From assembly GCA_902600895.1 (NCBI GenBank), contig CACKLF010000003.1, forward strand, positions 20,510 through 84,509: DNA of 64,000 bases, read 5' to 3'. The notes below the pieces were generated by a model, which saw only the letters and a list, made by a program, of their open reading frames with translations, was not told where the DNA came from and searched no databases. The DNA comes from an uncultured Alphaproteobacteria bacterium (lineage in GTDB: Bacteria > Pseudomonadota > Alphaproteobacteria > Rhodobacterales > Rhodobacteraceae). Position numbers and translations under genes: made by a program. Positions 1-64,000 of the stretch are shown here, piece by piece (positions within the stretch are counted from its first letter, which is position 1; each line of letters begins with the position of its first letter).

Positions 1-1167
1 GCCAAATATCTCTTCACGAACTATTTCCATAGAAGATTCGACATTTGAAATTAATGTGGGTGGATAAAAGCACCCCTTCTCATTACAATTTATTTCTGCT
101 TGGAATATGTTCGCTCCTTCACCCCGACTTATCTCCACCATATTTTCAATTTTATTTAATTGTGACTTATTTATGATTGCGCCCATATCTATCGATTTAT
201 CAAGTGGGTTACCAACTCGGAGTTTCTTGATCCTGGCTATAATCTTTTTTTTGACTATCTCATAAATATTTTCTTGAACTAAGAGTCTGGACCCAGCACA
301 GCAAACCTCTCCTTGATTTAACCATATCGCGTCAACTAATCCCTCTATTGCACTATCTATGTCAGCGTCATCAAATATGATAAATGGTGATTTTCCACCA
401 AGTTCAAATGTCACCTTCTTATCTTTTCCAGCAGTGGCCTTTCTTATCCTTCGACCAACCTCAGTAGACCCGGTAAAAGCAATTTTGTTTATACTATTAT
501 GTTTTATGAGATTTTCCCCAGTTTCTCCATCTCCAGTAATTATGTTTACCACACCCTTAGGTAATTGAGCCATTTCACAAATTTGGGAAAAGTATAAGGC
601 GGTAAGTGATGTATATTCTGCTGGCTTTAAAACTACACAATTCCCTGCAGCTAACGCTGGAGCTATTTTCCAAGACAACATTAAAAGAGGGAAATTCCAT
701 GGTATAATTTGAGCTACTACACCAACAGGTTCGTAGTTAGAAAATTCCTCATCAATAATTTCTGCCCATCCAGCATGATGGTAGAAATGTCTCACAACTA
801 AAGGAACGTCTATATCTCGTGTTTCCCTAATAGATTTACCATTTTCCAAAGTTTCCAACACAGAAAGTAATCTAGAGTTTTTTTGAATAATTCGAGCAAT
901 TGCATACAAATATTTTGCTCGGTCATGTGGATACAAAGAAGACCACTTTTTTTGTGCTGTTGTGGCAGCTTTTATTGCTGAAACTACATCTGTAGTATCG
1001 CCCTTTGAAATATTTGCTAACACATCTCCATTAGCAGGGTTAAAGGTTTTAAATGTTTTCTTAGGTTTGGTAAATTTACCATTTATAAAATGTCCAAAAC
1101 TTCGATTTTTTGATTTGAGCCACTCTTGAGCAATTAAATCACTTTCCAAAGCCTCTCCATAATCCAT
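1..1167 (-). CDS. Aldehyde dehydrogenase family protein (C-terminus cut by window edge)
   Basis: Reverse-strand translation from ATG at 1167 gives MDYGEALESDLIAQEWLKS...VVAQIIPWNFPLLMLSWKIAPALAAGNCVVLKPAE...ELGGKSPFIIFDDADID...NQGEVCCAGSR, i.e. ALDH NAD-binding and catalytic Cys/Glu motifs; runs off the left edge. Confidence 0.93.
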   Translation of the reverse strand, partial: MDYGEALESDLIAQEWLKSKNRSFGHFINGKFTKPKKTFKTFNPANGDVLANISKGDTTDVVSAIKAATTAQKKWSSLYPHDRAKYLYAIARIIQKNSRLLSVLETLENGKSIRETRDIDVPLVVRHFYHHAGWAEIIDEEFSNYEPVGVVAQIIPWNFPLLMLSWKIAPALAAGNCVVLKPAEYTSLTALYFSQICEMAQLPKGVVNIITGDGETGENLIKHNSINKIAFTGSTEVGRRIRKATAGKDKKVTFELGGKSPFIIFDDADIDSAIEGLVDAIWLNQGEVCCAGSRLLVQENIYEIVKKKIIARIKKLRVGNPLDKSIDMGAIINKSQLNKIENMVEISRGEGANIFQAEINCNEKGCFYPPTLISNVESSMEIVREEIFG

Positions 1168-1207
1168 TTGTTTATATTCAGAAATTATATTCAATTATTT
1201 TTCTCTT

Positions 1208-2212
1208 CTATGATAACCCATGCCTGTTAAAGGCTGAGTATTGACCAGTGATGTAAAAGTCTAGTTGCCTCTCGATATCGGAAAGCAATGATGAAGCTCC
1301 AAATCGAAATAACTTAGGGTTTAACCACGCTCTCCCAAGTTCTTCATTTACGATTATCAAATAATTCAACGCATCTTTAGCTTTTGATATGCCACCCGCT
1401 GGTTTATAGCCCACTTTATGGCCAGTAAGCTCATAATAATCACGAATTGCCCTTAGCATAACTAATGTAACTGGCAAAGTTGCATTTATATTTTCTTTAC
1501 CTGTCGAAGTTTTTATAAAATCTGCTCCTGCCATCATGCAGACCCAAGAAGCCTTAGCAACATTCCTAAGCGTTCCAAGTTCACCTGTTGCTAGTATAGT
1601 TTTTAAATGACTTTTACCACAAGCAGATTTATACTCTTTCACTTCATCATATAGCTTTTTCCAATTTGCATTTAAAACATGTTGCCTAGAAATTACCACA
1701 TCTATTTCTTCTGCCCCAGCAGCTACAGATTCATGTATTTCTAAAACTTTTAATTTAAAAGGGGTAAGACCAGCTGGAAAACCAGTAGATACCGCAGCAA
1801 CAGGAATTTCACTACCACGAAGTGAATTTCTAGCTTCCTTTACCATATCATGATAAACACATACGGCGCCTACCTGTAAGTTTAGATCTCTTACTTGAAG
1901 AGCATCCACTATAGACCTTTTAATTGGTGATCTCGCCTTAGCGCATAATCGCTTAACCCTACCCGGGGTATCATCTCCCGATAAAGTTGTTAGGTCAATG
2001 CAAGAAATTGCTTTTAGCAGCCATGCAGCCTGACTAACTTTTTTAACAGACCTTCTTTTGGTAACTGTAGCACAGCGGCGTTCTACAGCACTAGTATTTA
2101 CTTTTTTATCAATAAAAAGATGCTCGTCGTAAGGTAAGCCTTGATTTCTAAGGTCATTTAATAAATGGTGCTTTAATATTTGTGCCATTAATTTCTGTGA
2201 GTAATATTCCAA
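1208..2212 (-). CDS. deoC: Deoxyribose-phosphate aldolase
   Basis: VGAVCVYHDMV, VAAVSTGFPAGLTPFKLKVLE, ADFIKTSTGK, VGYKPAGGI motifs of DeoC. Confidence 0.92.
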   Translation of the reverse strand: MEYYSQKLMAQILKHHLLNDLRNQGLPYDEHLFIDKKVNTSAVERRCATVTKRRSVKKVSQAAWLLKAISCIDLTTLSGDDTPGRVKRLCAKARSPIKRSIVDALQVRDLNLQVGAVCVYHDMVKEARNSLRGSEIPVAAVSTGFPAGLTPFKLKVLEIHESVAAGAEEIDVVISRQHVLNANWKKLYDEVKEYKSACGKSHLKTILATGELGTLRNVAKASWVCMMAGADFIKTSTGKENINATLPVTLVMLRAIRDYYELTGHKVGYKPAGGISKAKDALNYLIIVNEELGRAWLNPKLFRFGASSLLSDIERQLDFYITGQYSAFNRHGLS

Positions 2213-2254
2213 ATAAAAAATCTGTTCAATCTACATAAGTGAGAAATCTTTAAG

Positions 2255-2788
2255 ATGTCAAAAGAAAAATCAATATATTATTTTGGATATGGTTCAAATA
2301 TGTCATTGGCATACATTCAAAATCGGCGTGGCGTTTATCCCACAAAAAGTTTGCCAGGTCGTCTTAATGGTTACCGTCTGATTATGAATATGCAAGGACC
2401 TATATTCATAGAACCGAGTTTCGCGAATATTACTCCAGACAACAGTGGATTAGTTGAAGGTGTCGTCCATTTAATTTCTGAGACTGAACTAACTAAAATC
2501 ATTAATACTGAAGGCGAAGATTATGAGGTTACCGATATTACGGTACAAACAAAAGATGGTAATAAAGTTGCTAAGACCCTAATTTACAAAGCTTTAAGTG
2601 ATAAGGATATTCCACCATCTCGTCGATACATGAAAATTTTAATAAAAGCTGCAAAAGATTCTAGGCTTAGCAAGGAATACATTCGAGGATTAGAATCTAG
2701 ACCCAGCGTGTATTATCCAATTTTATCTGAGATCTATGCGGTAAGAGTATTTTATTGGGTATGGTCTAGATCTCGACTTAAAATTTGA
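2255..2788 (+). CDS. Gamma-glutamylcyclotransferase-like (AIG2/GGCT fold) protein
   Basis: N-terminal YYFGYGSNMS motif plus GVVHLISETEL and EGEDYEV. Confidence 0.75.
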   Translation: MSKEKSIYYFGYGSNMSLAYIQNRRGVYPTKSLPGRLNGYRLIMNMQGPIFIEPSFANITPDNSGLVEGVVHLISETELTKIINTEGEDYEVTDITVQTKDGNKVAKTLIYKALSDKDIPPSRRYMKILIKAAKDSRLSKEYIRGLESRPSVYYPILSEIYAVRVFYWVWSRSRLKI

Positions 2789-2839
2789 TATTAAATCTTT
2801 TTGATATTAGATTAGTATAAAATCGTATAGGGGGAAAAT

Positions 2840-3997
2840 ATGTCATTATTATCGTCAACTGCAGGCTGGGTAACAGAGGAGCATTCACTTTTTGCGGATG
2901 AGGCTTCAAAATTTTTAGATGTTGAGCTAAAACCTCAAATTGAAAAGTGGGCGAACAATGGAGTAGTGGAAAGAAGTTTTTGGAAGAAAGCTGGAGAAAT
3001 GGGACTAATGGGAGGAAGCGTACAGGAGGAATTTGGCGGCTCTGGTGGAGACATATCCTTTGACGCAATTACGGCATATTTACAAGCAGCAAAAGGTGAT
3101 GCTGGGTGGGGATACGGCATACAGAGTATAGTAATCCATTACATAAACGCCTATGGTTCAGACGAGCAAAAAGCCAAATGGTTACCACAGTTAGTAAATG
3201 GCGAAAAAATAGCCGCGTTAGCAATGACTGAACCAAATTGTGGATCCGACTTGCAGGCTATAAAGACTCATGCAGAAAAAGATGGAAATCAATACAAAAT
3301 TAATGGCTCGAAGACTTTTATAACAAATGGAGGAAGTGCTGACCTCATATGTTTAGCTGCAAAAACTGATCCCAGTGAAGGTTCTAAAGGTATATCACTC
3401 CTAATGGTTGAAACAGACAATTTAGAAGGCTTTAGACGTGGGACTCCCCTTAAAAAAGTTGGTATGAAAGGAAATGATACGGCTGAATTATTTTTCGAGA
3501 ATGTTAAAATTCCGCAAACTAATTTACTAGGGTCTGAGGAAGGTAAAGGCTTCTATCAGCTAATGAAACAACTTCCTTGGGAACGTCTTTATATAGGGAT
3601 AGCAGGTCTTGGCGCAGCAGACTGCGCTCTGGATGAAACGATTAAATATGTCAAGGAACGAAAAGCTTTTGGGAAAAGAGTATTTGATTTTCAAAATACT
3701 AAGTTTAAATTAGCTGAACTTAAGACAAAAGTTGAAGTAACAAGATCATTTATAAATGACTGCATACAAAAATTAATGTCAGAAGAATTGGATGCTGCAA
3801 CTGCATCAATGGCAAAGTATTGGGGCAGTCAAATACAAGGTGAAGTATTAGATGAATGTGTACAGCTTCACGGTGGTTATGGTTTTATGGCTGAATATCC
3901 TGTAGCTCGAATGTGGACTGACGCAAGAGTACAAAAAATTTATGGTGGCACTAATGAAATTATGAAAGAACTTATTGCTAGGTCTCTTGATATTTAA
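2840..3997 (+). CDS. Acyl-CoA dehydrogenase family protein
   Basis: LAMTEPNCGSDLQAIKTHAEK, ERKAFGKRVFDFQ, QLHGGYGFMAEYPVARMWTDARVQKIYGGTNEIMKELIAR. Confidence 0.95.
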   Translation: MSLLSSTAGWVTEEHSLFADEASKFLDVELKPQIEKWANNGVVERSFWKKAGEMGLMGGSVQEEFGGSGGDISFDAITAYLQAAKGDAGWGYGIQSIVIHYINAYGSDEQKAKWLPQLVNGEKIAALAMTEPNCGSDLQAIKTHAEKDGNQYKINGSKTFITNGGSADLICLAAKTDPSEGSKGISLLMVETDNLEGFRRGTPLKKVGMKGNDTAELFFENVKIPQTNLLGSEEGKGFYQLMKQLPWERLYIGIAGLGAADCALDETIKYVKERKAFGKRVFDFQNTKFKLAELKTKVEVTRSFINDCIQKLMSEELDAATASMAKYWGSQIQGEVLDECVQLHGGYGFMAEYPVARMWTDARVQKIYGGTNEIMKELIARSLDI

Positions 3998-4362
3998 GAA
4001 TCAAAATTATATCTCACATCATGCCAGCTATTAGTTGGAAAAATCCAAAGTATCTCCAGCGGTATCTTACCTATATTTTTTAAGCCGTGTTTTTCATTTT
4101 TTTTGATATATACCACCGAGTCTTTTCTGAGCTTTTGCTCTTCATTAGAACTTAGAAGCATACCTACTCCTTTTCTGACAATATAGATTTCCTGAGGAAT
4201 ATGATAATGTAGCGATAGTGAAGAGTTTATGGGTATGTGCAATATACCGCAAGAGATACCCTCACTCTTTGATATATTTTTGTCTACAAGCAATTTCCAT
4301 TTCAAGGGAGAATAGTCTTCATTACTCTGCCAATCTAATTTATCAATATTGGATATAAACAT
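3994..4362 (-). CDS. Small cupin-domain protein
   Basis: ISCGILHIPINSSLSLHYHIPQEIYIVRKGVGMLL...KKNEKHGLKNIG cupin motif pattern. Confidence 0.75.
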   Translation of the reverse strand: MFISNIDKLDWQSNEDYSPLKWKLLVDKNISKSEGISCGILHIPINSSLSLHYHIPQEIYIVRKGVGMLLSSNEEQKLRKDSVVYIKKNEKHGLKNIGKIPLEILWIFPTNSWHDVRYNFDS

Positions 4363-4436
4363 TTTACCTCATGTAATTTAAAAAGTTATTGAAAAAATCA
4401 TAAACATTATTGTAAAGATAAATAAAGTTTTATGAA

Positions 4437-5108
4437 ATGTACTTTGAATCTATGGATATCAAATTAATCTACTTTAATTTTCCTTTTTGGCGGGCGGAGG
4501 TATCAAGGATTGCTTTGTTTCATGCTGGTATAAAATTTAAAGATGTGAGAATATCCTCAGAGGATTTTTCTAACATCAAAACTAATGGCAAACTAAAAGA
4601 TGGAACCATTATCCCAACGAAAGCTCTTCCTTGTTTGACCGTTGATGGGGTAAGTATTTGTCAGACTGGTGCAATAGCAAGATTTTGTGGAAAGCTGAGC
4701 GGTCTATACCCGAACGATGACTATTTAGCATGCGCATCTATTGATCAAATACTGGATACCTGCACGGATATAACAAATTCCCTGTCATATCCACCTAATT
4801 TTCAAAATGAAAATGATCAAGAAAACTTCAGAAAATCCTTATGTCAAGTTGATGGAAAATTAACTAAATACCTTAAGGCATTAAATTTATTAATAAAAAA
4901 TTATAATATTATTATTAAAGACCTATCACCATCTCCACATTTTACTATTGGAGATCTGGCTACTTGGGGAATAGTAAAGTGGCTTAAGAGCGGTGTAATT
5001 GATTATATTCCTACTAACATAGCTGATTCATATTCAGATTTAATACTAACTCACAACAGAGTTTCTGAGCTGAAAACAGTTCAGGAGTGGCTATCAAAAA
5101 AATACTAG
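4437..5108 (+). CDS. Glutathione S-transferase-like protein
   Basis: Thioredoxin-fold start IKLIYFNFPFWRAEVSRIALFHAGIKFKDVRI, ALPCLTVDGVSICQTGAIARFCGKLSGLYP. Confidence 0.82.
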   Translation: MYFESMDIKLIYFNFPFWRAEVSRIALFHAGIKFKDVRISSEDFSNIKTNGKLKDGTIIPTKALPCLTVDGVSICQTGAIARFCGKLSGLYPNDDYLACASIDQILDTCTDITNSLSYPPNFQNENDQENFRKSLCQVDGKLTKYLKALNLLIKNYNIIIKDLSPSPHFTIGDLATWGIVKWLKSGVIDYIPTNIADSYSDLILTHNRVSELKTVQEWLSKKY

Positions 5109-5134
5109 GCAATTAATTCTGCGGAGAAAGTATA

Positions 5135-6112
5135 TCATCGTATTACATCTAATATTGTCACCCTATCAAAATTTGCACCACATAGAAGAACGACGCTTTC
5201 TTCCATATTAAAGCTAGCTTCATGCTTTAAATATCCCGCCAATGCTAAAGCTGCAGCTCCCTCCACTAAAACCTTCTCATCCCAAGCTAATAGTTTAAGG
5301 GCGCTCATGATGTCCTGTTCGCTACAATGAATAATTCTATCAATGACTTTACTCGCAATAGGCAAAGTGATTGAGTCATCATCAACACCTCCAGCACAGC
5401 CATCCGCCAGAGTTTCTAAATGCTCTGTTTCAACCACCTTACCCTGCTTGATGCTTGCGGCTAATGCTGCAGAATTTACTGCACTGACTCCTATAATCTT
5501 AACATTAGAAGACAAAGATTTGATGACAGATCCAATACCAGATATGAGGCCTCCACCTCCCATAGAGATGAAAACATTCTTTACTTTGGGTAATTGCTCT
5601 AGTATTTCAAATCCTATTGTTCCTTGTCCCGCGATTACGAATTCGTCATTGTAAGGCGAGACATATGTATAATTGTCAGAAGCTGCTAATTGGCGAGCTT
5701 TTTTTTCCGCCAAACCAGAGTCACCAGAGTTGAGCAATGTTTTTGTCCCATAACTTCTTATTTTTTCTAATTTTGCTCTTGAAACATTTTTGGGAAGTAC
5801 CACTGTCAGTTGATACCCCATAATTTTGGCTGCATAAGAACACGCTATTCCATGATTGCCAGATGAAGCGGTGATAATGTCTTTATTGGTTGGTAATTGA
5901 GAAATCTTTGATAACGCCCCCCGTACTTTAAAAGAGCCAGTCATTTGAAAATTCTCTGACTTGAAAAATAAAGAAGGACTAACTCTTGAACTTATTAAAG
6001 GGGTATAACTTATATCAGGGACTATAATTTTTCTAACTTTAGCACTATTTTTTGCTACCTGTGAGATTAGATCAGAATTTTTCATTATATTCTTTATTAT
6101 GTTTATTGCCAA
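5135..6112 (-). CDS. PLP-dependent threonine/serine dehydratase family (EutB-like); likely true start near 6085
   Basis: FFKSENFQMTGSFKVRGALSKI, TASSGNHGIACSYAAK, VFISMGGGGLISGIGSVIK, VVLLCGANFD motifs of fold-type II PLP enzymes. Confidence 0.88.
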   Translation of the reverse strand: MAINIIKNIMKNSDLISQVAKNSAKVRKIIVPDISYTPLISSRVSPSLFFKSENFQMTGSFKVRGALSKISQLPTNKDIITASSGNHGIACSYAAKIMGYQLTVVLPKNVSRAKLEKIRSYGTKTLLNSGDSGLAEKKARQLAASDNYTYVSPYNDEFVIAGQGTIGFEILEQLPKVKNVFISMGGGGLISGIGSVIKSLSSNVKIIGVSAVNSAALAASIKQGKVVETEHLETLADGCAGGVDDDSITLPIASKVIDRIIHCSEQDIMSALKLLAWDEKVLVEGAAALALAGYLKHEASFNMEESVVLLCGANFDRVTILDVIR

Positions 6113-6389
6113 AAAGAATTCTTCCGAAAATTACAATGTCCTTAGTAGCTAAACCTCCTAGATCTGCTACCATGATATCATTTTCATTTTTTTTTCTGCC
6201 AACTATTTTTTGATCCAAAATATTACCGAACTCTAGTGTTTTACATTCAGTTTTATCAGCATTTAACCTTTGAAATTCTCCATGGTGAAGCGATTGTGAT
6301 ACTAAATCAGAAACTAAATTTTTACTCTGGTTTACTGCTAAAATGAAATTAAAGTTCCTCTGAATTTCAGCTTTTGTTGAAATACGCAT
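6072..6389 (-). pseudogene. Truncated ornithine cyclodeaminase/EutC-like C-terminal remnant
   Basis: Only 105 aa, covering the C-terminal SQSLHHGEF...EFGNILDQKIVGRK...IMVADLGGLATKDIVIFGRILFG segment; the in-frame sequence upstream runs straight into the GFA-family gene, so no N-terminal domain is present. Confidence 0.65.
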
Positions 6390-6400
6390 CCTAGCCCTTT

Positions 6401-6760
6401 CTAACCCTTTACAATGCTGAATGTACTTCCTTTCACAAGGCCTATTTCAGGCAAATCCTCTGTGGTTAAATGGTCAAAACATCCAACATTCACCCCCATA
6501 GCGGCTACAGATCGGCGAATATGATGCGTATAAATTCCACAAATTTTGCAAAAATAGTGCTTAGCAATATTTGAATTCCATTCGTACAAAGAGAGAACGT
6601 CATCACCTTTTAAGAGTTCAAACTCTTCTGTCTCGATTAAATTTATAACAGTACCTTTTCTTTTACACAAAGAGCAGTCACAACGGATAGTTTTTTCAAA
6701 GTTAGAAGCTACCCTAAATACCACTGCGCCACAATGGCAAGATCCAGTAAATTTTTTCAT
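6401..6760 (-). CDS. GFA family (glutathione-dependent formaldehyde-activating/CENP-V-like) protein
   Basis: GSCHCGAVVFRV, CDCSLCKRKG, HYFCKICGIYTHHIRR zinc-binding motifs. Confidence 0.88.
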   Translation of the reverse strand: MKKFTGSCHCGAVVFRVASNFEKTIRCDCSLCKRKGTVINLIETEEFELLKGDDVLSLYEWNSNIAKHYFCKICGIYTHHIRRSVAAMGVNVGCFDHLTTEDLPEIGLVKGSTFSIVKG

Positions 6761-6838
6761 CCTGTTGCCTTAAAAACATTCCCAGTATTAATATTTGTAA
6801 TTATAGTAAAAAGTCACAAAATTAGAAAGTTTTTTGAA

Positions 6839-7852
6839 ATGAGTAATACTGCAAGGGGTTATGCCGCTAAAAACGGTTCAAATAAACTTGAGCTTATGGA
6901 GTATCAATTAAAAAATCTTGAAGCTAATGAAGTTGAAATTGATATAGATCATTGTGGCGTTTGTGGTACAGACGTGAGCTACATAAATAATAAGTTTGGA
7001 ACCACAAATTATCCGTTTATTGGCGGGCATGAAATTGTAGGACGCATAACCAAAATGGGTTCTAGAATAACTGATTTTAATTTAGGAACAAAAGTTGGTG
7101 TTGGTTTTTTTAGAGGTTTTTGTAATAAATGCTCTCATTGCCATGATGAAAATGAAAACTTATGTTCGCTAAAAGAACCTACGATTGCATCGAATGGAGG
7201 CTTTTCTAATAGGATACGGGTACAGGCTAATGCTTGTGTGCCTATACCGGACGGATTAGATTACGCCAAAGTATCTCCACTGCTATGTGCAGGCATTACT
7301 GTCTTCAGTCCACTGGTTGAGTATAATGTTTCATCTATGAGTAAAGTAGCTGTTATAGGTGTTGGTGGGCTTGGACATGTAGCTTTAATGTTTTTAAAAA
7401 AATGGGGATGTGAGGTAACTGCAATAACCAGTACGAAATCAAAAGCAACAGATGCTAAGACGTTTGGAGCAGACAAAGTTATTGGAACATATGACGAAAA
7501 AGAGCAGCAAAAATTTTCACAGTACTTTGATATGATCTTTTATACTATTGAAGAGGACCTACAATGGAACAACTTATTAGATTTAGTGGCTCCAAACGGG
7601 AGATTGCATTTCTTAGGACTCCCGAAACAAGAAATTTCATTTAATATTCTAAACTTACTAAGATTTCAAAAAACTATTTCTGCATCTATAGTTGGAAGTC
7701 CAAAACGAATGTTTGAAATGTTGAAGTTCGCCTCTAAGCATCAAGTTTTGCCAGTAACGGAACAGTTCCATTTTTCAAAAATCAATGAGGCCATAAGAAA
7801 GCTCGAAGCGAATGAACTTAGATACCGCGCGGTCCTTAGTTGGAATTTATAG
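6839..7852 (+). CDS. Zinc-dependent alcohol dehydrogenase (CAD/YahK-like MDR family)
   Basis: HCGVCGTDVSYINN, GHEIVGRI, CNKCSHCHDENENLCS, VIGVGGLGHVALMF; start placed at the ATG at 6839 rather than 6734. Confidence 0.9.
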   Translation: MSNTARGYAAKNGSNKLELMEYQLKNLEANEVEIDIDHCGVCGTDVSYINNKFGTTNYPFIGGHEIVGRITKMGSRITDFNLGTKVGVGFFRGFCNKCSHCHDENENLCSLKEPTIASNGGFSNRIRVQANACVPIPDGLDYAKVSPLLCAGITVFSPLVEYNVSSMSKVAVIGVGGLGHVALMFLKKWGCEVTAITSTKSKATDAKTFGADKVIGTYDEKEQQKFSQYFDMIFYTIEEDLQWNNLLDLVAPNGRLHFLGLPKQEISFNILNLLRFQKTISASIVGSPKRMFEMLKFASKHQVLPVTEQFHFSKINEAIRKLEANELRYRAVLSWNL

Positions 7853-7996
7853 TTTTTACTATTTCCATAAATTAGTTAGATAACATATATTAAATGTTGG
7901 ATTTTTAGTTCCATCTTTAGCAACTTTTTTTAAATGTAGAATGTAATTATTATTTGATGTAAAACTAACTTTGTCATTTTATAAGTTTGGTCTTAT

Positions 7997-8881
7997 ATGG
8001 AAACTGAAATAAGCTATTTTAGAGGAGTAATATTTGTTCTACTTGCAGGTACCTTATGGTCCACTGTAGGTATAGCAGTAAGATCAATAGAGAATGCATC
8101 TGTTTGGCAGATTTTATTTTTCCGATCTATCAGCTTGTCAATTTTTCTTTGTATCGTAATCTATTTTATTTCCCGAGGAAGGCTAACAGCATTAATCCAA
8201 AAAAATTTTTTGAGCTATTTATATGGAGGAATTGCCCTCTTCTTTGCTTATTCAGGTGGAATTTACTCTATTCAAAATACCTCAGTTGCCAATGCTATGC
8301 TTTTGTTTGGGTCTGCACCAATAATTACTGCAATCCTAGCAACAGTTTTTATTAAAGAAAAATTAAATTTTGCAACAATTATATCTATAATATTTGCCTT
8401 TTTGGGTATTTTGATAATGGTTTTTCAAAAAACATCTGGAAATAACCTCAATGGTAACCTTGCAGCTTTAGCTTCAGCTTTGGCTTTCGCACTTTTTACA
8501 ATTAATTTACGTTATGGAAAAGATACTCAGATGTTACCTTCAATATTTATGTCTGGTCTCGTAGGTATTATTTTTACTTCACTAATTATATGGTATAACA
8601 AGGCAGGAATAAGCCTTTCAACAAATGACGCTACCATCGCTATAAGTATGGGAGTTTTTCAAGTGGGTAGTGGATTAGTTCTTTACACTATTGGATCTAA
8701 AGCAGTTCCAGCCACGCAACTCACTATCCTTTCCATGGGAGAGGTTCTATTAGGCCCAGTATGGGTTTGGATTTTCTTAAATGAGGGTACAACAACAAAT
8801 ACGATAATTGGTGGTTTTATTTTACTGAATGCTATAATTTATAACGCAATTTATGGAAAACAGAGCAAAAATTTAGCTTAA
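7997..8881 (+). CDS. EamA/DMT-family transporter
   Basis: ~10 hydrophobic segments, GTLWSTVGIAVRSIE, terminal GEVLLGPVWVWIFLNEGTTTNTIIGGFILL. Confidence 0.88.
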   Translation: METEISYFRGVIFVLLAGTLWSTVGIAVRSIENASVWQILFFRSISLSIFLCIVIYFISRGRLTALIQKNFLSYLYGGIALFFAYSGGIYSIQNTSVANAMLLFGSAPIITAILATVFIKEKLNFATIISIIFAFLGILIMVFQKTSGNNLNGNLAALASALAFALFTINLRYGKDTQMLPSIFMSGLVGIIFTSLIIWYNKAGISLSTNDATIAISMGVFQVGSGLVLYTIGSKAVPATQLTILSMGEVLLGPVWVWIFLNEGTTTNTIIGGFILLNAIIYNAIYGKQSKNLA

Positions 8882-8946
8882 GGTCCAAAATTATTTTGAA
8901 AAATAAAGATAATTATGAAATATTTATTAAGGGGGATTTTTTAAAA

Positions 8947-9765
8947 ATGTACAATACTCTAGAATTCATGATTGAGGGCGGTATTGCAAATGTACGTTTG
9001 AATCGCCCAGAAAAACATAATGCTATCAATTTAGACATGTTTCGTGAACTTGGGGAGGTTGGAGAGTTTTTATCAACTAATGAGGATGTACGAGTAGTAA
9101 TCTTGTCCGGAAACGGAAAGTCTTTTTGTGCAGGAATTGATCTTGAGTCTATGGGAAAACTTACTCAAAATGGTTCTTTTGATGAAATGGCACTAAAACC
9201 ACTTAAGGGTTCAGATTCAAATTTTTTTCAAAGGGCGGCAACTATCTGGTATGACCTACCAGTGCCAGTGATAGCCGCTGTACACGGTGCTTGCTTAGGA
9301 GGTGGTATGCAAATTAGCCTCGGTTGTGATGTTCGTGTAGCTAGTCCAGATGCAAGTTTTTCAATAATGGAATTAAAGTGGGGGATAATACCTGATATGG
9401 GTATTTCTGTAACTTTGCCACGATTAATCAACTACGAAAAAGCCATGGAACTTACCATGACCAATAGAAAATTCTCTGCTAATGAGGCAGTAAATCTAGG
9501 TATTGTGTCAAAATTAGCTGATTCTCCGATAGCTCAGAGTCGTCTGATCGCTAATGAAATTCTCAAAAAGTCACCAGATGCTATTTATCAATTAAAGAAA
9601 TTATATAAAGCAGCTTGGACCACCAATAAGCAAGAGTTATTAAAGTTAGAAGCAAACCTTCAAACTACTTTAATGGGAGGTGAAAATCAGATGGAAGCTG
9701 TAGCTGCGAATTTTTCCAACAGAGTTCCAATTTTTAAATCAATGAAAAAAGTGATAAAAAATTAA
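8947..9765 (+). CDS. Enoyl-CoA hydratase/isomerase family protein
   Basis: NVRLNRPEKHNAIN, GNGKSFCAGIDLESM, AAVHGACLGGGMQISLGCDVRVASPDASFSIMELKWGIIPD. Confidence 0.92.
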   Translation: MYNTLEFMIEGGIANVRLNRPEKHNAINLDMFRELGEVGEFLSTNEDVRVVILSGNGKSFCAGIDLESMGKLTQNGSFDEMALKPLKGSDSNFFQRAATIWYDLPVPVIAAVHGACLGGGMQISLGCDVRVASPDASFSIMELKWGIIPDMGISVTLPRLINYEKAMELTMTNRKFSANEAVNLGIVSKLADSPIAQSRLIANEILKKSPDAIYQLKKLYKAAWTTNKQELLKLEANLQTTLMGGENQMEAVAANFSNRVPIFKSMKKVIKN

Positions 9766-10842
9766 ATGTTTGATGCTCTGGTTATTGGGGGAGGCATAGC
9801 CGGTATTTCTATTGCAGCTCAGTTATCAAAAAAATCTCAGGTGGTATTGATTGAAGCAGAAGATTCTTTATCTTACCATGCCTCTAGCCGTTCCGCAGCA
9901 ACATTTATAGAAAATTATGGTAATGCCGTTGTTCGCAACCTTAATACGGCAAGCAAAGACTATTTAACGTATAACAATGGTGGGGTATTGACCCCTCGGG
10001 GTATGATGTTACTAGGAAAAAAGGGCCAGCGTGAAGATTTCTTGAAAGATATGAAATCATTTGGCTTGAAAGAAATATCAAAGGAAGAGGCTATATCAAA
10101 ATTTAACGTTTTAGATAATTCCAAAGTAGTAAATGTTAGCTATAGACCAGACGTATTTGATCTAGACACTGATCTGTTTTTCCAAAACTTTTTAAAGGAA
10201 TATAAGAAAAACAAAGGCTCTATATTCACCAATTCTAAAGCTGAAAAAATTCACCACGATGGAAAAAAATGGATAGTTTCAACCACTAAAAATGAATTTG
10301 AGGCAAAGCTTTTAATTAACGCTTCGGGCGCTTGGGTTGATGAAATTGCAAAATTAGCAGGGGTTAAGCCTATCGGCTTTGTTCCATATAAGAGATCAAT
10401 CGCTAGAATAAAATTATCTGATCTCATTACTGTTAAAAGTTGGCCAATGATAACTGGCGTTAACGAGGAATTTTATGCTAAACCAGATGCAGGGGAACTT
10501 ATTGTTTCACCTGCTGATGAAACTCCTTCTCATCCTCACGATGCTTGGGCTACGGAAGAAGATCTAGCCACTGGTATTTATTTTTTGAGTGAGGTAACAA
10601 AACTCGCTATCAGCAAAATGTCTTCTAACTGGGCTGGGCTTCGAACATTCTCTCCTGACAGAGCTTTGGTGATTGGTCACGATAAAAAAAACTCATCTTT
10701 CTTTTGGTTTGCTGGTCAAGGAGGATATGGATTTCAAACCTCTGCAGCAGCCAGTGAACTTGCTGCCGAATTAATATTTGGGTTAAATCCAGGAATTGGA
10801 AAGGCAGTTGCTGAGGCACTTTCTCCTATCCGTTTTAAATAA
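9766..10842 (+). CDS. FAD-dependent oxidoreductase (DAO family)
   Basis: N-terminal MFDALVIGGGIAGISIAAQLSKKSQVVLIEAED Rossmann motif; NASGAWVDEIAKLAG; C-terminal FAGQGGYGFQTSAAASELAAELI. Confidence 0.92.
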   Translation: MFDALVIGGGIAGISIAAQLSKKSQVVLIEAEDSLSYHASSRSAATFIENYGNAVVRNLNTASKDYLTYNNGGVLTPRGMMLLGKKGQREDFLKDMKSFGLKEISKEEAISKFNVLDNSKVVNVSYRPDVFDLDTDLFFQNFLKEYKKNKGSIFTNSKAEKIHHDGKKWIVSTTKNEFEAKLLINASGAWVDEIAKLAGVKPIGFVPYKRSIARIKLSDLITVKSWPMITGVNEEFYAKPDAGELIVSPADETPSHPHDAWATEEDLATGIYFLSEVTKLAISKMSSNWAGLRTFSPDRALVIGHDKKNSSFFWFAGQGGYGFQTSAAASELAAELIFGLNPGIGKAVAEALSPIRFK

Positions 10843-10907
10843 TTAATCATATTTTTGAGTTCAAAAATTTCAGATAAACTGATAGTTATTGTGCCAATAA
10901 AAGACAA

Positions 10908-11153
10908 TTAAATCTCTCTTTTAGCCTTTAGCAAAATTTTGTAAATTTCATCAGATACTTCAAGACCGTCTTCTAACGCAAAAATATAAGCCTGTGTAAA
11001 GTTAAAATATGCATTTTCTTTATTTCCCATTTTTAAATCTAATTTCGCTTTTTTGGTGTATATCTCTACAACCAAGGACAAATCATTTTTCAAAAAAGCA
11101 TTTTGAAGTTTTGAGTTTTCACTTTCCAAACTATTAATTTTTTTTATTCCCAT
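10908..11153 (-). CDS. Hypothetical small protein (81 aa, TPR-like helical)
   Basis: Open ORF directly downstream of and co-directional with the Rieske gene; charged helical composition (KKAKLDLKMGNKENAYFNFTQAYIFALEDG). Confidence 0.5.
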   Translation of the reverse strand: MGIKKINSLESENSKLQNAFLKNDLSLVVEIYTKKAKLDLKMGNKENAYFNFTQAYIFALEDGLEVSDEIYKILLKAKREI

Positions 11154-11163
11154 AAATTAATGA

Positions 11164-12321
11164 TCAGGCCGAATACTGATTGGCAACCCACCCGTGAAAA
11201 TTATGAGTTGGCCCATCCATTGCCGGCGAAAACCGGCCTCCATCAAAAAATTTTCCATAGCGCCCCTTTTGCATTCCCTCAACTACGAAAATATCCTCTG
11301 AAAGTACTGACTTCCAAAACAAAAAATTGTCTTCTCTCAATTTGCTATAATCTTTATTAATTGACCGAGAACTAGCGTAAAATATATTTACACGCTCAAG
11401 AGTGAAATCTTTTGAGATGGGTTGTAAAATTACTGAAAAAATGTGGTCTCGATGAACTCCTAGTAAAACATTTGGATATAGTGCAATATATTCGGCTCCT
11501 GTTTTCCATGACTCTGAAAGATTTTCAAAATCAACAAATACCCGACCGTTATCACTAATCTGTGTATAATGGTAAGAGCCTTGGCCTGAAAATTGGTCTT
11601 TGCTTTCAATATTGTAATGATCTTCCAGTTTAGAAACTACGTTTAATTCAGGATGAACCCACGGCAGATGGTAACTTTCACAAAAATTTTCTACAGCCAA
11701 TTTCCAATTACATTTTAGCTCTAATTGGAAGGAGCTATAATTTTTACAAGAGAAAAGAGGCTTATTGAATTCACTCCATCTGGACATCAGGGAGCAATTA
11801 GTTTTTTCAAATGGCTCAGCTGAATCTGAAATATTTACAAAAATCACACCGAGATAGACATAAGATCGAATTTTTTTAAGTCGAAGGCTTTTCTTGTTCA
11901 AGTCTTTGTGATGATTATATCCAGGGCCTCCAATATGTGGTGTCGCGCGCAAACTGCCATCAAGATTGTAACTCCATGAGTGATAGGGGCATCTAATGGT
12001 TCCTCTTATATTTTTTTTCTCTTCAACTAATATCATTCCTCTGTGACGGCACACATTTTGGTAAACACATATTTGGTTCGTGTAATCTCTAACAATTAGT
12101 AGAGGAAAACCTAATAAATTTAAAGGCAAAGCATCACCTGGATTCACTACATCATGTTCAAATGCCACCCCTGACCAATTATCGTATAGCAAGCACTCTT
12201 TTTCTTTTTGGAAAACCTGTTCATCAATATAGTGAGAATTGGGCAAACCGTTAGCTTTGGATATTGGCAAATTTACTTTTGATAGATCAGAACACATTAG
12301 ATTCCCTTTTAATTTTTGCAA
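11164..12321 (-). CDS. Rieske non-heme iron aromatic ring-hydroxylating oxygenase, alpha subunit
   Basis: Rieske motif CRHRG...CPYHSWSYNLDG; catalytic-domain NWKLAVENFCESYHLPWVHPEL. Confidence 0.93.
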   Translation of the reverse strand: MQKLKGNLMCSDLSKVNLPISKANGLPNSHYIDEQVFQKEKECLLYDNWSGVAFEHDVVNPGDALPLNLLGFPLLIVRDYTNQICVYQNVCRHRGMILVEEKKNIRGTIRCPYHSWSYNLDGSLRATPHIGGPGYNHHKDLNKKSLRLKKIRSYVYLGVIFVNISDSAEPFEKTNCSLMSRWSEFNKPLFSCKNYSSFQLELKCNWKLAVENFCESYHLPWVHPELNVVSKLEDHYNIESKDQFSGQGSYHYTQISDNGRVFVDFENLSESWKTGAEYIALYPNVLLGVHRDHIFSVILQPISKDFTLERVNIFYASSRSINKDYSKLREDNFLFWKSVLSEDIFVVEGMQKGRYGKFFDGGRFSPAMDGPTHNFHGWVANQYSA

Positions 12322-12418
12322 TAAGAATAAAGTATAGGAAAATGTAGAAAAATATTCTATAAAATTTGAGATTCAGTATGGCATTAAATTTGTGACACTA
12401 GAATGGGTATTATTTTAT

Positions 12419-13048
12419 ATGCTAAACAAATTTCCAATACTTTATAGTTTTAGAAGATGCCCATATGCGATAAGGGCACGTTTAGCACTTCTGGTGTCAA
12501 AACAAACAGTGGAAATAAGAGAGGTATTATTAAAGAATAAGCCAGTAGATTTTCTTAAAAAATCTCCCAGTAAAACAGTTCCGTGTCTTATTCTTAATGA
12601 CCAAATAATTGATGAAAGTTTAGATATTATGATCTGGGCACTAGAAATAAACGATCCGGAAAAATGGTTGGAGACTCCAAACTCTGAGTTTGATTTGATT
12701 AATCTAATTGATCATGAATTTAAACCATTATTGGATAAAACTAAGTATGCTACTCGTTTTCCAGGTGAAGACTTTTATAAAAATAGAGAGAATGCTTTAA
12801 AAATTCTAAAAGAAGTAGATGAAAGGATTTCTGATAAAAATATATATAAAAATCAATTCACTCTTGTTGATATGGCTATTTTTCCTTTCATACGTCAATT
12901 TGCTTTCATTGACCGCACTTTTTTTAATAGCCAAAATTGGAAAAATTTAGTCAATTGGCTTGACCTTATATTAAACTCACAATTATTCACTAGATGTCAA
13001 ACTAAATTCAAACAATGGTCCCCTTCCGATAAACCACGCTATTTTTAA
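12419..13048 (+). CDS. Glutathione S-transferase-like protein (Grx-type N-terminus)
   Basis: FPILYSFRRCPYAIRARLALL, KTVPCLILNDQIIDESLDIMIWAL; start placed at the ATG at 12419. Confidence 0.85.
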   Translation: MLNKFPILYSFRRCPYAIRARLALLVSKQTVEIREVLLKNKPVDFLKKSPSKTVPCLILNDQIIDESLDIMIWALEINDPEKWLETPNSEFDLINLIDHEFKPLLDKTKYATRFPGEDFYKNRENALKILKEVDERISDKNIYKNQFTLVDMAIFPFIRQFAFIDRTFFNSQNWKNLVNWLDLILNSQLFTRCQTKFKQWSPSDKPRYF

Positions 13049-13049
13049 A

Positions 13050-13871
13050 ATGAATATTAAACAAATAAGTTACGATTTATTAAACTGCTTGGAAAATAAG
13101 AAGTATTCGGAATTACTCTCAAAAACCATTACCGATGTAACTATTGAAAATGCCTATGAAATATCCAGCATGATAAATTCTCTGAGGACAGCAAAAGGAG
13201 AAATACTAAGTGGTATTAAAATTGGTTTTACAAATAAATCTCTTTGGGAACAATATAATGTTGACACCCCGATATTTGGAATAATGTATGATACAACTAT
13301 AAAAATGAATAATGCTAAATTGAATATTAACAAATACTTAGAACCTAAAATTGAGCCAGAAATTTATTTTAAGTTTTCTAAGACACCATCTTCAAAAATG
13401 TCTGATTACGAATTATTGGCTTGTTGTTCTAGCTTTGGTATTGGAATAGAAATTGTCAATTCAATTTACAAAGACTGGAAATTTTCTGTCTCAGATGCCA
13501 TTGCAGGATTTGGTCTACATGCTGAATATAGTTGTTTAATGGAAATTTCCCTCGCTAAATATAAAGATAAAGTTAAAGATTTAAGTGAAAATCTTTCTAA
13601 ATTTTCTGTTTCTCTGATGAGGGATGGCTTGCTCTTGGAAAAAGGACATAGCTCAAATATTTTGGCAAAAGGACCAATTGAAGCCTTAAGGCGCTATGTT
13701 TCATTTTGTGAACAGTTTATGCCTGACTGGTTGCTTTTAAATAAACCTATTACTACGGGAACTATAACTAATGCGCATGATATATGTGAGGGCGAAAGGT
13801 ATACTTTAAAATTTGAAGGTCTTTACATTCAGGAGCTAGAAGAAAAAACTCTGGGACCTATCGTCGTCTAA
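13050..13871 (+). CDS. 2-keto-4-pentenoate hydratase / FAH-superfamily protein
   Basis: GEILSGIKIGFTNKSLW, EPEIYFKFSK, ASFGIGIEIVNS-like segments; similar to 43820..44593. Confidence 0.8.
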   Translation: MNIKQISYDLLNCLENKKYSELLSKTITDVTIENAYEISSMINSLRTAKGEILSGIKIGFTNKSLWEQYNVDTPIFGIMYDTTIKMNNAKLNINKYLEPKIEPEIYFKFSKTPSSKMSDYELLACCSSFGIGIEIVNSIYKDWKFSVSDAIAGFGLHAEYSCLMEISLAKYKDKVKDLSENLSKFSVSLMRDGLLLEKGHSSNILAKGPIEALRRYVSFCEQFMPDWLLLNKPITTGTITNAHDICEGERYTLKFEGLYIQELEEKTLGPIVV

Positions 13872-14493
13872 AAATTATCAGTTTCCCAGGTCTATCAATT
13901 TTTGACATATAATTATGATCATCAATAGCAATTACTTCTATAATATTTAACGACACAAGTTTTTCTATGAATTTATTGTAGTCTTGTAATGCAAATGGCT
14001 CAGCATTCATGAAAATAACAACAATAGATCCCTGAGAGACAAAATCTACTAAAGTTTTAAGTGATTCTGGTCCAATATGACCCATTCCAAAACTACCAAC
14101 GCACATAAGCACATCGAATGTCTCATTGATGGAATTATCTAAATCTTCCACTCTTTTCTTATATAATTTTTTATATATGCCCTTCCCCTCTGCGATAGCT
14201 ATCATTTTAGATGAAACATCTAGGCCTGTAATGTTTAAAAATCCTAGCGAAATCAATTTTTCAGCAACGAGTCCAGTACCGCAACCAATATCAATAATTT
14301 CACAATCTTTTCTAGTTTCATACTTAAGCAATGCTTCAGATGCTATAATATGAGCACAGTAACCATATTCGTTTAATAGTTCATTTTCGTATTTTCTTGC
14401 CCAGTTATCGTAATGGGATTCGGGATCTATTTTGACATCTTTTCCAGATACGGCAGCTAAATTAGTTCCTATGGACTTTTTATTTATGTTCAA
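13858..14493 (-). CDS. SAM-dependent methyltransferase
   Basis: IIDIGCGTGLVAEKLISLGFLNITGLDVSSKMIAIAEGKG. Confidence 0.88.
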   Translation of the reverse strand: MNINKKSIGTNLAAVSGKDVKIDPESHYDNWARKYENELLNEYGYCAHIIASEALLKYETRKDCEIIDIGCGTGLVAEKLISLGFLNITGLDVSSKMIAIAEGKGIYKKLYKKRVEDLDNSINETFDVLMCVGSFGMGHIGPESLKTLVDFVSQGSIVVIFMNAEPFALQDYNKFIEKLVSLNIIEVIAIDDHNYMSKIDRPGKLIIFRRR

Positions 14494-16391
14494 GACTTTA
14501 TTCCTGCTGATATAAGCATATCTGCCAAATCGGCTAGAAATGTCTGATCTGTCGAAATAAAAGTTTTCATGGATCGCATCATAGACTTGATAGTCACGTC
14601 ATCTTTTAAACTGTGGATTTTTTTAACCAAATCTTTAGCCTTATCACCTTTTGCTTGTTTCATGAGAATATAAGCCATTATTCCCATGGCACCAATCTGA
14701 GCATCGCCAAAATACTGTTCACTTTCTGAAAGTTCCTTTGCTAATTTAAAAGCTTTCTCATATCGACCAAAACTGGTCAGTGATAATGAGTAGTTTAATT
14801 TTATATTCGCAGGTGGATAAGGAACTAAACTTAAGGCTTTCTGAAAGGTTTTTTGTGCATCATCAGGCATTTGCAATTGAGTAAATGTGTTCCCAGCCGC
14901 ACCTAGCGTAGTGATTCCCGTAGGATCTAACTCCACTCCCTTTCTATTATTAAATACAGCTTTCTCAATACGAATAGCATTGGTCATTTCTGGAAATAAT
15001 TGTGGCTGTTTAGCTAATAAACCGGCTTTTGTAGTGTAGGCAAATCCATAATCTGGACCACTAATTAGCGCCCGATCTACTAGATTATTCATATCTCTAG
15101 CTATAAATTGCACTTGGTCTTTTTCCATAAGTCCAGTAATATACTTACATGTCAAATACCAGGCATAATCAACTAAAATTACGGGATTTTCTGGCTCTAA
15201 AAGAAAAAGCTCTTCAAATAACTCAGTTGCCTTAATGACGCCATCCCGGTCACATCTCATATAGTTAATGTGTGCATTTTTTGATATAGACCAAGCCTGG
15301 GCACTCTTAAAATACTTTCTAGTATCATTTAATTTTTTGCCAGTGGTCAGCTTCACTTGCAACTCGCTGAGAACATTTTCTGCAATATTATCTTGAATAG
15401 AAAAGATATCATCAAATTCAAAGTCATATTTCTGAGACCAAATTATCTTTGATTTATTCAAATCTGAAAGTTCGACGGTGGTTCTAATTTTTTGATTAGC
15501 TATTTGGTTTGTGCCTGTTAATACAAAACGCACTCCATACCTTTCAACAATTTCCTGATCGATTAATTCTTTTTTAAATATAAAATCACTAGTACTTCTT
15601 GATTGAACTGTAAGCTGAGGATATTGGGATAGATATGATATAATTGTATCTGTCATCCCCTCAGTAACATGCTCATTAGTGTTATCACTGGAACGATGAA
15701 TGAAGGGTTTAATTAGCACAGATGGCTTATCACTGACTATAAATTTATCAACATCGTTCTGAAATGCTCTATTTACAACAAAACCTATAAGGAAGATAAA
15801 TAAGATGGTGGCAAAAACTAATGCATACAATGGTCTACTTGGTCCTGTTCGAAGAGACCGCTTTTGTGATGGTTCTACCAACACGTCATATGCCTGAAAG
15901 ATATTTTCTTTTACTTTTTGCGTACCAAGATTATTATATTCAAAATTTGTTTTGGATTTAACTAAATCAAAAATTGACTTAGAAACGGTTATCCCATTGG
16001 CCTGTGATAATGCCTCCAACCTGGCGGCAATGTTAACACCATCACCTAATAGATTTTTGCCCTCCAATATAACATCGCCCATATTTATCCCTATGCGATA
16101 TTCGAGTTTAATAAAGTCGCCTTCCCCTTTGTTTCTAAGAATCATTTTCTCTTGAAATTGAACACCTGCTTCAATCGCAGATACAGCACTTGGAAATTCA
16201 GCTAAGATTGAATCTCCACCCGTATTAAATATTCTGCCTTTTTTTATTTTGATTATTTCTTTTAAAATATTAGAACACTCACGAAGACTTTGTAGTGTGC
16301 CATTTTCGTTAGTTTCCATGTGCTTACTGTATGATACAACATCAGTAGCAAAAATTACTGTAATCTTTCTTTCAATATTCTCATCACTCAT
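14490..16391 (-). CDS. Class III adenylate/guanylate cyclase with central TM segment and TPR-like C-terminus
   Basis: KITVIFATDVVSYSKHMETNE...GRIFNTGGDSILAEF...GINMGDVILEGKNLLGDGVNIAARLEAL; TM LYALVFATILFIFLIGFVV; TPR-like C-terminal half. Confidence 0.9.
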   Translation of the reverse strand: MSDENIERKITVIFATDVVSYSKHMETNENGTLQSLRECSNILKEIIKIKKGRIFNTGGDSILAEFPSAVSAIEAGVQFQEKMILRNKGEGDFIKLEYRIGINMGDVILEGKNLLGDGVNIAARLEALSQANGITVSKSIFDLVKSKTNFEYNNLGTQKVKENIFQAYDVLVEPSQKRSLRTGPSRPLYALVFATILFIFLIGFVVNRAFQNDVDKFIVSDKPSVLIKPFIHRSSDNTNEHVTEGMTDTIISYLSQYPQLTVQSRSTSDFIFKKELIDQEIVERYGVRFVLTGTNQIANQKIRTTVELSDLNKSKIIWSQKYDFEFDDIFSIQDNIAENVLSELQVKLTTGKKLNDTRKYFKSAQAWSISKNAHINYMRCDRDGVIKATELFEELFLLEPENPVILVDYAWYLTCKYITGLMEKDQVQFIARDMNNLVDRALISGPDYGFAYTTKAGLLAKQPQLFPEMTNAIRIEKAVFNNRKGVELDPTGITTLGAAGNTFTQLQMPDDAQKTFQKALSLVPYPPANIKLNYSLSLTSFGRYEKAFKLAKELSESEQYFGDAQIGAMGIMAYILMKQAKGDKAKDLVKKIHSLKDDVTIKSMMRSMKTFISTDQTFLADLADMLISAGIKS

Positions 16392-16461
16392 GAGGTCAGC
16401 CTATCTAATTAAGTTTCAAATTAAAACTTTTTTGAACACGAAATAATCATTTTTTATATAT

Positions 16462-17115
16462 CTATGCCTTTTGTGCTTTAAACGGTTTTCTTCTTTTAGG
16501 AAAACATGTTCTACAAATTTTGCAAATAGTTCCATCACAGCCCCTAGCCGTACAATATTCTCTTCCATAAAAGATTATCTGGAGATGTAATTTATTCCAT
16601 AAATTTTTTGGAAATATTTTTTTTAAGTCACTCTCTGTTTGAGAGACATTTTTACCATTTGTTAGACCCCATCGCTGTGCAAGTCGATGAATATGAGTAT
16701 CCACTGGAAACGCTGGTGTACCAAAAGCCTGTGCCATTACTACGCTAGCTGTTTTATGACCTACTCCTGGAAGTTTCTCTAATTGTTCAAAACTTCTTGG
16801 CACTACTCCATTATAATCATTTATCAAGATTTGTGATAATTCTGAAATAGCTTTTGACTTTTTGGGTGCTAAACCGCAAGGACGTATAATGGAGTAAATA
16901 GTTTCAACTTCAAGTTGAGCCATGTCATTAGGGTTTTTAGCTTTCTTAAATAAAATTGGAGTAACCTTATTAACTCTTTCGTCAGTACATTGTGCACTAA
17001 GTAAAACCGCAATTAAGAGTTCAAATTCGTTATTATGATTCAAAGGAACTGAAGTTTTGGGATAAAGTTCCTCTAATTCATTAATTATAAATTTTGATCG
17101 TTCTGATCTGATCAT
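16462..17115 (-). CDS. nth: Endonuclease III
   Basis: LLSAQCTDERVNKVTPILF, LPGVGHKTASVVMAQAFGTPAFPVDTHIHRLAQRWGL, C-terminal Cys cluster CTARGCDGTICKICRTCFP. Confidence 0.96.
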   Translation of the reverse strand: MIRSERSKFIINELEELYPKTSVPLNHNNEFELLIAVLLSAQCTDERVNKVTPILFKKAKNPNDMAQLEVETIYSIIRPCGLAPKKSKAISELSQILINDYNGVVPRSFEQLEKLPGVGHKTASVVMAQAFGTPAFPVDTHIHRLAQRWGLTNGKNVSQTESDLKKIFPKNLWNKLHLQIIFYGREYCTARGCDGTICKICRTCFPKRRKPFKAQKA

Positions 17116-17270
17116 TTTAATATTTTTAAAAGTATTTTTACTATTTAGTGAATTGTTAAAGCATAATAATTAACTAAAAAAAATGGTGACATCAATAATG
17201 ATTATTGTACCTATACAATCCACCTAATGATGAATATTATAAAGGTACACTCCTTAATGTGATTCTGATT

Positions 17271-19025
17271 ATGTCCGAAAAAAAAATTGATAGAAAAATA
17301 GCTGTTATTTTCGTTACCGATGTTGTCGGTTTTAGTAAACTAATGGAAAAAAATGAGGATGCCACCCTTCAAAGCTTTCGAACTTGTAAAGAAATACTGG
17401 AAAAGTTATTCGAGGAACACGGTGGCCGTATTTTTAATACAGCGGGAGATTCTGTATTAGCAGAATTCCAAAGCGCTGTATCAGCTGTTATTTGTGCATC
17501 TGAGTTTCAAAAACTTTTAAAGGAGCGAAATTCTAATGTAGCTGATGAATCTCAAATGCATTTTAGGATTGGTTTAAATATGGGAGATGTAATAGTAGAA
17601 GGAGAAAATCTTTACGGTGATGGGGTGAACGTAGCTGCTCGGCTTGAGGCACTTTCACAGCCTGACGGTGTCTGTTTATCCAAAAGCATACACGACTTTG
17701 TCGCGCAAAAAACAGATTTAATTTTTAATGATATCGGTGATCAAAAGGTTAAAAATACTGAAGTGCATGCATTTGATCTCTCACTTACCGGCCTTGAAAA
17801 GAGAGAAGTTGAAATTTCAGGAAAGGAAAACAGTGAAAGCGGCAAGCCACCCTCAATCGCGGTTTTACCATTTTTAAATCTAAGTAATGACGATGAACAG
17901 GAATATTTTGCCGATGGCATAACGGAGGATATAATATCTAATTTATCGCTTTGGAAAACATTCCCAGTTATTTCTAGAAACTCTTCATTCAGCTTCAAAG
18001 GAGCAAAAGAGAGGTCAGGCGAAATTGCTAAAAAATTAGGTGCTGACTATCTTGTAGAAGGGAGTGTTAGAAAAGGAGGAAATAAGGTACGCATAACGGC
18101 TCAACTTACTTTTGCTCCTGAAGAAAAGCAAATATGGTCAAAGCGATGGGATAGATCATTAGAAGATATTTTTGAAGTTCAAGATGAGGTTTCTCAGGAT
18201 GTGGCAGCTTTGATTTCTCCAGCTTTGAAAGATCAAGAGCGGGTTAAATTATCTAACAAGCCAAAAAAGAATTTTGGTGCTTGGGATGAATATTTACAAG
18301 GCTTAGCTATTTATAATGGACAAAGGTTTACTGAGCATGCCGGAACAGTCATTGAACATTGTAAAAAAGCTATAGAACTTGATGCTAATTTTTGTGATGC
18401 TTATGTTTTGTACTGTACTGCCCTACAATTTGCAATATATAATCATGAACAACAAGATGACAGAGCTGATAATGAGCGCTTGTTTCATCAATTAGCTGAA
18501 AAAGCAGTTGATCTGGACCCTGAGAATCCTGACGCACTATCAACACTAAGCTTATCGTACAGTATTAAAAAAGATTATGCAAAACGGTTAGAGCTCGCAG
18601 AGAAGGCCTTAGAAATAAATCCTAACCACCCTCGAACAAATTTCCAATACGGTCAAGCTTTGTCTAACTTTGGAAGATTTGAAGAAACCCTCCATCATGT
18701 TAATAAAGCAATTGAGTTAGATCCCATATCAAAAAGAAATTATGAGGGTTTTTATGTGTTACTTTATATAGCATTAAACGATTGGAATAACGCTTTAAAT
18801 TGGTGTGATATACTTCATGAAAGAGATCCCCATTCACGATTTTTGGGATGGAGGGCTGCAATATTAGCCATGAAAGGCGATGCTGATACAGCTAAGGAAT
18901 ATCTCGCAAAATATCAAAAAGAGCGTCCAGAAATAAAAACTGCTTCTGATTATGAAAAAGTAGCGCCTACAATAATTAAAGATGTTCTATTAGAGGGCTT
19001 AGTAAAAGCTGGGTTGCCAGAATAA
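17271..19025 (+). CDS. Class III adenylate/guanylate cyclase with TolB-like domain and TPR repeats
   Basis: RKIAVIFVTDVVGFSKLMEKNED...GGRIFNTAGDSVLAEF...LYGDGVNVAARLEAL; PPSIAVLPFLNLSNDDEQEYFADGITEDII; TPRs; start placed at the ATG at 17271. Confidence 0.92.
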   Translation: MSEKKIDRKIAVIFVTDVVGFSKLMEKNEDATLQSFRTCKEILEKLFEEHGGRIFNTAGDSVLAEFQSAVSAVICASEFQKLLKERNSNVADESQMHFRIGLNMGDVIVEGENLYGDGVNVAARLEALSQPDGVCLSKSIHDFVAQKTDLIFNDIGDQKVKNTEVHAFDLSLTGLEKREVEISGKENSESGKPPSIAVLPFLNLSNDDEQEYFADGITEDIISNLSLWKTFPVISRNSSFSFKGAKERSGEIAKKLGADYLVEGSVRKGGNKVRITAQLTFAPEEKQIWSKRWDRSLEDIFEVQDEVSQDVAALISPALKDQERVKLSNKPKKNFGAWDEYLQGLAIYNGQRFTEHAGTVIEHCKKAIELDANFCDAYVLYCTALQFAIYNHEQQDDRADNERLFHQLAEKAVDLDPENPDALSTLSLSYSIKKDYAKRLELAEKALEINPNHPRTNFQYGQALSNFGRFEETLHHVNKAIELDPISKRNYEGFYVLLYIALNDWNNALNWCDILHERDPHSRFLGWRAAILAMKGDADTAKEYLAKYQKERPEIKTASDYEKVAPTIIKDVLLEGLVKAGLPE

Positions 19026-19049
19026 AAAGTATAATCTCAAAAAAAATGT

Positions 19050-19083
19050 ATATAGCTCGGCTTGTGCATAAGCTATATTTTTT
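19050..19083 (+). terminator. Rho-independent terminator-like hairpin
   Basis: atatagct ... agctatat inverted repeat followed by a T run, just after the 19025 stop codon. Confidence 0.6.
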
Positions 19084-19124
19084 GTAAAAAGCAAAAGCAG
19101 GTCTTCTAAACTAAGGGAGAAAAA

Positions 19125-20972
19125 ATGAAAAATTCCAAAACAGTATTAATCGATAAAAATCCTGGTAGAAATTCTCAAACCTATGGGATTGCACGAGAAC
19201 TAGGTACTGATCTTGATTTAATACATCAACCATCAGTCGGCGTTTTGGGAAATAAAGGAGACTCACAGTGTTACATGGGTGTTTCGGAGAAAGTGAATAC
19301 AATTCATGATTCATTAAAAAAAAGGGTTGGCACAAACCCTAAGCAGCTTAAAATGCGCTTAATTCAACCTGAGTTTACAATAGCCACATCCGATGGCATT
19401 CGGAATGGTACAAAGGAAATGCGTTACTCTCTTATAGGACGTGAAGTAACTAATGATTCAGTATGCGAGCATTTGAGTGCATCTGGGGTTGAAGGTACTA
19501 TAGCCGTGGTTGCATGTGACAAACCTCCAGTGGGAACATTAGCTGCAATTCTGGAGCACAACAGACCGGCAATAATCATGTCTGATGGATCTATTCGGCC
19601 TGGCAAGGACTCCGAGACTGGTGAAAGCATAGATATTATTTCTAGTTATCAAATTGCTGGTAGCAAAAATGAAGATCTGAAAGAGAGAATAGCAAAGGAA
19701 GCTTGTCCGGGATATGGAAGTTGTGGCGGTATGTTTACCTATAATACTATGCAAACATTTATTGGTGTTGTTGGAATGCAGCCACTCCATATGGTTTCTC
19801 CAGCATCAGAGGATATTCGAAGAATAGAAATTTTTCCTAATGAATTAGTTGATTTATTGTCAAATTTGATCAAAAAAAATATTTTACCCAGAGACATTGT
19901 TACTAAAGACTCCATTAGAAATGCAATTGTGGTTTCTATGGCAGTAGGAGGATCAACCAATGTCATGCTACATGCTCCAGAAATATCTCGTGCAGCTGGA
20001 TATAGTAAATTCTCAGAAGATATTATGTCTATTGATGAATTTAACCATTTATCAAAAAATGTGATACCAGTGGTAGTCAATGCCCGTCCATTTGGCCAAT
20101 ATTCAATGGTTGATATAGATGAAAAAGGAGGAATACAAGTAATAGTCAAAGACTTATTGGATGCTGGCCTTTTGAATGGTGAAGTAATGACATGTACTGG
20201 TGAGACTTTGTCGAAACAAATTGACAGACTATCTCCTCCAAAACCTGATGGTGAAGTTATTTACAGTGTTGAAAACCCTTTTAAACCGACTGGTGGGCTT
20301 CGTGTGCTCGGGGGAAATTTGTCACCAGACTCAAGCGCAATTTTGAAATTAGCGGGAGTAGAAGGAGGCTTAGAAAACAACATTTTTGTTGGAAAAGCTA
20401 AAACCTTTGATGGAGAACAAAAACTACTCGAAACATTAGATAATACCCCTGAAGTTTTTCAAAACAATGATATTGTAGTTGTACGCTATGAAGGCCCAGT
20501 AGGAGGGCCAGGAATGCCTGAAATGTTAGATTCTACTTCCAGAATTACTACTCTTTGTAGAGAAAGAAATATTACCGTGGCCCTGATGACTGATGGTCGT
20601 TTTTCTGGTGGATCTGTAGGCCTGGTAATTGGCCATGTCGGACCAGAGGCAGCTATTGGGGGTCCAATTGCTCTTATTAAAGAAGGAGATGATATTACCG
20701 TAGATTTGAATATTAACGAGCTCTCGTGTGAACAGTTGAATGATAAAAATATATATGCTGATCGATTTTCAGAATGGAAAAGTACTGTAGAAAAAAACGG
20801 GGGTTCTCATCCATCCTTGGGTGAGGTAAATACACGATTACTTAATAAAATGCGATTTTCTGCAGTATCGGCAACATATGGAGCGGGAATGCACCCAAAT
20901 AGAGAATTATGGGTAAATGAACCAAGAATTTCAGGATCAAATCGTTTCATTCCTGAAAATAAATATCGATAG
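19125..20972 (+). CDS. IlvD/Edd family dehydratase (dihydroxy-acid or sugar-acid dehydratase)
   Basis: ACDKPPVGTLAAILEHNRPAIIMSDGSIRPGKD, CPGYGSCGGMFTYNTMQ, VGGPGMPEMLDSTSRI, LMTDGRFSGGSVGLVIGHVGPEAAIGGPIALI. Confidence 0.92.
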   Translation: MKNSKTVLIDKNPGRNSQTYGIARELGTDLDLIHQPSVGVLGNKGDSQCYMGVSEKVNTIHDSLKKRVGTNPKQLKMRLIQPEFTIATSDGIRNGTKEMRYSLIGREVTNDSVCEHLSASGVEGTIAVVACDKPPVGTLAAILEHNRPAIIMSDGSIRPGKDSETGESIDIISSYQIAGSKNEDLKERIAKEACPGYGSCGGMFTYNTMQTFIGVVGMQPLHMVSPASEDIRRIEIFPNELVDLLSNLIKKNILPRDIVTKDSIRNAIVVSMAVGGSTNVMLHAPEISRAAGYSKFSEDIMSIDEFNHLSKNVIPVVVNARPFGQYSMVDIDEKGGIQVIVKDLLDAGLLNGEVMTCTGETLSKQIDRLSPPKPDGEVIYSVENPFKPTGGLRVLGGNLSPDSSAILKLAGVEGGLENNIFVGKAKTFDGEQKLLETLDNTPEVFQNNDIVVVRYEGPVGGPGMPEMLDSTSRITTLCRERNITVALMTDGRFSGGSVGLVIGHVGPEAAIGGPIALIKEGDDITVDLNINELSCEQLNDKNIYADRFSEWKSTVEKNGGSHPSLGEVNTRLLNKMRFSAVSATYGAGMHPNRELWVNEPRISGSNRFIPENKYR

Positions 20973-21023
20973 AATTTGTAAAAGACTTCCATTAATAGGT
21001 TCACTATATTTTTCTTTTCTTTC

Positions 21024-22619
21024 TTACGGTGAGGTTAAGTGTGCCGCAATTTTTTCAGCAATCATCAGAACTGGTACGTTCAGATTTGCAGTTACATTAG
21101 TTCTCATGATTGACGCGTCAACAATTCTCAAGCCTTCAGTATTATGAACTAAGCCAAATGAATTGGTAACTGAATTGTCATCCAAACCCATCCGACAAGT
21201 AGATGAAGGGTGATACTCTGTGGAAACACTTGTTTTTAGCCAATCAAGGATATCGTTGTCTGAAATTACCGAAGGACCAGGAGCTATTTCTTCTCTCCGG
21301 AGATTAATAAATGCTTTTTGTTGTGCTATTTCACGGGTTTTTCGCAGCCCCATAGTTAAAATATTTCTGTCGCATTTGTCTGCCAAAAAATTATAGATAA
21401 TCTCAGGATCATGTTTTGGATTTGCAGACTTAAGCCGAATTAGACCTTTACTTTTTGGTCTCATTAACCCCAAAGAAAACATAAAACCACCACCAAAATT
21501 AGATTTTTCGCCTCGAATTAATGATGATAAAGGATAAAACTCATGCTGTAGATCAGGATATGCTACATTATCCGAACTTTTAAAAAAGCTCCCAACTTCA
21601 CATATCGTAGACGCTCCAATTCCGTTTTTGAACAACAACCATTGGAGCCCAATTTTATATTTTTTCCAGCCATTTAGTTTTTCTGAAAGTGAAACGCCCG
21701 GCGGACTACCATAAACTATTGGCGCTATAGGATGATTTTCTAAATTTTTTCCTACTGCTGGCAAATCAACGACTGATTTGATATCATGATGAGCCAGATG
21801 CGACTTGTCACCAACTCCGGAAAGCATGAGTATTTTTGGTGTGTTAATCGCCCCAGCACATAATATTATTTCACGAAAAGCTTCAAAATGAATTATCTCT
21901 CCATTTTTTTCAGCTTTTATCCTAACAGCGCGCTTTCCATCGAACTCAACAGAATTAACCAAACAATTTGTTTCTATAGAAAGGTTATCTCTATTGATAA
22001 TCGGTTTTAAATATGAGTCGGCAGCACTTGCCCTTCTCCCATTCTTGGTGAGAGTTTGGGTAATGTGAAATCCTTCTTGATACTGTCCATTTTGGTCGTC
22101 ATTTATATTGTAGCCTGACTCCTTTCCGGCACAGAGGAATGCATGGCTGAGTTTTTGTGTTATGTTCGATTGCTCTATACTTTGTGGTCCATCACGACCC
22201 CGCCAATCATTTGAACCCATCTGAAACGTCTCAAGATTTTTAAAATGTGGCAAGCAATCTTTAAATGACCAATCAATTAAGCCGTCACTTGCCCATCCGT
22301 CATAGTCCATTTTATTACCTCTATTAGCAACCATTCCATTAATAGAAGATGAGCCACCTAGCACTTTGCCTCTGTGTTCAAGAATTTTTCTGCCACCAAG
22401 ATTTTCTTCTGGTTCAGTAACATATCCCCAATCAAGATTCTTGTGTCTTGCCGCCATTGCAAAAGCGGCCGGCATCTGGATGATTAAACGCTGATCAGAT
22501 CCACCAGCTTCGATCAATAAAATGTTTTGTGATGCATTTTTACTTAATCTATTCGCTAGTACACAGCCTGCAGGTCCAGAACCCACAATTACGAAGTCAA
22601 ATGATAGATTTTTTCTCAT
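21024..22619 (-). CDS. GMC family oxidoreductase (choline dehydrogenase-like)
   Basis: FDFVIVGSGPAGCVLANRLS, HRGKVLGGSSSINGMVANRG, LCAGAINTPKILMLSGVGDKSHL, EYHPSSTCRMG. Confidence 0.94.
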   Translation of the reverse strand: MRKNLSFDFVIVGSGPAGCVLANRLSKNASQNILLIEAGGSDQRLIIQMPAAFAMAARHKNLDWGYVTEPEENLGGRKILEHRGKVLGGSSSINGMVANRGNKMDYDGWASDGLIDWSFKDCLPHFKNLETFQMGSNDWRGRDGPQSIEQSNITQKLSHAFLCAGKESGYNINDDQNGQYQEGFHITQTLTKNGRRASAADSYLKPIINRDNLSIETNCLVNSVEFDGKRAVRIKAEKNGEIIHFEAFREIILCAGAINTPKILMLSGVGDKSHLAHHDIKSVVDLPAVGKNLENHPIAPIVYGSPPGVSLSEKLNGWKKYKIGLQWLLFKNGIGASTICEVGSFFKSSDNVAYPDLQHEFYPLSSLIRGEKSNFGGGFMFSLGLMRPKSKGLIRLKSANPKHDPEIIYNFLADKCDRNILTMGLRKTREIAQQKAFINLRREEIAPGPSVISDNDILDWLKTSVSTEYHPSSTCRMGLDDNSVTNSFGLVHNTEGLRIVDASIMRTNVTANLNVPVLMIAEKIAAHLTSP

Positions 22620-22782
22620 CTTTCTGCTTTTCTTAATTCTTAACCTGGTTTTTTATAATTTAAATTTTGTATTAGGATTAAATCGTTTATATAGTTCTGA
22701 ATAAATATCAAAGATATCCTAAAGTCATGAGGCTGTAATTAAAATAAACAATCTATCTAGCTAGTAAAAAGGAAACGGACCT

Positions 22783-24201
22783 GTGAACAAACATGAGATG
22801 TGGGAATATGTAGAAAAAATTGAAGCTCAATTTCACGATCTCTCTGATAGGATTTGGGAAACTCCTGAAACTTGCTACATGGAGCAAAAATCTATGGGAG
22901 CATATCTATCGGAACTAGAAAAGAATAATTTTAAAATCACTAAAGGAATAGCTGGCATACCCACTGCTTTTATAGGTGAGTGCGGCTCTGGAGAGCCTGT
23001 TATTGCTTTTCTCGGAGAATTTGACGCCTTAGCTGGCTTAAGTCAATACCCAAATATGTTTCAAAAAAAACCCTTAAAAGAGGGAGGAAATGGGCATGGC
23101 TGTGGTCATAACTTACTGGGCTCAGCTGCTTTACAAGCTGCCGTAGCTATAAATAATTGGATGAAAGATACTAGTACACCTGGAACTGTTAGATTTTATG
23201 GTTGTCCAGCAGAGGAAGGTGGTGCAGCTAAGACCTTTATGGTTAGAGAAAATGCATTTTCTGATGTGGATATCGCAATTACCTGGCACCCAGGATGCCT
23301 TGCAGGAGTTGTAAAAGGTTCTAGCCTAGCAAATTGTAGAGTTGATTTTACTTTTGAGGGCAAAGCCAGTCATGCAGCGGGAGCTCCCCATTTGGGTCGC
23401 TCTGCCCTTGATGCGGTTGAACTGATGAACGTTGGTGTGAATTATATGCGAGAGCATATGTCAGAAAAGGCCCGTATTCATTATGCCATTATAGATGGTG
23501 GAGGTATTTCTCCTAATGTAGTCCAATCAAATGCACGTGTCAGGTATGTGGTAAGAGATGAAACCTCTATAAAGATGTTGAATTTGTTAAATAGAGTAAA
23601 AAATGTTGCCAAGGGTGCATCACTCATGACTGAAACAAGTGTAAAGATAAAGGTTTTAGCTGGAGTTTCCAATTTAATTTATAATCCTACTTTGGGATCG
23701 GTAATGCAGCGGAACCTAGATTTAATTGGACCACCTAATTTTGTAGGTGAAGATTATAGGTATGCAACTAAAATGCAGGCTACTTTGGATGAAAAAGAAA
23801 TTGAAAATACTTACCTTCAAGCAGGTATCGAGCCACTACGAGGTCAAGTCCTAGGGGAAAAAGTTATCCCAGCAAGCGCAAAAATCGTAGGGATGGGTGG
23901 TTCAACAGATGTTTCTGATGTAAGTTGGGTAGTTCCTACAGTACAGCTTTGGGGAGCAAATTATGTAATCGGTACGCCATTTCACTCTTGGCAAATGACA
24001 GCTCAAGGCAAATCGAACATTGCCAAAAAAGGATTGACCCATGCAGCTATGGTTATGGCATCGACAGCATATGATGTTATTCAAAATAAAGAAATTCGGG
24101 ATAATGCTTGGCTAGACTTGAGAAAAGTACTTGACAAGCAACCTTATGTTTCACCTATTTCTATAAAATCGTCACCTCCAATAAGAGATATGAGCACATA
24201 A
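22783..24201 (+). CDS. M20-family amidohydrolase (AbgB-like)
   Basis: VIAFLGEFDALAGLSQ, GHGCGHNLLGSAALQAA, FEGKASHAAGAPHLGRSALDAVELM, STDVSDVSWVVPTVQLWGANY. Confidence 0.9.
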   Translation: MNKHEMWEYVEKIEAQFHDLSDRIWETPETCYMEQKSMGAYLSELEKNNFKITKGIAGIPTAFIGECGSGEPVIAFLGEFDALAGLSQYPNMFQKKPLKEGGNGHGCGHNLLGSAALQAAVAINNWMKDTSTPGTVRFYGCPAEEGGAAKTFMVRENAFSDVDIAITWHPGCLAGVVKGSSLANCRVDFTFEGKASHAAGAPHLGRSALDAVELMNVGVNYMREHMSEKARIHYAIIDGGGISPNVVQSNARVRYVVRDETSIKMLNLLNRVKNVAKGASLMTETSVKIKVLAGVSNLIYNPTLGSVMQRNLDLIGPPNFVGEDYRYATKMQATLDEKEIENTYLQAGIEPLRGQVLGEKVIPASAKIVGMGGSTDVSDVSWVVPTVQLWGANYVIGTPFHSWQMTAQGKSNIAKKGLTHAAMVMASTAYDVIQNKEIRDNAWLDLRKVLDKQPYVSPISIKSSPPIRDMST

Positions 24202-24357
24202 TTTTTCAAATAACTTGATTTACTATTAAAATTGCATGTTATTACGTAAGGTTTTATTTCAAAAAATAAAAAATTTAGTAGGGTTTTAGTTGTAAATACT
24301 CGCGGAACGTGGAAAGTTTACAGGTGAATATTTCAATACAATGCATCGGATTTTACT

Positions 24358-26076
24358 ATGACAGAGGACTTAAATTCAATAATAAGAAGGCTAAGGGCGT
24401 TATCAGGAATAATACTTTTTATTTATGCTATAACCCACTTAATTAACCATTCGCTTAATGTTTACTCTATTGAGCTTGCCGATTTTGTTAGAGAACATTA
24501 TTGGCAACCAATATGGAAAAATTCACTCGGAACTTTTCTGCTTTATGGCTCACTTATCGTCCACATACCAATCGGTTTTTATAGTATAGCATCTAAAAAA
24601 TCATTTAGATTAACTGCTAGAGAATGGGTTCAATTAACTTTTCCAGTGTTGGCACTATTATTATTACTTCAACATATCTTAGGAGGATACATTTTAAACA
24701 GAATGTTTGAAAGCAATTTTGGTTACCAAGCTCTTTTTTCTAGTATATTGTCAGAACCCGCCGAGGCCACTATAGGAACAATACTTTTTACCCTAATGGT
24801 CATATTTATATGGACACATGGTGTTATCGGAATCAACCAACTGTTAAAATTTAATTTTCAAAATTATGATAAGTTCAAATTGGGCTTAAACGTTATATAT
24901 TATGCAGTACCTTCTCTTGCATTGGCTGGACTCTGGGCTGGCTTAAAGGAACAAAGTCTACTAGCCCAGTTCAAGGCTATACAAGGTGAAGAAGGCTTTT
25001 TAATGACAGTTTTAGGGAAGATTATACCAGCAGAGGCCTTCCCCTACCTTTTACCAATAGAACCATTAGTAATGAATAATTATCCTTTGGTTGTTTTAGC
25101 ACTAATTATCCTAACAACAATGAATGTATTACGCTCTAAGTATATTGGAAATATTAAAATCTCTTATCCCGAAGGCAGAGAAGTTACGGTTGCAAAAGGT
25201 ACCTCAATATTGGAAGCGAGCCGTTTGGCCAAAATCCCCCATCAGTCGGTTTGTGGAGGTAAAGCCAGATGTACAACCTGTCGCGTGAGAGTTATTTCAC
25301 ATGATGGGAATTTACCGAATCCTAATGCTTACGAGACAATGGCGATAAAAAAAGGTGGGCTTGAAGATGGAGTGAGGCTTGCTTGTCAGCTTCATCCAGC
25401 AGGAAATATAAAGATAATGCCATTAGTTAACCCTATAAATGTTCTTGAAAGAAATTCAAGTTTAGACGGCTTGTCTAAGCCAAAAGCTTTATCAGGCAAG
25501 GAACTTGAAACAGTAATACTTTTTATTGATTTAAGAGAATTTACTAAACTCTCTGAAAAAAAATTACCCTATGATATTGTGTATATTTTAAATAGATATT
25601 ACGCAACATGTGGTGAAATAATTGAGCGAAATGGTGGGAGACTTGATAAATTTATAGGTGATGGAATTATGGCTATATTTGACAATAACTCATCAGCTCA
25701 TACGATTTATAACGCATCTTTAAAATCTGCTTCTGAAATCTCCAAAAGGATGAAAGCTCTGAATTCAGAGCTAAGTGAAGATCTTTCTGAAAAACTAAAG
25801 TTTGGAATGGGAATTCACGCAGGTGATACCATTGTTGGCCTCATGGGATATGGTGAAACTTTTTCAGAAACAGCAGTTGGGGACAACGTTAATATCGCAA
25901 GTAGGTTGGAAGAGTTAACAAAAGCATACAAAGCGGAACTTGTTGTATCAAAATATGTTGTAGACTCTGCTGCCATAAATGTGGACAACTTTTCTATGGA
26001 TTCAGTTTCCATTAGAGGTAAAGATGAGAAAGTAGACATTTATACAATTAATGATGCATCTCGAATTTTTGCTTAG
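24358..26076 (+). CDS. Membrane-anchored adenylate cyclase with multi-TM N-terminus and [2Fe-2S] ferredoxin domain (CyaC-like)
   Basis: Several N-terminal TM helices with His residues (ITHLINHSLN, VHIPIGFY, LLQHILGGY, IWTHGVIG); CGGKARCTTC...LACQ ferredoxin cysteines; VILFIDLREFTKLSEK...LDKFIGDGIMAIF...AVGDNVNIASRLEEL cyclase. Confidence 0.92.
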   Translation: MTEDLNSIIRRLRALSGIILFIYAITHLINHSLNVYSIELADFVREHYWQPIWKNSLGTFLLYGSLIVHIPIGFYSIASKKSFRLTAREWVQLTFPVLALLLLLQHILGGYILNRMFESNFGYQALFSSILSEPAEATIGTILFTLMVIFIWTHGVIGINQLLKFNFQNYDKFKLGLNVIYYAVPSLALAGLWAGLKEQSLLAQFKAIQGEEGFLMTVLGKIIPAEAFPYLLPIEPLVMNNYPLVVLALIILTTMNVLRSKYIGNIKISYPEGREVTVAKGTSILEASRLAKIPHQSVCGGKARCTTCRVRVISHDGNLPNPNAYETMAIKKGGLEDGVRLACQLHPAGNIKIMPLVNPINVLERNSSLDGLSKPKALSGKELETVILFIDLREFTKLSEKKLPYDIVYILNRYYATCGEIIERNGGRLDKFIGDGIMAIFDNNSSAHTIYNASLKSASEISKRMKALNSELSEDLSEKLKFGMGIHAGDTIVGLMGYGETFSETAVGDNVNIASRLEELTKAYKAELVVSKYVVDSAAINVDNFSMDSVSIRGKDEKVDIYTINDASRIFA

Positions 26077-26100
26077 ATCATTTGTTTTCATGCTATAAAA

Positions 26101-27459
26101 TTATACTGACACAGCCCCTACCCATGTTTCTACAATATTTGATCTTGAAGAAAGCATAATCAATTTCTGTATCATGTCTTCGTCACTATCAATAAATTTA
26201 TCTAAAGAGATTCTAGAATGCTCTACTTCAGTATCTATCAGTATGGCATCAAAGTAGAAATCCTTTTCAAAACTACCAGCAGGAATGCTTAGAACCTGCG
26301 CCCCTCCCTTTGTCGCCAAATAAAAAGCCTCTTTGAAGCTAACTCTACTATTTGAAAGACCTCTACCTTCTCGTTGAACAAATGGGTTGACACCACTTTC
26401 CAGAGCCCTACTTGCAAAAATTGTATTTTTTGCTGTGTCTAAAACAGAACAGCTTGGACCACCTGCAATGTCTGTACCTAACCCAATACTTAACCCTTTC
26501 CTGAGCGCTCGGCGTAATGGAAATACTGCGTCAGAAAAGAAAAAATTTGATAGAGGACAGTGAGCGATGTTTGCTTGCTGTGCCTTGATTATATCCATAT
26601 CTTGTTCAGAAAGAAAATTTCCATGGGCTAGAATAGTAGACTTCTTTAATAATCCAAACTCCTGCAGTGCCTCAGTATCAGTTTTTCCACATCGGTCTAA
26701 CACATGTTGATGTTCCCAATCACTTTCTGAACAATGAGTTTGCACAAATACATTAGATTGTTTAGCTAACTTTCCAAGTTCGTATAGCGCTTCATTGGTA
26801 CAGCTTGGTATGAACCTTGGAGTAATTGCAGCATATATTTTTCCTTCATTGTTCTTTTGAAGTTCTTCAACAAATTTAGTAAAGGTCTCTGTATCATCCA
26901 AGGCGTCTCTTGTTGAAGAATCTCTATAATAATCTGGACATTGTGAATGATTGTCCATAACTACCTTTCCCACAACCGCCCTTTGTCCAAACTTGATACA
27001 TTTCTCAGCCAAAATCTGAGTTGCTCTCTGATGGATAGTACCAAAGTATACGGCTGTAGTAGTGCCAGCTCTTAAAAGGGACCTAACTAAGTCTTCATAC
27101 ACAAAATGCGCAAAATTTTCATCTTTGAACTTAGCTTCAAGCGGAAAAGTGTATTTCTGAAGCCATTTTTCGAGTGGAATATCTAAGGCTTTCCCCAACT
27201 GGGGCCATTGAGGGGCATGTATATGTAAATCTGTAAAACCAGGTAACAAATATTGATGTCCTTTAATTTCAACTAGTGATTGTGAATACCTATATTTTCT
27301 CACCTCATTATGATACCGATCCTCATTTCTTTTTATTAGATCTGATATTTTTCCATTGGGCCCAATTACTAAAAGTGCATTTTTTTCTAAATAAATATTA
27401 TTAAGACTTGAGGAAAAAATGATTGAACCCAAAATTGCCTTATTAGTTAATTTTTTCAT
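26101..27459 (-). CDS. guaD: Guanine deaminase
   Basis: LPGFTDLHIHAPQWPQLGKALDIPLEKWLQKYTFPLEAKF, HCSESDWEHQHV, LAHGNFLSEQD, GLGTDIAGGPSCSVLDT. Confidence 0.93.
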   Translation of the reverse strand: MKKLTNKAILGSIIFSSSLNNIYLEKNALLVIGPNGKISDLIKRNEDRYHNEVRKYRYSQSLVEIKGHQYLLPGFTDLHIHAPQWPQLGKALDIPLEKWLQKYTFPLEAKFKDENFAHFVYEDLVRSLLRAGTTTAVYFGTIHQRATQILAEKCIKFGQRAVVGKVVMDNHSQCPDYYRDSSTRDALDDTETFTKFVEELQKNNEGKIYAAITPRFIPSCTNEALYELGKLAKQSNVFVQTHCSESDWEHQHVLDRCGKTDTEALQEFGLLKKSTILAHGNFLSEQDMDIIKAQQANIAHCPLSNFFFSDAVFPLRRALRKGLSIGLGTDIAGGPSCSVLDTAKNTIFASRALESGVNPFVQREGRGLSNSRVSFKEAFYLATKGGAQVLSIPAGSFEKDFYFDAILIDTEVEHSRISLDKFIDSDEDMIQKLIMLSSRSNIVETWVGAVSV

Positions 27460-27508
27460 ATCAAATCACGTGAATTATAAATAAGCTAAAAAGATTCAAG
27501 TAGCAGAG

Positions 27509-28510
27509 TCATTTAGCATTACTTTCCAATAGCCGACTTTGAAAATATGCCACACCTTGCTCATGTCTAGGAGATAGTGGACCTGGTCTATATGCACCAC
27601 TCTCATAATTTTTTTGCGTTTCAATACATACCTCAAAATCTTCCCTAATTACATTTAAATTATCACTAATTATCTTGTCTCTCTGTTTTTTTGTATTATC
27701 TGAGGTGCTTCTAAAATAAAAATTATATATGAGCTCAGTCTTGCCAGTATTAATGGGGTTAATGCGCGATGTATTCATACCACCCTCAAATAAAGATAAT
27801 GTCCAATTAGGCCACATCCATAACCACTTACCTTTGTAAAACAAACCATCTCTTGGTGGCGCAGTCATTCGCACATGTCCATTCAAGGCAGTTGTCTCAA
27901 ATTTATCAAAGTCTATTGCTTTATGAAAAGCAGGATGCACTCCTGGAATATGATAACCTTCCACAAAATTATCGGTGTATACTTTCCAGTTTGCATCAAA
28001 AACTAGTTTCTCTTCCTGTGTCCAATTATAATCTTCAATGGGATCATTTTGAAGTTCTTCAATCAAATCGCCGTATTCCAAATCAAAATTAGCCTCGGGC
28101 TGGATAGACAAAAATAAAAGACCCCGCCAAGTTTTTAAAAAAATTTCATCTAGCTTCCAATCTTTTGGTTCAAAATCTGGGTCTTGACCCCACCAAGGCA
28201 CATTGAGGAGTTCACCACCTTCTCCCCATACCCATTGGTGATAAGGACATCGTATTGTTGAAGAAGTTCCACATCCCTCAGGAAGTAATCTGGCCCCTCT
28301 GTGTCGACAGACATTTCTGAACGCCCTTATCCCCTTTTTTGTCTTGATTACAAATACTTTTAAACCAGAAATTTCGGTTGCATAATAATCCCCTCTTTTA
28401 GCTAATCTAGAAACTGGACACACCAATTGCCAACTGTTAGCAAAGATTTTTTGAACATCATCGTTATAGATTGTTGTACTAGTATAGTTCTCAGAAGGAA
28501 TATTTAACAT
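27509..28510 (-). CDS. Rieske non-heme iron ring-hydroxylating oxygenase, alpha subunit
   Basis: CRHRGARLLPEG...IRCPYHQWVWGEGGEL; ANWKVYTDNFVEGYHIPGVHPAF. Confidence 0.93.
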   Translation of the reverse strand: MLNIPSENYTSTTIYNDDVQKIFANSWQLVCPVSRLAKRGDYYATEISGLKVFVIKTKKGIRAFRNVCRHRGARLLPEGCGTSSTIRCPYHQWVWGEGGELLNVPWWGQDPDFEPKDWKLDEIFLKTWRGLLFLSIQPEANFDLEYGDLIEELQNDPIEDYNWTQEEKLVFDANWKVYTDNFVEGYHIPGVHPAFHKAIDFDKFETTALNGHVRMTAPPRDGLFYKGKWLWMWPNWTLSLFEGGMNTSRINPINTGKTELIYNFYFRSTSDNTKKQRDKIISDNLNVIREDFEVCIETQKNYESGAYRPGPLSPRHEQGVAYFQSRLLESNAK

Positions 28511-28686
28511 TTTACTAACAAATTTTTTAAGTTCATTATCATGAATAGTAAAAATTTTTCAAACCTTAAATTTTTTTGGTTTCATTTATTTTATTAAGTT
28601 TTACTTTGAAAAAAGTATTTAATATCAACCGCTGAAAAAAAATCCTCAAATTTAATATCCTAAAAAAAACAGGAAGGCTCAAAAAT

Positions 28687-29463
28687 ATGCGAAATATAAG
28701 AAGTCTATTAGCTCACTCAAAATATCTAATAATTGCGACGTATATCTTTTCTTCAGCCATTAATGCAGAAACGACGCGTGAACCTGTACCTGCAAAAAAT
28801 GAACTTTCTTGCTTATTTTCGAATGGTATTCCAAAGCATAAAATTGGCAAATTTCCAAACAAGGCAAATCCTAACAAATTAATGGAACAAAAATTAACTT
28901 TTTGTTTTCCAACAAGACCTATATTCACAGGCAGTATCACTTGGGATCTTATGACAGTTGGTGTCTCAAAATCTGGTATTCCTTTTCGGCCTTACACAGC
29001 AGAATTTTATGACCATAATTCAAAAACGGGATTTAGTGATGACCCATCTAGTGGCTGGAGAAAGCAAGCAATGCATGACCCACGCAAATTAGGTATTGAT
29101 TTTAATCATGGTCACGTTGATAAGTCAGGTCTATATCACTATCATAGAGTCTCAGACAAATTTTTAACAAGCAAAAATAAAATTCTTATAGGTTTTGCGC
29201 CAGACGGTATAAAAATATTTTATAGTAGCTTAGAGACTTCGTCATGGAAATTAAAGAATGGGAGCCGTTCTTCACCACCCGGCGGTAATCATGATGGCAC
29301 TTTTGAAGAGGATTTCGAATATGTAGAAGGATCAGGGTCACTCGATGAATGTAATGGGAGAAAATCAAATAATGAATACTTCTACTTTGCGACTACTTCC
29401 TACCCCTATTTTCCAAGGTGTTTTAAAGGTTTAGTGAATACAAAATTTCTTCAAAGAAAGTAA
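28687..29463 (+). CDS. YHYH-domain secreted protein
   Basis: Probable signal peptide; DFNHGHVDKSGLYHYHRVSD...LIGFAPDGIKIF. Confidence 0.75.
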   Translation: MRNIRSLLAHSKYLIIATYIFSSAINAETTREPVPAKNELSCLFSNGIPKHKIGKFPNKANPNKLMEQKLTFCFPTRPIFTGSITWDLMTVGVSKSGIPFRPYTAEFYDHNSKTGFSDDPSSGWRKQAMHDPRKLGIDFNHGHVDKSGLYHYHRVSDKFLTSKNKILIGFAPDGIKIFYSSLETSSWKLKNGSRSSPPGGNHDGTFEEDFEYVEGSGSLDECNGRKSNNEYFYFATTSYPYFPRCFKGLVNTKFLQRK

Positions 29464-29486
29464 AAAGCTCGGATTGAAAATATACG

Positions 29487-30812
29487 TTAATTCTTTTGAG
29501 CGTGCTCTGAAATAAACAACTCACCACCATCTTCCTCCGCTATGCCAAATAATCGGAGCATTTTGTTTTTTTGCATCTCTTTCAACCATGAATTTAGTTC
29601 CCTTGAACCGAGTCCATCTTTTTGAAAAAGGGTCACAACTAAACCATTTTCCAAGCATAAATTACTCAAATTTTCATCTGATTTTACTTTTTCAACTGCG
29701 TCAGCTAACAAGTCAACAATATCCAAACCTGTTGGTGAAACATCTGGACCACCCGATAAATATCCAACCTTGGCCGTGGGATGCTCTACCCCTCTTAGCA
29801 ACGGTATTTCGGCATCATAAATGTTTGATAATAAACCAGGAAATGCAACCAATGTATAAATTTCACAATCTAACATCATTTCTTTAACTGCTTCATCATC
29901 AGAGGGGAGTAAAGAATACTCCAAATAAGCTTTTATGAAATTTTTTCTCAGTTTAAAATTTGTAAATCGCGAACCGAGCCACATCATGTATGGGAGTCCA
30001 AAATCCATTATGGCAGGTCCTACTTGTACCAAATCATAGTCAATAACGGATAATTCCAATGTTTTAGGATTATAAAGGACATTATCTGGCTTAAAATCAT
30101 TATGAACAACTACCTGTCTCTTTGCAGCAATAGATTGAGGGAAAAATGATTCACATTGCATTACTTTCTTGTACACACCTGTCTTTACTTGCAAGTTGAA
30201 AACATTTTGAGCTACCTGTGGATCTGGATTGCCAGCGCCCATGACGGGCGTAAAAGTATCAAATGCGGACCAAGGAAGGCACCAGCATGGAGCATGTGGT
30301 GGCATAGCCTTTAGAATGGAAAATACAGTCTTATCCTGATGTAAAAATTCCTTTTTCAAAGGCTCGTACCAGTCTATGGGAACAGAATGTAGCTTAGACA
30401 ATAGATGTGCTACTCTATTTGGTGGAGCAACTTTTTCATTAAAATGGAAAAAGTCTTTCATGGCTGGAATACCAGCAGATTTCTCAATGTGAAAGTCTCC
30501 ACCGTTCACCAAAATTGGTGGAGCTATTGCATTCTGACGAAGTATTTCCGTAGCTGCGTCTACTCGTTTTTTTGTGTTTGGATGAGAGCTCATAATACTA
30601 TCTGACGCACGCACTTTAATTATACATTTTGGAATATCTCTTTTAAAACAAATAAACGTTTTGGCACCACTATTGCCGGAGGCATCTTTAATTGTCAGCA
30701 TTTCTTTACCTAGCTCTTGCCCATAAATAAGCTCATGAACTATTTGCCTGACCTGATCTAAAGAAGCTTTACCAAGCAATATATCAGGTTTTTCAATAAT
30801 TTTATTATCCAT
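29487..30812 (-). CDS. Aminoglycoside phosphotransferase/choline kinase-like family protein
   Basis: RQVVVHNDFKPDNVLYNPKTLELSVIDYDLVQVGPAIMDFG kinase catalytic loop. Confidence 0.82.
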   Translation of the reverse strand: MDNKIIEKPDILLGKASLDQVRQIVHELIYGQELGKEMLTIKDASGNSGAKTFICFKRDIPKCIIKVRASDSIMSSHPNTKKRVDAATEILRQNAIAPPILVNGGDFHIEKSAGIPAMKDFFHFNEKVAPPNRVAHLLSKLHSVPIDWYEPLKKEFLHQDKTVFSILKAMPPHAPCWCLPWSAFDTFTPVMGAGNPDPQVAQNVFNLQVKTGVYKKVMQCESFFPQSIAAKRQVVVHNDFKPDNVLYNPKTLELSVIDYDLVQVGPAIMDFGLPYMMWLGSRFTNFKLRKNFIKAYLEYSLLPSDDEAVKEMMLDCEIYTLVAFPGLLSNIYDAEIPLLRGVEHPTAKVGYLSGGPDVSPTGLDIVDLLADAVEKVKSDENLSNLCLENGLVVTLFQKDGLGSRELNSWLKEMQKNKMLRLFGIAEEDGGELFISEHAQKN

Positions 30813-30931
30813 TGATTTTTTCCTTTATTGATACAAAGATAAAACCCAAACCTATACTCGGCAAGGAGCAATTGTTCTTTTTATATAACGAAAGATATAC
30901 AAAATAGCGAAACAAGCATATATACAGCGGT

Positions 30932-31036
30932 TTATGAGTTATTTTTGATAGATTTTTTTTTATAATTCATTTTAAAGTCTACGGTAATACAGCACAAACC
31001 TTCACCAGTTATGTGTGATGTGTTGACTAATTTCAT
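30932..31036 (-). CDS. Candidate small ORF (34 aa: MKLVNTSHITGEGLCCITVDFKMNYKKKSIKNNS), not in the ORF track
   Basis: ATG preceded by AAAGGAGAAAA (strong Shine-Dalgarno) on the reverse strand; uninterrupted to TAA at 30932; upstream of and co-directional with the 30812 gene. Confidence 0.35.
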   Translation of the reverse strand: MKLVNTSHITGEGLCCITVDFKMNYKKKSIKNNS

Positions 31037-31131
31037 TTTTCTCCTTTACTGTATACCTTTATTCCGTGAGTTCAATATTTCTGATAATCTAGAAATATCA
31101 CTCTTTTTATTAACGTTGAAATGGAGGCTAT

Positions 31132-31506
31132 ATGAAAACATCCAAAGATTATCTTGAAGAGGCTAATAAAGTAGTTAGAAAGATTGATTTTTCTGAAGCT
31201 CTGATAAAGCATACTGAAAAAACTGCTATCTTTATAGATGTTAGGGATAGTTCAGAAATTGCAAAAACTGGTAGCATAACAGACTCTATAAAAATTCAAA
31301 GGGGCTTGATTGAATTTGTAGCAGATGAATCATCCAAGCTTTATAACTTGAAGCTAAAAAAAGACACTGAGATTATTTTAGTCTGTGGAGCTGGTGGACA
31401 AGCAGCTTTAACAGGCAAGACACTCATTGAAATGGGATATAGGAATGTAGCCAATTTAGGAGCAATAGGTGATTGGGAAAAAAATGGAGGACCAATGACC
31501 AAATAA
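31132..31506 (+). CDS. Rhodanese-like domain protein
   Basis: AIFIDVRDSSEIAKTGSITDSIKIQRG...IILVCGAGGQAALTGKTLIEMGYRNVANLGAIGDWEKNGGP with active-site Cys loop. Confidence 0.9.
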   Translation: MKTSKDYLEEANKVVRKIDFSEALIKHTEKTAIFIDVRDSSEIAKTGSITDSIKIQRGLIEFVADESSKLYNLKLKKDTEIILVCGAGGQAALTGKTLIEMGYRNVANLGAIGDWEKNGGPMTK

Positions 31507-31605
31507 AACTGTGTAAGTAATACTGGAGCCATATTCATATCAAAATTAAAGAAAAGTTTGAGTTAAAATTCATTTTTTAAAGTAATCACCCTTTAAGGAG
31601 CTGTA

Positions 31606-32391
31606 GTGAACGTCGAATATATTGAAAAAGGTTCAGGCCATAGAGTGATACTTCTTCATTCTACTGTTGCCACTAATAAGCAGTGGAAAAAATTGATCGA
31701 GCTTCTCAGTGATGACTATAATCTTGTTGCGCCAAATTTATACGGATACGGCAAAACGGATAGCTGGAATAGCAAAAAGTTACAGACACTAAAAGATCAA
31801 GCTGAAATCATTCGCCAATTTGTTCCAAATGATGGAGAGAAATTTTCTCTGGTAGGGCATTCATTTGGAGGAAGCGTTGCTATGATGGCAGCCAAAATAT
31901 TTAGAAATCATGTCGATAAGCTCATCTTAATTGAGCCAAACCCAAACTATCTACTACGAGAGATGGGGAGAATTAATGAATTTAATGAAATTGTAGCTTT
32001 GCGAAATTGTATTAAAACCAATGGAGCGAATAACAAATGGGAGGTTGCAGCCAAAGTTTTTGCTGACTACTTCAATGGTAATGGAGCATGGATGGTAATG
32101 GATAAAGACAGGCAAAAAAAATTTATTGCCGCTTTAAAGCCAAACTATCATGAATGGGACTCCGTAATGAATGAAATTACCTCAATAGAAGAATGGAAGA
32201 TTTATTTACCCAAAAAAACAACAGTTTTTAGCTGTAAAAAAACTATCAACTCTATAACTGGTATTATTCATTTGCTACGCTCCAATATGACATCCTGGAA
32301 CTTTGTAGAATATCAGTCAGGCGGTCATATGGCTCCATTAACAATGCCCGATGTAATCAACCCACTGATAGAAAGAGCATTAGCGGCTTGA
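31606..32391 (+). CDS. Alpha/beta hydrolase (GTG start)
   Basis: VILLHSTVATNKQWKKLIELL, FSLVGHSFGGSVAMMAAK nucleophile elbow GHSFGG, C-terminal GGHMAPLTMPDVI. Confidence 0.9.
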   Translation: MNVEYIEKGSGHRVILLHSTVATNKQWKKLIELLSDDYNLVAPNLYGYGKTDSWNSKKLQTLKDQAEIIRQFVPNDGEKFSLVGHSFGGSVAMMAAKIFRNHVDKLILIEPNPNYLLREMGRINEFNEIVALRNCIKTNGANNKWEVAAKVFADYFNGNGAWMVMDKDRQKKFIAALKPNYHEWDSVMNEITSIEEWKIYLPKKTTVFSCKKTINSITGIIHLLRSNMTSWNFVEYQSGGHMAPLTMPDVINPLIERALAA

Positions 32392-32543
32392 TGAATTGTC
32401 GGTTTTTACATGGATGACAATACTAAGGAAATCGTTTGAAAACAATCTAGATAGTAACTTTGATCCAATTTTAATAATTTTTTATTTCTCATAGATACCT
32501 ATTAAAATCAAAAATACGACTGACGGATATTTGCTTTTTATAA

Positions 32544-32578
32544 ATGGCTCCAGAAGTAGGGATCAAACCAATGACCAT
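32544..32578 (-). repeat. Decayed partial copy of the tRNA-Asn 3' end (T-arm + acceptor + CCA)
   Basis: atggctccagaagtagggatcaaaccaatgaccat versus atggctccggcggtagggatcgaacctacgaccaa at 33127..33161; about 6-7 mismatches in 35 by eye. Confidence 0.6.
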
Positions 32579-33127
32579 AGTGTCATAATTAGTTATAAAA
32601 TATCATAAAGAGTTTTGCTTATACGGGGTACGATGGCCATAAATGATTATAATTGGTCATTAACATTTATACAGTGTCAGACTTATCCTATCAGCAAGTT
32701 TGTTCGCAGCGTAGGAAATTTGTCAGTAGATTTATGGTAGTAGCTTAAAAAAAAACTTGAGCTAGTCTTAATTATTTTTCATTACCTTTAATAAAATCAA
32801 AACAAGCTTATGCAACATTTATAGGTCTTTCAATATGGATCCAATGCAGCACATCTTTAATAATAGCAAATCTCGAAAATCTTGCTCCTTTCTTTGTCTT
32901 GATAGTTGAATATTTATTAGACGGGTTAGTTTTAACAAACTTCTTCCAGTTTTTTATATGTTGGATACCATATGACAGGAGGACTAGAAACCTCCAAGCA
33001 ACCCAGCCGTAGGCATTTCCTAAAGTAATTTATTTAAGTTTTGTCTCCACAATGCGATATCTCAGAACTTATACTTTCGATTTCGCACAAAAAAACTATT
33101 GAAAAACTGATACTTAAAGGTTTTTTA

Positions 33128-33202
33128 TGGCTCCGGCGGTAGGGATCGAACCTACGACCAATTGATTAACAGTCAACTGCTCTACCGCTGAGCTACGCCG
33201 GA
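33128..33202 (-). tRNA. tRNA-Asn (GTT)
   Basis: Reverse complement TCCGGCGTAGCTCAGCGGTAGAGCAGTTGACTGTTAATCAATTGGTCGTAGGTTCGATCCCTACCGCCGGAGCCA; acceptor TCCGGCG/CGCCGGA pairs, anticodon GTT, encoded CCA. Confidence 0.95.
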
Positions 33203-33289
33203 CCACATCGAATGTTTTAAAGATATAATGAAAATAATCAATAAAAATAATATTTTTCCATTATCAGTTTAGTAATTTGAAAAAAATAT

Positions 33290-34216
33290 TTATTTCAAAA
33301 AGAATTTACTTTTGGTTGACGGATTATTTGTATCAATAGTAATTAAACCGTTCTCAAAAAAATTAATTAAATGAGCAAATACATTTCTTGATGCTGCTGG
33401 TTTTAAAAATTCTGATAATTCCGGATATACTTTTTCAACTATTTCCAAAATATTACTTCCTTGCTTGGTGATAGCTAATAAAATTTCTTTTTCTCTCTGA
33501 ATTCTGTGCTTTAAATGCTCTTGAACTAAAGTTTTTCCATCTAATATTGGTGCACCATGCCCCGGATAATATAGTTGATTTTTTCGATCTAATAGAGCAG
33601 CTAAGGAAGCCTTGTATTGACCTATATCTCCATCTGGTGGTGATATCAAAGTTGTAGACCAACCCATAACCAAATCACCCGTAAAAAGCACTTTACTATC
33701 ATTTAATGAGAAACATAAATGATTAGACATGTGCCCAGGTGTATGAATGGCTTCCAGGTCCCAATCTGTACTTGAAATAAAATCATGTGAAGACAATTGT
33801 ATGTCAGGCTCAAATCCTGTATCCACACCCTCTCCCCCACCAAGATTATTACCTTGGGAGAGTTTTTGCATAAACACACTTTGACCAGAAATATTATTCC
33901 CAAACCCATAAAGAGGCACATCATATTTTTTTGAAATTATTCTCCCTAAGGGACTATGGTCTGTATGTGAATGCGTAATAAACACACCAAGCAATTTTGT
34001 TCTTTCCAATGCAAACTCTATGGCCTGCAAGTGACTTTCACTAATTGGTCCTGGGTCAATTAGGGCAACCTCTTGACCTCGACCAATGATGTAAGTTTGA
34101 GTACCCTTAAAGGTCATATATGAAGCGTTAGGTGCAACTATTGATTTCACCCCTTCTGATAGGTCTATTATTTGACCAATAGGCGGATCGTATTTAGATT
34201 GAACTAATAGAGACAA
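33290..34216 (-). CDS. MBL-fold metallo-hydrolase
   Basis: GVFITHSHTDHSPLGRIIS, AIHTPGHMSNHLCFSLNDSKVLFTGDLVMGW, YYPGHGAPILDG. Confidence 0.93.
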   Translation of the reverse strand: MSLLVQSKYDPPIGQIIDLSEGVKSIVAPNASYMTFKGTQTYIIGRGQEVALIDPGPISESHLQAIEFALERTKLLGVFITHSHTDHSPLGRIISKKYDVPLYGFGNNISGQSVFMQKLSQGNNLGGGEGVDTGFEPDIQLSSHDFISSTDWDLEAIHTPGHMSNHLCFSLNDSKVLFTGDLVMGWSTTLISPPDGDIGQYKASLAALLDRKNQLYYPGHGAPILDGKTLVQEHLKHRIQREKEILLAITKQGSNILEIVEKVYPELSEFLKPAASRNVFAHLINFFENGLITIDTNNPSTKSKFFLK

Positions 34217-34259
34217 AATTTTCCTTTTTGCATATTAAAACAAGTGTTAATGAATATAT

Positions 34260-35606
34260 ATGATAAGTTCATTTGCAAAGCAATTTCTTCCCAAAAGCCT
34301 TTTTGGCAGGACATTACTTATCGTCCTTGTTCCTATAATTTTATTGGAAGTTATAATCGGCTTTGTTTTTATTCAGAGACACTACGAACAGGTAGCTACT
34401 CAAATGAGTAAGAGCATGTCAATTCAACTCAACTATATTATAAGAACTGTGGAAAATGCCACTGATCAGGATTCTGCTGAAACATTTGCGCACGAAATAG
34501 GAAAAAATCTAGGCATTTCTGTTAGACTTGATAAGGACAAAAGCGTCATACCTACCATAAACTTCAGGTCATATGATTTTGCCGGCAAAGCCATTACCAA
34601 AGTGCTTATGAGCAAAATTCCAAGACCAATAACTTTTGATTTATCAAGCAATTGGAGAATAATCGGCTTGGGGATCCAAACGAGTAAAGGTACCTTACAC
34701 GTGAATATAGGAAGGGATAAACTTTCTGCAGCAAACCCTCACCAGTTATTAGTTCTGATGGTATTTCTTACAATCCTTCTAATGATATTTTCTCTAATAA
34801 TGTTAAGAAATCAAATTCGACCAATAGTACGCCTTTCACAAGCCGCAGAAGCATTTGGAAAAGGTGAGAAGATTAATTACAAACCTTCAGGAGCTGTAGA
34901 AGTTCGCGGCGCAGGTTTGGCTTTTTTAAATATGAGAGATCGATTGCAAAAACAAATTGCGCAGAGAACTGAAATGTTATCTGGTATCAGCCATGACTTA
35001 AAAACTCCATTAACCAGGCTTAAACTTGCTCTATCATTGTTAGAGGGGAACAAAAGTGAAATTGCCGAAATGAAAAATGATGTTGATATGATGGATAACA
35101 TGGTCAAAGAATTTCTTGATTTCTCTAAAGACCAAACATTAGAGCAAGCTAAAAGCTACACCAGTAAACAAATTTATGAAAGGGTCTCCAACCTCATCTC
35201 CTTAAATTATCAAGATGTGATCTTATGTAACCGGATAGAGTTTCCGTTAGAGAAAAAATTCTTAATTAGGCCGGCTAGCTTGGATCGCGCTCTTCAAAAT
35301 ATCTTAGATAACTCACTGAGATTTGGATCGAAGGTGGTCTTAGAAGTCTATATTAGTCAAAAACAAAAAAATTTAAACTTATCAGTTCATGACAACGGAC
35401 CAGGTATACCTAAAGATTCCTATGATTTAGCTATTCAACCGTTTAATACATTGGATAAATCAAGAAATCAAAATAGTCATGGCGGAGTTGGATTGGGATT
35501 AAGTATTTCACGTGATATATGCACATCCCACGGTGGGACCCTCACGCTAGATAAAAGTCAAATCTTAGGTGGCTTATTAGTTAACCTGATGTTTCCAAGC
35601 AATTAA
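34260..35606 (+). CDS. Sensor histidine kinase (EnvZ-like, HAMP + HisKA + HATPase)
   Basis: MLSGISHDLKTPLTRLKLALSLL H-box; ALQNILDNSLRFG N-box; DNGPGIP, GGVGLGLSISRDI G-boxes; two TM segments. Confidence 0.92.
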   Translation: MISSFAKQFLPKSLFGRTLLIVLVPIILLEVIIGFVFIQRHYEQVATQMSKSMSIQLNYIIRTVENATDQDSAETFAHEIGKNLGISVRLDKDKSVIPTINFRSYDFAGKAITKVLMSKIPRPITFDLSSNWRIIGLGIQTSKGTLHVNIGRDKLSAANPHQLLVLMVFLTILLMIFSLIMLRNQIRPIVRLSQAAEAFGKGEKINYKPSGAVEVRGAGLAFLNMRDRLQKQIAQRTEMLSGISHDLKTPLTRLKLALSLLEGNKSEIAEMKNDVDMMDNMVKEFLDFSKDQTLEQAKSYTSKQIYERVSNLISLNYQDVILCNRIEFPLEKKFLIRPASLDRALQNILDNSLRFGSKVVLEVYISQKQKNLNLSVHDNGPGIPKDSYDLAIQPFNTLDKSRNQNSHGGVGLGLSISRDICTSHGGTLTLDKSQILGGLLVNLMFPSN

Positions 35607-36634
35607 TTCTCCAAACTCATTAAAGCCTTTCTTGCGTACTGGGGAATGATTTTTCCTACTTTTAACGCCATCAGTGGATTGGAAGCATTGCCATCAAGCG
35701 CTCGTTTTTTTACACCTTGAAGAATGGCGGCCATTCTAAAAAAACAAAATGCTAATGGAAATTTTAAGTCAGGTAACTTGGATAGACCCACTCGTTCTGC
35801 GTACTTTTCAATATATTCTTGGTCACTGGGAATGCCATAGGCTTTTCTGTTTATACCCTCTAATCCTCTTCCTTCTGTCCCTGTGGGCATGGCCCATTGC
35901 ATTATTTGATTTGCAAGATCTGCTCTACCATCACCAGTTGTAGAAATCTCCCAATCTAAAACACTTATTAAATACGGCTTATTCCTACTAAAGAGCAGGT
36001 TGTCAATTCTCCAATCGCCATGAACTAATGAGGGAGATCCAACATCATCAGGCAGATTGCCTTTAAGCCAATCGTATAATTGATCAATTTCAGATATTTT
36101 TTCTGTTTGACTTAATTCGTATTGACGTCCCCAAATAGAAAGTTGTCTAGAGAAATAATTTCCTGGCCTTCCATAGTTCTCTAACCCTACTGATTTTAAC
36201 TTGATTGAATGTAGGGCTGCCAATCCTTGATTCATTTGATCATAAAGAAGAGTTCTGTCGTCTGCTGACATCTTTGGTAATGAAGGATCCAAATAAGCTT
36301 TCCCATCAATATACTCCATAACAAAATATGGAGTTCCAATTTCTTCAGCATCTTCACATAAGTAATGCATTTTTGGTACTGGCACCTTTGTGCCATGTAA
36401 GGCTGACATAATCTGATATTCCCTTTCGATCATATGTGCGGACTTAAGAAGTTGGCCAAAAGGTTTGCATCTCACCACTATCTGGTCTGTAGCGCTTGAT
36501 ACTATAAATGTCGGATTTGACTGACCATGATCAGTTTTTTTAACTTTCCAGGGACCCTTGCAACTTGGAAGTTTTCTATTTAAAGCCAATGAAAGTCTAT
36601 CAATGTCTAACTTTGCGGATACATGTGAGGGCAT
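35603..36634 (-). CDS. Phosphotransferase (APH/ACAD10-like) family protein
   Basis: SLVHGDWRIDNLLFSRNKPYLISVLDWEISTTGDGRADLANQIMQW; directly adjacent to an acyl-CoA dehydrogenase gene. Confidence 0.9.
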   Translation of the reverse strand: MPSHVSAKLDIDRLSLALNRKLPSCKGPWKVKKTDHGQSNPTFIVSSATDQIVVRCKPFGQLLKSAHMIEREYQIMSALHGTKVPVPKMHYLCEDAEEIGTPYFVMEYIDGKAYLDPSLPKMSADDRTLLYDQMNQGLAALHSIKLKSVGLENYGRPGNYFSRQLSIWGRQYELSQTEKISEIDQLYDWLKGNLPDDVGSPSLVHGDWRIDNLLFSRNKPYLISVLDWEISTTGDGRADLANQIMQWAMPTGTEGRGLEGINRKAYGIPSDQEYIEKYAERVGLSKLPDLKFPLAFCFFRMAAILQGVKKRALDGNASNPLMALKVGKIIPQYARKALMSLEN

Positions 36635-36638
36635 GCGG

Positions 36639-37871
36639 TCACACTCTTGAATTGGAAAACTTTTTCAGTTCTGCCCGTGCAACCTGTCTTCGATGAACAG
36701 CATCGGGACCATCAGCTAATCTTAAAGTTCTTAGATATGTCCAAGATGCAGCCAGCGGTGTATCTTGACTAATACCCTGTCCTCCAAATACTTGAATTGC
36801 TTCATCTACAACCTTTAAAGCAACTTTTGGAGCAACTACCTTTATTTGGCTTATCCAAGGTGCAGCTGCTTTTGGATCACCCTTATCCATCATCCAAGCA
36901 GCTTTTAGACAAAGTAAACGCGCCTGCTCAATTTCCATTCTGCATTCAGCGATAATATCATAGTTTGCACCAAGTTGGGCCAGTGGTTTACCAAAAGCAA
37001 CTCTCGAGAGTGCTCTTTGGCAAAGCATTTGCAATGCGACTTCAGCAGATCCTATTGCCCGCATACAATGATGAATTCTCCCAGGTCCTAACCTGCCTTG
37101 CGAAATTTCAAACCCACGCCCCTCCCCTAACAACAAATTTTCTTGAGGAACTTCAACATTTTTGAACTTAATATGCATGTGGCCGTGAGGAGCATCATCA
37201 TGACCATAAACTGTCATTGCCCGAAGAACCTCAATTCCTGGAGTATTGGAAGATACTAAAAACATTGAGTGCTTTTTGTGCCTTTGTTCATCATCTTTCC
37301 CGGTTTTAGCCATCACAATGTAAAGTTTACATCGTGGGTCTCCCGCACCAGAAGACCACCATTTTTCTCCATTTAGGATATAGTTTTTTCCAGATTTTTT
37401 TGCTGATAAGGCCATATTTGTTGCGTCAGAGGATGCAACCTGAGGTTCTGTCATTAAATACGCCGAACGGATCTGACCATCTAACAGGGGCTTAAGCCAC
37501 TTTTCTTTATGAGTTTCTTTTGAATATTTTTCTAAAACCTCCATATTGCCAGTGTCAGGCGCTGAACAATTAAATATTTCGGGAGCTAATCTAGATTTTC
37601 CCATTTCTTCAGCCAAGTATGCATATTCAACCGTCGTTAATCCATACCCCTTTTCACTATTTGTTAACCAAAAATTCCATAAATTTCTAGACTTAGCTTT
37701 TTTTTTGAGAGCCTCCATAATCTCTGTCATTTTAGGCGAATATTCAAATCTATTTCCGCATTTTCCAACTTCATCGAAATAACAGTCTTCTTGCGGCCTA
37801 ATATCCTCTTCAATCATTTTCCTGACGGCTTCAATTAAAGGCTTTACCTTCGGTGTAATACCTAAATCCAT
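36639..37871 (-). CDS. Acyl-CoA dehydrogenase family protein
   Basis: AYLMTEPQVASSDATNMALSAKKSG, EKWWSSGAGDPRCKLYIVMAKTG, GRIHHCMRAIG, QVFGGQGISQDTPLA. Confidence 0.95.
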   Translation of the reverse strand: MDLGITPKVKPLIEAVRKMIEEDIRPQEDCYFDEVGKCGNRFEYSPKMTEIMEALKKKAKSRNLWNFWLTNSEKGYGLTTVEYAYLAEEMGKSRLAPEIFNCSAPDTGNMEVLEKYSKETHKEKWLKPLLDGQIRSAYLMTEPQVASSDATNMALSAKKSGKNYILNGEKWWSSGAGDPRCKLYIVMAKTGKDDEQRHKKHSMFLVSSNTPGIEVLRAMTVYGHDDAPHGHMHIKFKNVEVPQENLLLGEGRGFEISQGRLGPGRIHHCMRAIGSAEVALQMLCQRALSRVAFGKPLAQLGANYDIIAECRMEIEQARLLCLKAAWMMDKGDPKAAAPWISQIKVVAPKVALKVVDEAIQVFGGQGISQDTPLAASWTYLRTLRLADGPDAVHRRQVARAELKKFSNSRV

Positions 37872-37893
37872 TTAAATCTCCAACTATATAATT

Positions 37894-37912
37894 TATAATG
37901 ATAATCATTAAA
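37894..37912. promoter_or_regulatory. Fur-box-like palindrome
   Basis: tataatgataatcattaaa matches 16/19 of the classical gataatgataatcattatc by eye; lies 23 bp upstream of the 37871 start codon. Confidence 0.4.
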
Positions 37913-38026
37913 ATGTTATTAAGCAATTTCAAAAACCTTAATTTTATTAACATTAATACTTTTTATTTTTTTTATTACTTGGCGTAATTGACAAAGTTTG
38001 GGTTACTCAATATTAAAAAGTAATGG

Positions 38027-38103
38027 GGGCGCGTAGCTCAGTTGGTTAGAGCAGAACGCTCATAACGTTTTGGTCGCAGGTTCGAGTCCTGCCGCGCCTA
38101 CCA
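38027..38103 (+). tRNA. tRNA-Met (CAT), probably elongator
   Basis: GGGCGCGTAGCTCAGTTGGTTAGAGCAGAACGCTCATAACGTTTTGGTCGCAGGTTCGAGTCCTGCCGCGCCTACCA; acceptor GGGCGCG/CGCGCCT pairs with one G-U; anticodon CAT (a lysidine-modified Ile tRNA cannot be excluded). Confidence 0.92.
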
Positions 38104-38135
38104 TATTTGTTTAAAAAAATAATAACTTAACATTT

Positions 38136-38258
38136 TTCAGTGACAAGCCTAGTATCAGAGCTATTGCCAAGTTAAGAGCCTGGGAAAACTGATCACAGGA
38201 CTTCAGTGTCAAGTCCAAAAAATCTTAGTTATATGGTCGCAGGTATTCAGTGACAAGC
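38136..38258 (+). repeat. Three copies of a ttcagtGACAAGc-type motif plus a tRNA-Met-derived tggtcgcaggt copy
   Basis: ttcagtgacaagc at 38136 and 38246; variant ttcagtgtcaagtcc at 38202; tggtcgcaggt at 38234 repeats tRNA positions 38071..38081. Confidence 0.5.
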
Positions 38259-38780
38259 AATGTGATAATTCATGATAAATCAAGATTATTTAAACCTTAT
38301 AAGCATCTGTTAATTATTGTTAATTACTGAAATTATAGTGCAACCCGCTATTCAATTTTTGCTGCGCCCATGATTAACTTTATGCTAAGCTTGTGGTTTT
38401 AATAATTTAAGCTGCAAGTGCGGCACTTTTTAAAAATGTAAAGATAAAATCTTATCTCACCGCATGAGAGTAAACCAATTTGGCAACACTCCAACTCATA
38501 ACATTTTAGTTTTTATAATATTTTCAATTCTAGTTATATTTGTAGATTTTCCATAAAAATGTCATTTTCAATCAAAGTAAGAACTATCCTACCAATATTC
38601 AATTTAAAGAAAAAATATTAACAAATCTGCATAAAACATATTCATTAATTAAAACGATAGATGTTTACAATTTTATTCTCTTTAATATTAGCCAGTGAAA
38701 GGTTATATCTTCAGACTATTGAGATCTAACTCTATAAAGAAGCAAGCACTTTCAGTTGATCTAGGAGGAAATAATCCGCT

Positions 38781-40550
38781 ATGACTATGAAAAAACCTTT
38801 TGCCGTTGATGTCGTTGAAGGTTCCAACTATTTTTGGTGCAGTTGCGGTCTCAGCAAAAAGCAACCTTTTTGTGATGGAAGTCATGCCGGATCAAAATTT
38901 TCACCAAAGAAATTTACTGCAACTGAATCTAAAAAAGTATTTTTTTGTGGATGTAAAAAAAGTGCAAATAAGCCTTTTTGTGATGGTACCCACAACCAAC
39001 TAAGCGAAGTACAAAGTTTGAAGGAACCTTTTGCTGTTGATGTGGCTGAGGGTTCCAACTATTTTTGGTGCAGTTGTGGTCTCAGCAAAAAGCAACCTTT
39101 TTGTGATGGAAGTCATGCCGGATCAGAATTTTCACCAAAAAAATTTACTGCAACTGAGTCTAAAAAGGTATTTTTTTGTGGATGTAAAAAAAGTTCAAAT
39201 AAACCTTTTTGCGATGGTACCCACAACCAGTTAAGTGACTTGAAAGGTCCAAGCAAATCATTTTTAGCAAATGTACGGCCAGATAACATAAAGATTGATA
39301 TATCGTCGGAGGAATCAATTTTAATCGCCTCACTAAGAAATAATCTTAATCATTTAAGCGCTTGTGGAGGAACTGGTAAATGCTCTACCTGTCGTATTGA
39401 GATACTTGAAGGTCTAGAAAATTGCCTGCCTAGAAATAAACTAGAACAGACCCTAGCTGCAAGATTATCATTCCCATCAAATATTCGGTTAGGATGTCAA
39501 ACAAAAATAAAAGGGGATGTAACCTACAGAAGGCTTTTACTAGATAAGAAGGACGCTGACTTAAGTAATCAGGTAGCCAATCAAAAACTAGAGTCTGTTG
39601 GAACTATAAGAAATTTAACAATATTATTTTGTGATATAAAAGGTTTTACACCATTCTCTGAATCTCTTTCAGCCTACGATGTGATATTTATTTTAAATCG
39701 ATATATTTCGATTATGCGAGAGATCATTATCGATCATGGAGGAGAAATAAACAACTATATAGGTGACGCAATCCTAGCGATATTTGGTTTAAAAGAATCA
39801 AGACAACAATCTCTAAGAGCTGTAAGTACAGCAACGAAAATGCTAGAAGCAATGGATAATTTTAAGTTATATCTCAAACAGGCGTATGGTCGAGAATTTG
39901 ATATAAGGATAGGAATTCATTACGGTGAAGTGATTTCAGGTTCAGTAGGTTTCGGAGAAGACAGAAAAGATACTGTTATTGGAGATGCGGTAAACATAGC
40001 AAGTAGAATAGAGGCAATTAATAAAGAATCTGGCACCAGACTACTTATTTCTGAAAATGTATATGAGCAAGTAAAGAACCATATAAGCGTAAAGAATTTT
40101 CTGCGATTAAAGCTGAGGGGGTCGAGTAACTTGATTACACTCCACGAGGTTAGCCAATTGAAAAGTGACTTCTTAAATTTTAAAGTGATTGAGGAAGAGA
40201 AAATTATTGACAACAGAAAATGGTTCAGAACCTTACCTGTTAGTGAATTAGGCCCAGGTGAAAAGAAGAAGTTCAAATTAAAAAATAGGGAAATTTTATT
40301 AATTAATCAGGGTGACATTTTTGTAATTGAAAATCTTTGTCCTCATATGGATTTACCATTAGACATTGGACAAATTACTGAGGATGATACTATTATGTGT
40401 CCATATCATAATAGTGAATTCTGTTTTAAAACTGGGGAGGTCAGGAAATGGATCGGTGAGGACCCAAAATTGAAACTAGATGACTGTAAACCATTAAAAA
40501 TAATAAATGTACAGAAACGAGATGATTACATTTGGGTTGCAGAGACATAA
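38781..40550 (+). CDS. Multi-domain Fe-S nucleotidyl cyclase: 4x CDGSH motifs - [2Fe-2S] ferredoxin - class III cyclase - Rieske
   Basis: CSCGLSKKQPFCDGSH, CGCKKSANKPFCDGTH, CSCGLSKKQPFCDGSH, CGCKKSSNKPFCDGTH; CGGTGKCSTC...LGCQ; LTILFCDIKGFTPFSES...NNYIGDAILAIFG...TVIGDAVNIASRIEAI; CPHMDLPLDIG...CPYHNSEF; AGGAGG SD at 38763. Confidence 0.95.
   Translation: MTMKKPFAVDVVEGSNYFWCSCGLSKKQPFCDGSHAGSKFSPKKFTATESKKVFFCGCKKSANKPFCDGTHNQLSEVQSLKEPFAVDVAEGSNYFWCSCGLSKKQPFCDGSHAGSEFSPKKFTATESKKVFFCGCKKSSNKPFCDGTHNQLSDLKGPSKSFLANVRPDNIKIDISSEESILIASLRNNLNHLSACGGTGKCSTCRIEILEGLENCLPRNKLEQTLAARLSFPSNIRLGCQTKIKGDVTYRRLLLDKKDADLSNQVANQKLESVGTIRNLTILFCDIKGFTPFSESLSAYDVIFILNRYISIMREIIIDHGGEINNYIGDAILAIFGLKESRQQSLRAVSTATKMLEAMDNFKLYLKQAYGREFDIRIGIHYGEVISGSVGFGEDRKDTVIGDAVNIASRIEAINKESGTRLLISENVYEQVKNHISVKNFLRLKLRGSSNLITLHEVSQLKSDFLNFKVIEEEKIIDNRKWFRTLPVSELGPGEKKKFKLKNREILLINQGDIFVIENLCPHMDLPLDIGQITEDDTIMCPYHNSEFCFKTGEVRKWIGEDPKLKLDDCKPLKIINVQKRDDYIWVAET
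38793..39005 (+). repeat. Tandem duplication unit 1 (two CDGSH motifs)
   Basis: 71 codons, 16 nt differences from unit 2 by hand alignment (about 12 synonymous, 4 nonsynonymous), period 231 bp. Confidence 0.9.
39024..39236 (+). repeat. Tandem duplication unit 2 (two CDGSH motifs)
   Basis: Same as unit 1, offset 231 bp. Confidence 0.9.
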
Positions 40551-40685
40551 TGTGAATATTTGCTATTTACTTTAGCTATTAACAGAAGGTCATATTTTTG
40601 TGACGTTCTATTTAAGACTATTTCACAACCGGTTAGATTTTATATTATAATTCCTCTATGCATTTTTATTGGAACAACAGCATTA

Positions 40686-40734
40686 ACAATCTTAGTCAGT
40701 AAATTTTTTTAAAAAATTTACTGACTAAGATTGT
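40686..40734. terminator. Near-perfect 24-bp-arm palindrome between convergent genes, likely bidirectional terminator
   Basis: acaatcttagtcagtaaatttttt - t - aaaaaatttactgactaagattgt, located between the stops at 40550 (+) and 40758 (-). Confidence 0.65.
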
Positions 40735-40757
40735 GTTGATCTACTATTAGCAAAATA

Positions 40758-41474
40758 TTAAATTGGACACTCAGCAAATTTGTTGCCTATAGTCTCCAAT
40801 ACTTTGTCAATCTTACCTACCTCTGCAGTAATTTCCTCGATTAGCGGGCAATCTTTGAATGGATTACCGGCATACTCATCTCGGAGTATAGAAAATCCCT
40901 TGGTATCTTTTACCGTTTTTACAATAGTGAACAAAAATATATCTGCATAAGAACAATTATTACCGAGTAAAAACGGCTTAACAATGGTATTTTTTCCGAG
41001 ATATTCCTCTAGCAATTTAGTACGGTTTTTATGGAGGGTTACTAAATTTTTTACACCCTTTTCTTTTCCACCATCAGCTAGTGTATCAGTTAATCTCAAA
41101 TTACGCCAAAAAGGTTCATTATGCCCTGTAATAATATCATGAAAAGGAGAAAGGACATATGAGTAGTAGTCTTGACACCAAGCCCAGTACATACCAATAA
41201 TAGCTCCTTCTTCCGGACTTTTCGGTGTAAGGGGACCTTGGTATTTGGTAATTAAATATTGTACTATTGCCATAGAATCATTCAATTCAAGCCCATTCGA
41301 ATGATCTCTCATCCATGGGACTGTCCCAAAAGGCGCTTCAATATCCTTATCAAAGTCATCACCCATAGGTTTTGACATCATTGAGTTCACTTTTATTCCA
41401 TGCATGGCACAAACAATATTAATTTGTTCTCCACGCCCAACAATTGGAAGGTAAGCTAAATCAATTTCAGGCAT
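40758..41474 (-). CDS. Glutathione S-transferase family protein
   Basis: EIDLAYLPIVGRGEQINIVCAMHGIKVN, FGTVPWMRDHSNGLELNDSMAIVQYLITKY. Confidence 0.85.
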   Translation of the reverse strand: MPEIDLAYLPIVGRGEQINIVCAMHGIKVNSMMSKPMGDDFDKDIEAPFGTVPWMRDHSNGLELNDSMAIVQYLITKYQGPLTPKSPEEGAIIGMYWAWCQDYYSYVLSPFHDIITGHNEPFWRNLRLTDTLADGGKEKGVKNLVTLHKNRTKLLEEYLGKNTIVKPFLLGNNCSYADIFLFTIVKTVKDTKGFSILRDEYAGNPFKDCPLIEEITAEVGKIDKVLETIGNKFAECPI

Positions 41475-41666
41475 TTTTGTCTCCTATTTCTGAAAGCAAC
41501 AATTATAATTAAACGGTAAGTTTATTGTATCAAAAATTTCTCAAAGAGAAACTACTTAATTAAATTAATTGAATCCAACTTGGATTGTCATATCACCGTA
41601 TTTCGCGAAAGTTGTATCGCCTTGCTTTACTCGAACAGTATATGCAATATTGAACAAATTATGTTT

Positions 41667-42587
41667 TCACAATGATAAATTAGCAATATGTTCTGGTGAC
41701 AAACCGCAGCAGCCTCCAATAATCCGAGCACCTTCCCCTTTCCATTCTATAGCTTTTTTAGAAAACTGTTCTACTGAAATCACACTTGAAAAGTCCCAAT
41801 TTGGTGAAAGCCAACCACCTGAGTCCGGATAGACCATAATTGGCCCATCATAAAAATCTTTCAAAATTCGTATACAATCTGTAATTAACTCGACGTTTGT
41901 ATGCATTATCCCCAAAACATCAAAATCATAATCTTTTGTCAGATATAAAAGCTCGTTCAAGGGTATAATTTTCTCATCAGTTAAGCTAACAATTCTCCCA
42001 TCTCTTGTTTTTCTTAATGAAAAACCAGCCCAAACAGGCAACCCTACCTCTTTGACCGCTTCAAATACCACCTGCATACGGTCTGGATGATACATCATTT
42101 CTAGAAGAATAAAGTCACAACCATTTTTAACCAAAAATGTAGCCATTTCCTTACAAGTATTAAAAAGTTCATCTCGACTTACTTTTATTTTAGGATCTGA
42201 TTTTTTATCACCATCTGCAATAGGGAAACGGTGTGATACCGAACCTGCAATTAAAATATCATCTCTTCCAGAGGATATCCTTGCATCTTTGGCAGCTTGA
42301 ACAGCTTTTGCATTTATTTCGCTGAATGAATTGCCTAATCCAGCTGCATTTAACATTAATCTGCTGGACGCATAGGTATTAGTTGTAATTATCTCGGAAC
42401 CAGCTCTAATATAATCTAGATGAATTTCGGTTAATATTTTTGTATTTAATGATGCTGACCCACACCAGGAGGCATCCATTTGGACACCCCGCCGTTCAAG
42501 CTCGGTGCCAACACCTCCATCAAGAATTGCAGTTTTACCCTCTTTTAATTTTTTCATCAGTTTTTTATAACGAGAGTACAATTGCAA
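41667..42587 (-). CDS. Homocysteine S-methyltransferase family protein
   Basis: AILDGGVGTELERRGV, EIITTNTYASSRLML, C-terminal GARIIGGCCGLSPEHIANL Zn-binding GGCCG. Confidence 0.93.
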   Translation of the reverse strand: MQLYSRYKKLMKKLKEGKTAILDGGVGTELERRGVQMDASWCGSASLNTKILTEIHLDYIRAGSEIITTNTYASSRLMLNAAGLGNSFSEINAKAVQAAKDARISSGRDDILIAGSVSHRFPIADGDKKSDPKIKVSRDELFNTCKEMATFLVKNGCDFILLEMMYHPDRMQVVFEAVKEVGLPVWAGFSLRKTRDGRIVSLTDEKIIPLNELLYLTKDYDFDVLGIMHTNVELITDCIRILKDFYDGPIMVYPDSGGWLSPNWDFSSVISVEQFSKKAIEWKGEGARIIGGCCGLSPEHIANLSL

Positions 42588-42602
42588 TCCTTATTTGATA
42601 TG

Positions 42603-43697
42603 TCAATAAAGCTTTGTTTCAAATTTTCCTGGAAGCGAAACCTCTAACAGTTCTAAATCTTTGCTAATGTTTTTATATTGAGTAACCAAACCCGGAGGAA
42701 CAACAAAAGCATCACCAGGTGTTAAAACAAAAGATTCCCTACCCTCTCCTTCTAGGGTCATGCTTCCCTCCATAACAAAGTTAAAGAGAATATCACCAAG
42801 GTGTGAGCTTTTTTGAGTACTTTTCACATTACTTTTCAAATTACTTTTCACCACCTTAACTCCTGCTACTCCATTAGTATTTAGTGAAATAGTTGTATCT
42901 TTTTGCATAAAGCCAGGAATCCTATATTTTTTCCATGGAACATCCTCTGCCTTGAAATGAACAAATTTTTGACCTTGAAATAACCTATCCCTATTAATCA
43001 CACTGTTTGGAAGGTCCATTGAGTGGTCAATGGTGGTTACATGCTCTGCTGGAACCCCAATTTCAATTACTTCGATATTTTCACTAGCATACAATACCTT
43101 ATGCCTAATTTCAGGCGGTTGAATTACACAGTTTCCAGCGAATAATCTAAAAGGATCTCCTTGATCCTCATAAACCAGATCTACCCAGCCTCGGTAGCAA
43201 AAAATTAACTGAAAACCAACTGTATGATAATGAACAGTGTCTGGCACAGGGCCTCCATCAGGGATCCTAATATGACTAGCAATTATTGAACCTCCTAATC
43301 TGTCTGGAATTAGGTCACGATAGTGCATACCTGCGCGTCCAATAATCCAAGGTGCTTGATCAGCTAAACGCCTTACAACAAAGCTATGCTGGGTTGGAGG
43401 CATAACCAGAGGGGGGTTTAATTGATCAATTTCAATTTCGGTGCCGTTGGGCGCAATTAAAAAGCGATCACCATTACAAAACTGATCAGGCACCTCTGTG
43501 AGAATCTTGATTCGGCCACACGAAACAATGGCATTTTTATCGATACGAATTCTAAGACCATAGCCTGAAAACACTGCGACAGTTGGATCATCTGCTGGAT
43601 AAATCATGTCCATTCGAAAACCAAGTTTTTTAGTAAAGAACGGAATATCATCACGTAGCTCCTCAGTAGACAGAACAACCTCAGCACAAGACTCCAT
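42603..43697 (-). CDS. VOC/glyoxalase-like N-terminus fused to two cupin domains
   Basis: EVVLSTEELRDDIPFFTKKLGFRMDMIYPADDPTVAVFSGYGLRIRI (VOC-like); VHYHTVGFQLIFCYRGWVDLVYEDQ and VMEGSMTLEGEGRESFVLTPGDAFVVPPG (cupins). Confidence 0.8.
   Translation of the reverse strand: MESCAEVVLSTEELRDDIPFFTKKLGFRMDMIYPADDPTVAVFSGYGLRIRIDKNAIVSCGRIKILTEVPDQFCNGDRFLIAPNGTEIEIDQLNPPLVMPPTQHSFVVRRLADQAPWIIGRAGMHYRDLIPDRLGGSIIASHIRIPDGGPVPDTVHYHTVGFQLIFCYRGWVDLVYEDQGDPFRLFAGNCVIQPPEIRHKVLYASENIEVIEIGVPAEHVTTIDHSMDLPNSVINRDRLFQGQKFVHFKAEDVPWKKYRIPGFMQKDTTISLNTNGVAGVKVVKSNLKSNVKSTQKSSHLGDILFNFVMEGSMTLEGEGRESFVLTPGDAFVVPPGLVTQYKNISKDLELLEVSLPGKFETKLY
42818..42853 (-). repeat. 3 x 12-bp in-frame tandem repeat encoding VKSN-LKSN-VKST
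   Basis: tacttttcacat tacttttcaaat tacttttcacca. Confidence 0.8.
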
Positions 43698-43819
43698 AGA
43701 TTACCTTTCTTACTTTAGTATCCACAATTTTTTTGTTTCAATAACCTTGTATAAATAGTAGTTATCAAAATTTTATGAAGAGATCACTTAAAAAAATTTC
43801 CGATTATTAATATTGTTTT

Positions 43820-44593
43820 TTATAAAACTTCTAGCTCTGCTTTGTTACAACTGCTTGTAATATGTCTTATAATATCACCACTGTAAGCTTGGCGTATTAA
43901 AAAAACACTTCCAGTGATGATGATCATGCCGGCCTTTAGTAATTTTCCTCTATTTATAAGTGTATTTAACAACCAACACAAATTTTCGAAAGGATCAGCA
44001 TCCATCACACAGGTGCTTTTTTTCGATTCCTTACCCCATAAAACATTTGAGTAGAGCATAGAGAAGTCAAGGTCCCTCCAGTTACTTAAATTTTGCCCAA
44101 GTACTACTCCGCCAGACCAGGCATTATCACAAATCAGGGAAAGAGGGTCTAAACCTTCATAGTTGGCATTTCTATCATTAACTATCTCTATTACAGGATA
44201 TACTTCTTTTATGTATGTTTTGATATTTTTAAGTTGGATAGGTTTTCTGATAGAATATATTTTTTCTGATAATTGAAAACCTAGTTCAATTTCAATACCC
44301 AATCCTTTGTAGTTATCCCTCTGTACTTTCTTACTACCATAAAATATATCTTCTCTAAATATTCCCCCAATTAAAGGAGAGGAAATATTATGGTGCACTT
44401 GTTGTACCTTGGAAGATAATGCAATTTTATATCCACCTAATTCACCTCGATTTGCAATCTTATGGAAAATATCTTGGACTTGATAGGCTTCTTCAAGAGA
44501 ATTAGGTCTTAAATCAGCTGTAAGGTTAGTAAAAGTTTTTTTCTTTTTGTGTTGTTCTAAGACATATTTAGCAATTTTCTCCACTTTTGACAC
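43820..44593 (-). CDS. 2-keto-4-pentenoate hydratase / FAH-superfamily protein
   Basis: LEEAYQVQDIFHKIANRGELGGYKIALSSKVQQ, SPLIGGIFREDIF, GIEIELGFQLSEKI. Confidence 0.82.
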   Translation of the reverse strand: MSKVEKIAKYVLEQHKKKKTFTNLTADLRPNSLEEAYQVQDIFHKIANRGELGGYKIALSSKVQQVHHNISSPLIGGIFREDIFYGSKKVQRDNYKGLGIEIELGFQLSEKIYSIRKPIQLKNIKTYIKEVYPVIEIVNDRNANYEGLDPLSLICDNAWSGGVVLGQNLSNWRDLDFSMLYSNVLWGKESKKSTCVMDADPFENLCWLLNTLINRGKLLKAGMIIITGSVFLIRQAYSGDIIRHITSSCNKAELEVL

Positions 44594-44884
44594 TTCTCTA
44601 CCCTTCTAATCCTGTACACTGGTCATTTATGGGTTTTGTACATTATCCAAGTCAAGATAAAATTAAATGTCACCAATATATTTGGATTTTTTTTTGTAGC
44701 TATTTCTATTACACATGAACCATTATAAAAAATGTCCAGATATCAAAAATCAGTTTTCTTTTAATCTGATTTGCATAAAAAATAATAGGGCAATTATATT
44801 AAATTTAATAAATGTACCTTTTTATTCTTAAAAAATTGTACTATTTTTAACGGACTAATGATCCAGCATTTAAAGAAATAAGTT

Positions 44885-46387
44885 TTGAAGAACCCATTTT
44901 ATGAAGTATTGAAAAGCTCGTCTGGAGATTCAATTGTTTCCAAGGATAGCCGCGCTTTATCATATCAGGATTTATTCTTGTTAACAAATAAGATAGGCGG
45001 CCAATTAAGATCTCTAAATTTAAAAAACAATGATACAGTGGCTTTTGTTTCAGACAATGGTCCAACTGCTGCAATCACATTTCTAGCAGTATCATCTGCT
45101 GCAATAGCTGCTCCACTAAACCCAAAATACTCAAAGCCGGAGTTTTCTTATTACCTCAAAGATTTAAATGCAAAAGTTTTATTGGTAGAAGATCATAAGC
45201 ATTTCAAAGCCAGAGAAGCAGCCTCTGAATTAAAGTTAGAAGTAATCAATATAGCAAGAACTAACAGTAACCAGTTGATAAGTTTATCAAAAGATGGAAT
45301 CGAACTAAACGCCGAAGAATTTAAACCTAATAAGACTTCAGATATATCTCTGGTTCTTCATACTTCAGGTACCACCTCAAAACCAAAGATTGTTCCTCTG
45401 ACCGTAGAAAATATCTACTCCTCAGCTAAAAATATTGCCAGCACCCTTAATTTGAGTAATGACGACAGATATTTGAACATTATGCCACTATTCCACATAC
45501 ATGGCTTGGTAGCTGGTATTTTGTCCACTATAGTATCGCGTGGCACCATCATTTGCGCCAATGGTTTTGATGCATTAAGTTTCTATCACTTAATTGAATA
45601 TTTTAATCCGACCTGGTATTCAGGTGTTCCTACCATGCATCAAATGATACTTAGCAGGTCAACGAGAAATCAAAAAATCATTTCAGCTTCAAGTATAAGA
45701 TTTATTCGATCATCATCTGCATCATTACCGGTAAAAATACTGCATGGTCTAGAAAAAACATTTTCTTGCCCAGTAATAGAAGCATATGGAATGACCGAAG
45801 CCGCTCATCAAATGACCTCAAACCTATTAACACCTAATGGAAGAAAACCAGGTAGTGTCGGTGTAGCTGCGGGACCAGAAGTCGGTGTGCTCACATATAC
45901 TTCTAAAATAGTAAAAAAGAAAGGCATTGGGGAAGTTGTTATTAAAGGCACCAACGTTTTTTCTGGGTATAAAAATAATAAAGAAGCTAACAAAGAGGGG
46001 TTTATTGATGGTTGGTTTAGAACAGGTGATGAAGGAAAAATTGATAAAAACGGATATTTAACTATTACTGGAAGGCTTAAAGAAATCATTAACAGAGCCG
46101 GTGAAAAAATAATGCCAAAAGAAATTGATGAAATAATTTTGCAACACCCAGATATTGAACAAGCTGTAGCGTTTTCAATACCACACAACACATTAGGTGA
46201 GGAAGTTGGACTGGCCATAGTTTTAACCGACGGCGTGAAAATGGAGGAAAATTCAGTAAAACGTTATTTTCAGGATAAGATTGCTAAGTTTAAAATACCT
46301 ACCCGTATATTATTTTTAGACGAGATTCCCAAAGGGTCAACTGGAAAGTTGCAAAGGATCGGTCTAGCAACAAAGTTAGGACTGTAA
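44885..46387 (+). CDS. AMP-dependent acyl-CoA synthetase/ligase (TTG start)
   Basis: LVLHTSGTTSKPKIVPLT, EAYGMTEAAHQMTSN, GWFRTGDEGKIDKNGYLTITGRLKEIINRAGEKIMPKEID, PKGSTGKLQR. Confidence 0.93.
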   Translation: MKNPFYEVLKSSSGDSIVSKDSRALSYQDLFLLTNKIGGQLRSLNLKNNDTVAFVSDNGPTAAITFLAVSSAAIAAPLNPKYSKPEFSYYLKDLNAKVLLVEDHKHFKAREAASELKLEVINIARTNSNQLISLSKDGIELNAEEFKPNKTSDISLVLHTSGTTSKPKIVPLTVENIYSSAKNIASTLNLSNDDRYLNIMPLFHIHGLVAGILSTIVSRGTIICANGFDALSFYHLIEYFNPTWYSGVPTMHQMILSRSTRNQKIISASSIRFIRSSSASLPVKILHGLEKTFSCPVIEAYGMTEAAHQMTSNLLTPNGRKPGSVGVAAGPEVGVLTYTSKIVKKKGIGEVVIKGTNVFSGYKNNKEANKEGFIDGWFRTGDEGKIDKNGYLTITGRLKEIINRAGEKIMPKEIDEIILQHPDIEQAVAFSIPHNTLGEEVGLAIVLTDGVKMEENSVKRYFQDKIAKFKIPTRILFLDEIPKGSTGKLQRIGLATKLGL

Positions 46388-46388
46388 T

Positions 46389-47372
46389 GTGAAAATATGC
46401 GTATACGGAGCTGGTGCGATAGGTGGATATTTAGCTACAAAGCTTATAAATTCGGGACACAATGTACATGTTATTGCAAGAGGTGAAAACCTCGCTAGTA
46501 TCAAAAATAATGGGCTCACAGTTCTTTATGAATCCTCCAAAGAACACGCATTTGTTAAGGCCTCAAGTGAGCCTCCCAACGAAAAACAAGATTATGTATT
46601 CGTTGCGACAAAAACTACTTCCTTGTTTCAAATAGCCCCCAACTTGCAAAAATTAGCATCTAATGGCTCAGTATTAATTCCTTTAATGAATGGGATTCCT
46701 CATTGGTATTTTTTTGGAATGGATTCAATTTGGCAGAATAAAAGGATAGACTGCCTTGATCCAGAGGGCATTATTTCAAATACAATACCATGGGAACAAA
46801 TTATAGCAACTGTAGTTTACCCAGCATGTGAACTTATAGGACCAGGAGTAATTAAACACACATATGGTAATAGATTTTCTCTTGGTGAAATAACTGGTGA
46901 AAAAACTAGGCGTATTTTGAATTTATCAAGTTTATTGTATGAGTCTGGTCTCAAAGCACCTATAAGAAAAGATATACGCAGTGAAATATGGGTTAAACTT
47001 TTGGGCAACTTGGCTCTCAATGCCGTCTCGGCATTAACTTCCAGTACTATCGAACAAATTTTAGACAATCCAAAGACAGAGTGTTTGATAAAAAAACTAA
47101 TGCTTGAAACCGAGTCTGTAGCAAAGGCCCATGGAATAAAATTTCCAATTACTATCGAAAAGCGGATTGAAGGTGCCCGCCAGGTAGGCAACCACAAGAC
47201 ATCTATGTTGCAAGATCTGGAGACTGGTAGAGAGATGGAAATAGATTCAATTATTTCTGCTGTTCAAGAGTTAGGGACATATGTAAATAAAGAGACCCCT
47301 ACAATTGATACTATTCTAGCTCTTTTAAAGCAAAGAGCTGCACTTGCAAATTGCTACCAAATTAAAAAATAG
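46389..47372 (+). CDS. 2-dehydropantoate 2-reductase / ketopantoate reductase family (GTG start)
   Basis: KICVYGAGAIGGYLATKLINSGHNVHVIARGENL, PLMNGIPHWYFF, EIWVKLLGNLALNAVSALT, SMLQDLETGREMEIDSII. Confidence 0.9.
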   Translation: MKICVYGAGAIGGYLATKLINSGHNVHVIARGENLASIKNNGLTVLYESSKEHAFVKASSEPPNEKQDYVFVATKTTSLFQIAPNLQKLASNGSVLIPLMNGIPHWYFFGMDSIWQNKRIDCLDPEGIISNTIPWEQIIATVVYPACELIGPGVIKHTYGNRFSLGEITGEKTRRILNLSSLLYESGLKAPIRKDIRSEIWVKLLGNLALNAVSALTSSTIEQILDNPKTECLIKKLMLETESVAKAHGIKFPITIEKRIEGARQVGNHKTSMLQDLETGREMEIDSIISAVQELGTYVNKETPTIDTILALLKQRAALANCYQIKK

Positions 47373-47384
47373 AAAAATATTTTT

Positions 47385-48431
47385 ATGGCTTTTAAAAAAC
47401 ATTCAATTACGTACCAAAATTCTGGGGTAAATATCTCAATGGGTAATAAATTTGTAACAAATATAAAGAAAATTGCCAAGTCAACACAAAATGACGGAAC
47501 AATAGGTTCAATTGGAGCTTTTTCAGCGCTATTTGATCCGAAACCTTATAACTTTAATGATCCAATATTAGTTTCAGCTACAGACGGTGTTGGAACAAAA
47601 CTGTCCATAGCAAATGAAATGAATTCCCATAAGGATATAGGAATTGATTTGGTAGCCATGTGCGTAAATGATATCATTTGCCAAGGTGCAACCCCACTTT
47701 TTTTTCTAGATTATTTAGCATCAGGAATTCTTAATCCAGAAAAATTTAGCTCAATAATCTATGGAATTGCTGAAGGGTGCAAAGAATCTCGGTGTTCTTT
47801 AATAGGTGGTGAAACTGCTGAAATGCCTGGTCTTTATAAAGAGCAGGACTACGATCTTGCTGGTTTCGTTGTGGGAATGGTAGAGCGCCAAAACATACTT
47901 CCTCAAAAAATTGAAGAGGGCGACATGCTGATTGGTTTACACTCAAGTGGTCTGCATTCAAATGGGTTTTCTTTAATTAGAAGAATGCTATCTAATCTTA
48001 ATATTAATGTTCATTCTAAGAGTCCGTTTTCAGGAAATATACTTGGGGAAGATCTTTTGATACCCACACGAATATATGTGAGGCAGGTTCTAAATGTCAT
48101 TCAGAAAAAACTAGTTTGCGGAATTTCTCACATTACTGGTGGAGGTTTAGTTGAGAATATAGAAAGAACTTTACCTAAGAATCTTGTGGCACGAATTAAC
48201 CTGTCAATTATTAAAATTCCAGAAATATATGAATGGATAAAGAAGACTGGGACCATTTCAGAAAATGAAATGCTAAAAACCTTCAATTGTGGAGTTGGTT
48301 TAGTAATGGTAGTTAAAAGAAACCAAGTAGAAAAACTTATTGATGAATTAGCAGTATGGAAAGAAAGACCAATAATGTTGGGAGAAGTCATAGCAGGACC
48401 AAAATCAGATATCAAGGGCTCCCTATTTTGA
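47385..48431 (+). CDS. purM: Phosphoribosylformylglycinamidine cyclo-ligase
   Basis: ATDGVGTKLSIANEMNSHKDIGIDLVAMCVNDIICQGATPLFFLDYLASG, ALIGGETAEMPG-type motif, LHSSGLHSNGFSL. Confidence 0.97.
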   Translation: MAFKKHSITYQNSGVNISMGNKFVTNIKKIAKSTQNDGTIGSIGAFSALFDPKPYNFNDPILVSATDGVGTKLSIANEMNSHKDIGIDLVAMCVNDIICQGATPLFFLDYLASGILNPEKFSSIIYGIAEGCKESRCSLIGGETAEMPGLYKEQDYDLAGFVVGMVERQNILPQKIEEGDMLIGLHSSGLHSNGFSLIRRMLSNLNINVHSKSPFSGNILGEDLLIPTRIYVRQVLNVIQKKLVCGISHITGGGLVENIERTLPKNLVARINLSIIKIPEIYEWIKKTGTISENEMLKTFNCGVGLVMVVKRNQVEKLIDELAVWKERPIMLGEVIAGPKSDIKGSLF

Positions 48432-48997
48432 AAAAACCAGTGGCTATTCTGATTTCTGGAAATGGTTCAAACATGGAATGTTTAATCAAAAGTATGGACG
48501 AAACACATCCAGGATACCCTTTTCTTGTCATATCAAATAATAAAGATGCGCCGGGTTTGGAGAAAGCAAAAAAGCTAAATGTTCCAGTAAAATATATACC
48601 AAATAAAGATTTTGAGGCGAAATGCATTGATCATTTTAGGAAGAATAAGCCAGCAGTAATTTGCTTGGCTGGTTTTATGAAGGTGCTATCATCAGAATTC
48701 ATAAAAAACTTTGATGGAAAAATAATCAATATACACCCTTCTCTGTTACCAAAATACCCTGGTCTGAAAACTCATGAGAGAGTAATTAGCGCTAAAGAAA
48801 AATTATCAGGATGTACGGTACATATAGTTAATGAAAAAATTGATCAAGGGCCAATATTGGGCCAGAAGAAGGTTAAAGTAGAGCTCTCCGATACCGTCAA
48901 ATCACTGCAAAAAAAAATACTTTCTCAGGAACACAGGCTCTACCCTGAGGTTCTAAAGAGCTTTCTCTCAACTAAAAATCAATTTACTGATGTATAG
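48428..48997 (+). CDS. purN: Phosphoribosylglycinamide formyltransferase (TTG start overlapping purM stop)
   Basis: KPVAILISGNGSNMECLI, ICLAGFMKVLSSEFIKNFDGKIINIHPSLLPKYPGLKTHERVI, GCTVHIVNEKIDQGPILGQ. Confidence 0.96.
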   Translation: MKKPVAILISGNGSNMECLIKSMDETHPGYPFLVISNNKDAPGLEKAKKLNVPVKYIPNKDFEAKCIDHFRKNKPAVICLAGFMKVLSSEFIKNFDGKIINIHPSLLPKYPGLKTHERVISAKEKLSGCTVHIVNEKIDQGPILGQKKVKVELSDTVKSLQKKILSQEHRLYPEVLKSFLSTKNQFTDV

Positions 48998-49420
48998 TTA
49001 ACCCACTATTTCATCTTTGGAAAAGAAGAACTCAATCTCAATTTTTGCATTTTCTATAGAATCTGATCCATGAATAGAATTCTCTCCTAAAGACAACGCA
49101 TAATCTTTACGAATAGTACCTTTGTCTGCCTCTGCAGGGTTGGTTGCTCCCATAACTTCCCGATTCTTTATAACAGCATCGGTACCCTCTAAAATTTGCA
49201 CAACTACTGGCTCAGAAATCATAAAATCGCAAAGCTCTCTAAAAAATGGCCGGTTACTATGAATGGCATAAAAACTTTCAGCTTGCTCCTTTGTCATTTT
49301 GATTCTTTTTTGAGCAATAATGCGAAGACCAGAATCCTCAAGTCTTTTGCAAATTGCTCCAACTAAGTTTCTCTTTGTAGCATCTGGCTTTATAATCGAA
49401 AATGTTCTTTGTTTTTGCAT
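48998..49420 (-). CDS. ndk: Nucleoside diphosphate kinase
   Basis: [64 protein letters not shown]. Confidence 0.97.
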
Positions 49421-49503
49421 ATATAACCTCAAATATTTAAAATTTCATTTATCATATAAATATATGATCTGAAAGTTATTATATTATGTAATAACCTTTA
49501 AGC

Positions 49504-50967
49504 CTAACTTTCAAAATTTAGTTCAATAAATTTACTCAGCCCCCTTACACCCCAACCTGTGGCACCAGCAGGTGATAATTCTGTGCTGCTATTTTTATAA
49601 GATACCCCAGCTATATCCAAGTGAACCCAAGGCGTAGCTCTTTTTACAAAATGCTTTAAAAACATTGCAGCAGTTATTGCGCCACCCAGTCTACCGCCAG
49701 AATTTTTAATATCAGCGACCCTGGAAGTAATTTGCTTCTCAAACTCATCATCTAAGGGTAGTTCCCAAACCTTTTCTTTAGATTTTTGAAATGCCGAAAT
49801 AAGGTCATTCTTAAAAACATTGGAATTAGAGAATAATCCACAATATTCCTGACCCAGTGCAACTTCTACAGCACCTGTCAATGTTGCAATATCAATTATG
49901 CCGGATGTTTGATATTTTTTTTGGCAATACCAAAGTAGGTCAGCAAGCACCAACCGACCTTCGGCATCCGTATTTACAACTTCAATGGTATCACCCTTAT
50001 ATGAATTAATGATATCGCCTGGTTTCATAGCATTACTACTAGGCATATTTTCAACTAATCCTAACAACCCCACTACATTGGATTTAGACTTTCTTAAAGC
50101 TAAAGTTTTAAATAAGCCAGCAATTACTGCAGCTCCACCCATATCACCAGTCATTTCCTGCATACCATTAGCCGGTTTCAAGGATATACCACCAGAGTCA
50201 AACATAACTCCCTTTCCTATGAGGGCTAATCTTTTTGCTGATCGTGGCCTCCCATTAAATTCTAATAAAACAACCCTCGCCGGATTAACTGAACCTTTTG
50301 CTACCGCTAATAAAGCATTCATTCCAATTTGTTTTAAAGTTTTCTCAGAAAGTATTTTTACTTCAATACCAAAGTTTTCTAACTGTTTAAGATTGTCTGA
50401 AAAGTTCTCAGTGTTTAAATGATTGGAAGGTTCATTAGTTAAGTCTCTAGCATAAAAAACACCACTACAAATTGACTTTATTTTTCTTTCTATAATTGTT
50501 TGTGTGTTTTTTTGGTCTAAAATTATGCAAGAGCAACTTTTATTACTGTTTCCAGTCTTATATTTGCTAAAGGTGTAAGAACGAAGTATTAAATTAATTA
50601 AAAACTCAGACATTAGCAAGTTTGGTTCACAAATTAATAAAGACTCTTTGGATTCGATTAAGCCACTTAATTTTGAACCAAGTTTACCACGCATATTTGA
50701 TGTGTGGTTTTGGTTTGAATACACAAAAATTAGCTCTCTAGCAGATAAATTACTTGGCAGGCTAATTTTTACAAAATCTTTAGGTTTAATTTTGTTTGAT
50801 GCAGGATGATTGTTAATGCACTTATAAATTTCTTTTATTATTTTCATATCTTTACCGTAGCTAAACACACTAGAATTTAAGTCTTCACAGACCACAACTA
50901 TGGTTCCCTCAAAATCTCTTAGTGAAATTTCTGAAGGCCTTTTGAAAATAAAATCATTAATCTGCAT
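49504..50967 (-). CDS. pepA: Leucyl aminopeptidase
   Basis: IGKGVMFDSGGISLKPANGMQEMTGDMGGAAVIAG, NTDAEGRLVLADLLWYCQ, GATGWGVRGLSKFI. Confidence 0.96.
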   Translation of the reverse strand: MQINDFIFKRPSEISLRDFEGTIVVVCEDLNSSVFSYGKDMKIIKEIYKCINNHPASNKIKPKDFVKISLPSNLSARELIFVYSNQNHTSNMRGKLGSKLSGLIESKESLLICEPNLLMSEFLINLILRSYTFSKYKTGNSNKSCSCIILDQKNTQTIIERKIKSICSGVFYARDLTNEPSNHLNTENFSDNLKQLENFGIEVKILSEKTLKQIGMNALLAVAKGSVNPARVVLLEFNGRPRSAKRLALIGKGVMFDSGGISLKPANGMQEMTGDMGGAAVIAGLFKTLALRKSKSNVVGLLGLVENMPSSNAMKPGDIINSYKGDTIEVVNTDAEGRLVLADLLWYCQKKYQTSGIIDIATLTGAVEVALGQEYCGLFSNSNVFKNDLISAFQKSKEKVWELPLDDEFEKQITSRVADIKNSGGRLGGAITAAMFLKHFVKRATPWVHLDIAGVSYKNSSTELSPAGATGWGVRGLSKFIELNFES

Positions 50968-51061
50968 GCTCTTTTCCAGAAAAAGTGAGTGTTATAAGTG
51001 GTTAAAGTACATTAAATGAAATATAATCATCTATTAATAACATCTAATGCATTAGGCAAAA

Positions 51062-52183
51062 ATGATCAATCGACTTACGAAATATATTTTTTTTGAACAA
51101 ATCAAACCCTTCTTTTTCTTTTTAGGAGTTATGGCGGGTATCATTTGGCTTGTAAAATCTTTGCCAAGTTTAGAGTATGTTATCGAATACAACCAGCCTT
51201 CAGTTATTTTTATTCAAGTTATTTTTTTTATCTTACCAACTGTACTTCTGGTCGTAATACCATTTGCTGCGATGGCAGCAACAACATTTACATTAAACAG
51301 GTTATTATTAGAAGCTGAATTAATTACAATAATGAATTCTGGTTTAACAAACTTCCGTCTATTACGCCCATTTTTACTATTTAGTATTACAGTGTCTATT
51401 ATTCTTTTTATTCTGGTGTTTTATCTTGCTCCCAATAGCCAAAGAAATCTCCGAACGATAATGCATGAGGCAGGAAATAACATACAAGAGCAGATGATGA
51501 AAATTAAAAAATTTTACTCACCTACCACAGATATAAATGTGTACATAGGCAGATTAAACGAAGATGGTAAATTAGAAGACATACTAATTACTGACGAGAG
51601 AGACAAAAATCTTTCAATCACTTATTCTGCAAATTCTGGGAATATGATTATTGATGGTTCTGATATTGAGTTAGAGTTGGAAAATGGAACAATTCAAAAC
51701 TATAGTAGAAGCGAAGATACGTTAGTTTTAACAAATTTTAGTGCACTAAAACTAAACATTTCAGATTCTTTAGTGCAAAATAATTCAGTTCAATTTGGAC
51801 CGTCAGAAATGTCACCATTACAAATGATAAATAAATCAAAAAGTTTCAGTGGTACGGTTGCAAAAAAATATGTGGGTGAGGCTCATCTCAGATTAGTTTT
51901 AATATTAACACCGGTCAGCTTATGTATTTTCTCTTTTTCACTATTTTTATTAGTTGGTTATAGACGAAGGGGTTATTCGCTTTTAATCTTTGCAATTTTT
52001 TCATACGGAACCTGTATGCAAAGTATTACTTTTGCCAGTAAATCCCTATATCTATCAGATAAAATTCATTGGCAAATTATCTACATGCCCACGCTTTTTA
52101 CCCTAGCCTTTTCGCTAGCAGCAATTAAATGGGCTTCAACAACTTTAAAGCTGATTTCAATAGATAAGAAATTGATGTATTAA
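51062..52183 (+). CDS. lptF: LPS export permease LptF
   Basis: YjgP/YjgQ-family topology, first of the lptF-lptG-lptD series. Confidence 0.9.
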   Translation: MINRLTKYIFFEQIKPFFFFLGVMAGIIWLVKSLPSLEYVIEYNQPSVIFIQVIFFILPTVLLVVIPFAAMAATTFTLNRLLLEAELITIMNSGLTNFRLLRPFLLFSITVSIILFILVFYLAPNSQRNLRTIMHEAGNNIQEQMMKIKKFYSPTTDINVYIGRLNEDGKLEDILITDERDKNLSITYSANSGNMIIDGSDIELELENGTIQNYSRSEDTLVLTNFSALKLNISDSLVQNNSVQFGPSEMSPLQMINKSKSFSGTVAKKYVGEAHLRLVLILTPVSLCIFSFSLFLLVGYRRRGYSLLIFAIFSYGTCMQSITFASKSLYLSDKIHWQIIYMPTLFTLAFSLAAIKWASTTLKLISIDKKLMY

Positions 52184-53286
52184 TGAAGATAATTTTTTAC
52201 ATAAGTAGCCAATTTATGCGAGCCGTTGCAATATCATCATTAGGTATAATACTCCTGATCATGTTATTGGATGGTTCTGATCAAGCAAATTTTATGTCTG
52301 CCAGAGGCATTCCCCCTCTTTATGGATTTTACAATTCCTTGTATCGATTGCCAGATTTTATTTTAAAAACTCTACCATTGATCATACTAATAAGTGGAAT
52401 GATTACTTTCATTAAACTTTCAAAATCACTTGAAATTATTGCTGCAAAAACATCAGGAGTTACCTTTACAAATATACTTATTGGCCCAATAATTCTAACA
52501 TTAATGATTGGTTTAATAACAACTACTTTGCTCAACCCACTTGCTTCATTGTCAAACTCTTTTTCACATCAATATTTAATTTCCCTAGGAGTAACAAAAC
52601 CTGCTGAAATACAACTCAATACAAAAGGTATATTTCTTCGAGAGGCTTTGAAATCCGGTTTTATAGTCACTAGAGCAGATAAAATAAATAGAATTGGAAC
52701 CATTCTTTATAATGTAAATAGACTGGAATTTAATGGAGACAATATTCTAGAGAAGAGGGTACAAGCACCTAAGTCCCAATTAATAGATGGGGTTTGGGTA
52801 TTTAAGGATGCTACTATTTGGCAAACGAACTCAATTAACGACATAAAAAATATTTCAAAATATACTCGTTCAGAGATAAAATATTATACAGAAGTCACTC
52901 AAGAACAAATTCTAAATAGCTTTTCCGATCCAAGCATGATCAGTATTTGGAACCTACCAAAGTTTATTCACCAACTCCAAACTTCTGGGTTCGAGGCTCG
53001 TAAACATCTTCGATATTTTCAAACTGAATTGGCAAGACCATTAATACTATTAGCCATGCTATTGATTGGCTGTGCTTTTACCACCACTTCTACGGTAAGG
53101 AAGTCAATTTCAGTAATTATTGTTCTCTCTTTAATGTCTGGATTTGGCTTATACTCTTTTGACCGTCTAATTGCATCTTTAGCGGATAACAACCAAGTAC
53201 CAATATTTATATCGGCAGTTGGGCCTCCACTTTCCGGAATATTTTTATCATTATCAATTTTAATTTTTCGAGAGGAAGCCAAATAA
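52183..53286 (+). CDS. lptG: LPS export permease LptG
   Basis: YjgQ-family; PLIILISGMITFIKLSKSLEIIAAKTSGVTFTNILIGPI; one-base overlap with lptF. Confidence 0.9.
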   Translation: MKIIFYISSQFMRAVAISSLGIILLIMLLDGSDQANFMSARGIPPLYGFYNSLYRLPDFILKTLPLIILISGMITFIKLSKSLEIIAAKTSGVTFTNILIGPIILTLMIGLITTTLLNPLASLSNSFSHQYLISLGVTKPAEIQLNTKGIFLREALKSGFIVTRADKINRIGTILYNVNRLEFNGDNILEKRVQAPKSQLIDGVWVFKDATIWQTNSINDIKNISKYTRSEIKYYTEVTQEQILNSFSDPSMISIWNLPKFIHQLQTSGFEARKHLRYFQTELARPLILLAMLLIGCAFTTTSTVRKSISVIIVLSLMSGFGLYSFDRLIASLADNNQVPIFISAVGPPLSGIFLSLSILIFREEAK

Positions 53287-53289
53287 CCA

Positions 53290-55722
53290 ATGAGCACAAT
53301 TTCTACAAATCTACCCTTTACAATAAAAAGTTGCTGGTTTTTGGGTGTCGCACAATTATTTAATTGCAAGTTAATAATTTTAATTCCCCTATTACTCATA
53401 TTAAATTCCCAAATTGGTGCATCTCAAAATATAAGCAAAGATGGATTAATAATTTTATCAGATAAGGTTGAAGTTGATACCAATGAGGAGATAATGAATG
53501 CATATGGAAATATAGAAATATATTTTGAAGATAAAGTACTTAAAGCTAACGCGGTAAGATATAACAAAAAGGATAAAAAATTAATTATCGAAGGTCCTAT
53601 TAAGATAAAATTTGAGGATGAAATAATCACATTAGCAGATAGCGCGACCCTTTCTGACGATTTGAGATCAGGGATTATATTTGCTGCCAACACACTAATA
53701 AATAACAGCTATCAAGTAAGATCGGAAAAGTTATCTCGTTTAAAAAGTGGTTCATCTGAATTTCTCAATACAATTACCAGTTCATGCCAGGTTTGTGATA
53801 AACAAACTTCACCTCTTTGGGATATTTCCGCTACTAAAGTTTACCATGATAAGAAAAAAAAGACTTTGACCTTTATCAATGCTCGATTTTCTATTCTGGG
53901 AATCCCTGTTTTCTTTACACCTTATTTAAGGACCCCTGAACCTGGTATAAAACGCGCAAGTGGGTTTTTGCCACCAGCTATTTCATTTTCAAGCTCGACA
54001 GGTTTTGGTATCAAACAGCCTTATTACCATGTTATTGACCGCTATTCTGATATTACGGCTTCAGTTGGACTTTCTAATGCAGGGATGACCGAATTAGACT
54101 TAGATTACAGAAAGAACTACAGTAATGGAAAGCTTAATCTTTTTTTTAAGATAGATCCATATGAAAGATCTCGTAAATTTTTCAAAGTATCTAAAATATC
54201 CTTAAATTCGAAATTTGAAGAGAATAAGACTGAATTATCATTGTTGGGATTTTTAGTTCCAAATTCAAATGGGACAAAAACTGAATCTTTTTTTCGGGTA
54301 AAGTCAACTACTAAAATTGATAACAATACAAACTTTTCTGTAAATCTCACGAACAATACAAACAGAGCCTTATTATCATCTTACAATTATACATCGGCTG
54401 ATCGACTTGTATCACAGATAAATATAACAAGAGTAAAACCAAAAAGTGTATTAGACGGTAGAATTTTTCTTTTTAGCTCTCTACGAAATGAAGATGTATC
54501 AGGAATGGAACCTCAGGCTTTGCCAGACTTATACTGGAGAAATTATGGCATTTTGAAAAAATATGATATTACCTACGGTCTTGAAACATCATTATTAAAT
54601 CTTGTTAGGTCTGAAGGACGAGATGTCTTTAGGCTGTCTTCAAAAGTAGATTTACAAAAGCAGTTTAAATTATCTAATGGTATTCAAACAAATAACATTT
54701 TTTATATAAGAGGGTCTGCTTACAAAATACAAGATGATAACAATTTCTCAAATCGTAGTGTCTTTACCTTAAGACCCGCATTGTCTACCGATATTACTTT
54801 TCCTCTGATTTATCAATCAAGAAACCAAAAAAATATAATAATTCCAAGGCTTCAACTAATTTACTCTGATGAGAGAAATTCAGGAAATATACCGAATGAA
54901 GATAGTGTAAATATAAATTTTGATGAAACAAATGTTTTTTCATTAAATAGATATCCAGGAATTGATTTTGCAGAAACTGGACTAAGGGCAAATGCAGGAG
55001 TGGACTTTCAATCCAATGTGAGCAAGTCATTCAGTTATACTTTTTCCATTGGAGAAATTTTTAGATTTAAACCTAGTACTCAATTTTCAGAGTCAAGTGG
55101 AATTGATGGCTACAGATCAGACATAATATTTTCGGCTAGAGCGTCGTTTAGACGCAATTATCCTAATATTGATTTAAGTTCGAAACTATTACTAGATCAG
55201 GATATGGCCCTTAAACTTAATGAAACTAGTCTGGTATGGTCAGAAAGCAATTACACAAATACAGGTAGCTTTGTATATTTAGTGAGGGATGAGGCTGAAA
55301 ATAGATCAAAGGATCAGGCTTATTTGAACTTTGGTACAAATTTTAATATTGGAAAAAATTGGAGCACAGCTCTGTCTTTGAATCATGACTTTATTAATAA
55401 CTACTTTTCTCGGTTTGATTTTAAAAGTGAATTTGTGCTAAATAATAATTGGACGGGTTCAATCTTGGCAAATAAGAATTTTTCAGAAACATCAATTGTG
55501 TCAAGTGAAACCGGGATTGGTTTTACATACCAAAATGAATGTCTGAAATTGGATTTTAGTTATATGGAATTTATAAATAAACCTATTACAAAAAATGAAT
55601 TCTTAATATCATTTAGTACACCGTTATTTTCTCTTGGAAGAGGAACACAAAAATCAAACTCAGGGTTATTCTTTCAAAATAGTAATTTTGATCCAAACTT
55701 CTCTGTTTGTGCTCAAAGATAA
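53290..55722 (+). CDS. lptD: LPS-assembly protein LptD
   Basis: OstA-like N-terminus (LIILSDKVEVDTNEEIMNAYGNIEIYFEDKVLKANAVRYNKKDKKLIIEGPIKI), TPYLRTPEPGIKRASGFLPP, beta-barrel C-terminus. Confidence 0.93.
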   Translation: MSTISTNLPFTIKSCWFLGVAQLFNCKLIILIPLLLILNSQIGASQNISKDGLIILSDKVEVDTNEEIMNAYGNIEIYFEDKVLKANAVRYNKKDKKLIIEGPIKIKFEDEIITLADSATLSDDLRSGIIFAANTLINNSYQVRSEKLSRLKSGSSEFLNTITSSCQVCDKQTSPLWDISATKVYHDKKKKTLTFINARFSILGIPVFFTPYLRTPEPGIKRASGFLPPAISFSSSTGFGIKQPYYHVIDRYSDITASVGLSNAGMTELDLDYRKNYSNGKLNLFFKIDPYERSRKFFKVSKISLNSKFEENKTELSLLGFLVPNSNGTKTESFFRVKSTTKIDNNTNFSVNLTNNTNRALLSSYNYTSADRLVSQINITRVKPKSVLDGRIFLFSSLRNEDVSGMEPQALPDLYWRNYGILKKYDITYGLETSLLNLVRSEGRDVFRLSSKVDLQKQFKLSNGIQTNNIFYIRGSAYKIQDDNNFSNRSVFTLRPALSTDITFPLIYQSRNQKNIIIPRLQLIYSDERNSGNIPNEDSVNINFDETNVFSLNRYPGIDFAETGLRANAGVDFQSNVSKSFSYTFSIGEIFRFKPSTQFSESSGIDGYRSDIIFSARASFRRNYPNIDLSSKLLLDQDMALKLNETSLVWSESNYTNTGSFVYLVRDEAENRSKDQAYLNFGTNFNIGKNWSTALSLNHDFINNYFSRFDFKSEFVLNNNWTGSILANKNFSETSIVSSETGIGFTYQNECLKLDFSYMEFINKPITKNEFLISFSTPLFSLGRGTQKSNSGLFFQNSNFDPNFSVCAQR

Positions 55723-55730
55723 GGTTTCAG

Positions 55731-56888
55731 GTGAATCAAACAAATCAAAAATTAACTCTTCCAGGTATCTTGAATATAACAATTTTAGCTATTTTGATAT
55801 TTTTTGGAAATATGGAACGGGTTCTTTCGGATTCTTTCAAGCCCCAAATAAGAGTCGGATCCAAAATAATTACCAAATACGATATTACTCAGAAACAAAA
55901 ATTTTTTTCAATTTTTTATGGTAAAGCATTTTCTGAAAAAGAAGCCATAGATGCTATAATTTCTGAGATAATAAAATTGGAACATTCTGAAAAGCAAGGA
56001 ATTCGAATTGATAGCTCATTTATATCTAGTCAAGTACTATCATTTTTAGATAAACCAGTAGGAAATAAACAGTTTAAAGATCTCATGAAAGAAAACTCTG
56101 TCGATGAAGAGTTTCTTTTTAACACAGTCAAATCCTCGTTATACTGGAATGAGCTCATTAAAAAAGAATTTTCAACCGCTTTAAATATTACTGAAAAAGA
56201 TTTACTTGAAATAAAACCTCAAGTAACAAAAGTTATTAACCCTAGAGTAAAAATATCTGTCATATTTATCCCCTATCAAATTCGTGGGAAACAAAACACC
56301 ATAAAATTAATGGACAGATTAGTTTCGGAAATTGACCAGGGAGCTAGTTTTTCAGTTCTTGCAAGAAGATTTTCAAAAGACACCTCAGCCAGAGCAGGTG
56401 GATCTTTAGAATGGAGAAACATATCACAGTTTAATGATACTGTTCAGAAACAGTTAAAGAAAACTAAAGTTGGAGATATCACTAAACCAATAAGTTTTTC
56501 GGATGGCATCTACCTATTTTTGCTCGAAAACCGTCAAACAACACTAAAACCTAATAATATCAAAACTTTAATAGAATATGTCTTGATACGCTCTTTTGAC
56601 CAAGAAGAATATAATTGCCTCTCCAAAAATAAGTATAATACTGAAGGGCCTTTTTTGTTAAATAATTTATCAAAAAAAACCAAAACTTTAATAGAAACAA
56701 TGAAAGTAAACGAACGAAAAAAATACAATGAAGAATATGATCTGCTTTTATGTAGAAAAGAATTGGATATATCTATGGATGAACGTGAAGAACTAAAATT
56801 ACAACTTGCTGCCGAAAAAATAAAAAAATTTGGAAATGGTCTTTATTTAAATCTAAGACAAAATGCATTGGTTTCATTTTATGAATGA
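55731..56888 (+). CDS. surA: SurA-like peptidylprolyl isomerase (GTG start)
   Basis: SKIITKYDITQKQKFFSI N-domain; parvulin motif ARRFSKDTSARAGGSLEWRNISQF; position between lptD and pdxA. Confidence 0.85.
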   Translation: MNQTNQKLTLPGILNITILAILIFFGNMERVLSDSFKPQIRVGSKIITKYDITQKQKFFSIFYGKAFSEKEAIDAIISEIIKLEHSEKQGIRIDSSFISSQVLSFLDKPVGNKQFKDLMKENSVDEEFLFNTVKSSLYWNELIKKEFSTALNITEKDLLEIKPQVTKVINPRVKISVIFIPYQIRGKQNTIKLMDRLVSEIDQGASFSVLARRFSKDTSARAGGSLEWRNISQFNDTVQKQLKKTKVGDITKPISFSDGIYLFLLENRQTTLKPNNIKTLIEYVLIRSFDQEEYNCLSKNKYNTEGPFLLNNLSKKTKTLIETMKVNERKKYNEEYDLLLCRKELDISMDEREELKLQLAAEKIKKFGNGLYLNLRQNALVSFYE

Positions 56889-57885
56889 GGAAAAAGATAT
56901 TCCTATAGCCATCACTCTTGGTGAGCCGGGAGGACTTGGCCCCAGGGTGATTCTTGAATCATGTAGAGAATTAATGCAGAAGGGTAAAAATTTTTTTTTC
57001 TTAATCGCTGATTTTGACAAAATTAAGCCATTAGCCGACAAATATAAATGTCCATTAGAAAAAATTCTTGATGAAGATGTTACAAAACGAAACAAAAATG
57101 CATTGGCAGTATTTGATTTTCCTTTTGAAAACCCAATTGTAAGTGGCCAAATTGATGAGAAAAATGCAAAAGCAGTAATAGGCATGATAATGAAGGCTGT
57201 AAACTTGATAAAAAATGGCCGAGCATCAGCAATGGTTACAGGCCCAATAAATAAAAATTCTATATCAAATGGTTTAGGAATAGAATTCAGTGGTCACACT
57301 GGCTTCCTATCTGAAATTTATGACAGGAAAGAAAAAGTTATTATGATGATGCAATCAGGTGATTTCAGGGTAGTACCTCTGACTGAGCATATTCCTCTCA
57401 ATTCAATATTTCAGCATATTACAAAACGCAATATTAAATCAGCCGTAAGAACTATTAACTCAAGCCTAAAGATGTATTGGGGAATTCCTATGCCAAAAAT
57501 TTTTGTATCCGGCCTAAATCCTCATGCTGGCGAAAATGGAACTATTGGGAAGGAAGAGGTAAATATTATAAAACCAGCCATTAATGAACTGTCATCCGAA
57601 GGTATTAATGTGTCTGGCCCCCACTCTGCTGACAGTATGTTCAATAAAAATGCCATAAAACATTATGATGCAGCTTTATGCATGTATCATGACCAAGCCT
57701 TAATTCCAATTAAAACTATGTTTTTTGACACAACGATAAACATCACTCTTGGCTTACCCATAATTAGAACGTCTCCTGGGCATGGGACTGCGATTAATGC
57801 TGTAAATTTAAAAAAAATAAATACTTCATCATTTAAAACATCTCTTTTAGAAGCCCAACGATTAGCCTCCTTCAAAAGAAATTAA
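56881..57885 (+). CDS. pdxA: 4-hydroxythreonine-4-phosphate dehydrogenase
   Basis: IAITLGEPGGLGPRVI, VTGPINKNSI, FSGHTGFLSEIY, SGLNPHAGENGTIGKEE, YHDQALIPIKTM, TSPGHGTA. Confidence 0.96.
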   Translation: MNEEKDIPIAITLGEPGGLGPRVILESCRELMQKGKNFFFLIADFDKIKPLADKYKCPLEKILDEDVTKRNKNALAVFDFPFENPIVSGQIDEKNAKAVIGMIMKAVNLIKNGRASAMVTGPINKNSISNGLGIEFSGHTGFLSEIYDRKEKVIMMMQSGDFRVVPLTEHIPLNSIFQHITKRNIKSAVRTINSSLKMYWGIPMPKIFVSGLNPHAGENGTIGKEEVNIIKPAINELSSEGINVSGPHSADSMFNKNAIKHYDAALCMYHDQALIPIKTMFFDTTINITLGLPIIRTSPGHGTAINAVNLKKINTSSFKTSLLEAQRLASFKRN

Positions 57886-57902
57886 TATTGCTTTATTAGA
57901 TT

Positions 57903-58715
57903 ATGGCTAGCAATTTAAACCTCTACAAAATTGGCGAAATTAAGGCAAAGAAGTCTTTAGGTCAAAATTTTCTCATTGATAACAATATTTTATCAAAAAT
58001 AGCTAAGCTAGATAATGGATTGTCTAATTCAACAATTTTAGAGATTGGACCAGGAATGGGTGCTCTGACCAAAAGGCTACTCAAAAACAACCCGCGAAAA
58101 ATCTATGCAATTGAAAAAGACAGACAATTTTTGCCATACCTAAATGAATTAAAAGATGAATATAATAATTTTGAGTTTGTTATTGCTGACGCTTTAAATT
58201 ACGACTACCGTTTTTTACTTAACAATAAATTAAAAATTTTTTCGAATTTACCCTACAATATAGCTACAAAGCTATTAGTAACATGGTTAAAATACAATAT
58301 AGACTCTAGGATGTGGGAAACTTTAATCTTAATGTTTCAGAAAGAGGTGGCTCAAAGAATAGTTGCTGATATAGGATCAAAAAGCTATGGAAGGTTGTCT
58401 TTATTAGCTGAATTGATGAGTGATGTGGAAATAGCATTTGATGTACCCAAAAATTGTTTTAGCCCTAAACCAAGAGTGGCTTCATCATTAGTTAAATTTA
58501 CAGCAATACCAAAACCCCGATATTCATGTAATTTTTTAAATTTAGAAAAAATAATCTATTTGGCTTTTAACCAAAGGCGAAAGGTAATTAAAAATAGCCT
58601 AAAACCACTTCATAAAGATGTTTCATCTATTTTGACAAAATGTAATATCTCCCCGTTGTCCAGAGCAGAAGTTATTACCTTACGCCAATATTGTGATTTA
58701 TCACTAGAATTTTGA
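57903..58715 (+). CDS. rsmA: 16S rRNA dimethyladenosine transferase
   Basis: AKKSLGQNFLIDNNILSKI, ILEIGPGMGALTKRLL, SNLPYNIATKLLV, FNQRRKVIKNSL. Confidence 0.97.
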   Translation: MASNLNLYKIGEIKAKKSLGQNFLIDNNILSKIAKLDNGLSNSTILEIGPGMGALTKRLLKNNPRKIYAIEKDRQFLPYLNELKDEYNNFEFVIADALNYDYRFLLNNKLKIFSNLPYNIATKLLVTWLKYNIDSRMWETLILMFQKEVAQRIVADIGSKSYGRLSLLAELMSDVEIAFDVPKNCFSPKPRVASSLVKFTAIPKPRYSCNFLNLEKIIYLAFNQRRKVIKNSLKPLHKDVSSILTKCNISPLSRAEVITLRQYCDLSLEF

Positions 58716-58754
58716 TGCTGGGAAATCATTGAAATAATTTGTTACCGTAACTTT

Positions 58755-59189
58755 TTAAGTATCAACTACATCCGTTTTTTCAACATTTTCACTAGAGCCG
58801 ATATGACCCCCACTTACTACATCATCAGTCACAGAGTCATCACTGTCACGCGTCGATTTTCCTACATTTTCTGCCTTGCCTTTATCCGTTGCCAAAAATC
58901 CATTAGATAAATGATTGTCAGAATCTTGTTTTAAATCATTTTCTTTCTGGGCCTCACTTAATATTCTACTATAATGCTCAGAGTGTTGCATGAAGTTTTC
59001 AGCTGCAACTCTATCGCCCGAAAGTTGGGCATCATGTGCAAGAACAGAGTATTTTTCAATTACTTGTTGAGGCGTGCCTCTAACTTTACCATCAGGGCCT
59101 GCACTCTCGAATACTCTATTTATAATATTACCGGATGAGGATCTTCTATTATTTCTGTTTCTATTCCTTGACTTACTAGATGGTCTCAT
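58755..59189 (-). CDS. DUF4167-like protein
   Basis: MRPSSKSRNRNRNNRRSSSGNIINRVFESAGPDGKVRGTPQQVIEKYSVLAHDAQLSGDRVAAENFMQHSEHYSRIL. Confidence 0.9.
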   Translation of the reverse strand: MRPSSKSRNRNRNNRRSSSGNIINRVFESAGPDGKVRGTPQQVIEKYSVLAHDAQLSGDRVAAENFMQHSEHYSRILSEAQKENDLKQDSDNHLSNGFLATDKGKAENVGKSTRDSDDSVTDDVVSGGHIGSSENVEKTDVVDT

Positions 59190-59358
59190 ACCTAACGCTT
59201 CTTTAATTAGAACACTGCGCTGTAGCGCTTACATATTTTATCGTTTATGGTAAAATATCCTGATTTTTTCAAATCCTAGTTTCTATAATACCAAAAAATG
59301 TGAGGTTTTCAAGGGGAACAAGCCAAATATATATTTATTACAATAATTTATTTAAATG

Positions 59359-60198
59359 TTACATATTTAACACACTTATAACTCTATCTCTTCCATCTAG
59401 ATCTTTATGAGATTGGATAAAAGTGCCATTGCCTCTTTTAAAATAATTTTCTACTAACGGTGCTTGGTTTGCTCCAACTTCGAACAGTGCAAAACCACCT
59501 TTATTCAAAAAACTTTTTATACGGGAACTAAAGTAAAAGTAATTTTCAAGGCCAGTACAACTTAAATGCATATGAGGAATTAGCGCCTCAGAAGGTTCAT
59601 GATTCTTTACCGTTTGATCTAGGGTCTGGTATTCTTCATACGATACGTACGGCGGGTTACAAACTATCAAGTCAAAAGTTCCTTCTATGCCATCTAACCA
59701 AGACGATTGAATGAATTCAATCTGACAACCTAGATTTTTTGAATTCATTTTAGCTATATTGATCGCAGCAGCTGAAATATCTATACCTATCACAGTAGCC
59801 AATGGATACTCCAACGAAAGGGAACAAGCCAGGCAACCACTTCCTGTCCCAAGATCTAACACTGTTTTAGGGTCTTTTATTGCCTCTAATGCTACTTCTA
59901 TAATTGTTTCACTTTCTGGACGCGGATCAAGAACATTTTTATCGATAATAAATTCTGATTTCCAAAAACTCCTAATTCCAACGATCTTACTCACTGGATT
60001 ACCATCTAATCTCATTTTAACTAATTTTAAAAACTCTGGAAGTTCTAAGTTTATATCTTGATCTATTTCTAAAATTAATCGATAACTCTCAATACCACAG
60101 GCATGGCTAAGCAATCTAAAAAAATCTTTCTTAGAAATTTTGCTTTTTTTTAAGTTAGCAAAATTATTTGCAGCTCGAATGACTTCTCTAACCTTCAT
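59359..60198 (-). CDS. prmC: Peptide chain release factor N5-glutamine methyltransferase
   Basis: DPRPESETIIEVAL, VLDLGTGSGCLACSLSLEYP, LIVCNPPYVSYEEY. Confidence 0.97.
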   Translation of the reverse strand: MKVREVIRAANNFANLKKSKISKKDFFRLLSHACGIESYRLILEIDQDINLELPEFLKLVKMRLDGNPVSKIVGIRSFWKSEFIIDKNVLDPRPESETIIEVALEAIKDPKTVLDLGTGSGCLACSLSLEYPLATVIGIDISAAAINIAKMNSKNLGCQIEFIQSSWLDGIEGTFDLIVCNPPYVSYEEYQTLDQTVKNHEPSEALIPHMHLSCTGLENYFYFSSRIKSFLNKGGFALFEVGANQAPLVENYFKRGNGTFIQSHKDLDGRDRVISVLNM

Positions 60199-61249
60199 AG
60201 TTTAACTCAGCAAGTTTTTTTGCTTGCTCATCAGCTGTTAATGCATCTACTATCTCATCTAAATTACCTTCCAAAATATGTTCGAGTTTATACAAAGACA
60301 GATTAATTCTATGTTCAGTAATTCTTCCCTGTGGAAAATTATAAGTTCTTATACGTTCTGAGCGATCTCCTGACCCAACTTGAAATTTTCGCTCTGAAGA
60401 AATTTTATTCTGAACTTGACTTCTTTCAAGGTCAAAGAGTTTTGCTTTTAAAACTTCCATTGCCTTTGCTCTATTTTGATGTTGAGATTTTTCAGAACTT
60501 GTAACTACAATTCCAGATGGTAAATGAGTAATTCTTACTGCAGAGTCAGTAGTATTAACGTGCTGACCTCCTGCTCCAGATGATCGCATTGTATCAATTC
60601 TTATATCGTTAGCATCGATATGGACTTCTTTTGCCTCAGCTATAGGCAAAACGGCAACTGTGGCCGCAGATGTGTGTATTCTTCCCCCACTCTCCGTTTC
60701 AGGAACTCTCTGAACACGATGAACACCACTCTCAAATTTTAATTGTTCATAGACACGGTTTCCTCGTACATTTATCACAACCTCTTTAATGCCCCCAAGA
60801 TTGGTAAATGTTTGTTCAATTACCTCAATTTTCCAACCTTTTTTCTCCGAAAACTTTAAATACATTTTAAATATTGCCTCAGCAAACAGGGCTGCTTCAT
60901 CTCCACCAGTGCCAGCACGTACTTCTAAAACGACATCCCGATTGTCTGCATGGTCCTTTGGAATTAAGCTAATGAGTAAATCTTTTTCAGACTCTTTCAA
61001 CATTGTCTTCAAGCGATTTATTTCATCTTCAGCCATTTTAGCGAAATCTGGATCAGCTTTTATTGTCTCGACTTCTTCAATTTCGTTATGAAGTTTTTTA
61101 AAGGTTTTTATTTTTTCAAAAACAGGTTTTAGCTCAGAATATTGCTTAGAATAGTTAGCAATATCTGTATCGTTTAAAGGACCATTTAACTTAGCTTCTA
61201 AAAAATTGAATTTATGTATAATTTCTTCTAATTTTTCACTTAAATGCAT
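60188..61249 (-). CDS. prfA: Peptide chain release factor 1
   Basis: EVRAGTGGDEAALFAEAIFKMY, RSSGAGGQHVNTTDSAVRITHLPSGIVV, ERIRTYNFPQGRITEHRINL. Confidence 0.98.
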   Translation of the reverse strand: MHLSEKLEEIIHKFNFLEAKLNGPLNDTDIANYSKQYSELKPVFEKIKTFKKLHNEIEEVETIKADPDFAKMAEDEINRLKTMLKESEKDLLISLIPKDHADNRDVVLEVRAGTGGDEAALFAEAIFKMYLKFSEKKGWKIEVIEQTFTNLGGIKEVVINVRGNRVYEQLKFESGVHRVQRVPETESGGRIHTSAATVAVLPIAEAKEVHIDANDIRIDTMRSSGAGGQHVNTTDSAVRITHLPSGIVVTSSEKSQHQNRAKAMEVLKAKLFDLERSQVQNKISSERKFQVGSGDRSERIRTYNFPQGRITEHRINLSLYKLEHILEGNLDEIVDALTADEQAKKLAELNYEG

Positions 61250-61278
61250 TAAATTTTCTTCTCGAGAAGTAAATAGTC

Positions 61279-62385
61279 CTAATTATGTGAACGCATCGCT
61301 GCTGCTTTTGTCTCAACCATTTTGACTAGATGCTCAATCATTTCAGCATTATCTATCTTGTGATCTGTTTTACCCATCCTATAAACCATTCCCGAACCAG
61401 CTCCTCCACCAGTAAAACCTAAATCAGTCATCAAGGCCTCACCAGGGCCATTTACAACGCAGCCAATGATTGAAAGAGTTATTGGTTCTCTAATATGGGA
61501 TAACCGTTCCTCTAATATTGAGACGGTTTTAATTACATCAAAACCCTGTCTTGCACAAGATGGGCAAGATATTATCTGCACCCCATGATGCCTAAGCCCC
61601 AATGACTTCAAAATTTCAAACCCAGCTTTGACTTCTTCTTCTGGTTCAGCTGATAGTGATACTCTTAGAGTGTCTCCAATTCCCATCCAAAGCAAGTAAC
61701 CCAAGCCTACCGAGGATTTAACTGTACCTGAAAGCCTGCCCCCAGCTTCAGTTATTCCGAGATGTATTGGCTTTGTAGTATGCTCTGATAGACCAATATA
61801 AGCAGCTGATGATAAAAAAACATCAGAAGCCTTGACCGATATTTTAAAATTATGGAAATCTAAATCTTCCAATAATTTAATGTGTGCTAGACCACTCTCA
61901 ATCATAGCATCTGGAGTTGGCTCCCTGTATTTCTCAAGTAACTCCTTTTCTAAACTTCCTGCATTCACTCCAATTCTCATCGAGCAATTATTTGCTTTAA
62001 CAGCCCTAACTACCTCTTTTATTCTTTCTTTACTACCTATATTACCCGGATTTATTCTAATGCATGCGGCACCCGCTTCAATAGCTTCTATTGCTCTCTT
62101 GTAGTGGAAGTGAATGTCAGCAATTATAGGGACTGGACTTTCGGCACATATTGTCTTCATAGCTGCTGTACTGTCTTTATCAGGGCAAGAGACTCTAACG
62201 ACATCTGAACCAACTTCAACACACCTATTTATTTGATTGATTGTTGCCTTTACATCACTAGTAATAGTGTTTGTCATTGTTTGGACTATAATTGGATTCT
62301 CACCACCAATTTTAATGTTTCCAACGTTGATAACATCAGATTTCCTACGCTGTATGTTTTTCCAAGGTCTAATAGAATTTTGCAT
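61279..62385 (-). CDS. ispG: (E)-4-hydroxy-3-methylbut-2-enyl-diphosphate synthase
   Basis: [77 protein letters not shown]. Confidence 0.98.
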
Positions 62386-62447
62386 GATCTTTCAGGATTT
62401 TTTTATTTTGCAAGCGCTCTACTTGATTAAACGAATATCTAATACTT

Positions 62448-63704
62448 TTATCTATCTAGCCTTTCGTAAGACATTTTTTTATTAAACATTATTGTGATCT
62501 CACCATTATACGGCAATGATCCAATAAGATTATTCTCACTGATTTCAACGTTTTTTACAACTGATGATTTTCCCATAGGCCCAAAGGCCGCGTTATTTAT
62601 TACAATGTAGAGATTATTCGCATTTCCGGCCCTCATGGATCCAAAATGCCACTGATCAGAAATCTTTAAGGGTGTTTGTGAATCCATAATAACCTCGTAT
62701 GACCCATTTGACTGTTCAGACTCTAGTTTTATCCAAGAAGGGCCAACAGAAAAGAGATGAAATTCGGGTAATTGATATGAGTAAGAAGGTATAGACAGTG
62801 AAAGTATGCTTTTTTCGTACTTATTTAAAGTTCCATCTTCAAGAGTCTTAGCATAATCAAGCGGCTGATCTGAGGTATAACCACTAACAGTGAATTGCGG
62901 TAGCTTCATCTCAATAACTGCATTCAAATTTGATACAGTACTCACCTCTGGATATTCAACACCGTTAGAATAAAAGCCCATTTGATCACTGTCGATATCT
63001 ACTATTCTTCCATCTCTTGGGTTTGAAAAGCTACTTTTAGCAATCTGATCAGAGTACAAAGCCATAATATCATCATTTACAATTACTCCAGAATTTTCTT
63101 CAGAAAAACCAAAATTATCAAAATTTGATATAGGGCTATTCTCAACAATGGGCGATTGTTCAATGGCGACTAGATCTATTCTTTGAATATTCTCAAAAAT
63201 TTTCCATCCACCATAGCTTAGGCTCAATAATAGAAGAGCTAAAACAATTACAGGCCCAACTGAATGAAACACCCTAGTTGTATTAATGCCTTGAACTGCG
63301 GCTATCCCAACAGCTCCAGGCTCCCACTTGTCGTTTACAGACGAAATCTGGCCACTTTTTGTTCTTTTTTTATTTCCTTTAAGTTTTGTTGCTGGCTGAA
63401 AATTGGTAACATCTGTACCCTTAAAATTAGCTTCTCTACAAAAAGCCTCAAAAGTTGGGTCTGGATCAAGATTTAAATACCGTGCATAACTCCTCACATA
63501 ACCTGCCACAAAACCTGTGTTTGGAAACGCGTTTATATCACATTCTTCGATAGCAGATATATATGCTGCTCTGATTTTTAAATCCCGCTCAACATCTAAA
63601 AGGGACTTCCCCAATGTGGCTCGTTCACCTCGTAAAGCATCGCCTAAGCTCACTTCATACGAGTCAAACCCCTTAAGAATTAAATTAGCATCACCGTCAG
63701 CCAT
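62448..63704 (-). CDS. RodZ-like HTH (DUF4115) membrane protein
   Basis: SLGDALRGERATLGKSLLDVERDLKIRAAYISAIEECDINAFPNTGFVAGYVRSYARYLNLDPD; one TM (VIVLALLLLSLSYGGWKIF); C-terminal beta domain. Confidence 0.88.
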   Translation of the reverse strand: MADGDANLILKGFDSYEVSLGDALRGERATLGKSLLDVERDLKIRAAYISAIEECDINAFPNTGFVAGYVRSYARYLNLDPDPTFEAFCREANFKGTDVTNFQPATKLKGNKKRTKSGQISSVNDKWEPGAVGIAAVQGINTTRVFHSVGPVIVLALLLLSLSYGGWKIFENIQRIDLVAIEQSPIVENSPISNFDNFGFSEENSGVIVNDDIMALYSDQIAKSSFSNPRDGRIVDIDSDQMGFYSNGVEYPEVSTVSNLNAVIEMKLPQFTVSGYTSDQPLDYAKTLEDGTLNKYEKSILSLSIPSYSYQLPEFHLFSVGPSWIKLESEQSNGSYEVIMDSQTPLKISDQWHFGSMRAGNANNLYIVINNAAFGPMGKSSVVKNVEISENNLIGSLPYNGEITIMFNKKMSYERLDR

Positions 63705-63852
63705 TCATTCTATCTCTTAACCAAATTAACCAAACTAGTTTAAACCCCAAAATAATACTTGCCATCTTTGTCGAGGCCATTTCTGCTCCATAATTAAATA
63801 CTACGAAATAAGCAATAAAGTCAATGAAATCAATCAAGTCACAAAATATAAA

Positions 63853-64000
63853 TTATGCCTTCAGACTTAAACACAGCAATATTTTTTTAAAAATTGGTTC
63901 AAATTTCTTTGGGGGACTTTCCTGATGAAAAAAGTAACTTTGCAAATCAGCCTCATTTACCTCTAAAAATTTTTCAAATTGTTCAAGTAAACTATCATCT
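63853..64000 (-). CDS. 3' end of an unidentified CDS running off the right edge
   Basis: Open reverse frame ...DDSLLEQFEKFLEVNEADLQSYFFHQESPPKKFEPIFKKILLCLSLKA*. Confidence 0.55.
   Translation of the reverse strand, partial: DDSLLEQFEKFLEVNEADLQSYFFHQESPPKKFEPIFKKILLCLSLKA

Follow-up and report, generated by a model that had tools for sequence, protein, structure and literature searches.

A predicted soluble nucleotidyl cyclase fused to CDGSH, ferredoxin and Rieske domains in Alphaproteobacteria

The fusion gene and its surroundings

The window, that is, the whole 64,000-nucleotide stretch of contig CACKLF010000003.1 analysed here, contains at 38781–40550 (+) a single uninterrupted open reading frame that starts with ATG and encodes 589 amino acids. 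Read directly from the sequence, a Shine-Dalgarno-like AGGAGG (38763–38768, +) lies 12 nt 5' of the start codon. The domain order is CDGSH(x4)-Fer2-cyclase-Rieske, and every domain, as in the relatives described below, scores above the Pfam curated cut-offs: zf-CDGSH (PF09360) in four stretches (E 1.9e-36 for the whole protein), Fer2 at aa 165–244 (39273–39512, +; 1.8e-7), Guanylate_cyc (PF00211) at aa 276–452 (39606–40136, +; 4.4e-25) and Rieske (PF00355) at aa 480–557 (40218–40451, +; 1.2e-15). A phmmer search of PDB sequences confirmed all four domain types, matching the CDGSH part to 3tbn and human CISD3 6avj, the ferredoxin part to the adrenodoxin homologue 2mjd, the cyclase part to CyaB/Cya2-type cyclases and the Rieske part to the dioxygenase Rieske ferredoxins 3dqy and 4emj. 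A preliminary description of this DNA had placed four CDGSH motifs, a ferredoxin, a cyclase and a Rieske site on one reading frame; all are present, and its motif coordinates are exact (CGGTGKCSTC at aa 195–204, from 39363; CPH at aa 520–522, from 40338; CPYH at aa 540–543, from 40398). The last two form the CxH...CxxH signature of a Rieske site. We found no hydrophobic or membrane segment in the 589-aa protein, and in each domain the non-synonymous change is much lower than the synonymous change, which indicates purifying selection. An AlphaFold2 model has a mean pLDDT of 78 and a pTM of 0.51, with the cyclase, Rieske and Fer2 domains mostly at 80–95 and the CDGSH part lower, mostly at 40–80. 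Hence the larger predicted folds are credible, whereas the relative placement of the domains is low-confidence and not credible as modelled.

The four CDGSH motifs, each of which keeps its three Cys and one His, amount to two copies of a single two-motif module. A stretch of 220 nt recurs at a spacing of 231 nt with 92% identity, giving copy 1 at 38788–39007 (+; motifs at aa 20–35 and 56–71) and copy 2 at 39019–39238 (+; motifs at aa 97–112 and 133–148). The copies differ mainly at silent sites (dS 0.40, dN 0.029), so both appear constrained, or homogenised by conversion, and they are not an assembler echo. All relatives found carry a single module with two motifs; on this comparison, the four motifs in the window are a lineage-specific 231-bp tandem duplication. 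The suggestion that one chain could hold up to six [2Fe-2S] clusters would therefore apply to this lineage, but for the family, with two CDGSH motifs, the figure would be up to four. Type 6 CISD proteins are defined by tandem CDGSH motifs approximately 20 residues apart (PMC3174974), and the module shows this spacing with all ligands in place, as in MmCISD (3tbn), which the fusion protein matches. However, MmCISD is a stand-alone protein of approximately 79 aa, whereas the module in the window is fused and doubled. The same classification lists as type 5 this module fused to glutamate synthase and leaves cyclases unmentioned (PMC3174974). Elsewhere, a two-motif CDGSH module is fused to a cupin-domain protein (L059:4034–5092), and L080:1771–2823 shares its start and size.

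The ferredoxin domain had been called plant-type, which implies Cx4CxxC. The actual spacing is Cx5CxxC...C, as in the adrenodoxin/NqrF/ISC group, and NCBIfam matches include nqrF and fdx_isc; the cluster ligands C195, C201, C204 and C239 are invariant in the alignment. Among the domains of the protein, conservation is highest in the cyclase (82–83% identity in close relatives). Within the close CDGSH clade the 23-aa linker between ferredoxin and cyclase (aa 251–273; 39531–39599, +) is 65–78% identical and the cyclase-Rieske linker 29–38%. For the outer linkers, which join CDGSH and Rieske to the core, identity is 27–55%, and the one between CDGSH and ferredoxin is poorly conserved.

The gene stands alone in the window. 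Upstream are a tRNA-Met gene (38027–38103), which could have served transferred DNA as a landing site and is the only RNA element detected upstream of the fusion gene, and a divergent gene of the acyl-CoA dehydrogenase family. Downstream, an unrelated convergent gene follows behind a perfect 24-bp inverted repeat (40686–40734), which is A/T-rich with a 1-nt loop and possibly acts as a bidirectional terminator between the convergent genes. Promoter and terminator scans at the fusion gene gave nothing clearly above shuffled background. Four cyclase genes, the fusion gene among them, lie within one 26-kb part of the window; in those at 14490–16391 (-) and 17205–19025 (+) a long C-terminal part follows the cyclase domain, and the fourth (24358–26076, +) encodes, by sequence comparison, a CyaC-type membrane paralogue with a hydrophobic N-terminal part containing four conserved His, then Fer2 and cyclase. 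The host genome has three such paralogues (L002, L003 and L004, the last being the one in the window). It also encodes four proteins with cyclic-nucleotide-binding domains, which are candidate receptors.

Relatives and family history

The same domain order occurs in 11 other genomes, mostly of SAR116-type marine bacteria, as found by a scan of genome contigs and by genome searches. In the SAR116-type family 8 of 61 genomes have the fusion, seven as complete genes (L016–L019, L155–L157) and one split over two contigs (L158/L159). It is also present in NAT185, which is labelled Rhodobacteraceae (L020; the assembly contains some N), and in two genomes of a third family (L125, L143). Among 395 genomes searched in the order to which the window genome belongs, no other has it, and no plasmid record covered 80% of the query for the full architecture. 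A phage-borne origin was also considered, and a scan of viral contigs returned no relative.

Simpler forms are spread more widely. Fer2-cyclase-Rieske proteins that have no CDGSH module, and that share the C-terminal Rieske domain with the protein in the window, are encoded by large plasmids of Rhizobium gallicum R602 and R. etli 8C-3, by Bacteriovoracales, and by further alphaproteobacteria (L126, L160) and SAR116 genomes. The simplest soluble form, a Fer2-cyclase of approximately 310 aa, occurs in several other Pseudomonadota. Proteins of these two forms (for example L127, L021–L026 and L196 of R. gallicum R602) have the same soluble core at 36–47% identity but lack the CDGSH module, and we found none that has been characterised. 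On R. gallicum plasmid pRgalR602c (L196), a TetR-like gene (2928–3515, identified by reading) lies upstream of the Fer2-cyclase-Rieske gene (3905–5362), which recalls the pairing of Sinorhizobium meliloti CyaC with the TetR-like CycR (PMC10463352).

A maximum-likelihood tree built on the Fer2-cyclase core separates 40 membrane proteins from the soluble ones (100/100). Proteins with CDGSH form one clade (100/99) beside the Fer2-cyclase-Rieske proteins of SAR116 (100/99 for the two together), and the deeper branches are without CDGSH. This topology suggests that a soluble ferredoxin-cyclase gained first the Rieske domain, then a two-motif CDGSH module, and that the latter was doubled in the lineage of the window; the Rieske domain may have been gained or lost more than once. 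The protein in the window is 73% identical to that of L016, whereas PrfA of the same two genomes is only 53% identical, and PrfA of the window genome is nearest to its own family (58–59%, against 52–57% for the other lineages tested). We infer that this difference fits horizontal transfer between marine lineages.

Neighbours of the gene vary among the relatives, and we found no conserved operon around it. In the third family (L125:52–4520, L143:46–3524) the fusion is flanked by guaB (IMP dehydrogenase) and guaA (GMP synthase), each a few bases away, an apparent co-transcription with the GMP synthesis genes. Three SAR116 genomes have a DCC1-like thiol-disulfide gene divergent from the fusion, which in two of them is then followed by an ABC transporter and a FUR-family gene (Pfam on the L016 copies). 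In L020 a gene for a cyclic-nucleotide-binding protein lies 2.5 kb from the fusion. Similar rhodanese-domain genes lie adjacent to the fusion in L020 (3128–3532) and approximately 7 kb from it in the window (31132–31506).

Cyclase chemistry, proposed gating and alternatives

The cyclase domain has the residues of a class III enzyme, as the metal-binding D285 and D329 and the transition-state N405 and R409 are invariant. The position of the ATP-specifying Lys of canonical adenylyl cyclases is, however, occupied by N325. Every aligned CDGSH member has Asn there, as do R. gallicum and the Rieske forms of SAR116 and Bacteriovoracales. Lys is present in L126, in L127 and in 38 of 40 membrane relatives (the other two did not match the pattern); guanylyl cyclases have Glu (PMC4215837). 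With Asn at this position a preference for ATP cannot be assumed, so the earlier assignment of cAMP or cGMP as the product is not a safe one. The best structural matches of the predicted cyclase domain are the guanylyl cyclase Cya2 (2w01), which is closest (TM by target 0.85–0.89, chains B and C), and the catalytic domains of the CyaB/CyaC adenylyl cyclases, but Cya2 has an E-G substrate pair (PMC4215837) and the protein in the window N-T.

All four membrane His and all four ferredoxin Cys are invariant in the 40 membrane relatives. CyaC, for which Wissig et al. 2019 is the primary paper, is the closest characterised protein, and it likewise has a four-Cys [2Fe-2S] domain directly before a class III cyclase, with redox input as the proposed control in both. 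CyaC of S. meliloti (SMc01818) is a redox-regulated adenylate cyclase that combines a six-helix membrane part carrying two hemes b with a [2Fe-2S] cluster and the cyclase, and that is activated after oxidation by quinones (PMC10463352). In contrast, the protein in the window has no membrane segment or heme part, and hence no six-helix anchor with four heme-ligating His; it has the additional CDGSH and Rieske domains, is without the Lys that specifies ATP and branches separately in the core tree.

We consider it probable, though well short of certain, that the fusion protein works as a soluble nucleotidyl cyclase of class III under the control of the redox state of its Fe-S clusters. A redox- or iron-gated cyclase is the most likely function, and this reading is strengthened by the homology of its core to the membrane ferredoxin-cyclases, whose characterised member, CyaC, is redox-controlled. 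The mode of gating may differ, since the soluble group branches apart from the CyaC type in its Fer2 and cyclase domains. We infer that the ferredoxin serves as the switch, with CDGSH and Rieske as tethered partners for electrons or clusters. The ferredoxin domain would act on a presumably homodimeric cyclase through the conserved 23-aa linker, as the corresponding part may do in the quinone-responsive CyaC. The type 6 CDGSH module, doubled in the window, and the dioxygenase-type Rieske domain would take the place of the diheme anchor of CyaC, tethered by variable linkers, and would either trade electrons with donors in the cytosol or signal oxidant or Fe-S status to the ferredoxin domain. As output we expect a cyclic nucleotide, probably cAMP or one set by relaxed specificity, for which small cyclic-nucleotide-binding proteins would be the readers. 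The sequence itself establishes the domains, the conserved cluster ligands and catalytic residues and the family history; the loading of the clusters, the gating and its direction, the product and the receptor are predictions. In a stronger version, a NEET-type (CDGSH) cluster would directly control the enzyme: when CDGSH and Rieske clusters are lost, gained or change their redox state, the ferredoxin would relay this to a cyclase whose nucleotide preference is non-canonical. This version is more tentative and on balance doubtful.

A related explanation is that cyclase activity is set by cluster occupancy, with labile CDGSH clusters gained or lost under iron or oxidative stress, and not by redox poise. 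Clusters of the CDGSH superfamily are labile and transferable, and a FUR-family gene is found downstream of the fusion in L016. However, the CDGSH module is a late addition to a core ferredoxin-cyclase and a Rieske form that both exist without it, and the weak conservation of the linker between CDGSH and ferredoxin does not favour tight coupling; we regard occupancy sensing as unlikely. Lower still we place a multi-cluster electron carrier, serving for example an oxygenase, in which the cyclase domain is vestigial or only a dimerisation scaffold. The Rieske domain does resemble dioxygenase ferredoxins such as HcaC, Rieske-type proteins were also read from the sequence at 11164–12321 and 27509–28510, and the change from Lys to Asn in the active site could be taken the same way, but invariant metal and transition-state residues in the best-conserved domain of the protein make a carrier improbable.

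The chance of a Pycsar-like antiphage cyclase is slight to the point of vanishing: the PADLOC PycC profiles that match the cyclase domain (1.1e-25) match the CyaC-type paralogue (4.1e-21) and a plain soluble Fer2-cyclase (4.7e-27) about equally, so that the match reports the class III fold only, and the neighbouring acyl-CoA dehydrogenase family gene and unrelated convergent gene include no cyclic-nucleotide-responsive effector. Just as improbable is an artefact of assembly or binning, a concern raised by the preliminary description and by an assembly that is 60% complete in 76 contigs. The same domain order in 11 other genomes rules out a false joining of separate genes, and the two CDGSH copies differ by 8%. 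Contamination of the bin by SAR116 is unsupported, given that PrfA on the same contig best fits the genome's own family.

Significance for Fe-S-coupled cyclases

Cyclases coupled to Fe-S clusters are already known, and it is the addition of CDGSH and Rieske domains that appears to be new. The preliminary description knew of no protein with this exact architecture; a ferredoxin-cyclase under redox control is known from CyaC. In the open-licence literature searched we found no report of a CDGSH-cyclase, a Rieske-cyclase or a SAR116 adenylate cyclase, and a survey of the beta-grasp fold makes no mention of cyclases (PMC1949818).

The stepwise series of core, added Rieske, added CDGSH and second CDGSH allows domain-by-domain tests, and the Rieske-only form is available in the culturable R. 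gallicum R602 and R. etli 8C-3. NEET/CDGSH proteins are widespread and their role in bacteria is unclear. A CDGSH module fused to an enzyme with an easy read-out, a cyclic nucleotide, would let sensing of redox, iron or cluster supply be asked about directly. The proposed gating would bring to the cytosol a redox control of cyclases that CyaC exemplifies at the respiratory membrane and, if true, direct NEET control of a cyclase would constitute a soluble cytosolic sensor of Fe-S status of an undescribed kind.
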